This document shows, one piece after another, positions 1-64,000 of a stretch of DNA of 64,000 nt. This DNA is from Opitutales bacterium (GTDB lineage Bacteria > Verrucomicrobiota > Verrucomicrobiia > Opitutales > UBA953), in assembly GCA_024697185.1 (NCBI GenBank), contig JAILGB010000029.1, forward strand, positions 36,259-100,258, in the 5' to 3' direction. The position numbers were made by a program, and so were the translations under genes. The notes under the pieces are model-generated. The model saw nothing but the letters and a program-made list of their open reading frames with translations. It did no database searches and had not been told where the DNA came from. The first letter of the stretch is position 1; the number at the start of each line of letters is the position of its first letter.

Positions 1-635
1 TTGTTGACCGCGATGCGGACGCCCTGAAATGTTTTTGTGGCGGGATGGATTTTGGAGCCGGGCTTCCGTCCGATTGTTTTTTCGATCAAGGCTGCAAATG
101 TTGCGGTAGAACCGAGGATCCCGCTGCCGCGCGCCCCGACAATCGCATCGACGACCTGCCGCCAGCGAGGTTCTTCGCCAAAATCCCTGACCGCCTCGAC
201 AAGAAGGGAATGCTCCGCAGACTCGAGAAAGTCCGCAGCGGATATCCCGTTGCGAGGATCCATTCTCATGTCTGTCGGAGCATTTTTGCGGAACGAAAAT
301 CCGCGATTCTCATCATCTAACTGAAAAGAGGAGACGCCGATGTCCATCAAAATCCCGGCAAACGGCGCTCCGGGAACTTCGTCAAGCCGGGAAAATTTAA
401 AGTTGTAAAAATGAAACGCGTCGCCGAAGTCCCGTTTAAAAGCTTCAGCTCTCACTGCGGCTTCCGGATCGCGGTCGAGCGCGGACAATTGCGTTCCCGC
501 AGGAGCGCGATTGAGAATCTCCCGAGAATGACCGCCGCCGCCAAAGGTGCAATCCAAAAAGTGTCCGCCACGCTCCGGCGCTAAAACAGCCAGCGTTTCC
601 TCAAACAAGACAGGGATGTGGACGGAAGAGCTCAC
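1..635 (-). CDS. rsmH: 16S rRNA (cytosine1402-N4)-methyltransferase RsmH, partial (3' end outside window)
   Basis: Transfers a methyl group from S-adenosylmethionine to N4 of C1402 in 16S rRNA. Read on the minus strand from a GTG at 635, the protein begins VSSSVHIPVL and has the SAM motif DCTFGGGGHS (about residues 28-37), a DIGVSSFQLD block, and near the window edge TFQGVRIAVN, all hallmarks of the MraW/RsmH family. About 211 codons are present; the rest lies beyond position 1. A TTG four codons upstream is an alternative start. It follows mraZ on the same strand, the usual order at the head of the division and cell wall (dcw) cluster. Confidence 0.93.
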   Translation of the reverse strand, partial: MSSSVHIPVLFEETLAVLAPERGGHFLDCTFGGGGHSREILNRAPAGTQLSALDRDPEAAVRAEAFKRDFGDAFHFYNFKFSRLDEVPGAPFAGILMDIGVSSFQLDDENRGFSFRKNAPTDMRMDPRNGISAADFLESAEHSLLVEAVRDFGEEPRWRQVVDAIVGARGSGILGSTATFAALIEKTIGRKPGSKIHPATKTFQGVRIAVN

Positions 636-637
636 AA

Positions 638-723
638 TTGTGAACAAGTGAAAAAGTGTGTGAAAAAGTTTTTACGTTGTGAATAAGTGCAAAACTTTGT
701 GAAAAAGTGTGATTTTATTCACA
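638..723. promoter_or_regulatory. Cluster of DnaA-box-like sites in periodic array
   Basis: Four copies of TTGTGAANAAGTG start at 638, 658, 677 and 697, i.e. every 19-20 bp. On the minus strand they read TTGTTCACA (639-647), TTTTTCACA (659-667), TTATTCACA (678-686) and TTTTTCACA (698-706). A further TTATTCACA lies on the plus strand at 715-723. Four of the five fit the DnaA box TTWTNCACA exactly. The array fills the mraZ-rsmH spacer, so it may let DnaA control rsmH and the downstream dcw genes. An origin is less likely, as no large AT-rich unwinding region adjoins it. Confidence 0.6.
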
Positions 724-728
724 CGAGC

Positions 729-1184
729 TTAGAGACCGAGGTCTTTTAGCGCGGCAAAGGTGTCTGCCAGATTGAGAGCTTGAGCCTGGGAGGCGGCTTC
801 GTAATTTTTGGGGTTCCAGATGTGAAATTTTGTAAATCCGCCTACGAGGACGGTTTCTTCGCTTTTGATTTTTGCATGGGCGAGCAGTCGGGGGTCGAGG
901 TTGATGCGTCCGGCTTTGTCGCAGGTGACTTTGATTGCCAGACTGGCCAAGCGTTGCAAGGCTGCCGATTTGCGCGGATCTCCGAGGGTCGGAGTTTTTG
1001 CCGCTTCGAGCAGGCGTCGGATGCCGTCAGGAGGTAAAACCGTAATACTGCCGTTGGGATCGGGAATCGCCAAGAACGAAATACCGTCGCCAAAACGCCA
1101 GTCGCTCGGGATCGTAAGACGGTTCTTACTATCGAGCTTGTGACGATATTCGCCGACAAAATATTGTTGTTCTTCCTGATTCAT
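729..1184 (-). CDS. mraZ: Division/cell wall cluster transcriptional regulator MraZ
   Basis: MraZ is an AbrB-like DNA-binding protein that forms rings and controls its own dcw operon. The 151-residue product has both family half-motifs of the DxxxR type: LDSKNRLTIP near residue 18 and CDKAGRINLDP near residue 88. Length matches the family. It is first in the minus-strand operon with rsmH. The promoter upstream carries TGGGR repeats, MraZ's known target type, so autoregulation is likely. Confidence 0.95.
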   Translation of the reverse strand: MNQEEQQYFVGEYRHKLDSKNRLTIPSDWRFGDGISFLAIPDPNGSITVLPPDGIRRLLEAAKTPTLGDPRKSAALQRLASLAIKVTCDKAGRINLDPRLLAHAKIKSEETVLVGGFTKFHIWNPKNYEAASQAQALNLADTFAALKDLGL

Positions 1185-1205
1185 GCTTTAAAGCGATGGA
1201 TTTTG

Positions 1206-1249
1206 TCCCATCTGAAAAACATTTTGCCCCACTTTGCCCCACTTGTCAA
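1206..1249 (-). promoter_or_regulatory. mraZ promoter with MraZ boxes in the spacer
   Basis: On the minus strand a perfect -35 TTGACA (1249-1244) is followed after 17 bp by CAAAAT (1226-1221). The spacer holds two TGGGG boxes (1241-1237 and 1231-1227) exactly 10 bp apart. A third box, TGGGA (1210-1206), lies 21 bp further on. MraZ proteins bind TGGG repeats spaced by 5 bp, so bound MraZ would cover the promoter. The boxes and hexamers are read directly; binding is inferred. Confidence 0.75.
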
Positions 1250-1315
1250 TATTTTTGCGACATTTTTATTTTTTTGACATTCAATCTTGGGTGGAATCGC
1301 TTTCGGGCTTATGAA

Positions 1316-1344
1316 TTGAGAATTGCGCTTGCCACTTTTATAAT
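1316..1344 (+). promoter_or_regulatory. Sigma70-type promoter of the MacB-like ABC operon
   Basis: TTGAGA (1316-1321), 17 bp, TATAAT (1339-1344). Transcription should begin near 1351, two bases before the ATG at 1353, so the mRNA would be essentially leaderless. Confidence 0.6.
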
Positions 1345-1352
1345 TAGTTAAT

Positions 1353-2111
1353 ATGGAAAATAAAGATTTGTCTGCGCGGCCGGTGATTGAGTTGATTGAC
1401 GCGCGCAAGATTTATCGTATGGGCGACGAGGATGTCCGCGCGCTCGATGGTGTTTCGTTAAAAATTAATTCGGGTGAGTTTATTGCGATTTTGGGGCCTT
1501 CGGGCAGCGGGAAATCGACGATGATGCACATGATGGGTTTTATGGACACTTTGAGTTCGGGAACGATGATTTTTGAAGGGACCGATGTTTCGCATATCGG
1601 TGCGAGTCGTCGCGCCTGGTATCGTGCGCATCGTATCGGATTTATTTTTCAGGCCTTCAATCTTTTGCCGCGCCTGACGGTTTTGGAAAATGTGATGTTG
1701 CCGCTGACTTATGCCAGGACAGCCCGCCGTGAGGCGGAGCGGCGTGCCCGCGAGGCTTTGGAGCGCGTCGCCTTGTCGCACCGTGTGGACCATTTGCCGT
1801 CACAACTTTCCGGTGGTGAACGCCAGCGTGTGGCGACGGCGCGGGCGATTGTCAACAGTCCCGGGATTTTGCTCGCGGACGAGCCGACTGGCAATCTTGA
1901 CAGCAAAAATGTCAAGCGAACGCTTGATCTGCTTTGCTCGCTGCGCGATTCGGGCTTGCCGGTGCTCATGGTGACGCACGATCTCGAAGTCGCAAAATTT
2001 GCAGATCGCGTTGTCGAAATGCGCGACGGACAGGTGCTCCGCGATTACCGCCAGCAGAGTTGCCGCCATTTTACGGGAACGGGAAATTTGGGGGATTTGA
2101 AAAATGTATAG
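1353..2111 (+). CDS. MacB/LolD-type ABC transporter ATP-binding protein
   Basis: Cytoplasmic ATPase that powers the FtsX-type permease encoded next. The 252-residue product has Walker A GPSGSGKST (48-56), the signature LSGGE (152-156) and Walker B with the DEPTGNLDS run (172-183) that marks the MacB/LolD/FtsE group. The N-terminal dozen residues and the tail after residue 225 look lineage-specific. The stop overlaps the permease start by 8 bp, indicating translational coupling. Exported substrate unknown: no MacA-type adaptor adjoins it, so macrolide export cannot be assumed. Confidence 0.93.
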   Translation: MENKDLSARPVIELIDARKIYRMGDEDVRALDGVSLKINSGEFIAILGPSGSGKSTMMHMMGFMDTLSSGTMIFEGTDVSHIGASRRAWYRAHRIGFIFQAFNLLPRLTVLENVMLPLTYARTARREAERRAREALERVALSHRVDHLPSQLSGGERQRVATARAIVNSPGILLADEPTGNLDSKNVKRTLDLLCSLRDSGLPVLMVTHDLEVAKFADRVVEMRDGQVLRDYRQQSCRHFTGTGNLGDLKNV

Positions 2112-3369
2112 TGCGTTTTTTAACGGTTTGAGCGAAATCTGGGCGCACAAGATGCGTTCCCTCCTCTCAATGTCCGGTATTATTTTGGGCGTCGCGGCGC
2201 TGGTGGCGATGGTCTCGGTGGTGCAGGGGATGGTCGGACAGTTTCGCGGTTTTATCGAGATGCAGGGCGGGATCGAAAAAATCACAATCAGCACGGAATC
2301 TTTGCCGAAGGAGCAGGAGCATTTGCAGGATTCGGCTCCGGGTTTGCGGGTGGTGGACATTGAGGCGATTCGCAAATTGGCGCCGCTCGCATCGCACATT
2401 TCGCCGGAGATTTCCGTCAGGTGGACAAGCTTTTCCCGCAACGGCAAAGAGTTTAATGCCCGTGTGACGGGAACGATGTCGGATTGGCTCGTCGTCAACA
2501 AACGGACGGTGCAAAAAGGCAGATTTCTTTCTGACGAAGACGAAATATCGCGCGCGAAAGTTTGCGTTTTGGGCACTCTGATCGTCGAGGAGCTTTTCGG
2601 CGAAAACGAAGATCCCATCGGCGAAGCGATCAAAATCGGCGGCGAATGGTACACGGTTGTCGGCGTGCTCAACCAGTATTCGACGGGCACTAACGCAAAC
2701 GCTAAAAATTCCCGTCGCGGTCCGGGCGGTTTTATGAATCGCGGCTGTTATATTCCTTTGCATACGGCGATCAGCAACTATCAGTCCAACGACAAACTGT
2801 CGGCGCTTTATGTCCGCGTGAGCAGCGTCAACGAACTGGATGAGGCTGTCAGTCAGCTGGACGCGGCGCTCTTGCAGTCGCACAACGGATTTCAGGATTT
2901 TTCCGTCTCGACCAACGAGGAAATGCTTGAGGAGTTTAAAAAGACGGAGCAGTCGTTTATGATTTCTTTGGGCGGCGTCGCGCTGATCTCCCTTTTTATC
3001 GGCGGGATCGGGATTATGAATGTGATGTTGGCGGCGATCAACGAGCGTATTCGGGAAATCGGCGTCCGCAAGGCTGTCGGTGCGACTTCCGGCGATATTT
3101 TTATGCAATTTTTGATTGAAACCGTTTTGATCAGCACACTTGGCGGTCTCATTGGTCTGGCGCTTTCTGGCGGGATTATTTCCCTGATCATGCTTGTGAT
3201 GTCTTCGGGCGCCGGCATGACCTCCAATATCGCGTCTTCGATGACGATCGAACCGTCCGTGATGCTTGTCGGTTTTGCTTTTTCGGTGACAATCGGGATC
3301 GTTTCCGGCATTTTTCCGGCATTGCGCGCCGCCCGGCTTGATCCTATCGAAGCACTCAGATACGAATAA
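2104..3369 (+). CDS. MacB-like ABC transporter permease (FtsX domain)
   Basis: Inner-membrane partner of the preceding ATPase. The 421-residue product has one N-terminal membrane segment (about 20-45, SGIILGVAALVAM), a large periplasmic MacB_PCD-type domain (about 45-270), then three membrane segments of the FtsX domain. The coupling sequence GVRKAVGAT and the end DPIEALRYE are typical of MacB-type permeases. The family acts by mechanotransmission on periplasmic substrates, lipoproteins or drugs. It shares a TAATG stop/start overlap with truA, so truA is probably in the same transcript. Confidence 0.92.
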   Translation: MYSAFFNGLSEIWAHKMRSLLSMSGIILGVAALVAMVSVVQGMVGQFRGFIEMQGGIEKITISTESLPKEQEHLQDSAPGLRVVDIEAIRKLAPLASHISPEISVRWTSFSRNGKEFNARVTGTMSDWLVVNKRTVQKGRFLSDEDEISRAKVCVLGTLIVEELFGENEDPIGEAIKIGGEWYTVVGVLNQYSTGTNANAKNSRRGPGGFMNRGCYIPLHTAISNYQSNDKLSALYVRVSSVNELDEAVSQLDAALLQSHNGFQDFSVSTNEEMLEEFKKTEQSFMISLGGVALISLFIGGIGIMNVMLAAINERIREIGVRKAVGATSGDIFMQFLIETVLISTLGGLIGLALSGGIISLIMLVMSSGAGMTSNIASSMTIEPSVMLVGFAFSVTIGIVSGIFPALRAARLDPIEALRYE

Positions 3370-4142
3370 TGAAAGGCAAGTATGAAAATCTCATTCCCGC
3401 GGGAATGACGCGTTATCGTTGCATCGTCGAATACGACGGAAGCGATTTTCACGGCTGGCAAAGTCAGGTTTGCGGGAACGCCGTCCAAGATCATCTCGAG
3501 CGCCGGCTCAAAGAGATTACGCGCGAAACAGTCCGGATTCACGGGAGCGGGCGCACCGACAGCGGCGTTCACGCCAAAGGGCAATGTTTTCATTTTGACT
3601 GCCGCTGGCATTATCCGCCGGAAACGCTTTTGCGCGCGCTCAATTCCGGCATTCCCGCGGGCATCGTCGTGCGCAAGGCCGCATTTGCAAAAGACGGTTT
3701 TCACGCGCGTTTTTCGGCGCGCGGCAAACGCTATTGCTACAAAATCGTCGAAGGGTATCCGACACCGTTTGAACAGCGTTTTTGCTACGGGATCGCGGGA
3801 ACGCTCGATGTCGAAGCCATGAGCCGTGCGGCAAAAATGCTTTTGGGCAAACATGATTTTTCCGCCTTCGGTGCGACGCACGCCTCCGTGGAGCGCGAAA
3901 ATCCGATTAAGGACTTGCGGCGCTTGGATGTCGTCCGGCGCGGCAAAAAAATCACCGTCACGACAGAGGCGAGCGGTTATCTCTATAAGATGGTGCGCCG
4001 GCTTGTCGGCGGACTGATCAAGGTCGGGCAGGGCAAAATGACGCCGGAAGCGCTGCTCGCCTACCGCGAAGCCCGCGTTTGCGACGCCGTCGTCCCGACA
4101 GCTCCCGCCAGAGGATTGACGATGGAAAAAGTTTTTTATTGA
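3369..4142 (+). CDS. truA: tRNA pseudouridine(38-40) synthase TruA
   Basis: Isomerises uridines 38-40 in the tRNA anticodon arm. The 257-residue product shows the TruA core YDGSDFHGWQSQ and GRTDSGVHA, whose Asp64 is the catalytic residue, plus the C-terminal block YLYKMVRRLVGGL. The ATG at 3369 overlaps the permease stop (TAATG). A second in-frame ATG at 3405, directly before RYRCIVEYDG, matches the usual family start better and cannot be excluded. Confidence 0.95.
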   Translation: MKGKYENLIPAGMTRYRCIVEYDGSDFHGWQSQVCGNAVQDHLERRLKEITRETVRIHGSGRTDSGVHAKGQCFHFDCRWHYPPETLLRALNSGIPAGIVVRKAAFAKDGFHARFSARGKRYCYKIVEGYPTPFEQRFCYGIAGTLDVEAMSRAAKMLLGKHDFSAFGATHASVERENPIKDLRRLDVVRRGKKITVTTEASGYLYKMVRRLVGGLIKVGQGKMTPEALLAYREARVCDAVVPTAPARGLTMEKVFY

Positions 4143-4197
4143 TCGTTCCCGCAGAAAAATCGTTCCCGAAAAAAATTAAAATTCAAACAGTTCCCCG

Positions 4198-6072
4198 ATG
4201 CCTCTTTTGTCCGTTCGCAATCTTTCTTTACGTTTTAGCGGCCCCGCGCTCTTTGACGATGTCACATTCCAAGTCGAATCCGGCGAGAGGCTTTGTTTGA
4301 TCGGCCGTAACGGCGTCGGGAAAAGTTCCCTGCTGAAAATTATTGTCGGGCAGATGAACGCCGACAGCGGTGAAGTCGCGATCGCCAAAGGTTCCCGCGC
4401 CGCCTATCTTTCGCAAGAAGTGCCGTCCGCTCTCGCGGGAACGGTGCGTGACGTTGTTCTCGCGGGCTTGGGCGAGGTCGGCGAAAAACTCCGCGCCTAT
4501 GAAACTCACGATCTCGAAAAATACACCGAGTCGGACCTCAACGCGATTTTTAACTGGCTTGAGGAAAATCACGCCTGGCATCTGTCGAGCGAAGTCGATG
4601 CGATGATTTCAAAAATCGGCGGGAACGCCCAACTGCCGTTTTCGTCGCTTTCGGCGGGGATGAAGCGTCGAGTCTTGCTCGCGCGGGAACTCGTCGCCAA
4701 GCCGGACATTCTCGTTCTCGACGAGCCTACCAACCATTTGGACATCGACTCGATCGAATGGTTGGAAAACTTTTTGCTCGCCTGGCGCGGGGCGATTTTG
4801 TTCGTAACGCACGATCGCCGTTTTTTGCGTCATGTCGCCACGCGCATTCTCGATCTCGAACGCGGGATCGTCACTTCGTGGGACTGCGACTACGACACTT
4901 ACCTGCAGCGTCGCGAAGCGCTCGACGAATCCATTGCCGCCAACGAAGCGGAGTTTGACAAACTCCTCGCGAGAGAGGAAGCCTGGCTGCGCCAAGGCGT
5001 CAAGGCGCGCCGTTGCCGCAACGAAGGCAGAGTGCGCGAATTGATGCGCCTGCGCGAACTGCGCGCCCGCCGTCGCGAGACGGTCGGCAATGTCCAGGCG
5101 ACCATCAGCGAAGGGACACAATCGGGCGCCAAAGTCCTGAGCGCCGAAAAAATCAGCCATCGCTGGAATGGCGTTCCCGTAATCGAGGATTTTTCGACCG
5201 TCATCATGCGTGGCGATCGCGTCGGCATCATCGGCAAAAACGGCATCGGCAAAACGACCTTGCTCAAAATCCTCCTCGGGCAACTCACCCCGGACAGCGG
5301 CAAGGTCACGGCGGGAACAAATCTGCAAATCGCCTACTTCGACCAGTTGCGTTCCCAACTCAAGGAAGACAAAACATTGATCGAAAATCTCGCGGGAGAC
5401 GGCGGGGATACTGTTGTTGTGGGACATCAGAGCCGCCATGTCATCAGCTATCTCGGCGATTTTCTTTTTAGCCCGGACCGCGCCCGCAGCAAAGTCTCAA
5501 TGCTCAGCGGCGGCGAGAGAAATCGTTTGATGCTCGCAAAAATTTTTCTAAAAACCGCCAACGTTCTCGTGCTCGACGAACCGACAAACGATTTGGATCT
5601 CGAGACGCTAGACCTGCTCGAAGAACTGATCTCAAAGTTCGCGGGAACGGTTTTGCTTGTTTCCCACGATCGCGAATTTTTGGACAATGTGACGAGCTCC
5701 TACATCGTTTTTGAAGGGAACGGGAAACTGCGCGAATTTGTCGGGGATTATGAAAGCTGGAAAAAAGAATACGGCGTTCCCGTAGAAAATCCCGTTCCCG
5801 CCAAAACGCAAAAAGCCGTTCCCGCAGCCAAAAAAGCCGTTCCCGCGGACAAGAAAAAACTCTCCTACAAGGAAACGCACGAATTGGCGGCTTTGCCTGA
5901 TAAAATCGATGCGCTCGAACGCGAACAAAAAACCTTGACGGCGCAAATCGCCGATCCGGAATTTTATCGCGATCCCGCAGCCGTCAAAGCGACAAACGAA
6001 CGTTTGGCACAAATCGAAGAAGATTTGCTCACCCTGATGGACCGTTGGGAAGAACTTGAAAGCAGAAAATAA
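4198..6072 (+). CDS. uup: ABC-F family ATPase, Uup-like
   Basis: Soluble twin-ATPase protein of the ABC-F family, whose members act on ribosomes or on branched DNA. The 624 residues hold two ABC domains: Walker A GRNGVGKSS (36-44) with a SLSAGMKRR signature, and GKNGIGKTT with LSGGERNR. DEPTNHLD and DEPTNDLD mark the Walker B motifs. The last 80 or so residues form the coiled-coil DNA-binding tail (PDKIDALEREQKTL..., EELESRK) that separates Uup from EttA. Between them a linker near residues 525-552 repeats Val-Pro-Ala; each repeat is encoded by a copy of the iterated word GTTCCCGC. Confidence 0.92.
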   Translation: MPLLSVRNLSLRFSGPALFDDVTFQVESGERLCLIGRNGVGKSSLLKIIVGQMNADSGEVAIAKGSRAAYLSQEVPSALAGTVRDVVLAGLGEVGEKLRAYETHDLEKYTESDLNAIFNWLEENHAWHLSSEVDAMISKIGGNAQLPFSSLSAGMKRRVLLARELVAKPDILVLDEPTNHLDIDSIEWLENFLLAWRGAILFVTHDRRFLRHVATRILDLERGIVTSWDCDYDTYLQRREALDESIAANEAEFDKLLAREEAWLRQGVKARRCRNEGRVRELMRLRELRARRRETVGNVQATISEGTQSGAKVLSAEKISHRWNGVPVIEDFSTVIMRGDRVGIIGKNGIGKTTLLKILLGQLTPDSGKVTAGTNLQIAYFDQLRSQLKEDKTLIENLAGDGGDTVVVGHQSRHVISYLGDFLFSPDRARSKVSMLSGGERNRLMLAKIFLKTANVLVLDEPTNDLDLETLDLLEELISKFAGTVLLVSHDREFLDNVTSSYIVFEGNGKLREFVGDYESWKKEYGVPVENPVPAKTQKAVPAAKKAVPADKKKLSYKETHELAALPDKIDALEREQKTLTAQIADPEFYRDPAAVKATNERLAQIEEDLLTLMDRWEELESRK

Positions 6073-6301
6073 AGCCGCTTTCAAAAGCCTTCACGGAAAG
6101 CCCGCAAGATTTTTTACTTTCGCTTGAAAACCCGGCGAAAGCGCATTTTCGCATTAAAATTTTTGTCGGAACTTTAGCGGGAACGCCAACGGAAAATTTA
6201 TAAATTTTTCAAATAATATTTTTTTTCAAAAAAGTCTTGCGAGTTTTTTTTTTCTCCTCATTATAATTTTAATGAAAAGAAAAATTGACCGTAAGAAAAA
6301 A
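6073..6301. promoter_or_regulatory. AT-rich spacer with promoter of the GbsR-like gene
   Basis: Spacer between uup and the regulator gene. TTGCGA (6237-6242) and TATAAT (6262-6267) are 19 bp apart, longer than optimal. The -10 lies only 4 bp before an ATG at 6272, so that codon would be at or before the transcript start. I therefore prefer the ATG at 6302. No T-rich hairpin terminator for uup is obvious. Confidence 0.4.
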
Positions 6302-6817
6302 ATGACAAGGAGCGTTCCCGTCTGGGAGCGCAATCTGATTGCGGCATTTGCGGAGCTGGCAAAAATGATCGGGCTGATGCCGGTTGTCGGAGAGGTTGCC
6401 GCCATGATTTATTTTTCTCCTGTGCCGATGTCAAAGGCGATGCTTGAAAAATCCCTGTGCATTTCTCACGGCTCGTCACAAAATGCGATCAATATTTTGC
6501 GTTCCTTCAATGTTTTGACGGTTCATAAAAAATCCTTGCGGGCGGCGGAACACTATTCGATCGACAAATCGCTCCACGAACTTGCGACCTCGGCGATTTA
6601 CGGGATTTATTTACCCTTGCTCGCGGACGCGAACGCCTTGCTTGCAAAATCCCGTGAGCAGGCGGAGGCGCTTGCCGTTCCCGCGGAAAACGGCGTTCCC
6701 GCCAAATCTTCAGAACTCGCCAAGCCTTCGGAAAAGACGCTCGGCAAGATTGACAGCGTTCTCCGCGCCTTGGATTTCGCGCGGGAACAATTGGCGGTTT
6801 TGGCGCCTCACAAATAA
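6302..6817 (+). CDS. GbsR/MarR-like winged-helix transcriptional regulator
   Basis: Probable DNA-binding regulator. Residues 1-90 resemble the GbsR family: WERNLIAAFAELAKMIGLMPVVGEVAAMIYFSP followed by a helix-turn-helix in ISHGSSQNAINILRSFNVL. The C-terminal part (after about 115) is helical and contains a Val-Pro-Ala/Ala-rich stretch encoded by two copies of the iterated word. An ATG at 6272 gives ten more, Lys/Arg-rich, residues but overlaps the promoter. It directly precedes the glycan genes and may control them; there is no direct evidence for this. Confidence 0.65.
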   Translation: MTRSVPVWERNLIAAFAELAKMIGLMPVVGEVAAMIYFSPVPMSKAMLEKSLCISHGSSQNAINILRSFNVLTVHKKSLRAAEHYSIDKSLHELATSAIYGIYLPLLADANALLAKSREQAEALAVPAENGVPAKSSELAKPSEKTLGKIDSVLRALDFAREQLAVLAPHK

Positions 6818-6820
6818 TAA

Positions 6821-7852
6821 ATGGAGCCTCCTGTCACAGTTTCGATTATCGTTCCCGTCTATAATGTCGCGGCGTTCATCGGGCGTTGTGTCGAATCTGT
6901 GATCGCGCAAACTTATCCGCATTTGGAGTGTATTTTTGTCGATGACTGCGGGACGGACAATTCGATGGAAATCGTGCGGGAACGACTTGCCGGCTATCGC
7001 GGGAAGATCGATTTTAAAATCATAAGGCACGAGCGGAATCGCGGGCTCTCGGCGGCGCGCAACACGGGAACGGATGTCGCGAGCGGCGAATATGTCTATT
7101 ATCTGGACAGCGACGATCTGATAACGCCGGACTGCATCGAGATCCTCGCGAAACCTTTGCGGGAACACCGTTTTGATTTTGTCCAAGGTGAATACGCCTC
7201 CGGCGGCGACGGCTGCTGTTTTGTCCGATGCAAACTCAATGATTGTCGGATTTTTGGCAGCGAAAAAATCCGTCGGCTTTATATCGCGTCCTCCTGGCCG
7301 ATGATGGCTTGGAACAGGTTGCTGCGACGGGATTTTCTGCTCAAAAACAAAATTTCTTTTGTCGAAGGTTTGCTCCACGAGGACAATGTCTGGTCGTTCG
7401 AACTGGCTTGCGTCGCGGAGAGCGTCGCCATTGTTCGGGCGCCGACTTATCTTTATGTCATCAGGGGAGGCTCGATAATGACGTCGCGTTCCCGCAAAAA
7501 TTTTGATGCCCTGGTGCGCTCAGCCTATATTTTTGAGGAATTCGCGCGGGAACGGAAAATTGAAAATTGTCCGGATGTCTTTAAGTTTTTGATAAACTGG
7601 CGGGAACAGCTTTTTGCGCGGGCTTTTGAATTCGGTTGGGCGACAGCTTGGCAGATTTATAAAAAGGAAGTTCGCGGGAACGGTGTTCCTCTGCGCCGGC
7701 TTTTTTCTCTGCCCTTAAAAACACGTCTTTATGTCTTGCCGCATCGTCTCGTTCCCGCGCCGCTCGGTTTTTGCGTGCGTTGTCTCTCGCAAAAAATGAT
7801 TTTCCTGGCAGGTTTTGCAATCAATCACATTTTCAAAAAGCGGAAACAATAA
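6821..7852 (+). CDS. Family 2 glycosyltransferase (GT-A)
   Basis: Transfers a sugar from a nucleotide sugar, probably during surface polysaccharide assembly. The 343 residues start with the GT-A fold signature VSIIVPVYNVAAFIGRCVESVIAQTYPHLE-type block (given here in part), then FVDDCGTDNS (39-48) and the metal-binding DSDD (96-99). The C-terminus is basic and hydrophobic, suggesting membrane association. It begins 3 bp after the regulator and its stop overlaps the next ATG, so the four glycan genes form one operon. Confidence 0.88.
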   Translation: MEPPVTVSIIVPVYNVAAFIGRCVESVIAQTYPHLECIFVDDCGTDNSMEIVRERLAGYRGKIDFKIIRHERNRGLSAARNTGTDVASGEYVYYLDSDDLITPDCIEILAKPLREHRFDFVQGEYASGGDGCCFVRCKLNDCRIFGSEKIRRLYIASSWPMMAWNRLLRRDFLLKNKISFVEGLLHEDNVWSFELACVAESVAIVRAPTYLYVIRGGSIMTSRSRKNFDALVRSAYIFEEFARERKIENCPDVFKFLINWREQLFARAFEFGWATAWQIYKKEVRGNGVPLRRLFSLPLKTRLYVLPHRLVPAPLGFCVRCLSQKMIFLAGFAINHIFKKRKQ

Positions 7853-9171
7853 TGGCGATTTCCTCCGATAACAAGCGCATTGCGAAAAAATTTATGAAAA
7901 ATATCTGTAAAATTACGAATGTTTTTATTTCTGAAAATAAAGTTGAAGTAGAATTCGATGTTCAAGGCGAGTGGAAAAAATATTTTATAGGGAACAAATA
8001 TTGGGTAGAATATTCGCAAAATATTTCAGCGGTTCCGAAAGATGTTGCGATTGTTCCATTTATTGCAAATTTTGCGATTCTCGCGTCTATTGTCGATGGA
8101 CGATTTGAACTTGGGGCGATTGACGAGGACTTCGCGAATTGTTTGAAGGAGGTTGCCGGCGGTTTTGAAAAGATGTATCCGATGATGAAATTCAGTAAAG
8201 ATTTTTTTGTCACGGGAACGCGTTTTGTGAAAAATCTGCAGCCTGCGGGAACGAAAAGCGCAACGTTTTTTTCTGGCGGTGTCGATGCATTCAATACGCT
8301 TGTGAATCATGCGGACGAGCATCCTGATTTGCTTACGGTTTGGGGAAGTGATGTAAAATTGACTGATTTCGAAGGCTGGAAAAATGTTTACAGCCACGTC
8401 AAAGAGACAAGCGAAAAATTTGGAACTGATGCGATTGTAATAAAAAGTAATTTTAGACTTTGTATTGATGAGGGGTTATGTAGCAGTCTTGTTTTGTCGA
8501 TGAACGCGAAAGATGCCTGGTGGCACGGATTTCATCACGCGCTTTCTTTGCATGGGCAGGCGGCGCCTCTGGCATTTTTAAACAACTATAAGCAAGTGTA
8601 TTTCGCTTCTACATTTTGTTTTAGGGACTTGGGAAAATATACTTGTGCAAGCGATCCGACGACAGATAATTTTGTAAAATTTTGCGGTTGCAAGATTATT
8701 CATGACGGATTTGAGTTTAATAGGCAGGATAAAGTTCATAACATTGTAAAATTTTCGCGGGAACACAAAATAAAAATTGCGCCGCGTGTTTGCTGGATTT
8801 CGACGGGCGGTAAAAATTGCGGTGTGTGTGAAAAATGCTACAGAACTATTATTGAGTTTGTCGCAGAAGGGGCGGATCCCAATGATTTTGGCTTCGAGTG
8901 GAATAAAGAAGATATTCAAGCATTCAAAAAGGCTGTGAAATACCGATTGTTGATTTTCCCGGAATTTAATTATTGCTATTATGAAGATGCGCAGATTTTG
9001 ATGAAACAGTCTCCGGAAAAATTTTTGGAGGATTACAAATGGTTTTTGGAGCTTGATATTAAAAATTTCAATCATTATCCCGTAAAGTTTATCCGCAAAA
9101 AATTTAGGGATGTTTATACGTTCCCGCGTCGCGCGCTCTTGAAAATTTTGCGAGTTTTAAAATTGAAATAA
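7852..9171 (+). CDS. QueC-like PP-loop ATPase family protein in glycan cluster
   Basis: Unnamed 439-residue protein with an N-type ATP pyrophosphatase loop, FFSGGVDAFN (about residue 140), and a cysteine cluster CGVCEKC (about residue 322), the two signatures of 7-cyano-7-deazaguanine synthase QueC. It is roughly twice the length of QueC. The flanking regions are unlike QueC, so I would not call it a queuosine enzyme. Start chosen at the ATG overlapping the glycosyltransferase stop (TAATG). Composition is AT-richer than the housekeeping genes. Its place between a glycosyltransferase and a flippase suggests ATP-dependent activation in sugar or cell-surface chemistry. Confidence 0.6.
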   Translation: MAISSDNKRIAKKFMKNICKITNVFISENKVEVEFDVQGEWKKYFIGNKYWVEYSQNISAVPKDVAIVPFIANFAILASIVDGRFELGAIDEDFANCLKEVAGGFEKMYPMMKFSKDFFVTGTRFVKNLQPAGTKSATFFSGGVDAFNTLVNHADEHPDLLTVWGSDVKLTDFEGWKNVYSHVKETSEKFGTDAIVIKSNFRLCIDEGLCSSLVLSMNAKDAWWHGFHHALSLHGQAAPLAFLNNYKQVYFASTFCFRDLGKYTCASDPTTDNFVKFCGCKIIHDGFEFNRQDKVHNIVKFSREHKIKIAPRVCWISTGGKNCGVCEKCYRTIIEFVAEGADPNDFGFEWNKEDIQAFKKAVKYRLLIFPEFNYCYYEDAQILMKQSPEKFLEDYKWFLELDIKNFNHYPVKFIRKKFRDVYTFPRRALLKILRVLKLK

Positions 9172-9184
9172 TCAGCGGGGCATC

Positions 9185-10729
9185 ATGCTTGTTGCATCGA
9201 GGTTTGAAAAAATTCTCGTAAATACGGGAATGGCATTTGCGGCACAGGGGGTTACGCTGTTGTTGTCGTTTTGTTCTCGTATAATTTTTGTTCGGGTTTT
9301 AAGTGCGGAATATTTGGGAATCAGCGGTTTGTTTACAAATATTTTACAAGTTTTGTCGTTTGCAGAATTGGGATTGGGAACGGCGATGATGTATAGTTTT
9401 TATAAACCCGTTGCAGAAAACGATAGCGAAAAAATTGCGGCGTTGGTTGCTTTTTTTAAAAGTGTTTACCGTTGGATCGCGTTAACGGTCGGCGGATTGG
9501 GTTTGGCGATTTTCCCGTTTCTCGATTGTCTCGTAAATTTTGACAAGCCGATAGAACATTTGAATGTTTATTATCTTTTGTTTTTGTTGAGCACGGTTCT
9601 GTCTTATTTTTTTGTTTTCAGAACATCTCTTTTTGTCGCATACCAAAAAGAATATGTGCTGAAAACATATCATATATTTTTGGGAATAATCAGCTTTGTT
9701 TTGCAAATTTTTGTTCTTATTTTTACAAAAAACTATATGCTGTATTTGTGCACATCGATTTTGATGATGTTTATCAGCAATTTAATTTGCAATCAAGTCG
9801 CATATAAATATTTCCCGTATTTGAAAAAATCTGCATCCGTTCTTGAAAAATCTGAAAAAAAGAAGATTTTTGACAATGTAAAGTCATTGTTTATTTATAA
9901 AGTTTCGGCGATTATTCAAACAAATACCGATGTGATTTTGATTTCAATTTTCGTGGGAACGCTTACGGTCGGCTATTATTCCAATTATTTGCTAATCACA
10001 TCGGTTGTCGGCGGTGTTATTTCAATGATTTTTGGGAGCGCAAAAGCAAGTCTTGGGAACCTTATCGCATCGGAAACGACGACTCAAAACTCGTATTTTG
10101 TTTTTAAAACAATGGAAAAACTCTCATTTTGGTTGACGGGATTTTCATGTGTTTGTTTCGGGTGTTTAACGCAAGATTTTATCGCGATTGTATTTGGAGA
10201 AGAATATGTGCTTGATGAAATTCTTTTGGCGCTTGTGATTGCAAATTTTTATATCAATAATATTCGTCATCCGATTTGGGCATATCGCGAAACTGCCGGG
10301 ATTTTTCATCAAACACGACATATAACGGTTGTCACATCAACATTGAATTTGCTTTTGTCGCTTATTTTGGGGAAATATTATGGTTTGCACGGAATTATTT
10401 TTGCAACGGCGATTTCAAAAATGCTCTATGGCTGGTGGAAAGAACCGTTAATTCTTTATTCTGTGGTTTTTAAAACATCGCCGGTTCATTACTTTTTTGT
10501 CTATTTTATTGATTTTTGCGTTTTGATTGCTGTTTTTTCAGTAACGTTTTTTATTACGAAAAATATTTCATTGGAGAATTCGTATCTTGCTTTCGTTTTA
10601 AAAATGGTCGTCTGTGCCATCGTGCCAAATGTGTTTATCGCTTTTTATATTTTACCGACACAGGAGGGCAAATATTTTTTGAATAAATTCAAGAAAACAT
10701 TTTCATCCACCAAAATTATTAAATCCTAA
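9185..10729 (+). CDS. Wzx-type polysaccharide flippase (MVF/PST superfamily)
   Basis: Integral membrane protein that flips lipid-linked oligosaccharide units to the periplasm. The 514 residues form about 12-14 hydrophobic helices; the N-terminus NTGMAFAAQGVTLLLSFCSRI and the FAELGLGTAMMYS block are characteristic of Wzx/RfbX exporters. The gene is markedly AT-rich and holds only two weak copies of the iterated word in 1.5 kb. This fits horizontal transfer, normal for O-antigen or capsule genes. It starts 13 bp after the QueC-like gene. Confidence 0.85.
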   Translation: MLVASRFEKILVNTGMAFAAQGVTLLLSFCSRIIFVRVLSAEYLGISGLFTNILQVLSFAELGLGTAMMYSFYKPVAENDSEKIAALVAFFKSVYRWIALTVGGLGLAIFPFLDCLVNFDKPIEHLNVYYLLFLLSTVLSYFFVFRTSLFVAYQKEYVLKTYHIFLGIISFVLQIFVLIFTKNYMLYLCTSILMMFISNLICNQVAYKYFPYLKKSASVLEKSEKKKIFDNVKSLFIYKVSAIIQTNTDVILISIFVGTLTVGYYSNYLLITSVVGGVISMIFGSAKASLGNLIASETTTQNSYFVFKTMEKLSFWLTGFSCVCFGCLTQDFIAIVFGEEYVLDEILLALVIANFYINNIRHPIWAYRETAGIFHQTRHITVVTSTLNLLLSLILGKYYGLHGIIFATAISKMLYGWWKEPLILYSVVFKTSPVHYFFVYFIDFCVLIAVFSVTFFITKNISLENSYLAFVLKMVVCAIVPNVFIAFYILPTQEGKYFLNKFKKTFSSTKIIKS

Positions 10730-10730
10730 T

Positions 10731-11858
10731 ATGAAATCGCTGATTAAAAAATATCTTCCCGCAAAGGCTTTAAGTTTTTTGCGTTTTGTTTATCCGATGT
10801 CATGCTTTCGAATTTTAATTGCGAAGATTATAAAGGAATGGCGAATTCGTCGTATTGTCCATTATTGCAAATTGACAGAGGGTGATAAGCGCGCGTATTT
10901 GTTTTTTGTTCCCGAGCATGGCAATATCGGCGATCAGGCGATTGTGGTCGCAGAGCGTGAATTTTTCAAACGCTATTTGCCGGATGTCGCCCTGCTTGAG
11001 ATTCCGGAGAATATCGATCGCCCGGTGGCGGCAAGAATTTTCGCCACCGTGCATAGTAACAAGGAAGTTGTTACTATGCACGGTGGCGGTTGGCTCGGGA
11101 ACCTGTGGATTCCGTGGGACTATGTTATAAAAGGTTATTATGAAGTCTTTAAGGATAAGCGTATTGTTATGTTCCCCAATACGTTTTTCTTTGAAAAAAA
11201 GGGTGATTGGCAAGAGGAGATCGTTCTCTCGCGCGAAGGGTATGAGCGGCATCGCGATTTGCATGTTTTTATCCGGGACAAATCGCTTGATTTTACGCGT
11301 GAACAGATTATGCCGACTGCAAAAGAGCGCGTTTATTCGGTTCCGGATATTGTTTTGTCTTTGGACCGGTCGTCTCCAAAGTTTGAGCGTGAAGGAGTTT
11401 TGTTGTGTTTTAGATCCGACAAGGAAAAAGTCGTCCCCGCAGAAACGCTTGATAAAATAATGGCGATTTTGCGTTCCCGTGGTGAATCCTGTTCTCGCAC
11501 GGATACGGTGCAGCCCTATGCTGTTCCCTCATTTGCGCGCGAGATTGAAGTTGAAAAGAAGTTTGACGAATTTCGTCGTTCCCGCTTGGTGATAACGGAT
11601 CGTTTGCATGGGATGATTTTCGCGACAATTACGGGAACTCCGTGTATTGCCGTCAACAACATCAGCAAAAAAGTGCAAGGGGTTTGGGAGCTTTGGATTA
11701 AAGACCGTTTCCCATATGTTAAATTTGTTGAAAATGCAGACGAAATACCGGACTTGCTTGATGAAATGCTGGCATTAGGGGCGCAACATTACGATCCGTC
11801 GATTTTTGAAGCTTACTGGCGGCAACTTGCCGATGTCGTTCGCGGCGGCATAAAGTAG
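10731..11858 (+). CDS. Polysaccharide pyruvyltransferase family protein (WcaK/AmsJ-like)
   Basis: Likely adds a pyruvate ketal to, or otherwise modifies, a surface polysaccharide. The 375 residues contain family marks: VPEHGNIGDQAI near residue 57, HGGGWLGNLW near residue 117, and the C-terminal SRLVITDRLHGMIFATITGTP block with its conserved Arg/His. The ATG is one base after the flippase stop. The codons for the GGG loop region carry a perfect 21-bp inverted repeat (11042-11088), reported separately. Exact acceptor unknown. Confidence 0.82.
   Translation: MKSLIKKYLPAKALSFLRFVYPMSCFRILIAKIIKEWRIRRIVHYCKLTEGDKRAYLFFVPEHGNIGDQAIVVAEREFFKRYLPDVALLEIPENIDRPVAARIFATVHSNKEVVTMHGGGWLGNLWIPWDYVIKGYYEVFKDKRIVMFPNTFFFEKKGDWQEEIVLSREGYERHRDLHVFIRDKSLDFTREQIMPTAKERVYSVPDIVLSLDRSSPKFEREGVLLCFRSDKEKVVPAETLDKIMAILRSRGESCSRTDTVQPYAVPSFAREIEVEKKFDEFRRSRLVITDRLHGMIFATITGTPCIAVNNISKKVQGVWELWIKDRFPYVKFVENADEIPDLLDEMLALGAQHYDPSIFEAYWRQLADVVRGGIK
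11042..11088. repeat. Perfect 21-bp inverted repeat inside the pyruvyltransferase gene
   Basis: Left arm 11042-11062 and right arm 11068-11088 are exact reverse complements separated by GGAAG. The whole palindrome is translated in frame, giving ATVHSNKEVVTMHGGG. No T run follows, so it is not an ordinary terminator. The mRNA could fold into a very stable hairpin just before the conserved HGGGWLG codons. Confidence 0.9.
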
Positions 11859-11888
11859 CCGCGTTGTTTTTATTTCCCTCCGGTGCTG

Positions 11889-13127
11889 TCAGGGATTTTT
11901 TCCGATTTGGGCGTTGACACCCATGAGGACGGTTTCCGTGAGGGCCTGCATTGCGTTAAAGTTGGCGACGGGCGGGAACGCCGATTTGCCTTGGAGGCAT
12001 TCGGTCCAGTTGCGGTAAATATTGCCTTTGATGCGCGGGAGGCGGGAACGGATTTTTTTGATTTGCGCTTTGTCGTAGGGGCGCAGCAGGCGGATGGTTT
12101 CGCCGGAAGAGCCGACGAGCAAATCGTTTTTTGTCCCGTGGAAAATACTGCCGCCGATGAGTTCTCTGCCTTCGGCGGGAACGACAAATTCGTTGCCGAT
12201 GTAGTTGCCGTCAAACCAGGTGATGTCGAGCGGTTTGCCGGATTTGGTTTTAAATTTGAAAATGATTTTGCTGCCTTGCGGGAACGCGATTTTGCTTTTG
12301 CCCCGTGTCTCTGCGATGAGGTCTTGCGGGCGTTCCAGGTCGAGCATAAAAAATGCGGGATTTAAAACATGTTGCGCCATGTCACCGAGCGCTCCCGTCC
12401 CGTAGTCGATCCAACCGCGCCAGTTGAAGGGTGCGATCGCTTTTGAATACGGGCGTTTGGCGGCGTTGCCGAGCCAGAGATCCCAATGCAGTTGGGGCGG
12501 GCAGGGGTCTTCGGCGGGTTCTTCCTGCATGCCTTGCGGCCAGATGGGGCGGTTGGTCCAGGCGCTGACGCGGGTGATTTCGCCGAGCACGCCCGCTTCG
12601 ATCCATTCTTTGGCGACGCGGATGAGGTTGGAGACGGCGCCTTGATTTCCCGCTTGGGTGATGAGTCCGGCGGCAGCGGCGGCCGCGGTGAGTTCCCGCA
12701 ACTGCGGGATTGTTTTGCAAATGGGTTTTTCGACAAAGAGATGTTTGCGGTGTCGCACGGCTTCCATCGCCACGTCAAAATGTGAGTGGTCGGGTGTTGC
12801 GACAACGGCGGCATCGATGCGGGAACGGCATTTTGTAAAAACTTCCCGATAATCGACAAAGCCTTCGACAGTGTCGGCGGGAACGCGGTGTGTTGCGAGG
12901 CGTGCGCGCGCGCGTTTTATCGCTCGTTCGTCGCAGTCGCACAGCGCCACGATGCGCACGCCCGGCAAAGTTGCAAACGCCTCCATGTCCGCCAATCCCA
13001 TACCGCCGAGTCCGAAGACGGCGAGATTGACAGTGTCGTTGCCGTTCCCGCCCGCCAAGAGGGACGGAGCGAGGCAGGTTCCCGCAAATGCGGCGGCTGT
13101 GAGGCGGATAAAATCTTTGCGCAGCAT
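11889..13127 (-). CDS. Secreted Gfo/Idh/MocA family oxidoreductase
   Basis: NAD(P)-dependent sugar or inositol-type dehydrogenase family. Start at the ATG at 13127 gives 412 residues with a signal-like N-terminus (MLRKDFIRLTAAAFAGTCLA), then the Rossmann loop GLGGMGLADMEAF, the FVEKPICK motif near residue 125, and the long C-terminal domain of the planctomycete/verrucomicrobial exported group (WDLWLGNAAKRPYS, GALGDMAQH). Substrate unknown. It lies convergent to the glycan operon and is upstream of no obvious pathway genes. Confidence 0.85.
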   Translation of the reverse strand: MLRKDFIRLTAAAFAGTCLAPSLLAGGNGNDTVNLAVFGLGGMGLADMEAFATLPGVRIVALCDCDERAIKRARARLATHRVPADTVEGFVDYREVFTKCRSRIDAAVVATPDHSHFDVAMEAVRHRKHLFVEKPICKTIPQLRELTAAAAAAGLITQAGNQGAVSNLIRVAKEWIEAGVLGEITRVSAWTNRPIWPQGMQEEPAEDPCPPQLHWDLWLGNAAKRPYSKAIAPFNWRGWIDYGTGALGDMAQHVLNPAFFMLDLERPQDLIAETRGKSKIAFPQGSKIIFKFKTKSGKPLDITWFDGNYIGNEFVVPAEGRELIGGSIFHGTKNDLLVGSSGETIRLLRPYDKAQIKKIRSRLPRIKGNIYRNWTECLQGKSAFPPVANFNAMQALTETVLMGVNAQIGKNP

Positions 13128-13146
13128 AATAGGTGTTTTTTTTTCT

Positions 13147-13479
13147 TTAAAAATAAAAGGCGAGCAGAAGGAGCAGGACAAGGAGGACGGGAACGAGGAA
13201 GAGGAAGATTTTTTTTGCGGGAACGCCGTTTGATTTTTTGCGCCATTCGGCTGCCTCTTCCTCGTCGTAGGTTTCGACGATTTCCGCGAGTGCGATTTGG
13301 GCGGGAACGTGATTTTGTTCTGCCGCCTGTCTGAAAAATTTTTCGGCGGTTTCGATGTCTTCAAAGGCTCCGCCCCTGCCGTCGCGGTAACGCAGGGCGA
13401 GTTCGTAAATCGCTTCGGGATCGCCCGTTCCCGCGAGTTTTTTTATTTCAAACAGCCGTTTGTTTTTGTAGTCGTCCAT
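13147..13479 (-). CDS. Sel1-repeat protein with C-terminal membrane anchor
   Basis: Hypothetical 110-residue protein. Residues about 14-70 fit two Sel1/TPR-like units (GDPEAIYELALRYRDG, FFRQAAEQNHVPAQIALAEIV). The last 20 residues form one hydrophobic helix (IFLFLVPVLLVLLLLLAFYF) after a Lys-Lys pair, so the protein appears tail-anchored with its repeats in the cytoplasm. Such proteins commonly serve as adaptors. It lies between the oxidoreductase and the ADP-ribosylglycohydrolase on the same strand, with short gaps. Confidence 0.65.
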   Translation of the reverse strand: MDDYKNKRLFEIKKLAGTGDPEAIYELALRYRDGRGGAFEDIETAEKFFRQAAEQNHVPAQIALAEIVETYDEEEAAEWRKKSNGVPAKKIFLFLVPVLLVLLLLLAFYF

Positions 13480-13482
13480 TGT

Positions 13483-14274
13483 TTATTTTGGCGGATAGCG
13501 CTTTTCAAATTTTAGAAGAATCTCGCGAAGTCTGTCGTCTAAGAATCCGAGCGCCTGTTTTCGGATCTCAGCCGGCACGCTGTAGCAGGCTCCGGCGACG
13601 GAGGCGGTGATGGCGGCGAGAGTGTCGCTGTCGCCGCCGATGGAAATGGCGTTTCTTACGGCGTCTTCAAAATCCGTCGATTCAAAAAAGGCCTCCAGTG
13701 CCTGGGGGACGGTGCCTTGGCAGGTTTCGTCAAATCTGTAGTTTTCGCGAATGTCGTCGAGGGTGAAGTCTATCGGATAGTAGTTTTGGCAGATGTGATC
13801 CCGTATTGCCGACGGGCTTTTGCCGCTTCGGGCGAGGAAGACGGCGACGGCGGTGGCTTCGGCTCCTTTTATGCCTTCCGGATGATTGTGGCTTATTTCG
13901 GTGACGGCCTTTGAGAGCTGTTTGACCTCATCGATGTTTTTCCCGGCATAGGCGCAGGCGCTGACTCTCATCGCGGCTCCGTTCCCGTAGCTGTTGTAGG
14001 GTTGGGGATTGTCGGAGTAGATCCATTTGTAAAACGAGCCGCCGTAGCCGCAATAGGGATAGGGACGTCCGATTTTTTGCATGGAGCGGACGCTTTGCCT
14101 GCCCAAATCGCGATAATCTCCGTTGCAAGCCATCAGTGCGTCGCATACGGCGAGCGACATTATGGAGTCGTCGGTAAAAAAACACAGGGGCGTAAACAGA
14201 TCAAAGTCTTTCGACTTGTGATTGTTCCATTCGAAACGCGAGCCCACAATGTCTCCGATTATCGCGGCGATCAT
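13483..14274 (-). CDS. ADP-ribosylglycohydrolase family protein (DraG/ARH-like)
   Basis: Predicted hydrolase of ADP-ribose linked to protein or another acceptor. The 263 residues carry the two metal-binding blocks of the family: GDIVGSRFEW with FFTDDSIMS (32-40), and GGDSDTLAAITASVAGACYS near residue 215. Full length for single-domain members. It ends 3 bp before the Sel1-type gene on the same strand. No ADP-ribosyltransferase partner is visible nearby, so the substrate is unknown. Confidence 0.85.
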   Translation of the reverse strand: MIAAIIGDIVGSRFEWNNHKSKDFDLFTPLCFFTDDSIMSLAVCDALMACNGDYRDLGRQSVRSMQKIGRPYPYCGYGGSFYKWIYSDNPQPYNSYGNGAAMRVSACAYAGKNIDEVKQLSKAVTEISHNHPEGIKGAEATAVAVFLARSGKSPSAIRDHICQNYYPIDFTLDDIRENYRFDETCQGTVPQALEAFFESTDFEDAVRNAISIGGDSDTLAAITASVAGACYSVPAEIRKQALGFLDDRLREILLKFEKRYPPK

Positions 14275-14424
14275 CTGAAATTTTTATCCGTAAAAGGGTT
14301 GGTCGGCATCCGGCGGTATTTCGCCGTCATCCGGACTTATTATAAAAATTGTTGCGGGAACGGGCAATTTTTAATTGGCGGGAACGGCGTTCTTTTTTTA
14401 GTTGTTGTCGGGAAGGGCAATCTT

Positions 14425-14430
14425 TATAAT
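14425..14430 (+). promoter_or_regulatory. Probable -10 element of the FKBP gene
   Basis: TATAAT at 14425-14430, with a weak TTGTTG (14402-14407) 17 bp upstream. The ATG at 14440 is only 9 bp further, so the transcript would have a leader of about three bases. Confidence 0.4.
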
Positions 14431-14439
14431 TTTTCCCGT

Positions 14440-15336
14440 ATGCTTAACAAATTATTCCCCATTTTAACAGTTCTCGCGTTGGCGCCCTTTGCGGCGGCGC
14501 AGGACACGGCCGTTCCCGAAGTGACGGAAGCCACGCTCGCTCCGGCATCTGAATCTGCCGGCCTCGTGGCTGCAATTCCGGCGGAAAAAACCTTGGAATA
14601 TTATAAGGTCTTTGGCGCGCTGATTTCCGCCAATATCGGTTTGGGCAACGTGGGACTCACGGATGCCGAGATCAACGCGTTCGCGACCGGTCTCGCGGAA
14701 GGTCTTAAAAATCCGGATGCCGCCAAAACTTATCGGGATTTTATCAAGGAAAACGAAGTCGAATTCCAAATGTTCATCGGCTCGCTCCAAGAACGCGTGC
14801 AGGCAAAAATGATGGAGGAGCAAACGGCGGCGATGGAAAAAGAAATCGCGCAAAATCAGGCGGCGGGTCAGGCGTATATCGAAAAATGCCTGAAGGATCC
14901 CGGATTTAAAAAACTGCCCGGAGGAACATTGATCAAGGTGATTTCGGCCGGCGATCTCGCCGTTCCCATAAAGGCGACGAGCATGCTCTCCGCGCGCTAT
15001 ACGGGAACATTTGTCGATGGGACGATTTTTGACAGTAGCGATCGCAATCCCGAGACGGGCGAACCGCTTCATTTTTCGCCGGACGGCGAAGTGACGGAGT
15101 TCCCGTGCGCGTTGGAGATGTTGATCCCCGGCTGGATCGAGGCTTTGACGACGGTGGGCAAAGGAGCTAAGCTCACTTTGGTGATCCCGCCGGAACAGGC
15201 TTACGGCAACGAAGGCCCGCTTCCGCCCGCATCGACGCTTGTTTTCGATATTGAGATTGTCGATGTTAAAGAAGCGCCCGCCGAAGCGGAAGCAAGTGAA
15301 GACGGCGACGTTCCCGCTGATGACGAGGGAAAATAG
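14440..15336 (+). CDS. Periplasmic FKBP-type peptidyl-prolyl isomerase
   Basis: Catalyses proline isomerisation during folding of exported proteins. From the ATG at 14440 the 298-residue product has a signal peptide ending near FAAAQ, an FkpA-like N-terminal dimerisation region of charged helices (about 50-150), and an FKBP domain (about 165-275): ARYTGTFVDGTIFDSS, then PGWIEALTTVGKGAKLTLVIPPEQAYG. The C-terminal 20 residues are acidic and disordered. A perfect hairpin terminator follows. Confidence 0.9.
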   Translation: MLNKLFPILTVLALAPFAAAQDTAVPEVTEATLAPASESAGLVAAIPAEKTLEYYKVFGALISANIGLGNVGLTDAEINAFATGLAEGLKNPDAAKTYRDFIKENEVEFQMFIGSLQERVQAKMMEEQTAAMEKEIAQNQAAGQAYIEKCLKDPGFKKLPGGTLIKVISAGDLAVPIKATSMLSARYTGTFVDGTIFDSSDRNPETGEPLHFSPDGEVTEFPCALEMLIPGWIEALTTVGKGAKLTLVIPPEQAYGNEGPLPPASTLVFDIEIVDVKEAPAEAEASEDGDVPADDEGK

Positions 15337-15353
15337 GCAGAAATGTTTTTTGT

Positions 15354-15391
15354 AAAAATCTTGCGGGAACGCGCGTTCCCGCAAGATTTTT
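15354..15391 (+). terminator. Rho-independent terminator built from two facing copies of the iterated word
   Basis: Perfect 19-bp palindrome without spacer, centred at 15372/15373, consisting of A5-TCTT-GCGGGAACGC followed by its complement and a T run. It ends the FKBP transcript. The core of each arm is the GCGGGAACG word. Confidence 0.85.
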
Positions 15392-15411
15392 TATTTTGTC
15401 CTACAAAAAAC

Positions 15412-15439
15412 TTGAAAAGTCTCGCGCCCGTGCTATAAT
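15412..15439 (+). promoter_or_regulatory. Promoter of the candidate small RNA
   Basis: TTGAAA (15412-15417), 16 bp, TATAAT (15434-15439). Transcription should begin near 15446. Confidence 0.6.
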
Positions 15440-15445
15440 GAAAGT

Positions 15446-15535
15446 TGCAGGGAAACCTGCTATATATCTTAAAAGTACGGCCTAGCTGACTTCCCCCCGA
15501 TGGTTCCTATCCTTTTCCCGTCGGGGGGTTTGCTT
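15446..15535 (+). ncRNA. Candidate small RNA of unknown family, about 90 nt
   Basis: Bounded by a good promoter and a strong terminator, with no gene between. The predicted transcript has a 5-bp hairpin with a GAAA tetraloop (GCAGG-GAAA-CCTGC, 15447-15460), a central single-stranded part and a terminator stem CCCCCCGA/TCGGGGGG (15493-15500 with 15521-15528) followed by TTTG. It lacks the SRP RNA core and does not resemble 6S or tmRNA. A 15-codon frame (ATG at 15438, MKVAGKPAIYLKSTA) overlaps the -10 box and is probably not translated from this promoter, though a leader peptide from an upstream start is possible. Confidence 0.55.
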
Positions 15536-15579
15536 TGTCGCGGGAACGCCGGATCTGTGGGGGATTGTTCAAAAATTTC

Positions 15580-15712
15580 TTGCATTTTTGCATCAAATAA
15601 TGTTTAATAAGAGTCCATTCTCAAATAAAAAACTTGGATTAACGGCAGTGTAGTTCTCCCACCCGATCATCTGAACAGTAGCTGCAGAGCGTCCAAACAA
15701 CACAAAAATCAA
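15580..15712 (+). promoter_or_regulatory. rplM-rpsI promoter and 5' leader
   Basis: TTGCAT (15580-15585), 17 bp, TTTAAT (15603-15608), start near 15615. This leaves a leader of about 98 nt before rplM, unusually long for this window, with possible pairing between GCAGTGTAG-type and CAGTAGCTGCAG segments. L13 operons in other bacteria are controlled through leader structures, so it may be an autoregulatory site. No Shine-Dalgarno precedes the ATG. Confidence 0.5.
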
Positions 15713-16150
15713 ATGAAAACAACATTAGCTAAAAAACCGAACGAGACCGACCGCAAGTGGTATCTCGTTGACGCTACGGACAAGACGCTCGGTCGTCTCG
15801 CCGTTACGATTGCAGCCATTCTTCGCGGCCGTCACAAGCCGACTTATACGCCCAATACGGATACCGGCGACTATGTCGTCGTGATCAATGCGGACAAAGT
15901 CGCTGTCAGCGGCGCAAAAGAAACAGGCAAAACCTACATGTTCTATACGGGCTGGGTGGGAACCAAATATCATCGCAGCGTTGCCGATATGCGTGCTCGC
16001 CGTCCCGAGTTCCTGATCACACACGCTGTCAAAGGTATGTTGCCGCACAACCGCCTTGCCAACGCGATGATCAAAAAACTCAAGGTTTATGCCGGCGCGG
16101 AACATCCGCACGCCGCTCAAAACCCGGTGGAAATTATCGAAACCAAATAA
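15713..16150 (+). CDS. rplM: Large ribosomal subunit protein L13 (uL13)
   Basis: Component of the 50S subunit. The 145-residue product has the family blocks KWYLVDATDKTLGRLA near the N-terminus and GMLPHNRLANAMIKKLKVYAG with HPHAAQNP at the C-terminus, and the normal length. It is followed 19 bp later by rpsI, the standard bacterial pairing. Codon use lacks the iterated GGGAACG word, as expected for a strongly constrained gene. Confidence 0.98.
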   Translation: MKTTLAKKPNETDRKWYLVDATDKTLGRLAVTIAAILRGRHKPTYTPNTDTGDYVVVINADKVAVSGAKETGKTYMFYTGWVGTKYHRSVADMRARRPEFLITHAVKGMLPHNRLANAMIKKLKVYAGAEHPHAAQNPVEIIETK

Positions 16151-16169
16151 CCTTTAATAAAGAAAAACA

Positions 16170-16565
16170 ATGAGCACTCCAGAAGTTTTCACAGCAGTCG
16201 GTCGTCGCAAAACGTCCAGCGCCCGTGTGCGTCTTTCGTATGGCAAAGGCAAAATGACCGTTAACGGCAAACCTTTGAACGAATACTGCTTCACCGAAGC
16301 CCTCGCAAAAACCGCGACTGCTCCCATCGCAGTCGCGGAGCTCGAAGGATCGCTTGACATCACCGTTCTCGTTAACGGCGGCGGCGTTTCCAGCCAGGCG
16401 GGAGCAATTTCGCTCGGCATCGCACGCGCTATCGAAAAATACAATTCTGAAAAGCGCGCTGTGCTTAAGAAAGCCGGTCTCCTCACTCGCGACGGTCGCG
16501 ATAAGGAACGTAAGAAAAGCGGTCAGCCCGGTGCCCGCAAGCACTTCCAGTTCTCGAAACGTTAA
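16170..16565 (+). CDS. rpsI: Small ribosomal subunit protein S9 (uS9)
   Basis: Component of the 30S subunit whose C-terminal tail reaches the decoding site tRNA. The 131-residue product shows AVGRRKTSSARVRL at the N-terminus, GGGVSSQAGAISLGIARA in the middle and the basic GARKHFQFSKR tail ending in Arg. Second gene of the rplM-rpsI operon. No Shine-Dalgarno is visible before the ATG. Confidence 0.98.
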   Translation: MSTPEVFTAVGRRKTSSARVRLSYGKGKMTVNGKPLNEYCFTEALAKTATAPIAVAELEGSLDITVLVNGGGVSSQAGAISLGIARAIEKYNSEKRAVLKKAGLLTRDGRDKERKKSGQPGARKHFQFSKR

Positions 16566-16593
16566 TCCAAGTTTTGGGAGAACTACCGAAAAG

Positions 16594-16626
16594 CCGTTTC
16601 CGCAAGTCGCGGGAACGGTTTTTTTA
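16594..16626 (+). terminator. Terminator after rplM-rpsI
   Basis: CCGTTTCCGC (16594-16603), 5-nt loop, GCGGGAACGG (16609-16618), then seven Ts. The right arm is a perfect iterated word; the left arm is the same word with one base change that still allows a G-U pair. Confidence 0.85.
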
Positions 16627-16660
16627 TCGTCGGGATTTGGCGGGAACCCGTTATTTTTTA

Positions 16661-16689
16661 TTGCTTTTTTACAAAAAAAACGCTATTAT
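16661..16689 (+). promoter_or_regulatory. tRNA-Ser promoter
   Basis: TTGCTT (16661-16666), 17 bp, TATTAT (16684-16689), ending 18 bp before the tRNA. Confidence 0.5.
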
Positions 16690-16707
16690 TGAATTCAATT
16701 CCAATAT

Positions 16708-16800
16708 GGAGAGGTGGCCGAGTGGCTGAAGGCAACGGTTTGCTAAATCGTCATAGGGTCTCAAGCCCTATCGTGAGTTCGAATCTCATCCTCTCCGCCA
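16708..16800 (+). tRNA. tRNA-Ser (GCT)
   Basis: Acceptor GGAGAGG pairs with CCTCTCC, discriminator G and an encoded CCA. The anticodon loop TTTGCTAAA gives GCT. The long variable arm (AGGGTCTCAAGCCCT hairpin) is that of a class II serine tRNA. The T arm carries GTTCGAATC. Confidence 0.96.
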
Positions 16801-16829
16801 GTTTTGCCAAGTTGTTGTTGGCGTTGTTG

Positions 16830-16864
16830 TCGTTCCCGTGAAAATTTGCGGGAACGATTTTTTT
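16830..16864 (+). terminator. Terminator after tRNA-Ser
   Basis: TCGTTCCCG (16830-16838) and CGGGAACGA (16849-16857) form a 9-bp stem, followed by a run of Ts. Both arms are copies of the iterated word. Confidence 0.8.
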
Positions 16865-16963
16865 TGAGGCGCGTTCCCTGTCGCTTAGATATTGAGGCTG
16901 CGATTGGAAATTTATATAATTTTTTTTCGATTCAGGTTTAAATTTTCAGTGTTTTTATAAATT

Positions 16964-18517
16964 ATGTATTCCACCGTTTATTCCGGAGCTCTTAGGGGTG
17001 TTGAGGCTGTCAGTGTTCAAGTTGAGGCGAAATCGGGCATGTTGGGCGATTTTGCGATGATTGTGGTCGGTTTGCCGGACGCTGCGGTCAAGGAGTCGAG
17101 CGATCGCGTTACGGCAGCGTTTTCGAGTTGCAAACTTTCCTTGCCGTTTTCTAAGACGATTATCAATCTCGCTCCCGGCGATATTCGCAAGGAGGGACCG
17201 ATTTATGATTTGCCGATCGCCTTGTCGCTCCTGGTCGCCAACGGAACATTGCCGCCGGAGTGTCTGGAACGTTTTGTTGTCGCGGGCGAATTGGGTTTGG
17301 ACGGTGTGGTGCGCCCGATCCGGGGCGGCGTTTCCCTGGCGCTTTTGGCGCGCAAACAGGGACGGGATGTCATTTTGCCGCGAGTGAGCGCGGAGGAGGC
17401 TGCGTTAGTCGAGGGCGTCAATGTTTATCCGGTTGAGGACCTGACGGAATGTTTGAAATTTTTGAAAGGCGAAAAGGCGATTGTGCCGCTGACACCGGAA
17501 TCGAGTTCGTTCGCGAAAAGCGTTCCCGCGGAGTCCCTGCTTGATTTTTCAGAGGTCAAGGGGCAATACCAGTTGCGTCGCGCGGTGGAGATCGCCGTGG
17601 CCGGGGCTCACAACCTTTTGATGATCGGCTCTCCCGGTTCCGGGAAAAGTATGATTGCCAAGCGCATTCCGACGATTTTGCCGGAACCCGATTTGGATGA
17701 ATTTTTGGAAATTTTGGGAATCCAATCCGCGGCGGGAATGACGATTGTCGGCGATGAGCACGGAATCCAGCGGCCGTTTCGCTCTCCGCATCATACGATT
17801 TCGGATGTCGGTCTGATCGGTGGCGGGAGCGTTCCCGGTCCCGGGGAAATTTCCTTGGCGCACAACGGTGTTCTTTTTTTGGACGAGTTCCCGGAGTTCA
17901 AGCGTTCGGTGCTTGAGGTTTTGCGCCAGCCGCTTGAAGACGGCGAAGTGACGATTTCGCGGGCTTCGGCAAAAATTACCCTGCCGGCGCATTTTATGCT
18001 GGTGGCGGCGATGAATCCGTGTCCCTGCGGTTATTATGGGGACCGTCATCATCGTTGCACCTGCACGCCGACGCAGATCCAACGCTATCGTTCCCGCCTC
18101 TCCGGTCCTTTGCTTGACCGCATCGACATCCATGTCAACGCACCGACACTGTCGATCGAAGAGTTGCGGACGGCGAAACCCGGCGAATCTTCGGCGACAA
18201 TGCGGGCGCGCATCGTGGCGGCGCGGGCGGTGCAGGAAAAGCGTTTTTCGCAGGACGCCTCTATGGGCCCCAAGACGCGTTGCAATGCGCGCATGACCAA
18301 CCGGCAGATTCAAAAATATTGTGAGCTTGGCGAAATGCAAAGTCGTATGTTGCAAATGGCGATGGAGCGTTTCGGCCTCTCGGCGCGCGCGTATAGCAGG
18401 ATTTTGAAAGTTGCCCGGACAATCGCCGATCTCGCCGGACACGAATCCATCGAAGCTCCGGATATTTCCGAAGCGATCAATTTTCGTCTGCTCGACAAAG
18501 CCAACGAACAGATTTGA
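16964..18517 (+). CDS. comM: ComM/YifB-type Mg-chelatase-like AAA+ ATPase
   Basis: ComM is a hexameric helicase that extends branch migration during natural transformation in several bacteria. The 517 residues comprise the N-terminal Lon-protease-like ChlI domain (1-170, [14 protein letters not shown]), the AAA+ core with Walker A GSPGSGKS (about 223-230) and Walker [10 protein letters not shown], the cysteine cluster [17 protein letters not shown], and the C-terminal Mg-chelatase domain with [16 protein letters not shown]. Full length. A perfect palindrome of the iterated word directly follows the stop. Confidence 0.94.
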
Positions 18518-18533
18518 CGTTCCCGCGGGAACG
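18518..18533. repeat. Perfect palindrome of two iterated words after comM
   Basis: CGTTCCCGCGGGAACG begins at the base after the comM TGA. It is two overlapping facing copies of the 9-base word. No T run follows, so its role as terminator is doubtful. Confidence 0.8.
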
Positions 18534-18574
18534 GAATCTGCGGTCGGGCTCTCGCGGGAACGAAGTTTTCGCGT

Positions 18575-18580
18575 TATAAT
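18575..18580 (+). promoter_or_regulatory. Probable -10 element of nadE
   Basis: TATAAT ends 6 bp before the ATG at 18587. The expected start point coincides with the initiation codon. No good -35 is visible. Confidence 0.35.
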
Positions 18581-18586
18581 GGATTT

Positions 18587-20512
18587 ATGGCAAATGAAAT
18601 GCGTGTGGCTCCGGCGGCAGAGCTGGGCTTGGTAAAAGTGGCGGCGGTTTCGCCGAGAGTGCATTTGGCGTCCGTGGCGGAAAATGTTCGCGCGGTCGGT
18701 GATGCGATGCATCGCGCGTCGCAAGAGCAGTGCGCGATTATCGTCTTTCCAGAATTGGCGCTGACGGGAGCTTCGTGCGGGAACATTTTTTTGCAGTCAA
18801 AAATATTGTCGGAGGTCCGGGACGGTTTGGCGCGCCTGGCGCGTTTGTCCGCGGAGCTGGATATGACGGCGATTGTCGGCGCTCCCTTGGCGATCGGGCA
18901 AAATCTCTACAGTTGTGCGATTGTCTTGAGCAGCGGAAAAATTGTTGCCGCCGTTCCCAAAACCCGCCTTGCCGCCGGCTGTCGCTTTTTTCAAACGGCG
19001 GGGGATTTACAGCAGGATTTTGTCGAAATCGCGGGTGCGGAAGTCCCTTGCGGGAACGATTTGATTTTTGAAGCCGCCGGCTATCCGTTTATTTCCTTCG
19101 GGATCGAGTTTGGCGAAGATTTGTGGTCGGCGACGCCGTTGTCGGGTGATTTGGCGTCAGCGGGCGCGATGATGGTTTTTGATCTCTCCGCGACTGAAGA
19201 GACGGTCGGCAAGGCGCGTTCCCGTCGGGAACTCGTGCGGGTGCAGAGCGCGCGCACGCTCGGAGCCTACATTTATGCCGGCGCGGGTTGGGGCGAAAGC
19301 ACGACAGATCTTGTTTACGGCGGAGAATGTCTGATCGCTCAAAACGGAGTGATGCTCGCGGGAACGGAAAAATTTTCAATTGCCGGCGTGATGGCGATGG
19401 CGCAGCTTGATGTGGATTTGCTGGCTCATGCGCGTCGTGCCGCCGGCGTTCCCGCAGTCAAAAAGCCGTTCCGCCGGATCAAGTTCACGCTCGCGGGCGA
19501 CCATCAGATGCCGGCGAAGATTTTCGGCAAAGTTTCAAAAACGCCGTTTATTGACGGGAACGCGCAAATTTTGGAGGAGAATTGTCGCGAGGCGTTTGAA
19601 ATCCAGGTTGCGGGTTTGGCGCGACGTGTGGAGCATACGCGCGCCAAGGGTGTCGTTTTGGGGATTTCCGGAGGCTTGGACTCCACGTTGGCGATTTTGG
19701 TCGCCAAGGCGGCGTTTGAAAAATTGGGTCGCGATCCGAAGGAAATCGTCGGGATCTCGATGCCGGGTTTGGGAACGTCCGAACGCACGCGCGGGAACGC
19801 TCTCGGGCTGATGCGGCGGCTCGGCATTACGGCGCGGGAGATTTCGATCGTTCCCGCCGTTTTAAAACATTTTGAGGATATCGGTCACGACCCGCAGCAC
19901 TTTGATGCGACTTATGAAAATGCGCAGGCGCGGGAACGCACGCAGGTTTTGATGGATGTCGCGAGCGACTTGGGCGCGTTTGTCGTGGGGACGGGCGACT
20001 TGTCGGAGGCGGCGCTCGGCTGGTGCACCTTCAACGGCGATCATATTTCGATGTATCATGTCAATCTCGGCGTTCCCAAAACATTGATCCGGCACATTAT
20101 CGCCTGGGTGGCGAAGGAGCGCGGAGACAAGGAGATCGCAGCGATTTTGGCGGACATCATCGACACACCGATTTCGCCGGAGCTTAAACCGGTGGACGAA
20201 CAGGGCGCCATCGCGCAAAAAACCGAGGATCTCATCGGACCTTACGAATTGCACGATTTCTTTATTTATCATTTTTGCGGGAACGGTTTTTCTCCCGACA
20301 AAATTCGTTTTTTGGCGCGCCATGCTTTTGAGGGCGATTATGACGGCGAGACGATTGACAAGTGGCTGCGCGTGTTCTTAAAACGCTTTTTCAGCCAGCA
20401 GTTCAAGCGTTCGTGCTGTCCCGACGGCCCCAAAGTTTTGCAGATTTCCTTGAGCCCGCGCGGCGATTGGCAGATGCCGTCGGACGCAAAGTCGGATTTG
20501 TGGGATTTTTGA
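18587..20512 (+). CDS. nadE: Glutamine-dependent NAD+ synthetase
   Basis: Last step of NAD synthesis: amidates deamido-NAD with ammonia channelled from glutamine. The 641-residue two-domain protein has an N-terminal nitrilase-type glutaminase (about 20-290; FPELALTGASCGN with the Glu, FGIEFGEDLW with the usual Cys position occupied by Glu-Phe-Gly-Glu, see note) and a C-terminal synthetase with the PP-loop SGGLDS (361-366) and GTGDLSEAALGW. Note: family members normally have a nucleophilic Cys in a YEICEDLW-like block; here it reads FGIEFGEDLW, so glutaminase activity is in doubt and free ammonia may be used. Confidence 0.9.
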   Translation: MANEMRVAPAAELGLVKVAAVSPRVHLASVAENVRAVGDAMHRASQEQCAIIVFPELALTGASCGNIFLQSKILSEVRDGLARLARLSAELDMTAIVGAPLAIGQNLYSCAIVLSSGKIVAAVPKTRLAAGCRFFQTAGDLQQDFVEIAGAEVPCGNDLIFEAAGYPFISFGIEFGEDLWSATPLSGDLASAGAMMVFDLSATEETVGKARSRRELVRVQSARTLGAYIYAGAGWGESTTDLVYGGECLIAQNGVMLAGTEKFSIAGVMAMAQLDVDLLAHARRAAGVPAVKKPFRRIKFTLAGDHQMPAKIFGKVSKTPFIDGNAQILEENCREAFEIQVAGLARRVEHTRAKGVVLGISGGLDSTLAILVAKAAFEKLGRDPKEIVGISMPGLGTSERTRGNALGLMRRLGITAREISIVPAVLKHFEDIGHDPQHFDATYENAQARERTQVLMDVASDLGAFVVGTGDLSEAALGWCTFNGDHISMYHVNLGVPKTLIRHIIAWVAKERGDKEIAAILADIIDTPISPELKPVDEQGAIAQKTEDLIGPYELHDFFIYHFCGNGFSPDKIRFLARHAFEGDYDGETIDKWLRVFLKRFFSQQFKRSCCPDGPKVLQISLSPRGDWQMPSDAKSDLWDF

Positions 20513-20582
20513 GCGGGAGACAAAGGCGCGTTCCCGTGAAATTTTGTCGCGGCTCCGTAAAAAGAAGTTTAAACTTGCTATT

Positions 20583-22043
20583 ATGGAATACGAAGCGGTT
20601 ATCGGACTTGAGATTCATGTGCAACTGAAGGCGAAGAGCAAAGTTTTTGCGGGAACGCCGGCAGGTTTTGGCGAAGAGCCGAATCTGTTGATCGATCCGA
20701 CGGTTTTGGCGTTGCCGGGAGCATTGCCTGTGCTCAATCGCGAAAGCGTCGAGAAATCGATGAAATTCGGATTGATGATCGATGCCAAGATGCCGACGAT
20801 CTCCCGCTGGTCGCGCAAAAATTATTTTTATCCGGACTCCCCTAAAAACTATCAGATCACCCAGCTGGCGGAAGAGGCGATCGTCGGGCCGGGCGAGGTG
20901 GAAATCGAGTTGCCGGGACCGTCGCGCAATGTGATGGGAGAGCACAAAAAGATTCGTATCAACCACGCGCACTTGGAGGAGGATGTCGGCAAACTGACGC
21001 ACGGCGGGAACACTTCGCTCGTCGATTACAATCGCGCGGGAACGACCCTGCTTGAAATCGTCACCGAGCCGGATATGCATTCCGCGGAAGAGGCGGTCGC
21101 CCTTTTGAACGCGATTATTATGATTTTGCGCGCGGCGGGACTTTCGGATTGCGATATGGAAAAAGGTCAGTTGCGCTGCGACACCAACGTCTCGGTGCGG
21201 CCGGCGGGAACGCAGGAATTGCGCACGCGGACGGAGATGAAAAACGTCAATTCGTTGACAGGCGTCCGCAATTGTATCAATTTTGAAATCAAGCGTCAGG
21301 CGGCGGCTTATGAACGCGGCGAAACGATTGTCCAGGAGACGCGCGGCTGGAACGCCGAAACGGGGCACACTTATAGTATGCGTTCCAAAGAGAATGCGCA
21401 CGACTATCGCTATTTCCCCGATCCGGATCTGATGCCGGTTAAAGTTGACGACGCCTGGCTGCAACGTCTCGCCGCCACTTTGCCGGAACGTCCCTTTGAC
21501 CGCCAGCGCCGTTATATGGCGGATTACAAGCTGCCTTACACGGTGACGTCTGTCCTGATCCCGGATTTGCAGTTGTGCGAATATTTTGAAGCGTCACTGA
21601 AAGCCTGCGGCAAAAATCCGCAGCAAACGGCAAATTTTTTGATCAATGAAATCTTGCGGGAACTCGCCGCTATCGGTCCTGAAGCGACGATCGCACAAAG
21701 CAGAATCGCTCCCGAAGCGCTCGCCGGACTTGTCGAGGTTGTCGAGGCGGGAACGATTTCCAAACAGCAGGCAAAAGAAGTTTTTGCCGAGATGTGGACG
21801 AGCGGCAAGCCGGCTGCGGCGATCATCGAGGAAAAAGGTTTGTCACAGTCCAACGACAGCGGCGCGCTTGAAGCGATTATCGACACTGTGCTCGCGGACG
21901 CCAAAAACATTTCTCTTGTCGCAGCTATCAAAGGCGGGAACGATCGTGCGATCAACGCTCTCAAAGGGCAGGTGATGAAGGCTGCCAAAGGCAAGGCGAA
22001 TCCCGCACAGGTCGATGCGATTTTGCGGGCGAAACTGGCGTAA
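20583..22043 (+). CDS. gatB: Asp-tRNA(Asn)/Glu-tRNA(Gln) amidotransferase subunit B
   Basis: Kinase/amidase subunit that activates mischarged Glu-tRNA(Gln) or Asp-tRNA(Asn) for amidation. From the ATG at 20583 the 486 residues start MEYEAVIGLEIHVQL, followed by the GatB core (KNYFYPDSPKNYQITQ, HLEEDVGK, DYNRAGTTLLEIVTEPD, NVSVRP) and the C-terminal YqeY-like tail (GKANPAQVDAILRAKL). A TTG at 20544 would add 13 residues but is not supported. gatA and gatC are not in the window, so the complex is encoded at split loci. Confidence 0.96.
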   Translation: MEYEAVIGLEIHVQLKAKSKVFAGTPAGFGEEPNLLIDPTVLALPGALPVLNRESVEKSMKFGLMIDAKMPTISRWSRKNYFYPDSPKNYQITQLAEEAIVGPGEVEIELPGPSRNVMGEHKKIRINHAHLEEDVGKLTHGGNTSLVDYNRAGTTLLEIVTEPDMHSAEEAVALLNAIIMILRAAGLSDCDMEKGQLRCDTNVSVRPAGTQELRTRTEMKNVNSLTGVRNCINFEIKRQAAAYERGETIVQETRGWNAETGHTYSMRSKENAHDYRYFPDPDLMPVKVDDAWLQRLAATLPERPFDRQRRYMADYKLPYTVTSVLIPDLQLCEYFEASLKACGKNPQQTANFLINEILRELAAIGPEATIAQSRIAPEALAGLVEVVEAGTISKQQAKEVFAEMWTSGKPAAAIIEEKGLSQSNDSGALEAIIDTVLADAKNISLVAAIKGGNDRAINALKGQVMKAAKGKANPAQVDAILRAKLA

Positions 22044-22046
22044 AAC

Positions 22047-22093
22047 CGTTCCCGCAAAAGCCGTTCCCGCGCTGTTTACGTTTTGCGGGAACG
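22047..22093 (+). terminator. Facing word pair between gatB and mfd
   Basis: CGTTCCCGCAAAA (22047-22059) pairs with TTTTGCGGGAACG (22081-22093), a perfect 13-bp stem with a 21-nt loop that itself holds another copy of the word. There is no T run after it, so it may be a weak terminator or only an mRNA hairpin. Confidence 0.5.
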
Positions 22094-22125
22094 CCTTCAA
22101 AAATTGAAAAGATTTGAGAAAAAAG

Positions 22126-25100
22126 ATGAAGGACGGGAACGCTGAAAATTTTTTTGCCCGAAACTATCTCACGGGAGTCAACGTTCCCGCGGCTTTGGCG
22201 GCGTTTGCGTATTTGGCGTCTCCTCGGGCGCCGCTTGTGGTGCTTGTCGCCCGGCAGCAGCATGCGGCGGAACTTGTTTTGGAGGATGCGGCATTTTACA
22301 ATGCGCGCATTTTGGAGCGAAAAGTTCGCCCCAAGCTGTTTTCGTTGGCGGCGCCGATTGAAGGGCAGACGGGCGACCGTCAATTTGTAAGCGATTGCGA
22401 TTTGCTGAAAGTGCTCGCGGGACTTTCCAATCGTCGGGACGGGGAAACGATCTGGCTTGCCTGCACTCCGGATTCCTTGCGACAGGATGTTCCCACACCA
22501 CAGTCGATTCGCGGGAACGAGCTGGTGCTGACTTCGGGACAGCGTTTTGACAAAGCGCGCCTGCTGGCGCTGCTGACGGAATATGATTATGACAACGAAG
22601 CCCTTTGCGAGCAGCCCGGGCAATATTCCGAACGCGGCGGACTGGTGGACGTCTATCCGCTGAACGCGTCCGCGCCGGTGCGCATTGATTTTTTTGATGA
22701 CGAAATCGAAAGTTTGCGGGAGTTCGATCCCGAGACGCAACGTTCGACGCAAAAAATAGACCGGCTTGTCATCATCGGTCGCGGGAACGATGCGGCGGGA
22801 ACGGCGCGGCTTGAGCGGCAGGCAAAAATTTTTGAATATTTTCCGGCGGGAACGCAATTTGTTTTTGTCGAAGCGGACACATTCGAATCGTTCCCGCCGA
22901 CCGACATTTTGGCGAAAATTGCGGAGCGGCAATTTGTTGTCGATGCCTTCGGGCTTGTCGCCGAGCCGCCGTCGTGGCTGCCGGCTCAGAATTTGCGCGT
23001 TTGGAAAACGGAAGATTTGGAGGCTTTGACGAGCGGCGGGATCGACAGCGGCGCTTTGGGCGTGGAGCGTTTGATCGAGGCGGAAGAGGCGCGCCGGCAG
23101 TTTTTAAAAGTCTTGAGCGACCGCCAGCGCGAAGGCGAACGCGTCGTTATCGTTTGCGAAACACCGGCGACGATCAGTCGTCTCAACGAGATTATAGACG
23201 AAACGATTGCGACGGGAACGCTCGACGAACATTTTGTTCCCGAAATCATCGAAGGCAGGATCAGTTGCAGTTTTAGCGTCGCCACGGACGAGGATGAACT
23301 CGAACAGGTGACGCTGGTCGGCGAAGACGAGATCTTTGGCCGCAAGCGCAAACGGCTTTCGGGATTGCGTTCCCGCAAAATCGCCGCCCATTCGACCGTC
23401 GAACAGCTGCTTGATTTTAACGAACTGGTCAACGGCGATTATATCGTCCATCTTGAACACGGCGTTTGCATTTACAGGGGGATTTTTCCCGCCAATCCCG
23501 AAAAAGGCATCAAGGAGGATATGCTGGTGCTTGAGTTTGAGGAAAAATCCAGACTTTATGTGCCCTTTCGCGACGCGCATCTGCTCTCGCGCTATATCGG
23601 CTTGAGCAAAAAAACGCCCAAAATCGCAAAGCTCGGAAAAGCGGGAAATGCAAAATGGCACAAAACTTGCCGTGAGGCGATTGAAGCAACGCGGGATTTC
23701 GCTTCCGAAATGCTCTCTTTGCAGGCGAGACGAAAAAGTTTTGGAGGTTTTGAGATGTCGCCCGATGAAAAAATTCCGTGGTTGGGCGCGTTTGAAAAAG
23801 CGTTCCCGTTTACGGAGACTCCGGACCAGCAAAAAGCGATTGACGAGACCAAGCGCGACCAGGAAAGTGGCGCTCCGATGGACCGCCTGATTTGCGGCGA
23901 TGTGGGATTCGGCAAGACGGAAGTCGCCATTCGTGCGGCGTTCAAGGCTGTTTTGAGCGGCTATCAGGTGGCGATCTTGGCGCCGACGACGGTTTTGGTG
24001 CAGCAGCATTTCAACACTTTCAAGGATCGCTTCGCCCAGTATCCGGTGGCGATCGAAATGCTTTCCCGCTTCAGGACGGCGAAGCAATGTCAAAATATTT
24101 ACCGTCAAATCCAGTCGGGCGAACTGGACATTGTGATCGGCACGCACGCGCTGTTGTCAGACAAGGTGGTTTTCAAAAAACTCGGGCTTTTGGTTATCGA
24201 CGAGGAACATCGTTTTGGAGTCCGGCAAAAAGAGCGCATCAAGCAAATGCGGGAACAGGTCGATGTCTTGACGATGAGCGCGACGCCGATCCCGCGAACG
24301 CTTTATCTGGCAATTATGGGCGCGCGCGATTTGAGCGTCATTGAGACGGCACCGCGGGAACGCCTGCCGATTCAGACGATTATCAAATATTTTGATCTCG
24401 ATCTGATCCGAAGCGTCGTTCGCGCGGAAGTCGAGCGGGGCGGGCAGGTTTTTTATCTGCACAACCGCGTTGAGACGATCGAGGAGGTGCGTTCCCTCCT
24501 GCAAGCCTGTCTGCCGGAAATCAAGATCGCGGTCGGGCACGGGCAAATGGGGGAAAAAGAATTGGAGCGCGTGATGACAGATTTTGTCGCCGGTAAATAC
24601 GATCTTTTGCTCTGCACGACAATTATCGAAACGGGACTCGACATCCCCAACTGCAACACGCTGATTATCGACGGAGCCGACCGCTTCGGCTTGTCGCAAC
24701 TCTATCAGTTGCGCGGCAGAGTCGGGCGTTTTAACCGTCAGGCCTATGCGTATCTGCTCCTGCATCGTCGCGGGAACATTACGGGTGATGCCCGGCAAAG
24801 GCTCGCCGCCCTCGCGCAAAATACAAAGTTGGGCGCCGGATTCAGGATCGCGATGCGAGACCTCGAGTTGCGCGGTGCCGGCAATATTTTGGGTGTCAAA
24901 CAAAGCGGGCCTATCGCCGGCGTCGGATTTGAACTGTATTGCCAACTCTTGAGACAAAGCATCGCCTCTCTCAAAGGGGAACAAAAAATGCCCCTGTTCA
25001 GAGCGGAGATCCAACTCGATTTTGTCCGTTTTGGCGAAAGCCCGACAGAACGCGGGCGCGACCTGCGCAACACTTATGAAATCGTGCGCGACGCCCAAAA

Positions 25101-25473
25101 CGAGAAATATCGCGGCGATACGCTGCTCGTGACAATCCCCAACGACTATATCCAAGACTCCCGCGTCCGCATCGATATTTTCAGAAAAATTGCAATGGCG
25201 CAAAACGAAAAGGAAATCGACGAACTCGCAGAGGCTATGGCGGACCGCTTCGGCAAATTGCCGCGCGAGGTAAAAACATATTGCCAATTTATAAAATTGC
25301 GTTGTCTGGCGGAACAGCACGGGATCGCACGGCTTGAGACCAATTGCGGAAAAATCAGCGCATTCCGTCGCAACGGCACCCAAATTTTGGTCGGGAACTC
25401 CCTGCCGAGACTCTCCGCCGTCGCCGCAAAACAACGTTTCCGGGAACTCGAACAATTTTTGATGAATTGTTAA
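22126..25473 (+). CDS. mfd: Transcription-repair coupling factor Mfd
   Basis: DNA translocase that removes RNA polymerase stalled at lesions and recruits UvrA. The 1115-residue product (ATG at 22126; an upstream TTG at 22114 is possible) has the N-terminal UvrB-like region, the RNAP-interaction domain (GDYIVHLEHGVCIYRGI near 435), Walker A GDVGFGKTE near 591, the DEEH box near 692, SATPIPRTL, the TRG-type block and the C-terminal D7. The N-terminal part is dense in the iterated word (about ten copies in the first 1.3 kb); the motor domains hold few. Confidence 0.95.
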   Translation: MKDGNAENFFARNYLTGVNVPAALAAFAYLASPRAPLVVLVARQQHAAELVLEDAAFYNARILERKVRPKLFSLAAPIEGQTGDRQFVSDCDLLKVLAGLSNRRDGETIWLACTPDSLRQDVPTPQSIRGNELVLTSGQRFDKARLLALLTEYDYDNEALCEQPGQYSERGGLVDVYPLNASAPVRIDFFDDEIESLREFDPETQRSTQKIDRLVIIGRGNDAAGTARLERQAKIFEYFPAGTQFVFVEADTFESFPPTDILAKIAERQFVVDAFGLVAEPPSWLPAQNLRVWKTEDLEALTSGGIDSGALGVERLIEAEEARRQFLKVLSDRQREGERVVIVCETPATISRLNEIIDETIATGTLDEHFVPEIIEGRISCSFSVATDEDELEQVTLVGEDEIFGRKRKRLSGLRSRKIAAHSTVEQLLDFNELVNGDYIVHLEHGVCIYRGIFPANPEKGIKEDMLVLEFEEKSRLYVPFRDAHLLSRYIGLSKKTPKIAKLGKAGNAKWHKTCREAIEATRDFASEMLSLQARRKSFGGFEMSPDEKIPWLGAFEKAFPFTETPDQQKAIDETKRDQESGAPMDRLICGDVGFGKTEVAIRAAFKAVLSGYQVAILAPTTVLVQQHFNTFKDRFAQYPVAIEMLSRFRTAKQCQNIYRQIQSGELDIVIGTHALLSDKVVFKKLGLLVIDEEHRFGVRQKERIKQMREQVDVLTMSATPIPRTLYLAIMGARDLSVIETAPRERLPIQTIIKYFDLDLIRSVVRAEVERGGQVFYLHNRVETIEEVRSLLQACLPEIKIAVGHGQMGEKELERVMTDFVAGKYDLLLCTTIIETGLDIPNCNTLIIDGADRFGLSQLYQLRGRVGRFNRQAYAYLLLHRRGNITGDARQRLAALAQNTKLGAGFRIAMRDLELRGAGNILGVKQSGPIAGVGFELYCQLLRQSIASLKGEQKMPLFRAEIQLDFVRFGESPTERGRDLRNTYEIVRDAQNEKYRGDTLLVTIPNDYIQDSRVRIDIFRKIAMAQNEKEIDELAEAMADRFGKLPREVKTYCQFIKLRCLAEQHGIARLETNCGKISAFRRNGTQILVGNSLPRLSAVAAKQRFRELEQFLMNC

Positions 25474-25540
25474 AGGTTTTTCAAAATAAAATTTTTTGAG
25501 ACCTTAAATTTGTATTCTCGCGGGAACGGGAATTCTCGTT

Positions 25541-25546
25541 TATACT
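25541..25546 (+). promoter_or_regulatory. Probable -10 element of the M3 peptidase gene
   Basis: TATACT, 10 bp before the ATG at 25557; it predicts a leader of about four bases. No convincing -35. Confidence 0.3.
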
Positions 25547-25556
25547 GAAAATCAGT

Positions 25557-27842
25557 ATGAAAGATATATCCTTCTTAACCATTCTCGCTGTCGCCCCGTT
25601 TTTGGCGGTCGGCTGTTCCTGTAACTGCAATGTTGAAACTCCCGCCGAAGCCGGCGTTCCCGCGGAAACTGTTCCCGCGACGGCGCCTGCGGACAAAAAA
25701 GCCGTTCCCGCGCTTATCGATACCGCAGCGCATCCGTTTTTGGTTAAGACTCCCTTTGTTGCCTGGTCGCAGCTGACCTATGACAAAATCGTTCCCGATA
25801 CAAAATTGATCCTTGAGATCACTCAGGCGAAAATTGATGCGATCTGTGAACTCAAGCCGGAAGAATTGAGCTACGATTCCGTCGTCGGCGCCTATGACAG
25901 CGCTTTTTTTGACTTGGGATATTTTGAAGGCATCCTTTCTCATTGCGAATCCACTTGCATGACGGACGGTTTTAGAGAGCAATACGAAATCGTTCAGCCG
26001 ATGTTGAGCGAATTTTGGACCGCCCAAAGCCTCAACGAAAAATATTACGCCGTTTTGAAGGCTTATTCGGAAACACCGGAAGCGAAGGGGCTCGATCCCA
26101 TCCGCGCGCGCCATTTGAAGCAAATGCTTGAAGGGTTCGTCGATGGCGGTGTGGATTTGCCGGCGGACAAAAAAGAGGAGCTCAAAGCCGTAATGGCGGA
26201 GATGGTGCCGCTGACGCAAAAGTTTTCGCAAAACGTCCTCGATGCCAATAACAGCTATAAAAAACTGGTGACGGACGAGGCGAAGATCGCCGGATTGCCC
26301 GAATCCAACCGCAAGGAGGCGCTCGCCGCCGCAATCGCGGCAGGATTGGCGACAGAGGAAAAACCGGCGTGGCTTTTCACCACGCAGGTTTCCTCCTATT
26401 CTCCGGCGATGAAATATCTCGACGACGAGGAACTTCGCCGCGAAATCTTTCTCGCCCGCAACAATATCTGCGCGCCGGGAACGCCTTATGACAATACGGA
26501 CTTGATGAAGCGCATCTTGGCGCTCCGCCAACGCGAGGCTGAAATCCTCGGCTATAAAAATTTCACAGACCTGATCTTGAAACGCCGCATGGCCAAAAAT
26601 GGCGAGACGGCGATGGCGTTCGTCGATGACCTGGCGGCGAAGACAAAACCGGCTTTTGATCGCGAATACAACGAGTTGCGCGCGTTTCGCAGCAGCGTCG
26701 ATCCGGCTTTTAAGCTTTCGTCGAGACCGTCGTTCCAGCCGTGGGATTTTGCGTATTGGGCGGAAAAATATCGCCGGGCGGAATATGATTTTGATGAAAA
26801 TCTCCTGAAGCCGTATTTTGAGAGCAACAATGTCGTCAACGGCATGTTCGCGTTTTTTGACGAACTCTATGATCTGACGATCCGTGAGATCCCGAGCGCC
26901 TATCGTCCGTTGGGCTCGACGGAGCCTTTGCCGGAGGGAATGGTTGAAATCTGGCATCCGACGGTAAAATGTTACGAGATCATCGACAACAAGCTCGGTT
27001 ACCGCATCGGCGTTTTCTATATGGATATGTTCCCGCGAAAAGAAAAGCGCAGCGGCGCCTGGATGCATCCGTTCGTGGCGGGCAACCACGACAAGGGCGA
27101 AGTCAGTTTTGCCATGGTTTGCGGCAACTTGACGGCTCTGACCGGCAACGGGCCGGCATTGTGGTCCCACTATGATGTGGAGACGCTCTATCATGAGTTC
27201 GGACACAATCTGCACCAGATCTTGGGCAATGTCCCCGTGTCGCCGCTCAACGGCAGCAATGTCGCTTGGGACTTTGTGGAACTCCCGTCACAGATCAATG
27301 AAAACTGGACCTGGGAACCCGCGATTCTCGCCCGCTGGGCAAAACATTATCAGACGAACGAGCCGATCCCGCAGGCATATGTCGATGCGATGGTGCGCGC
27401 GCGCAATTTCCAGGCCGCATACCAGCAAATGCGCCAGCTTTCTTTTGCCAAGGGTGATTTGTATATCCATATGAACGCAAAGGATCTCGCCGGCCAGGAT
27501 ATCGACAAGGTCGCTCGCGATGTGACTAAGGATTATGTCTGGCCTTCTCCCTATGAACAGCGTTCGAACATGAACAGTTTCACGCATTTGTTCCGCGATC
27601 CCGTGGCCTATGCGTCAGGCTACTATTCTTACAAGTGGGCTGAGGCTTTGCAGGCGGACGCGTTCCAGACCTTCAAGCGTCCGGACGGCTCGCTCGACCT
27701 TTCGCGCGGGATGGTTTTCCGCAGAACAATTCTCGAAAAAGGCGATTCGAAAGACGCATCCGAACTCTTCCGTGATTTTGTCGGACGCGATCCGGATTGG
27801 AACGCGATCAACGTGCTCCACGGCATCGTTCCCGCAAAATAG
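25557..27842 (+). CDS. M3 family zinc oligopeptidase, lipoprotein
   Basis: Oligopeptidase related to PrlC/Dcp that degrades short peptides. The 761 residues begin with a lipoprotein signal peptide (lipobox AVGC, Cys20), so the enzyme is predicted in the envelope, unlike cytosolic PrlC. A low-complexity stretch after Cys20 is rich in Val-Pro-Ala, encoded by iterated words. The zinc site HEFGH lies at residues 546-550, with a downstream Glu in WDFVELPSQ. Near full family length. Confidence 0.9.
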   Translation: MKDISFLTILAVAPFLAVGCSCNCNVETPAEAGVPAETVPATAPADKKAVPALIDTAAHPFLVKTPFVAWSQLTYDKIVPDTKLILEITQAKIDAICELKPEELSYDSVVGAYDSAFFDLGYFEGILSHCESTCMTDGFREQYEIVQPMLSEFWTAQSLNEKYYAVLKAYSETPEAKGLDPIRARHLKQMLEGFVDGGVDLPADKKEELKAVMAEMVPLTQKFSQNVLDANNSYKKLVTDEAKIAGLPESNRKEALAAAIAAGLATEEKPAWLFTTQVSSYSPAMKYLDDEELRREIFLARNNICAPGTPYDNTDLMKRILALRQREAEILGYKNFTDLILKRRMAKNGETAMAFVDDLAAKTKPAFDREYNELRAFRSSVDPAFKLSSRPSFQPWDFAYWAEKYRRAEYDFDENLLKPYFESNNVVNGMFAFFDELYDLTIREIPSAYRPLGSTEPLPEGMVEIWHPTVKCYEIIDNKLGYRIGVFYMDMFPRKEKRSGAWMHPFVAGNHDKGEVSFAMVCGNLTALTGNGPALWSHYDVETLYHEFGHNLHQILGNVPVSPLNGSNVAWDFVELPSQINENWTWEPAILARWAKHYQTNEPIPQAYVDAMVRARNFQAAYQQMRQLSFAKGDLYIHMNAKDLAGQDIDKVARDVTKDYVWPSPYEQRSNMNSFTHLFRDPVAYASGYYSYKWAEALQADAFQTFKRPDGSLDLSRGMVFRRTILEKGDSKDASELFRDFVGRDPDWNAINVLHGIVPAK

Positions 27843-27848
27843 GCGATA

Positions 27849-28916
27849 ATGAAGGACGTGGCGATTATCGGGCTCGGTCCCGCGGGAGCGACATTGGCTC
27901 GCCTGCTCGCGGGAATGCTCGATGTCGTGGCGTTTGACAAAAAAGCCGCCGATCCCGATGCTGCAGGTTTTAGAAAACCCTGCGGCGGGCTCCTGGCGGA
28001 AGACGCACAGCGCTCCTTGTCGCGACAGGGCTTGACCTTGCCGAAATCCGTTCTCGCGGATCCTCAGATTTTTGAGGTGCGGACACTCGATTTGTGCCGC
28101 CGGCTCGAGCGTTGCTACCGGCGCTTTTATATCAATATGGATCGTCACAAATTTGATTTGTGGCTCCAATCGCTCGTTCCCGCGACTGTCGAGATTCACA
28201 ATGCCTGCACGGTAAAATTTTTTGAACGCGCCGATGACGCGTGGCGGATCCATTATTACGAGAACGGCGAGAAAAAAACAATTGAGGCGCGTTATATCGT
28301 CGGAGCGGACGGCGCCGCGTCCCTGGTGCGCCGCACGATCGCCCCGGATCACAAAATCCGCAGTTACAATGCGGTGCAGCAGTGGTTTAAGGACGAAAGC
28401 GCCCGCGGACTTTACGCCTGTTTTTTTGACGAGCGTTTGAGCGATTGCTACGGTTGGGCGGTCTCAAAAGACGGACGCGTCGTTTTTGGCGCGGCGTTCC
28501 CGCCCAAAAATTCAAAACAAGCCTATGACACGCTCCTGGCGCGGGCCCGCGAAGCCGGATTTTCCTTGGGCGAGCCGTTGGCGACGGAAGCCTGCCAGGT
28601 TTTGCGCCCGGAGCGGATGGACGATTTTGTTTTAGGGAATGACGACGGCGTTTTTTTGATAGGGGAGGCGGCGGGATTTATTTCTCCCAGTTCGCTTGAG
28701 GGGATGAGTTATGCGCTTGATTCGGCGGAAATTCTGGCGGGAACGCTCTTGCGCGAGAACGCGGATTTGTTTGAGGATTACAAAAAATCGACATTGAAGT
28801 TGCGTCTCAAGCTTTTGTCCAAAATTTTGAAAAATCCTTTTATGTATAATCCCGTCTTGCGCTCTTTTGTCATGAAAAGCGGCATCGCCAGCATTGCCGT
28901 TCCCGCAAGAAAATAG
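27849..28916 (+). CDS. FAD-dependent oxidoreductase, geranylgeranyl reductase-like
   Basis: Flavoprotein of the geranylgeranyl-reductase/CbrA group, which reduces isoprenoid chains or acts as a related monooxygenase. The 355 residues show the dinucleotide fold GLGPAGATLARLL, the substrate-region PCGGLL, GADGAASLVRR, and the second FAD block GEAAGFISPSSLEGMSYAL. The substrate is unknown; a polyprenyl synthase gene is encoded 27 kb away, so a quinone or isoprenoid target is conceivable. It starts 6 bp after the M3 peptidase gene. Confidence 0.8.
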   Translation: MKDVAIIGLGPAGATLARLLAGMLDVVAFDKKAADPDAAGFRKPCGGLLAEDAQRSLSRQGLTLPKSVLADPQIFEVRTLDLCRRLERCYRRFYINMDRHKFDLWLQSLVPATVEIHNACTVKFFERADDAWRIHYYENGEKKTIEARYIVGADGAASLVRRTIAPDHKIRSYNAVQQWFKDESARGLYACFFDERLSDCYGWAVSKDGRVVFGAAFPPKNSKQAYDTLLARAREAGFSLGEPLATEACQVLRPERMDDFVLGNDDGVFLIGEAAGFISPSSLEGMSYALDSAEILAGTLLRENADLFEDYKKSTLKLRLKLLSKILKNPFMYNPVLRSFVMKSGIASIAVPARK

Positions 28917-28941
28917 CCGTTCCCGCGATTTTTTGACTCTT

Positions 28942-29496
28942 ATGAAAATTTTGCTTCACGCCTGTTGCGGTATTTGCGCGGGGCATTGTGTTTCGACTTT
29001 GCTCGCCCAGGGGCATTCGGTGACCTTGTTTTACAGCAACGCCAACATCGCGCCGCATGAAGAGTTTGAAAAACGTCTGGCGGCTCTGCAACGTTTGGCG
29101 GAGCATTTTGGCGTTCCCGTGATTGTGGACCGTCCCGATCACGGCGAGTGGTTGGAGCAGGTCGCCAAGGGTTTTGAAAACGAGCCGGAACGCGGAGCCC
29201 GCTGCCCGCGCTGTTTTGGATATTCGCTGGCGCGAACGGCAAATTTTGCGCGGGAACACGGTTTTGACGCGTTTACGACGACATTGACGGTGTCTCCGCA
29301 CAAAAATTCCCCGATGATTTTTGCCGTCGGCAAATCGCTTGGCGGGAACGCGTTTTTGGAGGAAGATTTCAAAAAAAAGGACGGTTTCAAAAATACGAAT
29401 GCGATTGCGCGCGCGTTGGAGCTTTATCGCCAGCGCTATTGCGGTTGCGAATTTTCCTTGCGAGATGCTTTGAAGGCGTCGCGGGAACGAAAATAA
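28942..29496 (+). CDS. queH: Epoxyqueuosine reductase QueH
   Basis: Reduces epoxyqueuosine in tRNA to queuosine, the last step of the pathway; QueH is the non-cobalamin alternative to QueG. From the ATG at 28942 the 184 residues have HACCGICAGHC at the N-terminus, CPRCFGYSL near residue 90 and RYCGCEFSLRDA near the end, supplying the Cys and Asp ligands for the FeS cluster and metal site. An earlier in-frame start would overlap the previous gene. Confidence 0.92.
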   Translation: MKILLHACCGICAGHCVSTLLAQGHSVTLFYSNANIAPHEEFEKRLAALQRLAEHFGVPVIVDRPDHGEWLEQVAKGFENEPERGARCPRCFGYSLARTANFAREHGFDAFTTTLTVSPHKNSPMIFAVGKSLGGNAFLEEDFKKKDGFKNTNAIARALELYRQRYCGCEFSLRDALKASRERK

Positions 29497-29499
29497 TTT

Positions 29500-29528
29500 T
29501 TGTCAGATATTTTTAAAATATTTATAAT
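29500..29528 (+). promoter_or_regulatory. Promoter of the AGE epimerase gene
   Basis: TTGTCA (29500-29505), 17 bp, TATAAT (29523-29528). Expected start near 29535, three bases before the ATG. Confidence 0.6.
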
Positions 29529-29537
29529 TAAAACACT

Positions 29538-30728
29538 ATGACCCCGACAAAAGAACAAGTTCAACAACTCGCCCGTCAATACAAGAGCGAGCTTCTCGAT
29601 AACGTCATGCCGTTTTGGATGGAGCATTCCATCGACAAGGAATGCGGCGGTTATTTTACCTGCCTCGAGCGCGACGGAACGGTTTTTGACACCGACAAAT
29701 TTATTTGGTTGCAAGGTCGCGAAGTCTGGATGCTCGCGTATCTCTACAATCATTGTGAAAAGAAACAGGAGTGGCTCGATGCCGCGATTCAGGGCGCCGA
29801 GTTTTTGAAGAAATGCCATGACGGCGAATATAATTTTTATTTTTCGACCCAACGCGACGGCACTCCGCAGGTCGAGCCCTATAATATTTTCTCCAACACA
29901 TTCGCCTGTATGGCGTTCGGCCAATTGTCGATTGCAACGGGCAACAAGGAATATGCGGAGATTTCCAAAAAAGCCTTTGATCGCGTTATCGCGCGTTTTG
30001 ACAATCCCAAGGGACGCTGGAGCAAGGCTTCTCCGCAGGCGCGCCCGATGAAGGCGTTTGCGTTGCCGATGATTGTCTGCAATCTCGCATTGGAGATCGA
30101 GCCTTTGATCGATCCCGCGTTTTTGCAAAAGACGATCGATACTTGCGTGAAGCTTGTCACGGAGGAATTTTATCGTCCCGAAGTCGGTCCCGGCCTCATC
30201 GTTGAACACCTCAACGCCGACGGCACGCTCGCCGACAACATGGACGGACGCCTCCTGAATCCCGGCCACATGATCGAATCCACATGGTTTATGATGGATC
30301 TCGGCGAACGCATGAACGACCGCGCGCTCATCGACAAGGCTGTTGAGATCTGCTTGAACGCCTTGGGTTACGGCTGGGACGACAAATGCAAGGGAATCTT
30401 CTATTTTATGGATCGCAAAGGTTTCCCCCTGCAGCAGCTTGAGTGGAACCAAAAACTTTGGTGGGTGCATATCGAAACCCTGATCGCCTTGCTCAAAGGC
30501 TATCGCCTGACGGGAAATCCCAAGTGCTGGGAATGGTTCGAACGCGTTCACGAATATGCTTGGGAGCATTTCAAAGATCCCAAATATCCGGAATGGTTCG
30601 GCTACCTCACACGCGAAGGCGAGCCCTTGCTTTCGCTCAAAGGCGGCAAGTGGAAGGGTTGCTTCCACGTCCCGCGCGGCATGTGGCAATGCTGGCAGCA
30701 GCTTGAAAAAATCGCCGAAAAAATGTAG
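29538..30728 (+). CDS. AGE (N-acylglucosamine 2-epimerase) family protein
   Basis: Sugar epimerase/isomerase with an (alpha/alpha)6 barrel; family members interconvert GlcNAc/ManNAc, glucose/mannose or cellobiose. The 396 residues contain NVMPFWMEHSIDKECGGYF, the catalytic-site blocks LQGREVWMLAYLYN, LLNPGHMIESTWFMMDL and KLWWVHIETLIALL, with the conserved Arg and His residues. No signal peptide. It could feed sialic acid or mannose metabolism, but neighbours do not tell. It has its own promoter and terminator. Confidence 0.88.
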   Translation: MTPTKEQVQQLARQYKSELLDNVMPFWMEHSIDKECGGYFTCLERDGTVFDTDKFIWLQGREVWMLAYLYNHCEKKQEWLDAAIQGAEFLKKCHDGEYNFYFSTQRDGTPQVEPYNIFSNTFACMAFGQLSIATGNKEYAEISKKAFDRVIARFDNPKGRWSKASPQARPMKAFALPMIVCNLALEIEPLIDPAFLQKTIDTCVKLVTEEFYRPEVGPGLIVEHLNADGTLADNMDGRLLNPGHMIESTWFMMDLGERMNDRALIDKAVEICLNALGYGWDDKCKGIFYFMDRKGFPLQQLEWNQKLWWVHIETLIALLKGYRLTGNPKCWEWFERVHEYAWEHFKDPKYPEWFGYLTREGEPLLSLKGGKWKGCFHVPRGMWQCWQQLEKIAEKM

Positions 30729-30752
30729 GCGTTCCCGAAAAAAACATTTTTA

Positions 30753-30783
30753 ATGCCGTCCGGTCACCGGGCGGCATTTTTTG
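30753..30783 (+). terminator. Terminator after the AGE epimerase gene
   Basis: ATGCCGTCCGG (30753-30763), loop TCA, CCGGGCGGCAT (30767-30777), then a T run. This hairpin does not use the iterated word. Confidence 0.85.
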
Positions 30784-30891
30784 TGCGCGAATCACAATGT
30801 GAAATATTTTTTAGAAAATATTTTTAGAAAATATTGCGTTTTTTTTTTACATTTTAGAATTAACGCGTTATTTGATTACTCCGACGAAATT

Positions 30892-33009
30892 ATGAGAGCT
30901 AGAAATTCGAAGATTTCCGCTTTTTTGAATGGCGGTAAAAAAAGATTTGTCATTCCTCCTTTTCAACGCAATTATGCCTGGGAAAAATCCCAATGCAATG
31001 AACTGTGGGAGGACATTGCTTATGCTCTTGAAAATAGAAGGACGCACTATTTGGGGAATATCATTTATTACAAAGGTCCGTCTTCGGAGCTCCAAGAATA
31101 TGTTTTGGTTGACGGTCAGCAGCGGGTGACGACCGTTCTGCTTTTGCTGACGGCAATTCGGGATTTTGTGAAATACGACAACAAAGAATTGTCCGAAAAG
31201 ATCACAAAGGATTATTTGCTACTTGACGGCGACGAAAGTTCTGAAAAAGTGAAACTGAAGCAGACGGCGAGCGATGCGGACAGTTTTAAAAGAATTATTT
31301 CCGGAGATCTTGAGGAAAAAGCAAAAGATAGGACAAAATATTTGTTGAAGAACTATAAGTTTTTTAAATCCAAGCTGGAAGCTCGCGAATATGATGTAGA
31401 AAGAATTTATAAGACGATTGAAAAACTTGAGATCGTTAAGATCGATTTACAAGTTAAAAACGATGATCTCCGGACGATTCAAACGATTTTTGAAAAAATA
31501 AATTCAACGGGCAAAAAACTGGAGCAGTCGGATTTGATCCGAAATCTTTTGTTGATGACATCTTCGGTGGAGGAGCAGGAACGGCTTTATAAGACTTATT
31601 GGATCCCGCTTGAAGACAAATATGTCGATCCGGAAAATGTTTCCGATTTTTCGAAATATTTTTTGATGATGAAAATACAGAATCAGATAAAAAATACGGA
31701 TGTTTATATGTCGTTTAAGAGGAATTATCTGGAAGGTCAGGGAATTGCCAAGGAAGATGCGTTGAAAGAGATGCTCAAGTATGCGAGATTTTATAGATGT
31801 TTTAAACATGAGGACTGTCCGGAAGATAAAGAGATTTCAAATTTGATTTGGCTTCACAACAAACTCGATGCAGATGCGCTTTTGCCGCTTTATCTCTATC
31901 TGTTTGAGAAATTGTTTGATAGCGACCGCGAAGCTTTAAAAAAGATTTTCGATTTGATTTTGGATTTTACCATCCGTTTTCGCGTTTGCGAGCCGGAGGC
32001 AAAGGATGTTTTGCCCGAGCTTGTTATTGCGTTAATTAAATCATTTGAAGGCGCGGAAGGTGCGGAGCCGTTTGACTATTACAAACATATCCGTTATGAA
32101 TTTTCCAATAGTCGGACGGAAAGAACGCGTTTTCGTTACGATGAGGAATTTAAGAAAGCCCTTAAAGAAAACCCTCTTCCTTCAAATTATGCGCTGGCGA
32201 TTTTGTTAAAAGTGGAAGCCGATGTCAGCGGCGACGGTTTGCGTGTAAGTAAGCGGTTTTATTGTTCCCGACTCTTACCTCAAAAGATGACATCCGAATG
32301 GATCGCCTATTATAAGGGAAAAGAAGAAATGGAAAAAGTTCAAGAGAAGTATGTGGACCGTATCGTGAATTACGCTTTGTCGGAAGAGAGCAAATTGGAT
32401 GAAAAAGATTCGTGGGCGCAAAAAAGAAAGCGTTTAAAGCATTCGAGTTTTAAAATCTCAAAACGGCTTTCGGAAGATGAATATAAAGACTGGCGCGAGG
32501 ATGATATAAAAAGACGGGAAGGTGAAATTGTCGGGCAGATTTGTAAGGCGGTTTCGGGACCGGACCCGCGGAAACGCGAATTGCCCAGCCGCCCGGAAGT
32601 CCCGGAAACTTGCATTGTCCTTGACGATTCCAAGCCGCATCCGCATACAAAGCCGAAATCATTTTATTTTCAAGATTCCGAAGAGGAGTTTGAATGCAAA
32701 TCTTGGAATCGTTTGCTCGTTGAGCTTGGCGAATTTTTATCCGAGCGGGATCCGGAAAAGTTTAAAGAAATCGTTGAGCGCAATCAGATTCACAAGGAGC
32801 GTTCTAAAAAAATTGAAGGACGGCCGGATCCTATCATAACAACAGACCGTTCCTTGTTGACAAGAGATCTTGAAATCCCGGGAACGCCGTATTTTGTCGA
32901 GGCGAACCTTTCGGAAAAAGATGCGCGCAAGTATGGTGCAGAGCTTTGCCGAGCGTTCGATATTAATCCTTCATCGGTGATGATCGAAATCCGCGGAGCG
33001 CAGGATTAG
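30892..33009 (+). CDS. DUF262 (GmrS-type) protein with degenerate DUF1524 nuclease domain
   Basis: Related to GmrSD/BrxU type IV restriction enzymes that cut modified phage DNA. The 705 residues have a ParB-like DUF262 domain at the N-terminus (IPPFQRNYAWE, about 22-32; VDGQQRVTTVLLLL near 72-85) and a DUF1524-like segment about 440-560. There the usual HILPQ reads SRLLPQ and IGNLTLL reads IVNYALS, so the catalytic His appears lost. A 120-residue C-terminal domain (PYFVEANLSEKDARKY) follows. An upstream TTG frame at 30781 overlaps the terminator and is rejected. Only one copy of the iterated word occurs in 2.1 kb, which suggests recent arrival. Confidence 0.8.
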   Translation: MRARNSKISAFLNGGKKRFVIPPFQRNYAWEKSQCNELWEDIAYALENRRTHYLGNIIYYKGPSSELQEYVLVDGQQRVTTVLLLLTAIRDFVKYDNKELSEKITKDYLLLDGDESSEKVKLKQTASDADSFKRIISGDLEEKAKDRTKYLLKNYKFFKSKLEAREYDVERIYKTIEKLEIVKIDLQVKNDDLRTIQTIFEKINSTGKKLEQSDLIRNLLLMTSSVEEQERLYKTYWIPLEDKYVDPENVSDFSKYFLMMKIQNQIKNTDVYMSFKRNYLEGQGIAKEDALKEMLKYARFYRCFKHEDCPEDKEISNLIWLHNKLDADALLPLYLYLFEKLFDSDREALKKIFDLILDFTIRFRVCEPEAKDVLPELVIALIKSFEGAEGAEPFDYYKHIRYEFSNSRTERTRFRYDEEFKKALKENPLPSNYALAILLKVEADVSGDGLRVSKRFYCSRLLPQKMTSEWIAYYKGKEEMEKVQEKYVDRIVNYALSEESKLDEKDSWAQKRKRLKHSSFKISKRLSEDEYKDWREDDIKRREGEIVGQICKAVSGPDPRKRELPSRPEVPETCIVLDDSKPHPHTKPKSFYFQDSEEEFECKSWNRLLVELGEFLSERDPEKFKEIVERNQIHKERSKKIEGRPDPIITTDRSLLTRDLEIPGTPYFVEANLSEKDARKYGAELCRAFDINPSSVMIEIRGAQD

Positions 33010-33583
33010 CGGCGGGAACGATGCCGCGTGAGGGCGTCGCAAAAAATTGTAGCGGGCAGTCGTTTTCGTCGGCGGGAACGGAATCGCAAAACTGGCAGTC
33101 GTAGCCGATGACGACGGCGCGGGCGTTTGGATCGATTTGTTTGAGAAAACGGTCGTAAAATCCTCTCCCGTAGCCGAGGCGGTTGCCGTGGCGGTCAAAA
33201 GCGAGTGCGGGAACGATGTGGATTTGCGGGAACGCGGGATCGACGGTCTGGCAGTTTTGGGCGGGCTCCGGAATATTAAAAAATCCGGGAACGAGGTCTT
33301 GCTCGGGAACGCGGATTTGTTTTAAAACAATTTCCGTGCCGGCAACTTTGGGCACGCAAACGGTTTTTGAGGCGCCGATCATTTTGTCGATGAGGGCTCT
33401 CGTGTCGAGTTCGTCGCCAAACGAAACATAGCAGGCGATGCGGTCAGCGGCGGAAAATGGTTGCCAGTTAAAAAGGATTTCGATGATTTTTTCCGCCTGC
33501 GTTTTTGCGTCGGCGGGAAGGATTTGTCTTCGCAGCCGTCGAAATCGCTTTCTCAGTTCGTCTTTGTCCGACGGGAACGGCAT
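32963..33583 (-). CDS. 5-formyltetrahydrofolate cyclo-ligase
   Basis: Converts 5-formyl-THF to 5,10-methenyl-THF using ATP. The 206 residues contain the ATP/phosphate-binding C-terminal signature FDRHGNRLGYGRGFYDRFL and VIGYDCQFCDSVPADENDCP, and the basic N-terminus KRFRRLRRQIL. The 3' end overlaps the end of the convergent DUF262 gene by 47 bp. The start abuts the thioesterase gene, so the two minus-strand genes form an operon. The gene is also named fau or ygfA in other bacteria. Confidence 0.9.
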   Translation of the reverse strand: MPFPSDKDELRKRFRRLRRQILPADAKTQAEKIIEILFNWQPFSAADRIACYVSFGDELDTRALIDKMIGASKTVCVPKVAGTEIVLKQIRVPEQDLVPGFFNIPEPAQNCQTVDPAFPQIHIVPALAFDRHGNRLGYGRGFYDRFLKQIDPNARAVVIGYDCQFCDSVPADENDCPLQFFATPSRGIVPAANPALRGFRSSPMKD

Positions 33584-33990
33584 TAGAAATATTTTTTGAA
33601 AGTCTCGATGACGAATTCGGGCGGGCGAATGGCGTGTCCTTCGTTATTCATGAAGACGTGCGTCGTCGTTCCCGTCGTGAGCATTTCGTTCCCGCGGTGA
33701 ACGGTGTATTCGATGCGGATTCGCAGGGCGGGCATTTCTTTGATCGTGGCGGTGACGAGCAGTTCGTCGTCGTATTTTGCCGGCAATTTGTATTTTACGT
33801 TGGCTTCGAGGACGGGCAGGTGATAGCCTTGGCTTTGAAGTTTTGTGTAGGGCAGGCCGATTTGGGCGATGAGAGCCGTCCGGGCGATTTCAAACCAGGG
33901 GAGATAGTTGGCGTGATAGACGACGCCCATGGCATCGGTTTCGGCAAAGCGCACGACGACTTTGATTTGGCTACTGATCATAAACGACAT
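33583..33990 (-). CDS. Acyl-CoA thioesterase, YbgC/4HBT hotdog family
   Basis: Hotdog-fold thioesterase. The signature FAETDAMGVVYHANYLPWFEIAR has the catalytic Asp and the conserved YHANY. Three starts are possible (34017, 33990, 33981). The promoter TATAAT (33994-33989) touches the ATG at 33990, so the 33981 ATG, at the predicted transcript start, may be the real one. About 130-135 residues, family length. In proteobacteria ybgC sits with tol-pal; here no Tol genes adjoin. Confidence 0.87.
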   Translation of the reverse strand: MSFMISSQIKVVVRFAETDAMGVVYHANYLPWFEIARTALIAQIGLPYTKLQSQGYHLPVLEANVKYKLPAKYDDELLVTATIKEMPALRIRIEYTVHRGNEMLTTGTTTHVFMNNEGHAIRPPEFVIETFKKYF

Positions 33991-34017
33991 TATAGGGGAT
34001 TGAAAATTAAAAATCAA
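33989..34017 (-). promoter_or_regulatory. Thioesterase-fau promoter
   Basis: Minus strand TTGATT (34017-34012), 17 bp, TATAAT (33994-33989). It is back-to-back with the tetR promoter, with only 15 bp between the -35 boxes. Confidence 0.5.
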
Positions 34018-34032
34018 AATGGGAGAAAAAAT

Positions 34033-34061
34033 TTGATTTTTTTGAACAAGCGTTCTAAAAT
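34033..34061 (+). promoter_or_regulatory. tetR-efflux promoter with overlapping operator
   Basis: TTGATT (34033-34038), 17 bp, TAAAAT (34056-34061), predicted start near 34068. The inverted repeat GAAC-AAGC-GTTC with T/A-rich flanks (34041-34059) occupies the spacer and the first bases of the -10. A TetR dimer bound here would block its own promoter, the usual logic for local efflux repressors. Confidence 0.6.
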
Positions 34062-34076
34062 TAAAAAAACATCTTT

Positions 34077-34724
34077 ATGAAAAAGCGCGACACGGCGAAA
34101 TCTTTGGAGACGCGGATGCGGATTCTCGAGACGGCAGAACGGCTGTTTGGGGAAATCGGCGTTCCCGCGACGACGCAGCGCAAGGTCGCGGAGGTGGCGG
34201 GGATTCGCGTTTCAAACGTTTACTATTATTTTTCCTCCAAGCAGGATTTGCACCGTGCGATTATTTTGGAGCGGATTAAAAATGTTATGGCTCGCCAAGA
34301 CGAGCTTTTGGAGCTTGCGCGGGAACGTGCTCCTGGCGGGAAACTTTCGTGCGAAGCGATTGTCCATGCCTATGCGGCGCCGCGTTTGTTTGAGATAAAG
34401 GATTCTTCGTCGCGGCATTTGTTGTCGGCGCTTTTTTCTTATGTGATCACGGGCGAGGAGGCGGATGTCAAGGAATATCGCGAGTTGGGTTTGCGGCAGG
34501 ATCAGAAGTTTTTGGCGCTCTTGTGTGAAGCGATGCCCGATTTTACGGAGCTTGAGTTGAAAGTTCGCCTGACGTTGTTGAATGCGGCGCTTTGCGGTTT
34601 GGTCGGAATCGCCCGCCATGTCAGCGACGATTTCCCGAAAGACGTTCCTGCGGACGATTATAAAAAGATGATTATGGCTTATTTTACGGCTGCGTTTGTG
34701 GCGCCTCAAAATTTTAAAAAGTAA
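34077..34724 (+). CDS. TetR family repressor of the RND efflux operon
   Basis: The 215 residues have the TetR helix-turn-helix (about 12-58): RILETAERLFGEIGVPATTQRKVAEVAGIRVS followed by NVYYYFSSKQDL (sequence given in parts), then a variable ligand-binding domain. It lies 22 bp upstream of the adaptor gene on the same strand, so it is probably first gene of the operon and controls it through the operator at 34041-34059. The inducer is unknown. Confidence 0.87.
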   Translation: MKKRDTAKSLETRMRILETAERLFGEIGVPATTQRKVAEVAGIRVSNVYYYFSSKQDLHRAIILERIKNVMARQDELLELARERAPGGKLSCEAIVHAYAAPRLFEIKDSSSRHLLSALFSYVITGEEADVKEYRELGLRQDQKFLALLCEAMPDFTELELKVRLTLLNAALCGLVGIARHVSDDFPKDVPADDYKKMIMAYFTAAFVAPQNFKK

Positions 34725-34746
34725 ATTTAATAATAAAAAAAAGAAT

Positions 34747-35976
34747 ATGAAAACGATTAAGAAAACATTCCTTCTTGTCGCGTGTGCAGCGCTTGTTTTG
34801 ACCTTTGCCGCTTGCGACAAGGTTAAATCCCTTGTTTCGGGTGATGAAGCGGCGGCTCCGCTTGCCGCCGAGGCAAAGCAGCAGGTCTTCCCCGCGCATA
34901 TTTACGAGGTGCGTTTTTCGGAGCGCGACTTGACTCAAAATCTGCCGGGTCGCGTGGATGCGGTGCGTTGTGCGGATGTTCGGGCGCGTGTTCAGGGAGT
35001 TTTGCTTGAGCGTCGTTTTGAGGAAGGCAAACAGGTTCAAAAGGGACAGTCTCTGTTTTTGATCGATCCCGCGGAGATTTTGGCGAGCAAGGCGGCTGCG
35101 GAGGCGCAGTTGGCTGCCGCGTCGGCAAATCTGGAGAGCGCCCAGCTTGTCTTTGAGCGTTTTCAAAAAGTGATCGGCAAGGGTGGCGTCTCGCAACAGG
35201 ATTATGACAATGCGCGCATCGCGGTCGCGACAGCCAAGGCAGGGGTTTTGCAGGCTCAAGCCGCGTTGCAGACGATTAATATCAATCTTGGATATACGGA
35301 AGTGGTGGCGCCGATTTCCGGGATTGTCGGCGCAGCACAGGTGACGGAAGGCGCGCTGGTCGGCCCCGCGATGCAGAGCCCGTTGGCGGTTATCCAGCAG
35401 ATGGATCCGATTTATTTTGATTTTACCCAGTCGGCGACAGACCAGCTCGAACTTCGTGCGGCGATCAAATCCGGGCGTGTCGAGCAGGTTGACGAAAACA
35501 GCGTTCCCGTGGAGCTCGTGCTTGCCGACGGCAGCGTTTATCCGTATAAGGGGAAATTGAAATTTTCGGAAGTGACGATCGATCGCACGACGGGAATGTA
35601 TAAGCTGCGTGCGGAGTTTGAAAATCCGGAGCATATTCTTTTGCCGGGAATGTTCGCTCGCGCCCGCATTTGTCAAGGTGTTGACAAGGAGGCGATTCTT
35701 ATTCCTCAGGAAATGCTGATTGTCGGTTCCGCCGGCAAGGCGATGGCGTTTGTTCTTGGGGAAAACAATATCGTGCAGGTGCGGCAGGTGCTCATCGGCG
35801 AGATGGTCGGCAACAAATTTTCTGTCAAAAGCGGCTTGAAGCCCGGCGACCGTCTTGTCGCGGACGGATTGATTCAAATCGGTATGATGCTCCGTTCGGG
35901 ACCGGTGACGATCATTCCGTTGCCGCCGGAAGGCGCAGCGGAGGAAAACGCCGTTCCCGCGGGTGCTGAAAAATAG
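34747..35976 (+). CDS. RND efflux periplasmic adaptor (membrane fusion protein), lipoprotein
   Basis: Bridges the RND pump to the outer-membrane channel. From the ATG at 34747 the 409 residues start with a lipoprotein signal (lipobox AAC, Cys23). Then come the lipoyl half-motifs (DVRARVQGVLLERRFEEGKQV, near residue 85), a coiled-coil hairpin of Ala/Gln-rich helices (about 115-175), LGYTEVVAPISGIVG, and beta-barrel and membrane-proximal domains. AcrA/MexA class. Confidence 0.92.
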   Translation: MKTIKKTFLLVACAALVLTFAACDKVKSLVSGDEAAAPLAAEAKQQVFPAHIYEVRFSERDLTQNLPGRVDAVRCADVRARVQGVLLERRFEEGKQVQKGQSLFLIDPAEILASKAAAEAQLAAASANLESAQLVFERFQKVIGKGGVSQQDYDNARIAVATAKAGVLQAQAALQTININLGYTEVVAPISGIVGAAQVTEGALVGPAMQSPLAVIQQMDPIYFDFTQSATDQLELRAAIKSGRVEQVDENSVPVELVLADGSVYPYKGKLKFSEVTIDRTTGMYKLRAEFENPEHILLPGMFARARICQGVDKEAILIPQEMLIVGSAGKAMAFVLGENNIVQVRQVLIGEMVGNKFSVKSGLKPGDRLVADGLIQIGMMLRSGPVTIIPLPPEGAAEENAVPAGAEK

Positions 35977-36037
35977 TCCTAAAGACGGGAACGTTTTTTG
36001 TAAGGCATTGAAAATTCAGAATTTTTAAAAGAAGATT

Positions 36038-39000
36038 ATGGCACGATTTTTTATTGACCGCCCGGTTTTTGCATGGGTTTTGTCCCTGCTGATCATTTTG
36101 CTTGGTGGGATTTCGTTGACGCAGTTGCCGATTGCGCAATATCCGACGATTGCGCCGCCGTCGATTTCGGTGACGGCGACTTATCCGGGAGCGTCTTCGG
36201 AGACGGTTGAGAAGACGGTGACGACGGTTATCGAGCAGCAGATCAGCGGCGTTGACAACTTGCTTTATATGACTTCGACCTCTCTGTCGAAGGGTGTCTC
36301 GATGATTGAAGTTTACTTTAACACGGGAACGAATCCGGACATCGCGCAAGTCCAGGTGCAAAACAAGGTTTCCATGGCTTTGCCGATGCTCCCGCAAGTG
36401 GTGCAGCAGACAGGTGTCGTTGTTCAAAAATCGTCTAAAAACATCACGGCAGCCGTCGCGATTTACGACGAAAACGACAATATGAAGCGTGCGGAGATCT
36501 GCAACTTTGTGGCGTCGCAGCTTCTCGATCCCGTGCGCCGTATCGACGGTGTCGGTGAAGTTATGTTTTTCGGTTCGGAAAACGCGATGCGCATTTGGCT
36601 GGATGCCGAAAAAATGAACCAATACGGTTTGACGGGACCGGATATTGTCGCTGCGGTGTCGGCGCAGAATACGCAATTGGCGACCGGTTCTTTCAATGCC
36701 GATCCCGCACCGGAAGGAACGTTGATTACGGTTTCAATCCAGGGACCGGGAACGTTGAATACGCCGGAGGAATTCAAGAAAATCCTTTTGAAGGTTTCGG
36801 AGGACGGTTCGCGTGTTTATCTCGGCGATATCGCGGATATTGAGATCGGTCAGCAGGAAAATTCTTTTTCGGGCTTTTACAACGGTCACGAGGCTGCGGG
36901 TTTTGCGGTCAAACTGGCGACGGGTGCCAACGCATTGAAGACGGTGCAGGCGGTTAAGGATTTTCTCAAATCCCACGAGCAATATTTCCCTGTCGGCGTC
37001 AAGGCGGCGTTCCCGTATGATACGACGGTGTTTGTGGAGGCTTCGATTCACGAAGTGCTCAAAACGTTGGTTGAAGCGATTGTTCTTGTTTTTATCGTCA
37101 TTTACCTTTTCCTTCAAAATATCCGAGCGACCTTTATTCCTACGATTGTCGTTCCGATCGCTTTGATGGGAACGGTGCTTGCGCTCTATGCGATGGGCTT
37201 TACGATTAATGTGCTCACGATGTTCGGCATGGTGCTCGCGATCGGCATTTTGGTGGACGACGCCATTGTCGTGATTGAAAATGTCGAGCGTATCATGAAG
37301 ACGGAAGGCTTGAAGGCCCGCGAAGCGACACGAAAGGCGATGGATCAGATTTCCGGTGCGCTGATCGGCATTACGACGGTTTTGACGGCGGTCTTTATCC
37401 CGATGGCGTTTTTTGCGGGATCGGTGGGTGTTATTTATCGCCAGTTTTCATTGACCTTGATCGCCTCAATGCTTTTTTCGCTTTTCTTGGCGTTTACCTT
37501 GACGCCGGCACTTTGTGCGGCGATTCTCGAGGTGAGGGCATCGGGTAAGGAAATTTTTTGGGCGCGTTGGTTCAACAAATGTTTTAACGGGATGGTGCAT
37601 GTTTACACGGCGGTTGTCGGCAAACTGATTCGCCATTCGTGGTTTGGCGCCGGATCGTTTTTGCTCATCGCCGCGGGCGCGCTTTGGGGTTATATGATTT
37701 TGCCGACGGCATTTTTGCCGACGGAGGATCAGGGTGCGGCAGTCGGCATGGTGCAGTTGCCGCCGTTGGCGTCTCAGGAACGCACCGTCGGTGTGATTCG
37801 CGATTTTGATTCGTTTTCCGTCCGGCAACCGGAAGTGACGGCGACGATGTCGATTCAGGGTTTTTCGTTTAACGGTCAAGGTACCAATGTCGGCTTGTCG
37901 TTTATGAAGCTTGCGGACTGGAGTGAGCGTCAGGGCGAGGGGCAGGATGCCGGCTCGATCGCCAATCGCGTCATCAGTCAGTTCGGCGCTTATGGCAAGG
38001 GGCTTGTTTTGAGTTTCAATCTTCCGCCGATTCCCGAATTGGGCAATGCGGAAGGTTTTGAATTGCAGTTTGAAGATCTCTCGGGCAACGGTCACGCGCG
38101 GCTTGAGGAGGCATTTGCCTATATTTTGCAGCGCGCGAACGATCCGTCGAGTCCGATGACACAGGTGCGTCGTCAAGGTTTGGAGGACCAGGCGCAGTTT
38201 CAAATGTATGTCGATCGCGAAAAGGCGGAAACTTTGGGCGTGCCGACGGCGTCGCTCAACAATGCGATCCAGGTGGCGATGGCGTCCGTTTATGTCAACA
38301 ACTTTGTCCAGGGCAATCGTGTGCAGCGCGTCTATGTGCAGCTCGGCGGCAAAGATCGCGATTGCGTCGAGTCCGTCAAACAAAGTTATGTCCGCACGAT
38401 TTACGGGACAATGGTGCCGTTGGCGGAGCTGGTAAAATTTGAATGGGGATTCGGGTCTCCCGCCCGTCAAAAGTATAACGGTAACTCTTCGATTAACATT
38501 GTCGGCGCTCCCAAACCGGGCCATTCGACAGGCGAGTGCATGAAGGAGATCGACCGCATCATTTCAGAGGAATTGCCTAAAAAAGGATTTTCCGGCTTCG
38601 GTTATGAATGGGTCGGCCAGTCGCTTCAAGAAAGCGAATCCGGAAATCAGGCGCCTATTCTTTACGCGCTTTCGTTCATCATTGTTTTTCTCTGCCTGTC
38701 GGCTCTTTATGAGAGCTGGTCGATTCCGTTTGCGGTTATGCTGATCGTTCCCGTCGGAATTTTGGGTTCGGTTGCCGCGACGATGTGGGCGGGGCTTTAC
38801 AATGACGTTTATTTTAAGGTCGGATTCCTTGTCATTATCGGTTTGTCCGCCAAAAATTCTATTTTGATCATCGAGTTCGCCCGGGATTTGCAGTCTCACG
38901 GACGCACGCTCTATGATGCGACAATCGAGGCTGCCCGCTTGCGCTTGCGCCCGATTTTGATGACGTCTTTGGCGTTTATTTTGGGCGTTGTGCCGCTCGC

Positions 39001-39220
39001 CACTGCCAACGGTGCGTCGTCGGCGGCTCAAAACTCCATCGGTGTCGGCGTTATCGGCGGCATGTTGGCGGCAACGATTTTCGGTGTCTTCTTGATTCCT
39101 TGTTTCTTTGTGGTGGTAAGAAAGATTTTCAAGGGCAAGTTTGACCGCAAGCCGAATTCCGTCAGCAATGACGCGTCGGTGGCAATCCGCAACACTTACA
39201 ACGAAAACAACGGGTTTTAA
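36038..39220 (+). CDS. AcrB/MexB-type RND multidrug efflux permease (HAE1)
   Basis: Proton-driven inner-membrane pump. The 1060 residues match the HAE1 length. Evident are FFIDRPVFAWVLSLLIILLGG at the N-terminus, the proton-relay pair in the transmembrane helix around VLAIGILVDDAIVVIENVERI (Asp-Asp near residue 407), two large periplasmic loops, and the second repeat ending NSIGVGVIGGMLAATIFGVFLIPCFFVVV. Twelve membrane helices expected. Middle gene of the adaptor-pump-channel operon. Only a handful of iterated words occur in 3.2 kb, in keeping with strong protein constraint. Confidence 0.95.
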   Translation: MARFFIDRPVFAWVLSLLIILLGGISLTQLPIAQYPTIAPPSISVTATYPGASSETVEKTVTTVIEQQISGVDNLLYMTSTSLSKGVSMIEVYFNTGTNPDIAQVQVQNKVSMALPMLPQVVQQTGVVVQKSSKNITAAVAIYDENDNMKRAEICNFVASQLLDPVRRIDGVGEVMFFGSENAMRIWLDAEKMNQYGLTGPDIVAAVSAQNTQLATGSFNADPAPEGTLITVSIQGPGTLNTPEEFKKILLKVSEDGSRVYLGDIADIEIGQQENSFSGFYNGHEAAGFAVKLATGANALKTVQAVKDFLKSHEQYFPVGVKAAFPYDTTVFVEASIHEVLKTLVEAIVLVFIVIYLFLQNIRATFIPTIVVPIALMGTVLALYAMGFTINVLTMFGMVLAIGILVDDAIVVIENVERIMKTEGLKAREATRKAMDQISGALIGITTVLTAVFIPMAFFAGSVGVIYRQFSLTLIASMLFSLFLAFTLTPALCAAILEVRASGKEIFWARWFNKCFNGMVHVYTAVVGKLIRHSWFGAGSFLLIAAGALWGYMILPTAFLPTEDQGAAVGMVQLPPLASQERTVGVIRDFDSFSVRQPEVTATMSIQGFSFNGQGTNVGLSFMKLADWSERQGEGQDAGSIANRVISQFGAYGKGLVLSFNLPPIPELGNAEGFELQFEDLSGNGHARLEEAFAYILQRANDPSSPMTQVRRQGLEDQAQFQMYVDREKAETLGVPTASLNNAIQVAMASVYVNNFVQGNRVQRVYVQLGGKDRDCVESVKQSYVRTIYGTMVPLAELVKFEWGFGSPARQKYNGNSSINIVGAPKPGHSTGECMKEIDRIISEELPKKGFSGFGYEWVGQSLQESESGNQAPILYALSFIIVFLCLSALYESWSIPFAVMLIVPVGILGSVAATMWAGLYNDVYFKVGFLVIIGLSAKNSILIIEFARDLQSHGRTLYDATIEAARLRLRPILMTSLAFILGVVPLATANGASSAAQNSIGVGVIGGMLAATIFGVFLIPCFFVVVRKIFKGKFDRKPNSVSNDASVAIRNTYNENNGF

Positions 39221-39240
39221 AATTTAGCGAATTTTATCGT

Positions 39241-40791
39241 ATGAAAAAATCATCTTTTTACATATCTCTTTTTGCGCTCGCTCTCGGCGGCTGTTGGACG
39301 ATGGCTCCCGATTACGAACGCCCTCAAAGTCCTGTCGGGAACGACCGGTTTAACGGCGCGGGAACGCAAGTCGAGTTGGGTGCCGGGCACGCGGCGTTTT
39401 TGGGATGGAGACATTTTTACAAGGATGAGACGCTGTGCCGTCTGATGCAACAGGGGCTTGAAAACAATCGTGACTTGCGTGTGGCGGTGCTCAATATTGA
39501 AAAACTCGCCGCCGCCTATCGGATCAACCGCTCCCTCTTTTTCCCGTCTGTCAACGGAAACGCTTCGTGGACCCGCACGCGAACGCCGGAAACCGTTCCC
39601 TCCAACGTCACGGGATCGGCATTGAGAACAAACAATTCCCAGGCGGTCGGTTTGATTTCATACGAATTGGATATTTGGGGACGGATCAAGTCTTTGAACG
39701 ATGCTGCTTATGAAAATTATTTGAGAGCGGCGGAAGTGGAGCGGACGGTGCGCATTACGCTCGCGGCTTCGATCGCCCAACAGTATTATGCCTATTCTTT
39801 GGCGACAGAGCAGTTGGAGATTTCTCAAAAAATGCTCGCGTTGGCGAAAGAATATCGCGATATCGTTTCTGAAAATTACAATTCCGGTTTGGTTTCAGAA
39901 CTTGATTTTTCGATGGCGGAAGCGCAGTATCAGCAAACGGTGGACTCAGTGGAGCAGCTCAAGGCAGCCAAGGCGCAGGCTTACAACGCTCTGCAACTTT
40001 TGGTCGGTTCGCAATTGCCGGAGACGCTCGTTCCCGGCAAAAGTTTGACGGATGAGGCTCTCGTGGCGGATTTGCCGGCCGGTCTGCCTTCCGAACTTTT
40101 GACGGCGCGGCCTGATATTTTGGCGGCGGAGCACGCCCTCAAAGCGGCAAATGCGAATATCGGGGCGGCGCGCGCCGCATTTTTCCCGTCGGTGACATTG
40201 ACGGCTTCCGCCGGTTGGGCTGCCGGCGAGCACAATGAACTGCTTCATCGCAACGCCCGGACATGGCAGATTTCCCCGTCTGTCAATCTTCCTATTTTTA
40301 ACGGCGGTCGTCTGGCGGCGGAGCTTGATGTTGCGAAACTTGAGCGCGAGGTCGAGATCGCCAATTATGAAAAGGCGATTCAGGCGGCTTTTAAGGAAGT
40401 TTCCGATGAATTTGCCGTCGCTAACACGATCGAGCAGCGCGTTGCCGCCCAGGATATTTATTTGAAGTCGGAAAAACGCCGTTATGAGATTGTCCGCGAC
40501 AATTACGATTGCGGGAACGCCTCGTCATTAGATGTGATTTTGGCGCATCAGGCATATTTTGGCGCACAGCAATCGGCGCTTGCGACACGCTTTGAGCGGG
40601 TTTGCAACAAGATTCGTTTTTATAAGGCGCTCGGTGGCGGCTGGACAGCGGAAGCCATCGGCGGGAACGAAGAAATCGTATCCGCGGGAACGGAAGAGGG
40701 GCAGGCGTTTGAAGAAGAATTTGTCGATCAAAACCTTGTGCCGACTTCTTGTGAGGCGATGGCCAAAGAATCACTTGAAGATTTTGAATAA
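39241..40791 (+). CDS. Outer-membrane efflux channel, NodT/OprM family lipoprotein
   Basis: TolC-like exit duct for the RND pump. The 516 residues begin with a lipoprotein signal (GGC, Cys18) and show the duplicated OEP domain: GWRHFYKDETLCRLMQQGLENNRDLRVA, then LLTARPDILAAEHALKAANANIGAARAAFFPSVTLTAS (in parts), a repeat typical of OprM. The last 60 residues are an acidic extension beyond the family core, partly encoded by iterated words. It ends the tetR-mfp-rnd-omf operon. Confidence 0.9.
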   Translation: MKKSSFYISLFALALGGCWTMAPDYERPQSPVGNDRFNGAGTQVELGAGHAAFLGWRHFYKDETLCRLMQQGLENNRDLRVAVLNIEKLAAAYRINRSLFFPSVNGNASWTRTRTPETVPSNVTGSALRTNNSQAVGLISYELDIWGRIKSLNDAAYENYLRAAEVERTVRITLAASIAQQYYAYSLATEQLEISQKMLALAKEYRDIVSENYNSGLVSELDFSMAEAQYQQTVDSVEQLKAAKAQAYNALQLLVGSQLPETLVPGKSLTDEALVADLPAGLPSELLTARPDILAAEHALKAANANIGAARAAFFPSVTLTASAGWAAGEHNELLHRNARTWQISPSVNLPIFNGGRLAAELDVAKLEREVEIANYEKAIQAAFKEVSDEFAVANTIEQRVAAQDIYLKSEKRRYEIVRDNYDCGNASSLDVILAHQAYFGAQQSALATRFERVCNKIRFYKALGGGWTAEAIGGNEEIVSAGTEEGQAFEEEFVDQNLVPTSCEAMAKESLEDFE

Positions 40792-40798
40792 ACGATAA

Positions 40799-41881
40799 AT
40801 GTTTTGGTGCCGGAACATCTTTTTCATCCTCTCGCTGTTGGCGGGAGCGTCAACGCTTTTTGCCGATGATGTTTGGATGGAAAACGGTTCTGTTTTGCGC
40901 GGGCGTGTTCTTTCGATCAATGGTGATTTTGTCGTTTTGGAAACGAATATCACCAACAATAAAGAACTGCGGATCAAGCAAAGTGAGGTGGCGACGATTG
41001 TTATCGAGCATTCTTGTGAGGTGGTGCTCAAAAACGGGGAACGCCTTGTCGGCCCTCTCGACGCTTCGACGACGGACGGTTTTTTGATCGTCGGCGGGAA
41101 GGAGATTTTTGTCGAGGACATTCGCGAAGTCTTTACCAAAGACGCACAGCAGCTGTTGATCGAGGCGGCAGAGCGGCAGCGTTTTAAAACCGAAATCGAA
41201 TTGGGCTTGAGGCTCAACGCGCAACAGGGCAATACGGAATCCTTGAATGGCGGCCTGCATTTTGATCTGGTGACAAAAAACGATAAAAAACAACTTAAAA
41301 TTTATTCAAAATATCTCTACGGCAAGGTTCGCAGCTATAACGACAGGTGGACGAAGTCGAATGATAAGTTTTTGGCGGGCATCGAGTGGCGCGATGATTT
41401 TTACGATCCCGTCCTTTGGTATATTTTGACGGAAAACGGCTATGATCATACGCTCAATCAGCGTTTTAGCGATTATTCGGCACTCGGTCTCGGTGTGAAC
41501 ATTATAAAAGAAGACAAGCATTCCTTGATTTTTCGAATGGGTCTTTCCTATCGCTATGATGATTTGCACGACTATATGAACACTTGGGAAGTCGGCAAAA
41601 AGTATGACAACACGAGTGTTGCCGGTCTTGATGTCGCCGTTTCCCATGAGTATAAGTGGTCGCAGAGCAAAGTTGTAACCGAGTTGAAATATTCGCCGTC
41701 TTTCGACAGTTATCGCGATCACTATGTCGCCACATGCGAAAGCTATTATCAGGCGGAGCTTCCGAGTTTTCAAAATATGTATATCCGTCTCGGGATGAGG
41801 CATGATTACGATTCCACGCGGGAGTATCCTAAAAAACTCGACAGCTATTATTACACTTCCCTGGTTTTCAAGTGGAAATAG
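40799..41881 (+). CDS. DUF481 family outer-membrane beta-barrel protein
   Basis: Function unknown. The 360 residues have a signal peptide (ending near TLFA), an N-terminal segment with two SH3-like LRGRVLSINGDFVVL / LVGPLDASTTDGFLIV units (about 25-110), then a DUF481 barrel of alternating aromatic strands ending in VFKWK. This arrangement is common in Bacteroidetes/PVC proteins sometimes labelled salt-induced outer-membrane proteins (YdiY). It starts 7 bp after the efflux channel gene. Confidence 0.8.
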   Translation: MFWCRNIFFILSLLAGASTLFADDVWMENGSVLRGRVLSINGDFVVLETNITNNKELRIKQSEVATIVIEHSCEVVLKNGERLVGPLDASTTDGFLIVGGKEIFVEDIREVFTKDAQQLLIEAAERQRFKTEIELGLRLNAQQGNTESLNGGLHFDLVTKNDKKQLKIYSKYLYGKVRSYNDRWTKSNDKFLAGIEWRDDFYDPVLWYILTENGYDHTLNQRFSDYSALGLGVNIIKEDKHSLIFRMGLSYRYDDLHDYMNTWEVGKKYDNTSVAGLDVAVSHEYKWSQSKVVTELKYSPSFDSYRDHYVATCESYYQAELPSFQNMYIRLGMRHDYDSTREYPKKLDSYYYTSLVFKWK

Positions 41882-41897
41882 TTTTTGCGTTTGGCGG

Positions 41898-41942
41898 GAA
41901 CGCGACAAAAGGCGGGAACGATTTTGTCGCGTTCTGCGTTTT
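41898..41942 (+). terminator. Terminator after the efflux/DUF481 operon
   Basis: GAACGCGACAAAA (41898-41910) pairs with TTTTGTCGCGTTC (41922-41934), a 13-bp stem; the 11-nt loop is a full iterated word. A short T run follows at 41938. Confidence 0.7.
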
Positions 41943-42012
41943 TATAATTGCGTTCCCGTATTCCCGGCTTTAGAATATTGATACTTTTTAATTAACGAAA
42001 CCTACTCCTATT

Positions 42013-42903
42013 ATGAGCGATAAATGCTGCTGTTGTGGCTTTCATATTCCATCGTTGGTAAAAAAATACCTGATGGCTGTGACGGGCCTTGTTTTGGTCT
42101 TGTTCCTGTTGGTGCATGTTGTCGGCAACCTTCAGATGTTCCAAGACCCTTCTCACATCAATACCTATGCCCATTTGTTGCATAGCTTGCCTCCCGTCTG
42201 CCTTTGGGGCTTCCGGGCTTTCATCTTGCTGTGCTTCGTAGTGCACTTCGGCATCGCGATCAAGTTGAAGATTGAAAATTTGAACGCGCGCGGTCCCGAA
42301 GGCTATTTGACCAAATCGACGCGCTATGCCGCATGGTCCGCCCGTATGATGGTCATTTCCGGCATCATCGTTCTGCTGTTTGTCTTCGGACATATTATTC
42401 ATTTTACAATCTTAAAAGAGGCCGGTGCGGACTGCCTGGCGCAGTTTAAAGACGCCGCGACGATCACCGCGTTTGGCGATCACGGTCTTTTCGGCTATCT
42501 TGGCACGCACGGTCCGGCAGAAGGCGGCGCGATCACCTATAAGGTTTTTGACGTTTACGGCATGGTTTATGCCGGCTTCTCCTGCCCTTGGATTGCCGGA
42601 GCGTATGTCATCGCGATGTTGGCGCTGTTGTCGCACCTTTCGCATGGTGCACATTCAATGTTCCAGTCGATCGGATGGCGCAACGAGACGCTCCGTCCGA
42701 TTCTTCGCGGTGTCGCAGTCGTTTATGCGGTCGTAGTCTGCGGCGGTCTGCTCGCCGTTCCCGCGGCAATCCAACTCGACCAGCATGTCGATACGGGACT
42801 TTTCCCGACAGTTCACAAAACGGCCTGTTGCGCCTGTGACGCAACGCCGGAGAACAATGTGCCTGCAACGGAACCCGAAGTCATCGTCACTATTCAACAA
42901 TAA
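42013..42903 (+). CDS. sdhC: Succinate dehydrogenase cytochrome b558 subunit
   Basis: Membrane anchor that carries haem b and passes electrons to quinone. The 296 residues contain five hydrophobic helices and conserved histidines (LLVHVVGN, CFVVHFG, FGHIIHF, SHLSHGAHS), the pattern of the di-haem b558 (type B) SdhC of Bacteroidetes, Chlamydiae and Epsilonproteobacteria. It starts MSDKCCCCGFH, a cluster of four cysteines that is unusual for the family. First gene of sdhCAB. No Shine-Dalgarno. Confidence 0.92.
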   Translation: MSDKCCCCGFHIPSLVKKYLMAVTGLVLVLFLLVHVVGNLQMFQDPSHINTYAHLLHSLPPVCLWGFRAFILLCFVVHFGIAIKLKIENLNARGPEGYLTKSTRYAAWSARMMVISGIIVLLFVFGHIIHFTILKEAGADCLAQFKDAATITAFGDHGLFGYLGTHGPAEGGAITYKVFDVYGMVYAGFSCPWIAGAYVIAMLALLSHLSHGAHSMFQSIGWRNETLRPILRGVAVVYAVVVCGGLLAVPAAIQLDQHVDTGLFPTVHKTACCACDATPENNVPATEPEVIVTIQQ

Positions 42904-42926
42904 CGCGATAGAAAGTCTTTAAGATT

Positions 42927-44927
42927 ATGTCAAATCCCGAAATTTCTTTTTCAGAAAAGTGGAAATCCGCAACAGATCCCAATGATTTTGCCAAGACGAT
43001 TTCCTTAATCCCGGACGGACCGCTTGCGGAAAAATGGAGTAAGCGCAAGTTTGAATACAAGCTTGTCAATCCCGCCAACCGTCGCAAATTTCATGTGATC
43101 GTTGTCGGCTCCGGACTCGCGGGCGGCGCTTGCGCGGCCTCATTGGGCGAGATGGGTTTTAATGTCAGCTGTTTCTGTTATCAGGACAGCCCCCGTCGTG
43201 CCCACTCGATTGCGGCGCAGGGCGGTATCAATGCAGCCAAGTGCTACCAAAACGACGGCGACTCCGTCTATCGCCTTTTCTACGATACGATCAAGGGCGG
43301 CGATTTCCGCGCTCGTGAAGGCAATGTTTATCGTTTGGCGGAGGTCTCCAACTCGATTATCGACCAATGCGTGGCGCAAGGTGTTCCTTTTGCCCGCGAA
43401 TACGGAGGAACTTTGGCGAACCGTTCGTTCGGCGGCGCACAGGTTTCCCGCACTTTTTATGCTCGCGGACAAACGGGACAGCAGCTTTTGCTCGGCGCCT
43501 ATTCCGCATTGTCCAAGCAGATCGGTCTCGGCACGGTTAAAATGTACAATCGCCATGAGATGATGGATCTCGTGATTGTCAACGGCGAGGCCAAGGGCAT
43601 CGTCACGCGCAATATGATCACGGGCGAAATCAAGTCTTGGAATGCTGACTGCGTGGTGCTCTGCACGGGCGGCTACGGGAACGTTTTCTATCTTTCCACA
43701 AACGCTCAAGGTTGCAATGTGACGGCTGCGTTCCGCGCTTTCAAACACGGCGCCGGTTTTGCGAATCCCTGCTACACGCAGATTCATCCGACTTGCATTC
43801 CCGTCCATGGAGACCAGCAGTCCAAATTGACACTGATGTCCGAGTCGTTGCGTAACGACGGACGCGTTTGGGTGCCGAAGACACGCGAACAGGCAAAAGC
43901 GATCCGCGAGGGCAAACTCAACCCCAACGATGTTGCGGAAGAAGATCGCGACTATTATCTCGAACGCAAATATCCGTCGTTCGGCAACTTGGCTCCGCGC
44001 GATATTTCTTCGCGTGCGGCGAAGGAGGCTTGTGACGATGAGCGCGGTGTCGCTTCGACGGGTCGCGGCGTGTTCCTCGATTTTCGTGACGCCATCAACC
44101 GTTTGGGTGAAGATGTGATCCGGGATCGCTACGGAAACCTTTTTGATATGTATGAAAATATCACAGGCGTCAATCCGTATAAGAATCCGATGCAGATTTA
44201 TCCCGCTTCGCACTATACGATGGGCGGCCTTTGGGTCGATTACAACTTGATGTCCACAATCCCCGGTCTTTTTGTCGGCGGCGAGGCCAACTTCTCCGAC
44301 CACGGCGCAAACCGCCTTGGAGCTTCGGCGTTGATGCAGGGACTTTCGGACGGCTACTTTGTTTTGCCGGCATCTGTTCCCAACTATTTGGCGAAATGCG
44401 GCCTCAAAGGCGCCCCCAAGAAGGAGGATCATCCCGAATATGCGGCTGCGGAAGCGGCGGTTCGGGAACGCATCGAGAAATTGATGTCAGTTCACGGCAA
44501 CAAATCTCCGCGAGCCATTCACCACGAACTCGGAAAAATCATCTGGGAAAAATGCGGTATGGCGCGCACAGAGGAAGGTTTGAAATCCGCGATTGAGGAA
44601 ATCAAGGCCTTGCGCGAGGAATTTTGGAAAAATGTCAAAATCGTCGGCACGGCGGATTCGCTCAATATCGAGCTCGAACGTGCCGCCCGTGTGGCGGACT
44701 TCCTTGATTTCGCAATCCTTCTCTGCAAGGACGCTCTCGAACGTCGCGAATCTTGCGGCGGACATTTCCGTGCGGAGTTCCAGACGGAAGAGGGTGAAGC
44801 TTTGCGTGTTGACGAAAAGTTCCACCATGTCGGCGTTTGGGAATACAAGGGGGACGACGATTTTGTGCGCGTGCAAGAACCGCTCGTGTATGAAAATGTT
44901 CACTTGGCGACCCGTTCGTATAAATAA
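42927..44927 (+). CDS. sdhA: Succinate dehydrogenase flavoprotein subunit
   Basis: Catalytic subunit with covalent FAD that oxidises succinate to fumarate. The 666 residues show [17 protein letters not shown] (about 55-72), [17 protein letters not shown] containing the family's flavinylation His block, substrate-site [11 protein letters not shown], and [25 protein letters not shown]. Length fits type B SdhA/FrdA. Second gene of the operon. Confidence 0.96.
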
Positions 44928-44952
44928 GCTAACCTTCAAACCTTTTTAAAAC

Positions 44953-45744
44953 ATGTCTGAAGAAAAAACACTTTCCCTTACACTTAAAGTTTGGCGTCAA
45001 TCCAAAGCGGATGCGAAAGGTCATTTTGAAACTTACAAAGTTTCGAATGTTTCGACCGGCTCCTCTTTCCTTGAGATGCTGGACATTCTTAACGAAGATC
45101 TCGTGGCGCAAGGCAAGGAGCCGATCGCGTTTGACCACGATTGCCGCGAAGGCATTTGCGGCATGTGCTCGATGACAATCAACGGTATGCCTCACGGTCC
45201 CTTGCCGGGCGTGACGACTTGCCAGTTGCACATGCGCAATTTCCGCGACGGCGAGACGATTACGATTGAGCCGTGGCGCGCGAAGCCGTTCCCGGTGATC
45301 AAAGACCTTATTGTCGATCGCACGGCATTTGACAAGATCATTCAGGCTGGCGGTTTTGTTTCCGTGCGCACGGGCTCGGCGATTGACGCCAACATTATCC
45401 CCATTGCCAAGGAGACGGCGGACCTCGCGATGGACGCGGCGGAATGCATCGGTTGCGGCGCTTGCGTTGCGGCTTGCAAAAATGCATCGGCGATGCTTTT
45501 TGTCTCGTCTAAAGTCACCCAGCTCAATACGCTCCCGCAGGGACAGCCGGAAAAAGACCGTCGTGTGCTCGCAATGGTCAAGGCAATGGACGATGCCGGA
45601 TTCGGCAACTGCTCCAACTTGGGCGAGTGCCAGGCCGTTTGCCCCAAAGGACAGACGCTTGATTTCATCGCTAAGATGAATCGCGACTACGCGGTGGCAT
45701 CCATCAAAAAATTGTTCAAATCTCGCGGTAAGAGCAGAAAATAA
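44953..45744 (+). CDS. sdhB: Succinate dehydrogenase iron-sulfur subunit
   Basis: Electron wire between SdhA and the quinone site. The 263 residues carry the plant-type [2Fe-2S] ligands [19 protein letters not shown] (about 60-75), and the [4Fe-4S]/[3Fe-4S] ligands [13 protein letters not shown] and [14 protein letters not shown]. Third gene, followed by a strong terminator. Confidence 0.96.
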
Positions 45745-45763
45745 ACTGCAGGTTTTGAAATTT

Positions 45764-45802
45764 AAAAACCGTTCCCGTCAAAGTTTCGGGAACGGTTTTT
45801 TG
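45764..45802 (+). terminator. Terminator after sdhCAB
   Basis: AAAAACCGTTCCCG (45764-45777) pairs perfectly with CGGGAACGGTTTTT (45787-45800) over a 9-nt loop, followed by further Ts. Two facing iterated words form the GC-rich part of the stem. Confidence 0.9.
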
Positions 45803-45867
45803 TTTGCGGCATTATTTGATTTGTCTTTTGCCGCCGGCGAGCAATTCTTTCTCGCGCCCGTTTGAAT

Positions 45868-48621
45868 ATGACTATAAAATTGAGGGTAATGCGCGTTGCG
45901 ATTCCATTTTTATTTTTGTTTGCTGCGGGAACTGCCATTTCCGCGGCGGAGACGATTTCTGAGAATACGGAAAAAGGGTCCGGTTGGGTTTCGACAGAGA
46001 ATATTGATATTGTCGCGGGAACGCTTTCGCTTTCCAATGCGACGATTTCACACGATGTCACGATTACGGCGGGAACGTTTACGAATACGGGAACGCTTGC
46101 GGTTACCGGGAATCTCAGCGTTGCCGACGGCACGACTTTCACCCTCAACGATGCTCAGTTTGGTGGCAATATCGATGTCGCTTCCGGTGCGGGAACGGCG
46201 ACATTTAATTTGTCGGGAACCGCCAATGCGATTGGTGCCGCGAGCGGCAATTTTGCATTTGTCCTTGCAGAGAATTCGGCTCTTGTTTTAAATTCTGCTT
46301 TTTCGGGAACGCTGTCCGCGTTGACTTTGTCAGACAGTTCGTCGGTCAAGTTTTTGGGGAACGCGACCTTGGGGACTTCTTCGGTGGCGATTGCTCCGGC
46401 GGCGGGAACGCTTGATTTTGCATCGGGTGTTTCCACTTTTGCCTCGGCGACGGATTTGTCGTCGGCGACAGTTTTGCTGAACGGCGGGGATTTGGCAGGC
46501 GAGGATTTGACTTTGGGGAATGTTTCTGTTTTGGCGGATACGGCGCTTGGCGGGAATATTACGGTTTCGTCATTGCTTGCAGGCGAATCCACAGCGATGC
46601 TTACCATCGCATCAGGTAAGCAGTTGCAGATCAGCAATGCGGTTTCCTATTATAGCAACGTTCTTGTTTCGACAGCGGGGGTGCTGACGGTCGGTGGCGC
46701 GGGAACCTTGTCGGGCAGTGGCAATACGCTGACTTTTTTGTCGATTGCTTCGGGTGGCGGTTTTGTTTTGGCTGCCGATGTCAGCGGACAGACATTGAAT
46801 GTCGCGCCCGATACGAAATTAATTTTGGATACGCCGGCGACGATTACAAAAATCAATCTGACGTCGGGAACGCTTGGCGCCAATCAGCCGGCGACGGTTA
46901 CCGATCTCGATGTCAGCGGAGCATCCGTTATCGACAGTTCTTCGATGATCTCGGTCAGCAACCAGGTCAATCCGATGGGCACGCTCACGATCACTTCCGG
47001 CAGCACTTTGGATGCGACGATGAGTCTGACGCGCGTCAATGCAGTTTTGGATGGGGCGGGAACGCTAAAGGGCGATTTGAATCTTACGGCGGGAACGCTC
47101 GGAATCGCTTCAGTTGACGGCAATGTGATTTCTTCGGGCACTTCAAAAAAGACGGTCAATGCCGCGAACCTTAGCGTTACGGGGACCTGGACCAATACGG
47201 GTGTTGTGGATTTGGCGAACAATCTGGCGACACTGACGATTGCCGGCGGTGCTTTGAACAATTCCGGAACACTTATTGTCAACGGCTCGACTTTTGTCGC
47301 AAACGGCATCAACAACACGGGAACGCTGCAGATAAATGCCGGTGCGGATCTCGTGGGAACGGCGGTCACCTTCGCGACTGGCAGCACGCTTGTAATCGAT
47401 GTTTCGCAGATGGCGAGCAATGACACTTTTGACGCGATTGCCGGATTGACTTCGACTTCCTTTGGCGGTGTAAATTTGCGGTCAACTTCGGGCGCTTCGC
47501 TCGACGGCCGGTTTTCTTGGAGCGGCAGCACTTGGATTTTTTTGGGTTTGGACGGTCGTGTTGTCAAAACAACGATTTATCCGGAGTTTTTGCGGGAACA
47601 GGCTTTGCAGACTTTCCGTTTTGCGGAGACGGTCGTGGGACAGATTGAAGCAGCCTCGGTGAGAAAGCCGCTTTTTGGCGCAACCCGCAAAACCTCACAC
47701 TATATGCGCGGTTATTTGGAGCGTTCCCGTCGTTTTGATCGCAGTGAAAACAAGCCGGAAATCGTTCCCGTGGAGGAAGAAAATCCCGGAGATTATGCAA
47801 AGCGATTTGAAAAAGCCCTGGCGCATGCCTGGATTGCGGGAACGACGGCGAACTCGACACGGGAACGCAAAAGCGATTTTTTGAAATATGAAATGGATGC
47901 GCGATCGGTCTTGCTCGGCACCGATTTGCCGTTTTCGGAGACATGGTCTTCGGGCTTGACTTTGTCCAGCACGCGTCAGACGCTCAAAACTTTAGGCGAG
48001 CCGCTTTCTCACAAACTGGAAACGGATTTTTATCAAGGTTTGGCGTATTTGCGTTACAGTGATCGGGAAGGCGACAGCGCGACATTCGCATTTTTTGGCG
48101 GGAACGCTTCGACGGATTCGACGCGCGGGAGCGTCGGGGCGGATTTTGACTCCTGGCAAATGGGCGCGCTGATGGATTTGAGTATGGGATTCATGCCGTC
48201 GGTGACATCTCTTTGGCGGATGCATATGGGCTTGAAGACGGTTTATTCCCATAGCGACAGTTTTGAAGAGTCGGGAACGGCAGGTGCGCTGAGTGTCGAA
48301 TCCGCACACGCTTGGGTGTCCCGGGCATCGTTGGGAACGACTTACGCCTGGCTGCCGGTCGATCCGGTTCAGATTTCCTGCGATTTTCGCCTTATTTATG
48401 ATTTTGGCAGTCGTCAAAACGGCATCAGCGCCTACGATGTCGATACGGTTTCCGATGTGCGATTGCTGGGACGCAAATATGAAAATTTCGCGTGGCAGTT
48501 AAATTTGTCGGGCGATTGGCAAATCAATGAGAATTTTTCCGTCTTCGGCGGCATTACGGGAACGAAGCGTAAAAAATCGGATGAAATCCAATTGACAATC
48601 GGCGCGCGCATGGCATTTTAG
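45868..48621 (+). CDS. Type V autotransporter with repeat passenger
   Basis: Secreted or surface adhesin-like protein. From the ATG at 45868 the 917 residues have a signal peptide (FLFLFAAGTAISAAE), a passenger of beta-helix-like repeats rich in Gly-Thr-Leu, Ser and Asn (about 30-560), then an Arg-rich linker and a C-terminal autotransporter barrel of about 280 residues ending in LTIGARMAF with the terminal Phe. A TTG two codons earlier is possible. About eleven of the Gly-Thr passenger units are encoded by in-frame copies of the iterated word. Ligand unknown. Confidence 0.88.
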   Translation: MTIKLRVMRVAIPFLFLFAAGTAISAAETISENTEKGSGWVSTENIDIVAGTLSLSNATISHDVTITAGTFTNTGTLAVTGNLSVADGTTFTLNDAQFGGNIDVASGAGTATFNLSGTANAIGAASGNFAFVLAENSALVLNSAFSGTLSALTLSDSSSVKFLGNATLGTSSVAIAPAAGTLDFASGVSTFASATDLSSATVLLNGGDLAGEDLTLGNVSVLADTALGGNITVSSLLAGESTAMLTIASGKQLQISNAVSYYSNVLVSTAGVLTVGGAGTLSGSGNTLTFLSIASGGGFVLAADVSGQTLNVAPDTKLILDTPATITKINLTSGTLGANQPATVTDLDVSGASVIDSSSMISVSNQVNPMGTLTITSGSTLDATMSLTRVNAVLDGAGTLKGDLNLTAGTLGIASVDGNVISSGTSKKTVNAANLSVTGTWTNTGVVDLANNLATLTIAGGALNNSGTLIVNGSTFVANGINNTGTLQINAGADLVGTAVTFATGSTLVIDVSQMASNDTFDAIAGLTSTSFGGVNLRSTSGASLDGRFSWSGSTWIFLGLDGRVVKTTIYPEFLREQALQTFRFAETVVGQIEAASVRKPLFGATRKTSHYMRGYLERSRRFDRSENKPEIVPVEEENPGDYAKRFEKALAHAWIAGTTANSTRERKSDFLKYEMDARSVLLGTDLPFSETWSSGLTLSSTRQTLKTLGEPLSHKLETDFYQGLAYLRYSDREGDSATFAFFGGNASTDSTRGSVGADFDSWQMGALMDLSMGFMPSVTSLWRMHMGLKTVYSHSDSFEESGTAGALSVESAHAWVSRASLGTTYAWLPVDPVQISCDFRLIYDFGSRQNGISAYDVDTVSDVRLLGRKYENFAWQLNLSGDWQINENFSVFGGITGTKRKKSDEIQLTIGARMAF

Positions 48622-48648
48622 TCTTGTTGTCTTCGCGTTTTTGGGAAA

Positions 48649-50775
48649 ATGAGCACGGCGGAGCCATTGATTGTTTATACGGCAAAAATTTTTGCCGAAA
48701 ACGGTTGGCTGCAAAAATATATGGGGATGGAGTGCCGCCCCCAACAAGCGGCGATGGCACAACAGGTGGCGCAAACGTTGTTGTCGGGCGAGTCTCTGCT
48801 TTTTGAGGCGGGAACGGGCGTCGGGAAAAGTCTCGCTTATCTCGTTCCCGGCTTGATTTATGCGCTGACGGAACACAAAAAATTTGTGGTCTCGACCCAC
48901 ACGATCCCGCTGCAGGAACAGATCATTCATAATGATTTGCCCATTTGCCGTATGCTTTTTAGCCGCGTTCCCGAGTTAAATTTGTTTTCAAAATTTAATA
49001 CCGTGCTGATGATCGGCAAGGGCAATTATCTTTGCGGCACACGCTTGGCGGAGGCTTTGCGTCGGCATGAAGGGCTTTTTGACGGCTCCGACGGGTCCGA
49101 TGTCGCCCACGAATTGAAAATCATAAAAAACTGGTGGGCGCAGGAAAATTGCAGCGGGATCCGCGAACATCTTCCGCAGGCGGTGAGTGACGAAACGTGG
49201 GAACTTGTCAACGGCGACTCCCGCGCGTGTTCCCGCAAACATTGCACGCCCAAAAATTGCGCGCGTCGCCGCGCTCAGGCGGCTCTCGAAAAGGCGGACA
49301 TCGTCGTCGTCAATCACAGCTTGCTTTTTTCCTATATTGACGCCGGACTCACTCCTGGCGGCAACATCGGCGGCAATCAGACAAAAAATGATGACGCGAA
49401 GGGAATCCTCTATGCCAACGATTTTGTCGTGCTTGACGAGGCGCACCGCGTTCCCGATGTGGCGACAAATTATTTCGGCTGCGAAGTCGTATCGACTGCC
49501 GTCTTAAAATTGTTGTCGCAAATCGATCGCGCTTACAAAAAAGGCGGCGTTTTGGCACAACAGGAGGGCAAAAAAAACAGCGAGATTCGCGAGCAGCGTT
49601 CCCTCATCGCCAATGCGAAAGAGGCGGCGGACACTTTTTTTACAGATGTGAGATTTCGTGTTCTCGGCAAGAAATCCATTATTCGTTTGCGTCAAAAAGA
49701 CTGGATCGAAAATCTCTGTGAAATCCCGTTCGCTCGTCTCGAAAAAATGCTTCGCCAACTTGCCGATTTGGCGATTAAGGAAAATGTGAAAGACGAGATC
49801 AGCGATTTTGTCGACCGTCTCCTGTCGATTCGCAACGATTTGCGTGACTGCGTAACCTTGCGGCGGGAGCCCGATTTTGTGTATTGGGCGGAGTTTTCCG
49901 GCAAAAAACGCCGTTCCGTCCGTCTCGCGGGAGCTCCGATCGATGTGGCCAAATCCTTGGCAGAAGTGCTTTTTACGCGCGGGACAAGCGCTGTTCTTTC
50001 GAGCGCGACATTGGCAGATGACGCCGACCATTCGATGAAGCGTTTTCGTTCCCGTTGCGGTGCCGATCTTTTTGACGGAGAAAATGTCCTCGACCGCGTC
50101 GAAGCCTCCCCGTTTGATTATTTGCATCAGATGAAAATTTTTGTCGCGACAGACGCTCCCGAAGAAGGACGCGACAAAGACGGCGTTCCCGACGACGCCG
50201 CCAATATCGCCTACAACGCCACCGTCGCCGCGCACGCCATAAAGACAATGCCGGGCGGCGGGACTCTCATTTTGGTCACAAGTTTTGATTTTGCCAACAA
50301 ATTGGGCTTGTGCCTGCGAAAACTTTTGCCCGACCGGGAAATTTTCATTCAGGGCGAATCTCTTGCGAGAAAGGCGCTTTTGGAACAATTTCTCGTTTGC
50401 GGGAACGCCGTTTTGATCGGCAATCAAAGTTTTTGGACGGGTGTCGATGTCCCCGGAGCGGCGCTTTCGCAAGTCATCATCCCGCGTCTCCCCTTTGCCA
50501 ATCCGCGCGATCCCATCGTCGAAGCGCGCAGCGAATGGATTAAATTGAACGGCGGAAATCCTTTTCGGGATATGAGCGTTCCCGAAGCCGTTTTGCAGTT
50601 TCGCCAGGGGATCGGAAGACTGATTCGCAAGGCAGACGATCGGGGGCGGCTCATCGTTACGGATTCTCGGGTCGTTTCCAAGCCCTACGGAAAAAAATTT
50701 CTTGCCGCGCTCCCGCACCGGGCGTTTGTCCGTTTTGACATAAACACATTGAAAAATCTCATTACGGATTTTTAA
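48649..50775 (+). CDS. dinG: ATP-dependent DNA helicase DinG family
   Basis: Superfamily 2, XPD-like 5'-3' helicase that resolves R-loops and other structures. The 708 residues contain Walker A EAGTGVGKSLAY near residue 54, the iron-sulfur cysteines (CGTRLAEAL, then CSRKHCTPKNCARR with VNHSLLF after it), the DEAH box in VVLDEAHRVPD, and C-terminal QFRQGIGRLIRKADDRG. The encoded protein is followed by a word-pair hairpin. In E. coli dinG is SOS-induced; no operator is obvious here. Confidence 0.93.
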   Translation: MSTAEPLIVYTAKIFAENGWLQKYMGMECRPQQAAMAQQVAQTLLSGESLLFEAGTGVGKSLAYLVPGLIYALTEHKKFVVSTHTIPLQEQIIHNDLPICRMLFSRVPELNLFSKFNTVLMIGKGNYLCGTRLAEALRRHEGLFDGSDGSDVAHELKIIKNWWAQENCSGIREHLPQAVSDETWELVNGDSRACSRKHCTPKNCARRRAQAALEKADIVVVNHSLLFSYIDAGLTPGGNIGGNQTKNDDAKGILYANDFVVLDEAHRVPDVATNYFGCEVVSTAVLKLLSQIDRAYKKGGVLAQQEGKKNSEIREQRSLIANAKEAADTFFTDVRFRVLGKKSIIRLRQKDWIENLCEIPFARLEKMLRQLADLAIKENVKDEISDFVDRLLSIRNDLRDCVTLRREPDFVYWAEFSGKKRRSVRLAGAPIDVAKSLAEVLFTRGTSAVLSSATLADDADHSMKRFRSRCGADLFDGENVLDRVEASPFDYLHQMKIFVATDAPEEGRDKDGVPDDAANIAYNATVAAHAIKTMPGGGTLILVTSFDFANKLGLCLRKLLPDREIFIQGESLARKALLEQFLVCGNAVLIGNQSFWTGVDVPGAALSQVIIPRLPFANPRDPIVEARSEWIKLNGGNPFRDMSVPEAVLQFRQGIGRLIRKADDRGRLIVTDSRVVSKPYGKKFLAALPHRAFVRFDINTLKNLITDF

Positions 50776-50783
50776 GCCCGATC

Positions 50784-50809
50784 CCGTTCCCGAAAAGTGG
50801 CGGGAACGG
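50784..50809 (+). terminator. Word-pair hairpin after dinG
   Basis: CCGTTCCCG (50784-50792) and CGGGAACGG (50801-50809) form a perfect 9-bp stem with an 8-nt loop. Only a weak T-rich tail follows. Confidence 0.6.
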
Positions 50810-50853
50810 CATTTCCCTTTGTTTTTCTCTCGCTAAAAGCTTTGCGGGAGATT

Positions 50854-51339
50854 ATGATAAAAGGGATGAAAACTTCCTTGCTAAGTCCCCTGAATTTGCG
50901 AGCGCGGTTAAAGAAACCGAATGTTTCATTGGTGGATGTTTTTTCCATGTTGAGTGTTTTTTTGGCGGCGGCAATGCTTTATACGATGAGTTCGACGTAT
51001 ATCTTTGCGCCGGGCTTGACATTGGACTTGGAGGCGTCGCAGGAAAACTCGTCTTATGTTTTGCCGGTCGGCGAAGGTCCTTTGCCGGGCGTTCCCGTTG
51101 GCGGTGTTTTTACGATGCGCAACGATCATCAGTTTTTGTATGACGGGCAAATTTTCAGTTCAGTCCAGGCGGCGCTTCCGCCACAGGCGGCGGGAACGAC
51201 CATCGACCGCGGCGCTCTTCTCGTAAAAATCGACCGCGCGGTAACGGTGCAGGGGCTTTTTGAAATCGTCGATGCGGCAAAGGCTGCGGGATTCACAAAA
51301 ATTCAGTTGGCGGGCGAGGAAAAAATTGTAAAGAAGTAG
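50854..51339 (+). CDS. ExbD/TolR-like biopolymer transport protein
   Basis: Probable component of a proton-driven ExbB-ExbD or TolQ-TolR type motor. From the ATG at 50854 the 161 residues have a cytoplasmic basic N-terminus, one membrane helix (about 25-48) preceded by the LVDVF block whose Asp is the conserved proton-relay residue, PGLTLDLEAS, and a periplasmic domain with VKIDRAVTVQGLFEIVDAAKAAGF. No exbB/tolQ is adjacent. Upstream ATG at 50797 or downstream ATG at 50866 are alternative starts. Confidence 0.78.
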   Translation: MIKGMKTSLLSPLNLRARLKKPNVSLVDVFSMLSVFLAAAMLYTMSSTYIFAPGLTLDLEASQENSSYVLPVGEGPLPGVPVGGVFTMRNDHQFLYDGQIFSSVQAALPPQAAGTTIDRGALLVKIDRAVTVQGLFEIVDAAKAAGFTKIQLAGEEKIVKK

Positions 51340-51354
51340 AAGGTTTTTTGAGGG

Positions 51355-51993
51355 ATGAACGATCCGTTCGGCAATATTTTTTATTTTGTGCTGACCCTTT
51401 GGCTGGCGAGCATCTGGTGGAGGGATATTCGTTCGGGCGCGAAGGGCGGGCAGCCGGGAGCGACAGCCTGCAAATCCCTCGCGCCTTATTTGATCGCGGT
51501 GGCGGGAACGCTGCTTTTGCTGGCGGCAGAGACTGTCGGGGAACTTTGTCTCGGGATCGCAGACCAGCAGACGGATGTGAGCGCGATCGCCCTGCTGGCG
51601 TTTGTTTCGGGCGCGATTGTCGAGGAACTGGTTTTTAGAGCCTATCTGGTGGTGGAAACGCGTGGTGAGACGCTCAAATGGTTGTCAATCGTCGTCTTTT
51701 CGGTCGTTTTCGCTTTGTTGCACCCGTATTTTTGGACTTTTGAAAACCCGCCCGATGCGGACGCGCTGTCGATTTGGGAACGCGCTTTGGCGGGAACGCA
51801 ATTTCATTTTACATTAAAGGCGGCTTGGACAACGGCATTCATTTTCGCAGGCTCGCTTTGGTTTTATTTTGTTCGCTTTTTCAGATTTAATCCCGCACAT
51901 TCGATTTTGGTGCCGATTGCCGCGCACTTGGCAAAAAATTTGGCGGTGTTTTTCATCAAACTCGCGGAGGGTCATGTGACATCGTGGTTTTAG
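51355..51993 (+). CDS. CPBP family intramembrane metalloprotease
   Basis: Predicted membrane protease of the CAAX/ABI family. The 212 residues contain several hydrophobic helices with the family motif EELVFRAY (about residue 85) and the two downstream His motifs FALLHPYFW and VPIAAHLAKN, which together supply the metal ligands. Its substrate is unknown. It lies 15 bp after the exbD-like gene and 13 bp before the OstA-like gene, all on one strand. Confidence 0.83.
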   Translation: MNDPFGNIFYFVLTLWLASIWWRDIRSGAKGGQPGATACKSLAPYLIAVAGTLLLLAAETVGELCLGIADQQTDVSAIALLAFVSGAIVEELVFRAYLVVETRGETLKWLSIVVFSVVFALLHPYFWTFENPPDADALSIWERALAGTQFHFTLKAAWTTAFIFAGSLWFYFVRFFRFNPAHSILVPIAAHLAKNLAVFFIKLAEGHVTSWF

Positions 51994-52006
51994 GAGAAAA
52001 GTAAGG

Positions 52007-54382
52007 ATGAGAACTTTAAAAATTTTTCTTGTTTTTTTGGCGCTTCAACCGCTTGTCTGTCCTGCGGCGAACGATGTCGCAGTAAAGGATTTGTCGGGCT
52101 TGCAACTTTCAGGCTATGCCAAAAACAATCTTTTGCAGTGGACGATTGAGGCGAAGTCGGCAGATTTGGCAGACGAATCCAAGAATATCAAAAATCCCAC
52201 GAAAAACGGAATTTGGGACGTGCGGGAACTTCGCCTCGCGTTTTTTGCCGATGGGGAAAAAAGCGTTGAGATGAAAAGCGAGTCGGCGCGTTTTTTCCCG
52301 CGGGAAAAAACAGCTTCGAGCGAATCTTCCGTTTTTGTAAGCGGTGATTTTTTTAGTGTCAACGGCAAAGGTTGGCGCTGGGCAAACGGCAACAACGAAA
52401 ACAGCATTGAGATTATGCAGGGTGTCGTTGTGACGATTTTGCGTCCCAAGACGGAAGAAGACGGCGTCCCCGCTGGCAAAAATGCTGAAGTTGAAAAAGC
52501 GGTTGTCACGGCTCAAAAGATGAAAATTGTGACCGATGACGCGGGAACGACAATGAGTTTTTCCGGCGAGGTGACCGTGCTTTACGGGGAAATGCTGATG
52601 AATGCGGACCGCTTGGAGATTCAGCTGCCGTTCGGCAAATCCGTCAGCTCGGACTTGGGGACAAGCCGCGCACCGTTCAAAGGACTGTCCGCCGTCTCGA
52701 GCATTTGCGGCAAAGGCAATGCGGTTTTGCACGCGCGGGAACACCGGGCTTTTGGCGACGCGGTCGAGTTTGTGCCCGCGGAGGAAAAAGTCTATGTTCG
52801 CGGGAACGCCAGATTTGAGTTTGAAAGCAAAAACGGCGATGTCGTCGTGCGCGGCGCCGAAGGAAGCGGGGATATAAAAACAAAACATTTTGAACTCGAC
52901 GGAATCTCCGGCGCCGATGGCGTTCCCGCTGTCAAAATCGAGATGCCGAGCCTGGCGATGCGACGGAACAAAAACTGGCAGGCGAATCCTCTGGCGCGCG
53001 CGCATTTGACGGGACAAAAATTGTTGATCGACCTCTTGGAGGACGAAAATGTGCTGACGCTTGACGGGAACGTCCGTTTGTATGATGAAGAGTGGAACGT
53101 TCGCGCGAATTGGCTTTGCGCCCGTCTCGATCGCGATTTTGACATCGAAGGCGAAGTCTCTGACGGGAACGTGGGCGACAACAATCTCTTGGCGGTAAAA
53201 TCGCTGACGCTTCGCGGTTTTGTGGAGGTGTCGAACGGCACACAATCTTTGCATTGTGACGAGGCGCAACTTTTCCCGCGCCAACAAAAGGCGGAACTCA
53301 GGGGAAGACTTAAGATTCAGGAAGGCGAAGCGTATCTGACAGGCGACCGCGCAAATGTTTTTTATGACGAAGAACGGCTGCAGGTTCTTGGCGACGAGGC
53401 GAAAGGTGTGCCGGTGAAGGCTTGGTTGCCGGCGATGAAGGAACAAAGAAGACATCAATTGGAAGCGCTAACGGAGGTGCAACGGATGTCGGCGACGGGC
53501 AAAAATTTGGAACTTACGCACAATGGCGATTTGGTCGTTGTCGATATTTTGGACGGGATCGAGATTTCGGATCCCGAGTTTAAGGCGTCGGCGGACCGAG
53601 TGGTGGTTTTTGTCAAAGACTCAAAGGACGACATTCCCCGTCAGGTCCGCAAGGATTATTTGGATCCGAGCATTCAGCGTGTGGCGGTTTTCGGGAACAT
53701 AAATTTGGAAAACACAAGCGGACGCATGACCGGTGGCATAGCGACGATCGACAACAATCTCGAAGTCACGGAATGGCTCGATTCGGACAAGGGCGGACAA
53801 GGTGAGCGTCCGGTGCGCATTGCTGTTGAGGCGGATCCCGCGATGCCGCAGACAACGCGCCCGCGATTTTTTATGACGGGCGAAAAAACCGCCGCGGGAA
53901 CGGGTGCTTACATCGAAGGCGACCATTTGGAAGTTTTGCTCGAAGCGTCGCGCGTGCGTTTTTGGCTGCGCAACGATGTGCGCCTGATGACGGAAGACGC
54001 GCAGGGAAGATGTCACACCGTCGAAGGGCTTTGCCTGCCGAAGGGAACGGAAAAACGTCTCGAACTCGAACGGGTCGTCGCTCGCGGGAACGTGCTTTTG
54101 GATTACGGGAGCTCTTTGGCAAAGGGCAATTTGCTGGAACTGTTCCCGCAAGAAGATTTGGCGGTGCTCTCGGGATCGGCACAGTTGATCGACGACCGCG
54201 GCATATCGGTGACGCCGGGCGACGACCGCTTTATCTACAATACAAAAACTCGCGAAATAAAAACGTTCGCAGCCGCTGAAAAACTTGTCGGACTCGGGCA
54301 AAAAACAACTCAGGTTTCGCGTCCTAAAATCAAAATTTCAGGCGGCAGCGACTTGAATTTTGTCGTTCCCGCAAAAAAATAA
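52007..54382 (+). CDS. Large OstA/LptA-like exported protein
   Basis: Predicted periplasmic beta-jellyroll protein related to lipopolysaccharide transport components LptA/LptC. The 791 residues have a signal peptide (ending near VCPAAN) and a series of short repeated beta units, e.g. GYAKNNLLQWTIEAKSADL, GNVRLYDEEWNVRANWL, GRLKIQEGEAYLTGDRANVFYDEERL and GNVLLDYGSSLAKGNLLELF (each as seen, parts only). That spacing is typical of OstA folds. It is about four times the length of E. coli LptA, so it may form a longer part of the LPS bridge. Assignment rests on the repeat pattern. Confidence 0.65.
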   Translation: MRTLKIFLVFLALQPLVCPAANDVAVKDLSGLQLSGYAKNNLLQWTIEAKSADLADESKNIKNPTKNGIWDVRELRLAFFADGEKSVEMKSESARFFPREKTASSESSVFVSGDFFSVNGKGWRWANGNNENSIEIMQGVVVTILRPKTEEDGVPAGKNAEVEKAVVTAQKMKIVTDDAGTTMSFSGEVTVLYGEMLMNADRLEIQLPFGKSVSSDLGTSRAPFKGLSAVSSICGKGNAVLHAREHRAFGDAVEFVPAEEKVYVRGNARFEFESKNGDVVVRGAEGSGDIKTKHFELDGISGADGVPAVKIEMPSLAMRRNKNWQANPLARAHLTGQKLLIDLLEDENVLTLDGNVRLYDEEWNVRANWLCARLDRDFDIEGEVSDGNVGDNNLLAVKSLTLRGFVEVSNGTQSLHCDEAQLFPRQQKAELRGRLKIQEGEAYLTGDRANVFYDEERLQVLGDEAKGVPVKAWLPAMKEQRRHQLEALTEVQRMSATGKNLELTHNGDLVVVDILDGIEISDPEFKASADRVVVFVKDSKDDIPRQVRKDYLDPSIQRVAVFGNINLENTSGRMTGGIATIDNNLEVTEWLDSDKGGQGERPVRIAVEADPAMPQTTRPRFFMTGEKTAAGTGAYIEGDHLEVLLEASRVRFWLRNDVRLMTEDAQGRCHTVEGLCLPKGTEKRLELERVVARGNVLLDYGSSLAKGNLLELFPQEDLAVLSGSAQLIDDRGISVTPGDDRFIYNTKTREIKTFAAAEKLVGLGQKTTQVSRPKIKISGGSDLNFVVPAKK

Positions 54383-54412
54383 TTTAACAAAAATATTAAC
54401 CTGTAACGCTTA

Positions 54413-54418
54413 TATAAT
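54413..54418 (+). promoter_or_regulatory. TATAAT directly before a start codon
   Basis: The hexamer touches the ATG at 54419 with no spacer. If it is a -10 box, transcription would begin inside the frame and a later start would be needed. Confidence 0.25.
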
Positions 54419-54760
54419 ATGTTTGGTTTTGATATCGGTAAACAGTTGATGCCGGCGATCAACAATATGATCGGAGACAAAGTCGGCAATGTCACACGCT
54501 TTGATTTTTCCGGCGGCAATCTCGCCTTGACGATCGAGCTCAAAGGCGAAGAAAAACTCCCCCTCGAATTGACGATCAGCAACATCGCCTATCGCGTCGA
54601 GGACGGCAAAATGAATATTTATTTTGAAACCGTCACGGCATCGCGCCCGTGGTTGAGCGGGATTTTTGAAATGGTCGCGGAGAAGACCGGGAAAAAATTT
54701 TCAATCCCGGACAGCATGCGTCTGATGCCGCTCAAAATGCTTTTGCCCAAGAAAAAATAG
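54419..54760 (+). CDS. Hypothetical protein, 113 residues
   Basis: I do not recognise this family. No signal peptide or membrane helix. The sequence has a helical start (GKQLMPAINNMIGDKVGNVTRF), then alternating beta-rich segments (GNLALTIELKGEEKLPLELTISNIAYRV) and a basic end (MLLPKKK). It is sandwiched between the OstA-like gene and the polyprenyl synthase gene. The beta-strand stretch resembles lipid-binding folds only vaguely. Confidence 0.55.
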   Translation: MFGFDIGKQLMPAINNMIGDKVGNVTRFDFSGGNLALTIELKGEEKLPLELTISNIAYRVEDGKMNIYFETVTASRPWLSGIFEMVAEKTGKKFSIPDSMRLMPLKMLLPKKK

Positions 54761-54796
54761 TTCGCGGGAACGATAAAAAATTGCAGATTTGAAGCC

Positions 54797-55828
54797 GTGG
54801 ATAAAAAAAAGAATACGGAGCCGACATTGAACGCCACGTTGAGCGCGAGCGGCGTTTTTGATCCGCTCGCACAGCACTTTAAGGTTTTGGACGACTTTTT
54901 GGACGCCCAAGTCGATCAGTTTTCCAAAGTGACCCGATCGCTGGTGCGCTATACTTTGGAACATCGCGGCAAGCGCTTGCGTCCCGCTCTGGTGTTTTTT
55001 TGCGGCGGCGATTTTAACCGTGTCGATCCGGATCTGGTGCGTGCGGCGGCGATCGTGGAGATGATTCATCTTTCGACATTGGTGCACGACGATATTCTCG
55101 ACGACGCCCAGTTGCGCCACGGTTCTCCGACGCTTTTTGCAAAATACGGCTCTCACACTTCGGTGCTTCTGGGAGACGCGATCCTGTCGCAGGCGACAAT
55201 CCTGATGACGCAATACGACAGCATCGAATTTTGCCGTGCGACAGCCAAGGCGGTGAGGGAAATTTGCGACGGCGAAGTCTGGCAGACGGCGGAGCGCGGG
55301 AACGCCGATTTGTCGCTTGACGATTATTTTAAAATCATCCAGATGAAAACCGGGGAGCTTTTTGAGATCTCCGCCTTTCTTGGAGCAAGTATCGGAGGGC
55401 AGGGCGTCGAGCGCGCGCAGGCTTGCGCCAAATACGCCCGCCTGCTGGGACGCGCGTATCAAATTTTTGACGATTTGGTCGATTTTTTGGGAACAGAAAA
55501 AGAAATCGGCAAGACGCTCGGGACAGATTTGGCAAGTGGAAAATACACCTTGCCGCTGATTCTTTGGCTCGATAAAAAAATGGCTTCGGAGCGCGCGGAA
55601 ATTTTTGCGCGTATTGCGGCAAAAGCCATGACGATCGAGGAAGTCGTCGCGACAATGCGCGCCGAAGGTGTTTTTGAGCGTTCCCGCGCCTATTTTAACG
55701 ATTCTGTCGCCGAGGCCGTCGCCGCGATCGATTCGGGCGATTCCGACGATTTGGCGACACAGAGTTTGAAGCGCCTGGCGGCTTTTGTCAAAGCGCAAGT
55801 TGACCGTTTTTTTGAAACTCATGTTTAA
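54797..55828 (+). CDS. Long-chain polyprenyl diphosphate synthase (IspB-like)
   Basis: Extends isopentenyl units onto farnesyl diphosphate, normally for the quinone side chain. From a GTG at 54797 the 343 residues carry the first Asp-rich motif in LVHDDILDDAQLRHG (about residue 96), GKRLRPALVFF, the second motif DDLVDFLGTEKEIGKTLGTDL (about 226), and the KYTLPLI block. Small residues before the first Asp motif suggest a long product; exact chain length cannot be read. Confidence 0.92.
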   Translation: MDKKKNTEPTLNATLSASGVFDPLAQHFKVLDDFLDAQVDQFSKVTRSLVRYTLEHRGKRLRPALVFFCGGDFNRVDPDLVRAAAIVEMIHLSTLVHDDILDDAQLRHGSPTLFAKYGSHTSVLLGDAILSQATILMTQYDSIEFCRATAKAVREICDGEVWQTAERGNADLSLDDYFKIIQMKTGELFEISAFLGASIGGQGVERAQACAKYARLLGRAYQIFDDLVDFLGTEKEIGKTLGTDLASGKYTLPLILWLDKKMASERAEIFARIAAKAMTIEEVVATMRAEGVFERSRAYFNDSVAEAVAAIDSGDSDDLATQSLKRLAAFVKAQVDRFFETHV

Positions 55829-55910
55829 ACTTTCCGGAACCGAGCGCACGACGCTTTCCTTGCTGGTGGGAACGCTCATAGCGGCGTTGCTGCTTGCACA
55901 GTTGTTGTAG
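55821..55910 (+). CDS. Small single-span membrane protein, 29 residues (candidate)
   Basis: ATG at 55821 overlaps the polyprenyl synthase stop by 8 bp and the frame reads MFKLSGTERTTLSLLVGTLI then AALLLAQLL to TAG. A short charged start precedes one hydrophobic helix. The pattern (L-T/S-x-x-E-R, then a Leu-rich helix) resembles the membrane anchor of ComEA-like helix-hairpin-helix proteins, but no such domain follows. Could be a remnant or a genuine small protein coupled to the upstream gene. Confidence 0.4.
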   Translation: MFKLSGTERTTLSLLVGTLIAALLLAQLL

Positions 55911-55942
55911 CGCTTGGCTTACGGGAACAATGTAAAAAAGAG

Positions 55943-57934
55943 ATGAACCGACTTATAAAATACTTTCTCGTTGCTGCGCTCCTTCCGTTGGTGGCGGCTG
56001 ACGGATTTGCCGCCAAAAATAACATCGTTCCCGTGAAAAAAGATCCGGCGACTTTGCCGGCGACGAATCCGCTCGCGCCCAAGCCCTACGGAGCGACTCC
56101 GACAGAAGCGCAAGTGCAATGGCAACGGATGGAATATTATGCCTTTGTCCACTTCGGCTTGAATACTTATACCGGAAAAGAATGGGGCTACGGGAACGAA
56201 AGCCCGGAGATTTTCAATCCTCAAAATTTTGACGCCGACAGCATTGTTAAAGCTTTTAAGGACGGCGGTATGACGGGAATGATCTATACCGCAAAACACC
56301 ATGACGGCTGGTGTGCCTGGCCGACAAAAACGACAGAGCACAATATTAAAAAATCGCCCTGGAAAAAAGGGCGCGGCGATGTCGTGAGGGAATTTTCCGA
56401 CGCCTGCAAACGTCACGGGATCAAGTTTGGCGTCTATCTCAGCCCGTGGGACCGCAACCATCCGGAATATGCCCGCGCCGGCTATATCAAAGCCTATTAC
56501 GGTCAAATCGAAGAACTGTTGCGACGTTACGGGGACATTTTTGAAATCTGGTTTGACGGCGCAAACGGCGGTGACGGCTATTACGGCGGAGCTTGTGAAA
56601 AACGTTCGGCTCCCGGCGGCGCGGACAACTATTATAATTTTGAACAAATCGTAAAAAATATCCGGAAATTGCAGCCTAATTGCATTATTTGGGGAGCTTC
56701 ACATTACGGGGATGCGCGTTGGGGCGGCTCGGAACGCGGTAATGTCGCCTATCCGCATTGGCATACCGTCGGAGAGTCCAACCCCGAAAAAACCCAAGTC
56801 ATGCATCCCGCATCTTGCAAGGAAAATTGCCGCCATATCGTCTCTGCCCACGGGCTCGAGGACGGCAAGCGCTGGGTGCCGGCAGAAGGCGACACTCCGA
56901 TCAACAACAGCGGATGGTTTTGGCATCAGGGAGGACGTCCCAAAAGCCCGCAGCAGCTGATGCAGGTTTGGTTTGACTGCGTCGGACGCGGTGCAAATCT
57001 GATCTTAAACCTGGCACCCGACAAGACGGGAAGGCTCGATCCCGAGGATGTGAAATCCTTGATGGGCTTTAAAAAATTGCGCGATGAACTTTACCAGAAA
57101 GATTTTGCGCGCGGAGCGACGCCTACAAAGATTTCCAATGTGCGCAAAAACAAACCGAAACTTTTTGGCGCCGCCGCACTTTTCGACGGCGATCCCGATA
57201 CGTTTTGGTGCACGGACGATAATGTGAAAACGGCTTCGGTGGAATTTGACCTTAAAAAACCGGCGGCATTTAATGTCGTTCGCGTCCGGGAGGAAATCCG
57301 CCTCGGGCAGCGCGTGAAGGCTTGGGCGCTGGATGTTTATAAAAATGAAGCCTGGCAGCAGGTTCTGGCGGGCGAGACGATCGGCAATCAGGCGATGCTC
57401 GTTTTGCCGGAAATGCAAAATGCGCGCCGTGTCCGCCTGCGCATTATGGACGCCAAGGCGAGCCCGTGCATCTCGGAACTCTCACTTTTTGCCCTGCCGG
57501 CAGGATTGGATTTGAAAAAAGCCTCCGCGGGATCCGTGATGAGCGCCGGGATCGACAAGTCGAAATGGACCGTCGTTCCCGCGAGTGCAAAAGCCGCCAT
57601 TGACGGGAACGCGAAAACAATCTGGACGGCGGGAGCGGCACCGCAAAGTTTTTCTGTCGATATGGGAACAATGCGCAAATTTAGCGCGTTTGCCTATCTG
57701 CCGAGACAGGACGGGAACAGCAAAGCTCTGACAGACTGTTATAGTTTTGAAGTCTCCGCCGACGGCAAAAAATGGGAAAAAGTCGCAGAAGGCGAATTTG
57801 GCAATCTGGTGGCGAATCCTATTGAGCAGACTGTAAGTTTTTCGCCTAAAAACGCGCGCTATTTCCGCTTTACGGGAACGCGCTCTATCGGCAGTGACGG
57901 CATCTCCGTCGCAGAAATCGCCATTATTGAATAA
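55943..57934 (+). CDS. Secreted GH29 alpha-L-fucosidase with C-terminal F5/8C-type modules
   Basis: Hydrolyses alpha-L-fucose from glycans such as mucins. The 663 residues start with a signal peptide (LVAADGFAA), then the GH29 barrel (about 40-345) with YYAFVHFGLNTYTGKEWG, TAKHHDGWCAWPT, FGVYLSPWDRN and IWFDGANG, whose Asp is the usual nucleophile position. Two beta-sandwich regions follow (about 385-500 and 540-660), with discoidin-type signatures such as VVRVREEIRLGQRVKAW and YFRFTGTRSIG. The family is common in gut bacteria. It starts 32 bp after the small ORF. Confidence 0.9.
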   Translation: MNRLIKYFLVAALLPLVAADGFAAKNNIVPVKKDPATLPATNPLAPKPYGATPTEAQVQWQRMEYYAFVHFGLNTYTGKEWGYGNESPEIFNPQNFDADSIVKAFKDGGMTGMIYTAKHHDGWCAWPTKTTEHNIKKSPWKKGRGDVVREFSDACKRHGIKFGVYLSPWDRNHPEYARAGYIKAYYGQIEELLRRYGDIFEIWFDGANGGDGYYGGACEKRSAPGGADNYYNFEQIVKNIRKLQPNCIIWGASHYGDARWGGSERGNVAYPHWHTVGESNPEKTQVMHPASCKENCRHIVSAHGLEDGKRWVPAEGDTPINNSGWFWHQGGRPKSPQQLMQVWFDCVGRGANLILNLAPDKTGRLDPEDVKSLMGFKKLRDELYQKDFARGATPTKISNVRKNKPKLFGAAALFDGDPDTFWCTDDNVKTASVEFDLKKPAAFNVVRVREEIRLGQRVKAWALDVYKNEAWQQVLAGETIGNQAMLVLPEMQNARRVRLRIMDAKASPCISELSLFALPAGLDLKKASAGSVMSAGIDKSKWTVVPASAKAAIDGNAKTIWTAGAAPQSFSVDMGTMRKFSAFAYLPRQDGNSKALTDCYSFEVSADGKKWEKVAEGEFGNLVANPIEQTVSFSPKNARYFRFTGTRSIGSDGISVAEIAIIE

Positions 57935-57954
57935 ACTTTAAAATCCTAAAAATT

Positions 57955-59019
57955 ATGAGCCGGTTTTTTATCTATCTCTTTAGTTTTTTGTTTGCGAGCG
58001 TCTTGGCTTTGGCCGCTCCCAAAAAAGGTGTTTCCGCGCCAGATGACGATGCGGATGACGCGTTTGAAGATGTTATCGAAGAATTGCCGGGCGATAATTT
58101 TTTGAATTCGTGGCCGACAGAAACGAAGTTGGCGGAAAAATTGCCGGCGAAAACCGTCAAGGACGGACCGGACGAGTGGGTTTATGAAACCAAACATTTC
58201 CAGTTCCACTCCAACGCGCCGATTGCCATCAGCACGATCAAACAGATCGCGACGATTTTTGAGGGGACATATGTCGCAAATCTCTCATTGCCGTTGAATG
58301 CGCCGTGCAATTATTATCAAGTGGCGGAAAGCGGAAAGTATCAGGCGCAACTCTATGAAACAATGGAGCAATACAAGGCAAGCGGAGCTCCAGACGGTTC
58401 GGCGGGTTATTACCGCGGGAACGGGGATTTGAGCGCCGGCAAAACACATGTTCCGTTCCAGTCGCTGGGGCTTGAAAAAGCCGGCAAAAAATATGTTCGC
58501 GGCGGTCGCAAGGTCGATTCCAAGACGCTCGTTCACGAGATTACACACCATATGACCTTAGGCTCGTGGACGATTCCTGCGCCGCTTTGGTATAAGGAGG
58601 GTTATGCCGAATATGTCGGTTGCTCACCTTACAATAACGGACGCATTAATTTTAAAAACAATGTGAAAGGTCTCGCGGCGCAATTGAGCAACCGTTTGAG
58701 CGGACAAAAAGTTTTTATGGCGCCGATGACATTAAAAGCGTTTATGCGGCAGTCGGACGGCGAATTCATGTCGAGGGACAATGTTCAGTTCAACTACGGT
58801 ATGTCGATGGCACTTTTCTATTATTTTTGCCACTGTGACGGCAAGCGCGACGCTGCAAAGCTGAAATCTTATATCAAAGCCCTGCAAGAAGGCGAAACGC
58901 CAGAAAAAGCTGAGGAGCGCCTGCTCGCCGGCCGCAGTTGGAACGCTTTTCAAAAAGAGGTTTCAAAGGCGATAAAGTCCAAGTTGAAAATTACGATTAC
59001 GTTCCCGAACGAAAAATAA
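57955..59019 (+). CDS. Secreted HExxH metalloprotease-like protein (DUF1570/peptidase MA-like)
   Basis: Predicted exported zinc peptidase of unknown substrate. The 354 residues have a signal peptide (FASVLALAA), an acidic stretch (about 22-45) and a gluzincin-type core: VHEITHHMT with HExxH near residue 187, and WYKEGYAEYVG about 25 residues later giving the third ligand Glu. The C-terminal half is helical. Similar proteins occur widely in Planctomycetes and Verrucomicrobia. It starts 20 bp after the fucosidase stop. Confidence 0.72.
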   Translation: MSRFFIYLFSFLFASVLALAAPKKGVSAPDDDADDAFEDVIEELPGDNFLNSWPTETKLAEKLPAKTVKDGPDEWVYETKHFQFHSNAPIAISTIKQIATIFEGTYVANLSLPLNAPCNYYQVAESGKYQAQLYETMEQYKASGAPDGSAGYYRGNGDLSAGKTHVPFQSLGLEKAGKKYVRGGRKVDSKTLVHEITHHMTLGSWTIPAPLWYKEGYAEYVGCSPYNNGRINFKNNVKGLAAQLSNRLSGQKVFMAPMTLKAFMRQSDGEFMSRDNVQFNYGMSMALFYYFCHCDGKRDAAKLKSYIKALQEGETPEKAEERLLAGRSWNAFQKEVSKAIKSKLKITITFPNEK

Positions 59020-59055
59020 GTCGGCTTTTCGTAAATTCCCGGTCTGAAAATTTTT

Positions 59056-59084
59056 GTTCCCGTGAGGAGTTTCCTCGCGGGAAC
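59056..59084 (+). terminator. Word-pair hairpin after the metalloprotease gene
   Basis: GTTCCCGTGAGGA (59056-59068) pairs with TCCTCGCGGGAAC (59072-59084), 13 bp with one G-U pair, loop of 3. Followed by GCTGTTTG, so the T run is poor. Confidence 0.6.
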
Positions 59085-59115
59085 GCTGTTTGTGGCGGCT
59101 TCAAAAAAAAATGAC

Positions 59116-59144
59116 TTGCATTTTTATTTTTTTTCGTTCATAAT
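59116..59144 (+). promoter_or_regulatory. Promoter of the tRNA-Val/tRNA-Gly pair
   Basis: TTGCAT (59116-59121), 17 bp, CATAAT (59139-59144), predicted start near 59151, about ten bases before tRNA-Val. Confidence 0.55.
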
Positions 59145-59160
59145 TGACTTTACATTTGAC

Positions 59161-59237
59161 GGGGGTATAGCTCAGTTGGTTAGAGCGTTTGCATGACACG
59201 CAAAAGGTCGCAGATTCGACTTCTGCTACTCCCACCA
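59161..59237 (+). tRNA. tRNA-Val (GAC)
   Basis: Acceptor GGGGGTA/TACTCCC with one G-T pair, D arm GCTCAGTTGGTTAGAGC, anticodon stem TTTGC/GCAAA with loop ATGACAC (anticodon GAC), T arm with ATTCGAC, discriminator A and encoded CCA. Confidence 0.94.
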
Positions 59238-59242
59238 TTTAA

Positions 59243-59316
59243 GCGGCTATCGTTCAGTGGTAGGACTCCACTCTTCCAAAGTGGTAAGGTCAGTTCGAGT
59301 CTGACTAGCCGCACCA
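59243..59316 (+). tRNA. tRNA-Gly (TCC)
   Basis: Acceptor GCGGCTA/TAGCCGC, short D arm GTTCAGTGGTAGGAC, anticodon stem CCACT/AGTGG with loop CTTCCAA (anticodon TCC), T arm with GTTCGAGTC, encoded CCA. Six bases after tRNA-Val, so they are probably cotranscribed. Confidence 0.95.
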
Positions 59317-59385
59317 CTTTTTTTAATCTTAAAATCACGGATCGCGATTTTAAGTTTTTTTGTTTATGTCCCCTAACGATGCCTA

Positions 59386-59391
59386 TATAAT
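59386..59391 (+). promoter_or_regulatory. Probable -10 of the small membrane protein gene
   Basis: TATAAT, 9 bp before the ATG at 59401; another near-leaderless arrangement. The -35 is poor. Confidence 0.35.
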
Positions 59392-59400
59392 GATTTCATT

Positions 59401-59709
59401 ATGAAAATCGCATTATCGACAATTGTTCTTACCTTGATTCATTTTATTTTGGTCCTTGTGCAATATACGGGGCATCTTCCGTCGATCGTTTTTAAGGTTA
59501 TCGGTCAGCCGGGCATTTGGGTTGCCAATGCTATGGGCTGGTATGGCTGGGGAACGGCGGAAGGCTCCCTGGCGACCATCGGCGCGTTCGCGACAGGAGG
59601 CGCCAATCCCCAATGGCCGCTTTCTTTTTGGCTCTGCATGCTCGCGACATCTGTTGTCTGGGGTGTTGTTTTGGGTTTTGCGCTCCAGCTGGTTTTTAAG
59701 AAAAAATAA
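59401..59709 (+). CDS. Hypothetical small membrane protein, 102 residues
   Basis: Not recognised. It contains an N-terminal hydrophobic segment (about 5-22, possibly a membrane anchor), a Gly/Trp-rich middle (NAMGWYGWGTAEGS) and a second strong membrane helix (about 75-98) ending in three lysines, which suggests both ends face the cytoplasm. Lies 12 bp upstream of trxB on the same strand. Confidence 0.6.
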   Translation: MKIALSTIVLTLIHFILVLVQYTGHLPSIVFKVIGQPGIWVANAMGWYGWGTAEGSLATIGAFATGGANPQWPLSFWLCMLATSVVWGVVLGFALQLVFKKK

Positions 59710-59721
59710 AAAGGCTTTCTC

Positions 59722-60648
59722 GTGGAGAATCTTGTAATTATCGGTAGCGGCTGCGCGGGTGCGACAGCGGCGATCTATGCGGCGCGCGCCGGCTTTTCGC
59801 CTTTGGTGCTCGAAGGCAATGTTCCCGGCGGTCAGATTACAACGACGTCGGTCGTCGAAAATTTCCCGGGCTTTCCGGACGGCGTTGACGGTTTTTCGCT
59901 GACATATTCAATGCATCAGCAGGCAGAAAAATTTGGCGCGCGTTTCGAGTTTGATGCGGTCGATTCGGTGGATTTTTCGGGAACGGTAAAAAAACTGAAT
60001 TTAATCTCGGGAAAGACGCTCGAAGCGAAAGCGGTTATTGTCGCAACCGGTGCGACGCCACGTTTTTTGGGCGTTCCCGGGGAAAAGGAATTTTTTGGCG
60101 GGAACGGCGTTTCGACTTGTGCGACTTGTGACGGCGCGTTTTACAAGGACAAGGAGATTGCCGTTATCGGCGGCGGAGATACGGCGGCGGAAGAGGCGCA
60201 GTTTTTGACGCGTTTTGCGTCCAAAGTTTATTTGGTGCACCGTCGCGACAAATTGCGCGCGTCAGAAATCATGGTTTCCCGCGTCATGAACAATCCCAAG
60301 ATCGTTCCCGTCCTCAATGCTGTCGTGGAGCGGATCCTCGGCGGCGACAACGGTAAAGTCCGCGCGCTTGTCGTCAAGGATAAGCTTAGCGGCGAAGAAC
60401 GCGAGATTGCCCTGTCGGGAATTTTTGTCGCGATCGGTCACGAGCCGGACACAAAGTTTTTGAAAGGCGCGTTGCCGATGGATGATGACGGCACATTGCG
60501 CACGGAGGGCGAGACCGGCGTCAAGACGGCAATCCCGGGAGTTTTTGTCGCGGGCGATTGCGCGGACCGTCATTATCGTCAGGCGATTACAGCGGCGGGA
60601 ACGGGCGCCCGCGCCGGTATTGAGGCGGGACGCTTTCTTGAAGGCTAA
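59722..60648 (+). CDS. trxB: Thioredoxin-disulfide reductase
   Basis: NADPH-dependent flavoenzyme that reduces thioredoxin. From a GTG at 59722 the 308 residues have GSGCAGATAAIYAARAG at the FAD fold, the redox pair CATC (133-136), the NADPH loop GGGDTAAEEAQFL, and the second FAD block GVFVAGDCADRHYRQAITAAGTG. Length normal. Confidence 0.96.
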   Translation: MENLVIIGSGCAGATAAIYAARAGFSPLVLEGNVPGGQITTTSVVENFPGFPDGVDGFSLTYSMHQQAEKFGARFEFDAVDSVDFSGTVKKLNLISGKTLEAKAVIVATGATPRFLGVPGEKEFFGGNGVSTCATCDGAFYKDKEIAVIGGGDTAAEEAQFLTRFASKVYLVHRRDKLRASEIMVSRVMNNPKIVPVLNAVVERILGGDNGKVRALVVKDKLSGEEREIALSGIFVAIGHEPDTKFLKGALPMDDDGTLRTEGETGVKTAIPGVFVAGDCADRHYRQAITAAGTGARAGIEAGRFLEG

Positions 60649-60665
60649 TTTCCGTTTTTATCCAA

Positions 60666-61292
60666 ATGGCTGCGCTTGTCGCCTGGCTTTTGACCCATAT
60701 CAATTATTGGACGGTCGCGATTTTTATGGCGGTCGAGAGTTCCTTTGTCCCGTTCCCGTCGGAAGTGGTCGTCCCTCCCGGCGCGTATAAGGCGGCGGCA
60801 GGCGAACTCTCTCTCATCTGGGTTGTCATCGTGGCGACCGTCGGCGCAGATCTCGGCGCTCTTTTCAACTATTACATAGCGCGCTACTTCGGGCGCGATT
60901 TCGTTTATCGTTTTGCCCAATCCAAACTCGGGCGGCTCTGCCTGCTCAACGAGGAAAAAATCGCGCGCGCCGAACTGTTTTTCAGAAAATACGGCGCGGT
61001 CGCAACGATGACGGGACGGCTCGTTCCCGTTGTCCGGCAGTTTATCTCCATTCCCGCCGGGCTCTCAAAAATGCCCGTAGGAAAATTTTTGATATACACG
61101 ACACTCGGCGCGGGAGCGTGGAATATTGTTTTGGCAGTGATCGGCTATGCCTTGCACTCCGTCGTCGCATATGAAGACCTGGTCCCGATGGTGGAGTCTT
61201 ACAGCAAGCCGATCGGACTCGCGATCGCCCTGGTCGCCGCGCTTGCGCTGCTCGTTGTCTTTTTAAAAAAACGCTTTGAAATCCAAAAATAA
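60666..61292 (+). CDS. DedA family membrane protein
   Basis: Member of the DedA/SNARE-associated superfamily, polytopic inner-membrane proteins; several act as undecaprenyl-phosphate or phospholipid flippases. The 208 residues show ESSFVPFPSEVVVPPGAY with the conserved Glu, FRKYGAVATMTGRLVPVVRQFISIPAGLSKMP (in parts) with the essential Arg and Pro residues, and several hydrophobic helices. It starts 18 bp after trxB, so is likely cotranscribed. Confidence 0.88.
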   Translation: MAALVAWLLTHINYWTVAIFMAVESSFVPFPSEVVVPPGAYKAAAGELSLIWVVIVATVGADLGALFNYYIARYFGRDFVYRFAQSKLGRLCLLNEEKIARAELFFRKYGAVATMTGRLVPVVRQFISIPAGLSKMPVGKFLIYTTLGAGAWNIVLAVIGYALHSVVAYEDLVPMVESYSKPIGLAIALVAALALLVVFLKKRFEIQK

Positions 61293-61385
61293 AAACAGGG
61301 CGCGAAGATTTTTTGCTTGCTTTCGCTCTGTCCCGGTGGCAGAATAGAATAACAATTTCAAATAACCATTTATTTTTTAAAAATT

Positions 61386-61556
61386 ATGCCACGCGAAACC
61401 GTTATTATCGAATGCACAGAAGCTCGCAAGGAAGGTAAAAATCCTTCACGCTATATGACCACCCGCAACAAAAAGACGATGCAGGAGAAGGTTGAGAAGA
61501 TGAAATACAACCCGTCGCTCCGCCGTCGCACACTTCATCGTGAGATTAAGGGCTAA
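61386..61556 (+). CDS. rpmG: Large ribosomal subunit protein L33 (bL33), zinc-free type
   Basis: 50S component near the tRNA exit site. The 56-residue product (MPRETVIIECTEARKEGKNP at the start, SLRRRTLHREIKG at the end) has TTRNKKTMQEKVEKMKYNP in the middle. It has a single cysteine, so it lacks the zinc ribbon of C+ forms; the sequence style is that of chlamydial and verrucomicrobial L33. It was found by reading the spacer, as it is very short. Its ATG has no Shine-Dalgarno. Confidence 0.95.
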   Translation: MPRETVIIECTEARKEGKNPSRYMTTRNKKTMQEKVEKMKYNPSLRRRTLHREIKG

Positions 61557-61599
61557 AAGTTCTTTTTGGATTTTTTTCATAATAGTTTGATTATCGGTT

Positions 61600-61625
61600 A
61601 AGCTCGCGGGAACGCGGGCTTTTCC
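61600..61625 (+). terminator. Probable terminator after rpmG
   Basis: AAGCTCGC (61600-61607) and GCGGGCTT (61614-61621) pair with one G-U; the 6-nt loop GGGAAC is the centre of the iterated word. Followed by a short T run. Confidence 0.55.
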
Positions 61626-61651
61626 TATTAAAAGCGCGGAAGTTTTTTTTT

Positions 61652-63436
61652 ATGCCGTCATCGTCAAAACGAAGATTTTCGCCCCGACGTTTTTGGAGCC
61701 GGGCTCTTGCGGACCGTCCGTCTTTTTGGACTTCGACGCTGATGGCTCTGTGCGTTTTTTTGTCGGCAGCAGAGTTGGCGACGACGGTCGGTTACAGTCT
61801 CGACGACAGCGTTTTTGCGATTTATGCGCGTTCGATCTCGGCTCTTTGCGTCCTTTTGTTTTGGTTGCAGGAAGTAATTCGCATTCATTTGACGCGCAAG
61901 CCTTTGTTCCCGTATTTGTTTGAGCACAAATTTGATTTTGTGCTCTTGCTGGCGATGTTGCTCTTGCCGGTTGCGGGTTCCCTGATGCCTTTTTTGGACG
62001 GCGGGGCGATCAATATTGAGGCGTCTTTGACGTTCCCGGAGATTGCGATGCACTGCATTGTGTTGGTTTTTGGCTTGTTGCGCGGCATTCGTTTTCTGCA
62101 AAACATTTCCTTGTCGCCCGGTTTGATTTTTATTTTGAGTTTTGCCGTTTTGATATCGATCGGGACGATTTTGTTGTTGATGCCCAACGCTACGGTCGGC
62201 GAGGAGGGACTCGGTTTTGTTGACGCGGCGTTTTTTGCGACGAGCGCGGTTTGTGTGACGGGGCTTGTTCCCGTGGAGAGTATGCCGGAGACGCTTTCGA
62301 CGACGGGACAGATGATTTTGCTGGTGCTTTGTCAGTTGGGCGGTTTGGGAGTGATGACGATCACCTACTTTTTTGCCTTTTTCTTCGACGGCGGTTTGTC
62401 GATTCGAAACCGCTTCGCTTTCGGCGATCTTTTTAACGAACGCAATGTCTCAACAATCGGTGTCACGCTTTTTACGGTTGTGCTTTTTACGGCGATTGTG
62501 GAGACGCTCGGCGCGGTGGCGATTTATTTTTCTGTCGCGGGAACGCCGGCGGTCGATTCGCCCGTTTATTTTTCGATCTTCCATTCGATAATGGCATTTT
62601 GCAATGCGGGATTCTCGATCGTTCCCGACGGCTTGTGCAATCCCGAATTTGTGCAAAATACCGCCGTTTTGTCGGCGATCGGGATTTTGACGGTTTTCGG
62701 AGCTCTGGGTTTCCCGGTGGTTCGCGATTTGACTTTGTCCGCCTGGACGCATTTGCGCCGTAGGATGTTCCCGTTGGTCGATCAGCTGCCGCAAAAAATG
62801 ATGACGCACACGCGCGTCGTGATGGTGACGACACTGATTGTTTCCGTTGCGGGAACGCTGATTTTGTGGCTGACGGAGCAGGGCGATTTCTTTTCCGCGC
62901 TTTTTTCGGCATTTGCGTCGCGAACGGCGGGTTTTGCCGTAACGGATACGGCGACGCTTTCAAATGCGTCCTTGTTTGTGATGATGGTGTTGATGCTCAT
63001 TGGCGGCGCGCCTTTTTCGACGGCGGGCGGCATCAAGGTGACGACTTTCGCCATTGCGATTTTGGCGCTCAAACAATATCTTTTGGGCAGACGGGATCTG
63101 GAGATTTTCGGGCGTCGTCTCGATAGCGATATCGCTAATCAGGCGTTAGCGATTGTTTTGCTGACGCTCGGACTCTTTGCGCTCGTCGCAATCGTCGTCT
63201 GCGCGCTTCACCCCGAAATCCGCGCGATCGAGGTCATGTTCGAGTCGGTTTCCGCAGTGGGAACAGTCGGGCTTTCTTGCGGGATCACGGCAAAACTTTG
63301 CTGGATCGCCAAATTATGCTTAATTTTTGCCATGTTTATTGGTAGAATAGGTGTGTTGCTATTTTTCGCGTCCTTTATTTCCAAGCGCAACGTCAACAAC
63401 ACTGCGCGCTATCCGGAGACAACGATTACGCTTTAA
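61652..63436 (+). CDS. Trk/Ktr family potassium transporter membrane subunit
   Basis: Potassium channel-like uptake protein of the TrkH/KtrB superfamily. The 594 residues include a hydrophobic N-terminal extension of about 150 residues (four helices), then four pore repeats: SAVCVTGLVPVES, AFCNAGFSIVPDG, ASRTAGFAVTDTATLS and SAVGTVGLSCGIT. Each has the filter Gly. The regulatory NAD-binding subunit (TrkA/KtrA) is not in the window. Confidence 0.9.
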   Translation: MPSSSKRRFSPRRFWSRALADRPSFWTSTLMALCVFLSAAELATTVGYSLDDSVFAIYARSISALCVLLFWLQEVIRIHLTRKPLFPYLFEHKFDFVLLLAMLLLPVAGSLMPFLDGGAINIEASLTFPEIAMHCIVLVFGLLRGIRFLQNISLSPGLIFILSFAVLISIGTILLLMPNATVGEEGLGFVDAAFFATSAVCVTGLVPVESMPETLSTTGQMILLVLCQLGGLGVMTITYFFAFFFDGGLSIRNRFAFGDLFNERNVSTIGVTLFTVVLFTAIVETLGAVAIYFSVAGTPAVDSPVYFSIFHSIMAFCNAGFSIVPDGLCNPEFVQNTAVLSAIGILTVFGALGFPVVRDLTLSAWTHLRRRMFPLVDQLPQKMMTHTRVVMVTTLIVSVAGTLILWLTEQGDFFSALFSAFASRTAGFAVTDTATLSNASLFVMMVLMLIGGAPFSTAGGIKVTTFAIAILALKQYLLGRRDLEIFGRRLDSDIANQALAIVLLTLGLFALVAIVVCALHPEIRAIEVMFESVSAVGTVGLSCGITAKLCWIAKLCLIFAMFIGRIGVLLFFASFISKRNVNNTARYPETTITL

Positions 63437-63447
63437 AAAAAACAAAA

Positions 63448-63523
63448 GGGCCTATAGCTCAGCGGTTAGAGCAGGGAACTCATAATTCCTTGGTCGCAGG
63501 TTCGAACCCTGCTGGGCCCACCA
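63448..63523 (+). tRNA. tRNA-Ile2 (CAT, lysidine type)
   Basis: Acceptor GGGCCTA/TGGGCCC, discriminator A, encoded CCA. Anticodon loop CTCATAA gives CAT. The D arm and the block GACTCATAAT-like (here AACTCATAATTCC) followed by TTGGTCGCAGG match the minor isoleucine tRNA of bacteria, where C34 becomes lysidine, more closely than tRNA-Met or initiator tRNA. Confidence 0.9.
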
Positions 63524-63526
63524 GTA

Positions 63527-63560
63527 AAAAAAGAGGAAAGATATACTTCCTCTTTTTTCT
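63527..63560 (+). terminator. Terminator after tRNA-Ile2
   Basis: AAAAAAGAGGAA (63527-63538) pairs with TTCCTCTTTTTT (63547-63558), perfect 12-bp stem with an 8-nt loop. It is bidirectional in form and does not use the iterated word. Confidence 0.85.
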
Positions 63561-63840
63561 TGTTTTAAAGGGGGCAAGAAAGCCCAATGTTTGCGGGTGT
63601 TTGCAAAAGATTCGTTTGATGCGACCAAGCTGTCACTTTTGATAATTTTTGCCAGGATACCGCCCGCCGCACCAAAATAGATACTTTTGGATTGAGCTCA
63701 CTCAGACCATTTTGCCCTGATAATACTAGCCTCTGACCTGCCAAGTTCGTATCCTATATCCTCGCCACTCTTGAACAAATCAGAAAAGAGATACCGGTAA
63801 ATGTAACCTTAATTATAAGTGGGATTATCACACCAAATTT
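63561..63840. other. Gene-poor stretch, probable edge of acquired DNA
   Basis: No plausible intact gene and no iterated word. A minus-strand open stretch of 37 codons without a start codon (63808-63698) ends IGYELGRSEASIIRAKWSE and looks like the tail of a helix-turn-helix-type protein, perhaps a gene remnant. The composition differs from the preceding genes. Confidence 0.4.
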
Positions 63841-63841
63841 A

Positions 63842-63886
63842 TTGACTCCGAAAATTTCCGCGCTAATATTAGAACATAAATAGAAC
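63842..63886 (+). promoter_or_regulatory. umuC promoter with SOS-type direct-repeat operator
   Basis: TTGACT (63842-63847), 16 bp, TAATAT (63864-63869). Over the expected start lie two copies of TAGAACAT (63870-63877, 63881-63888), which give GAAC-N7-GAAC (63872-63886). That is the reverse complement of the LexA box GTTC-N7-GTTC known from Alphaproteobacteria. A Y-family polymerase gene follows, a standard SOS target. Confidence 0.6.
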
Positions 63887-63900
63887 ATTTAAGAGGTAAA

Positions 63901-64000
63901 ATGCGCCAGCACGTTATAGCTTTGGTTGATTGTGACTGCTTTTTCGTTTCTTGCGAGCGGAAAGATAACCCCGATTTGCAGGGAAAGCCGGTATGCGTGA
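63901..64000 (+). CDS. umuC: Y-family DNA polymerase (UmuC-like), 5' part only
   Basis: Error-prone translesion polymerase. Only 33 codons are in the window: MRQHVIALVDCDCFFVSCER followed by KDNPDLQGKPVCV. The D-C-D-C-F-F-V-S-C-E-R block is the polymerase V (UmuC) catalytic N-terminus with the metal-binding Asp; DinB proteins usually read DMDAFYASVE. It has a clear Shine-Dalgarno (AGAGG, 63892-63896), unlike most genes here, consistent with foreign origin. Confidence 0.85.
   Translation, partial: MRQHVIALVDCDCFFVSCERKDNPDLQGKPVCV

Follow-up and report, generated by a model that had tools for sequence, protein, structure and literature searches.

Does the intergenic stretch upstream of rplM encode a small RNA of its own, or does it belong to rplM as a cis-acting leader? 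The first-pass annotation read the stretch as an unassigned small RNA of about 90 nt and raised the possibility of a leader-peptide attenuator. Both readings were assessed in the window, i.e., the whole stretch of 64,000 nucleotides analysed (36259-100258 of contig 5), from a 1.59-Mb genome in 32 contigs that is 97% complete. The relatives available for comparison are Verrucomicrobiota MAGs, and the best named matches of the L13 protein are in Opitutales/Puniceicoccales and Opitutia MAGs.

A putative isolated transcription unit between the FKBP gene and rplM

The locus contains the following features:

5' of the unit: FKBP-type isomerase gene (FKBP_C domain match)
15354-15391, + strand: terminator of the FKBP gene, formed by two copies of the genus-specific GCGGGAACG repeat in inverted orientation (-26 kcal/mol, z = -6.6)
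15412-15439, + strand: sigma-70-type promoter, TTGAAA-N16-TATAAT with a TG extension (extended -10), matching 11 of 12 consensus positions
15438-15485, + strand: 15-codon frame MKVAGKPAIYLKSTA, whose ATG (15438-15440) overlaps the -10 box (15434-15439) by two bases
15446-15535, + strand: predicted transcript (putative sRNA) of 85-90 nt, from promoter and terminator positions and folding
15447-15460, + strand: predicted 5' hairpin GCAGG-GAAA-CCUGC with a GNRA loop, not significant alone and not found conserved
15461-15492, + strand: AU-rich linker, largely single-stranded by folding, including a weak second hairpin (15473-15492)
15493-15528, + strand: intrinsic terminator with an 11-bp G+C-rich stem, a pyrimidine-rich loop of 14 nt and the tail TTTGCTTT (-22.1 kcal/mol)
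15580-15608, + strand: promoter of rplM-rpsI, TTGCAT-N17-TTTAAT, whose hexamers and spacing are the same in the nearest genome
15713-16150, + strand: rplM, ribosomal protein L13
16170-16565: rpsI (S9), 3' of rplM and followed by a tRNA

The putative sRNA unit is isolated by the FKBP terminator on its 5' side and by the rplM promoter on its 3' side. What the first-pass annotation had described at this locus was confirmed: the promoter, the strong terminator, the 15-codon frame overlapping the stretch and the separate rplM promoter are all present, and no open reading frame of at least 80 amino acids runs across 15412-15535, in agreement with the claim that the stretch holds no gene.

Promoter and terminator are 54 nt apart. 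Sites matching at least 11 of 12 consensus positions occur three times in the 64-kb window, counting both strands and including the promoter of the putative sRNA; about 0.1 such sites per strand are expected in first-order Markov sequences, and 0.0 when the TG is added. The other two lie 9-10 nt 5' of ATGs at 1353 and 29538, which by inspection open an ABC transporter-like and an epimerase-like gene. As these equally strong promoters stand directly 5' of gene starts, near-consensus promoters in this genome look genuine. With the usual spacing of 6-8 nt between the -10 box and the transcription start, the predicted start falls at ~15445-15447. RNA polymerase would thus begin near 15446 and stop at the terminator at ~15528-15536, both positions being predicted from the sequence.

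A promoter and a terminator of its own, enclosing no coding sequence, give the unit the layout of a stand-alone intergenic sRNA. We consider it somewhat probable that the locus is transcribed on its own into a species-specific sRNA of ~85-90 nt.

Fold of the predicted RNA

In the predicted RNA a short GNRA hairpin stands at the 5' end, the AU-rich middle is mostly unpaired and the hairpin of the terminator closes the molecule; a single fold dominates, accounting for 64% of the ensemble. The folding energy of the whole 90 nt (-36.7, against -23.7 +/- 2.7 for shuffles) gives z = -4.75, which is contributed by the terminator. For the part preceding the terminator (15446-15490) z is -1.8, and 13 of 200 shuffles fold equally well. 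Since this part folds no better than shuffles, the GNRA-capped hairpin described earlier is indeed present but could be due to chance.

Search for relatives and known families

Only chance matches to the predicted RNA were obtained from Rfam, at the gathering score and at E values up to 10, so that it belongs to none of the Rfam families. A query of the whole 311 bp mainly met copies of the dispersed GCGGGAACG repeat; with a shorter query, 87 bp of the RNA, blastn against 95 genomes of the same order, seven of them from the same genus, matched only the locus itself (E 3.8e-40). The best other match (E 0.006) lies within a sequence that reads as methyltransferase-like, and two weak matches in genome G068 appear to be coding and unrelated. 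No match was found by blastn with the region or the RNA alone against phages and plasmids, nor with exact patterns in viral contigs.

A covariance model built from the single sequence and its stems likewise recovered only the locus itself in 57 genomes (E 3e-26). Other matches had E values of 0.2-3.3 per genome, and those inspected were attributed to chance: one in the same genus (L182) is antisense within a lipoprotein-like frame, and others match the terminator alone (L184 just a terminator stem) or unrelated sequence. Neither the sequence nor the stems were found in the seven same-genus genomes or the others searched, leaving no relative in which compensatory changes could be compared; stem conservation, proposed as a check on the original claim, was not borne out. 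A small RNA gene of ~90 nt is still the best reading of the paired promoter and terminator, as a putative one. The missing conservation lowers this claim but does not exclude it, since many genuine sRNAs are species-specific.

The setting itself is variable. None of the relatives inspected has the same surroundings 5' of rplM or, among same-genus genomes, 3' of the FKBP gene; the presence of other genes 5' of rplM indicates that the neighbourhood has been rearranged, and the putative unit is absent from this position in 29 other loci. In the nearest genome L13 is 83% identical; as even this relative is distant, a short-lived species-specific RNA may still be possible.

Relation to rplM

In the cis-acting reading, the unit would be an attenuation leader of rplM-rpsI, in which a leader peptide or a ribosomal protein controls the terminator at 15493-15528. 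The unit does lie on the same strand 5' of rplM and ends in a terminator, and in other bacteria leaders of rplM serve autoregulation, as does the L13 leader of Firmicutes. However, the ATG of the proposed peptide sits in the -10 box, so that a transcript from the promoter at 15412-15439 starts 3' of it and MKVAGKPAIYLKSTA cannot be its leader peptide. Moreover, the upstream fold was unchanged when the terminator was forbidden in folding, which means that no antiterminator competes with it. The gene has its own promoter downstream of the terminator, no such unit precedes rplM in the 29 other loci, and pairing of the predicted RNA with the rplM leader was no better than that of shuffles. We consider cis attenuation improbable, and the leader-peptide attenuator suggested initially is not upheld.

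The two known kinds of leader differ accordingly. The ribosomal protein L13 leader (Rfam RF00555) shares strand and position 5' of rplM, whereas here no Rfam match to it was found and the terminator lies ~185 nt 5' of rplM, before a separate promoter that places the unit outside the rplM 5' untranslated region. Amino-acid leader-peptide attenuators likewise carry a terminator after a short frame; in contrast, the start codon here is 5' of the transcript start, and there is neither a regulatory codon run nor an antiterminator.

A promoter resembling TTGCAT-N17-TTTAAT precedes rplM in genome G006, and the comparison that recovers the rplM promoter in the nearest genome shows no trace of the putative sRNA unit. 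Separately, the rplM leader (15629-15662) and the stretch after rpsI (16559-16594) have two exact inverted-repeat segments in common, AAAACTTGGATTA and GTAGTTCTCCCA, in swapped order; these were not found in 29 related loci.

Possible mode of action

If active, the putative sRNA most likely would not regulate rplM in cis. We infer that it would most likely act in trans as an Hfq-independent antisense RNA, with either its unpaired middle or the pyrimidine-rich loop of the terminator contacting the targets. No match to Hfq (PF17209) was found in the eight genomes of the genus, whereas Hfq-bearing control genomes did match, and the RNA accordingly does not classify as an Hfq-dependent sRNA. Of the 32 ATG-started genes in the window, three have a Shine-Dalgarno-like motif before the start, and such motifs are thus rarer there than in non-coding stretches (19%). 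Together, the failure to find Hfq and the rarity of Shine-Dalgarno motifs argue against the usual modes, whether pairing aided by Hfq or pairing at ribosome-binding sites. Anti-Shine-Dalgarno pairing by the pyrimidine-rich loop was considered unlikely, such motifs being rare at starts, and no gene of the window stood out notably in target prediction.

As an observation on the genome, the rare Shine-Dalgarno motifs and the two promoters 9-10 nt from an ATG suggest Shine-Dalgarno-independent initiation, perhaps on leaderless mRNAs.

Other readings of the unit

The main rival to a functional sRNA is a short unit that is genuinely transcribed but has no function, its promoter having arisen by chance or been left over from a lost gene. 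The lack of conservation in any relative searched, the weak internal structure and the differing genes 5' of rplM, which point to a rearranged neighbourhood, all fit this explanation; a promoter strength found just three times in the window and the close pairing of this promoter with a strong terminator speak against it. We regard it as possible, if unlikely, and give the same weight to its further component, that the terminator shields the rplM promoter from read-through. Far less probable is a leaderless micro-gene that opens with the TTG at 15445 and encodes a peptide of 14 residues (MQGNLLYILKVRPS). The scarcity of Shine-Dalgarno-like motifs (three of 32 ATG starts) and the two strong promoters within 9-10 nt of an ATG, which suggest that very short leaders may be common, would allow for it, yet the frame is very short, opens with TTG and has no DNA-level homologue by blastn in the 95 genomes. 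A tracrRNA or other CRISPR-linked RNA resembles the unit in general form alone (short stems, AAGU-like linker, terminator), and with no Cas9 match in the 97% complete genome this reading was rejected as practically negligible.

Returning to the species-specific sRNA, it is doubtful, on present evidence, that it is the first representative of a new RNA family confined to its lineage in Opitutales and made up of Hfq-independent regulatory RNAs acting on mRNAs that lack a Shine-Dalgarno sequence.

A dispersed uptake-like repeat

The locus lies among copies of a dense repeat. In the window the octamer CGGGAACG has 200 copies, against ~2 expected for a random octamer, and the 9-mer GCGGGAACG occurs 124 times, with 84% of these copies in predicted coding frames; positions beside the putative sRNA include 15363, 15375 and 15540. 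Over the whole 1.59-Mb genome there are 5,322 copies of CGGGAACG (one per 299 bp; 105 for the reversed control) and 3,488 of GCGGGAACG (one per 456 bp; 48 for the reversed control), and variants with one internal base changed hardly occur. In five further genomes of the genus the copy number of GCGGGAACG is 3,060-4,396, and in two more it is 743 and 336, such that the repeat is high in six of the eight, lower but raised in two, and near background elsewhere in the order. In several same-genus genomes the FKBP gene is followed by comparable terminators made of inverted repeat pairs.

A ComEC-type competence protein, of a widespread family, is encoded in all eight genomes of the genus. The pattern of CGGGAACG and GCGGGAACG resembles a system of DNA uptake sequences, here in Verrucomicrobiota; we infer the uptake function by analogy, and a dispersed motif may have other roles. 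A literature search on uptake sequences in Verrucomicrobia returned nothing on the GCGGGAACG repeat.

Comparison with known systems

The putative sRNA resembles generic intergenic sRNAs of bacteria in its layout, its size of ~90 nt and its position between separately terminated and promoted neighbours. It differs from them in having no sequence or structure relative among the genomes searched, and also in that its genus yielded no match to Hfq, with which sRNAs of Proteobacteria usually act. The finding is of an ordinary kind, which by itself tests no open question. If the unit is transcribed, it would add one more species-specific sRNA in Verrucomicrobiota, a phylum in which, to our knowledge, few have been described, and would raise the question how an sRNA finds its targets without detectable Hfq or common use of Shine-Dalgarno sequences.

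The repeat matters more than the putative sRNA. In Neisseria, pairs of the DNA uptake sequence (DUS) form terminators, as the inverted GCGGGAACG pair does here behind the FKBP gene. The repeat is also as dense as the densest dialect reported for Neisseriaceae, with 5,918 copies in 2.4 Mb (PMC3630211), and looks like an uptake-sequence system outside Neisseriaceae and Pasteurellaceae.
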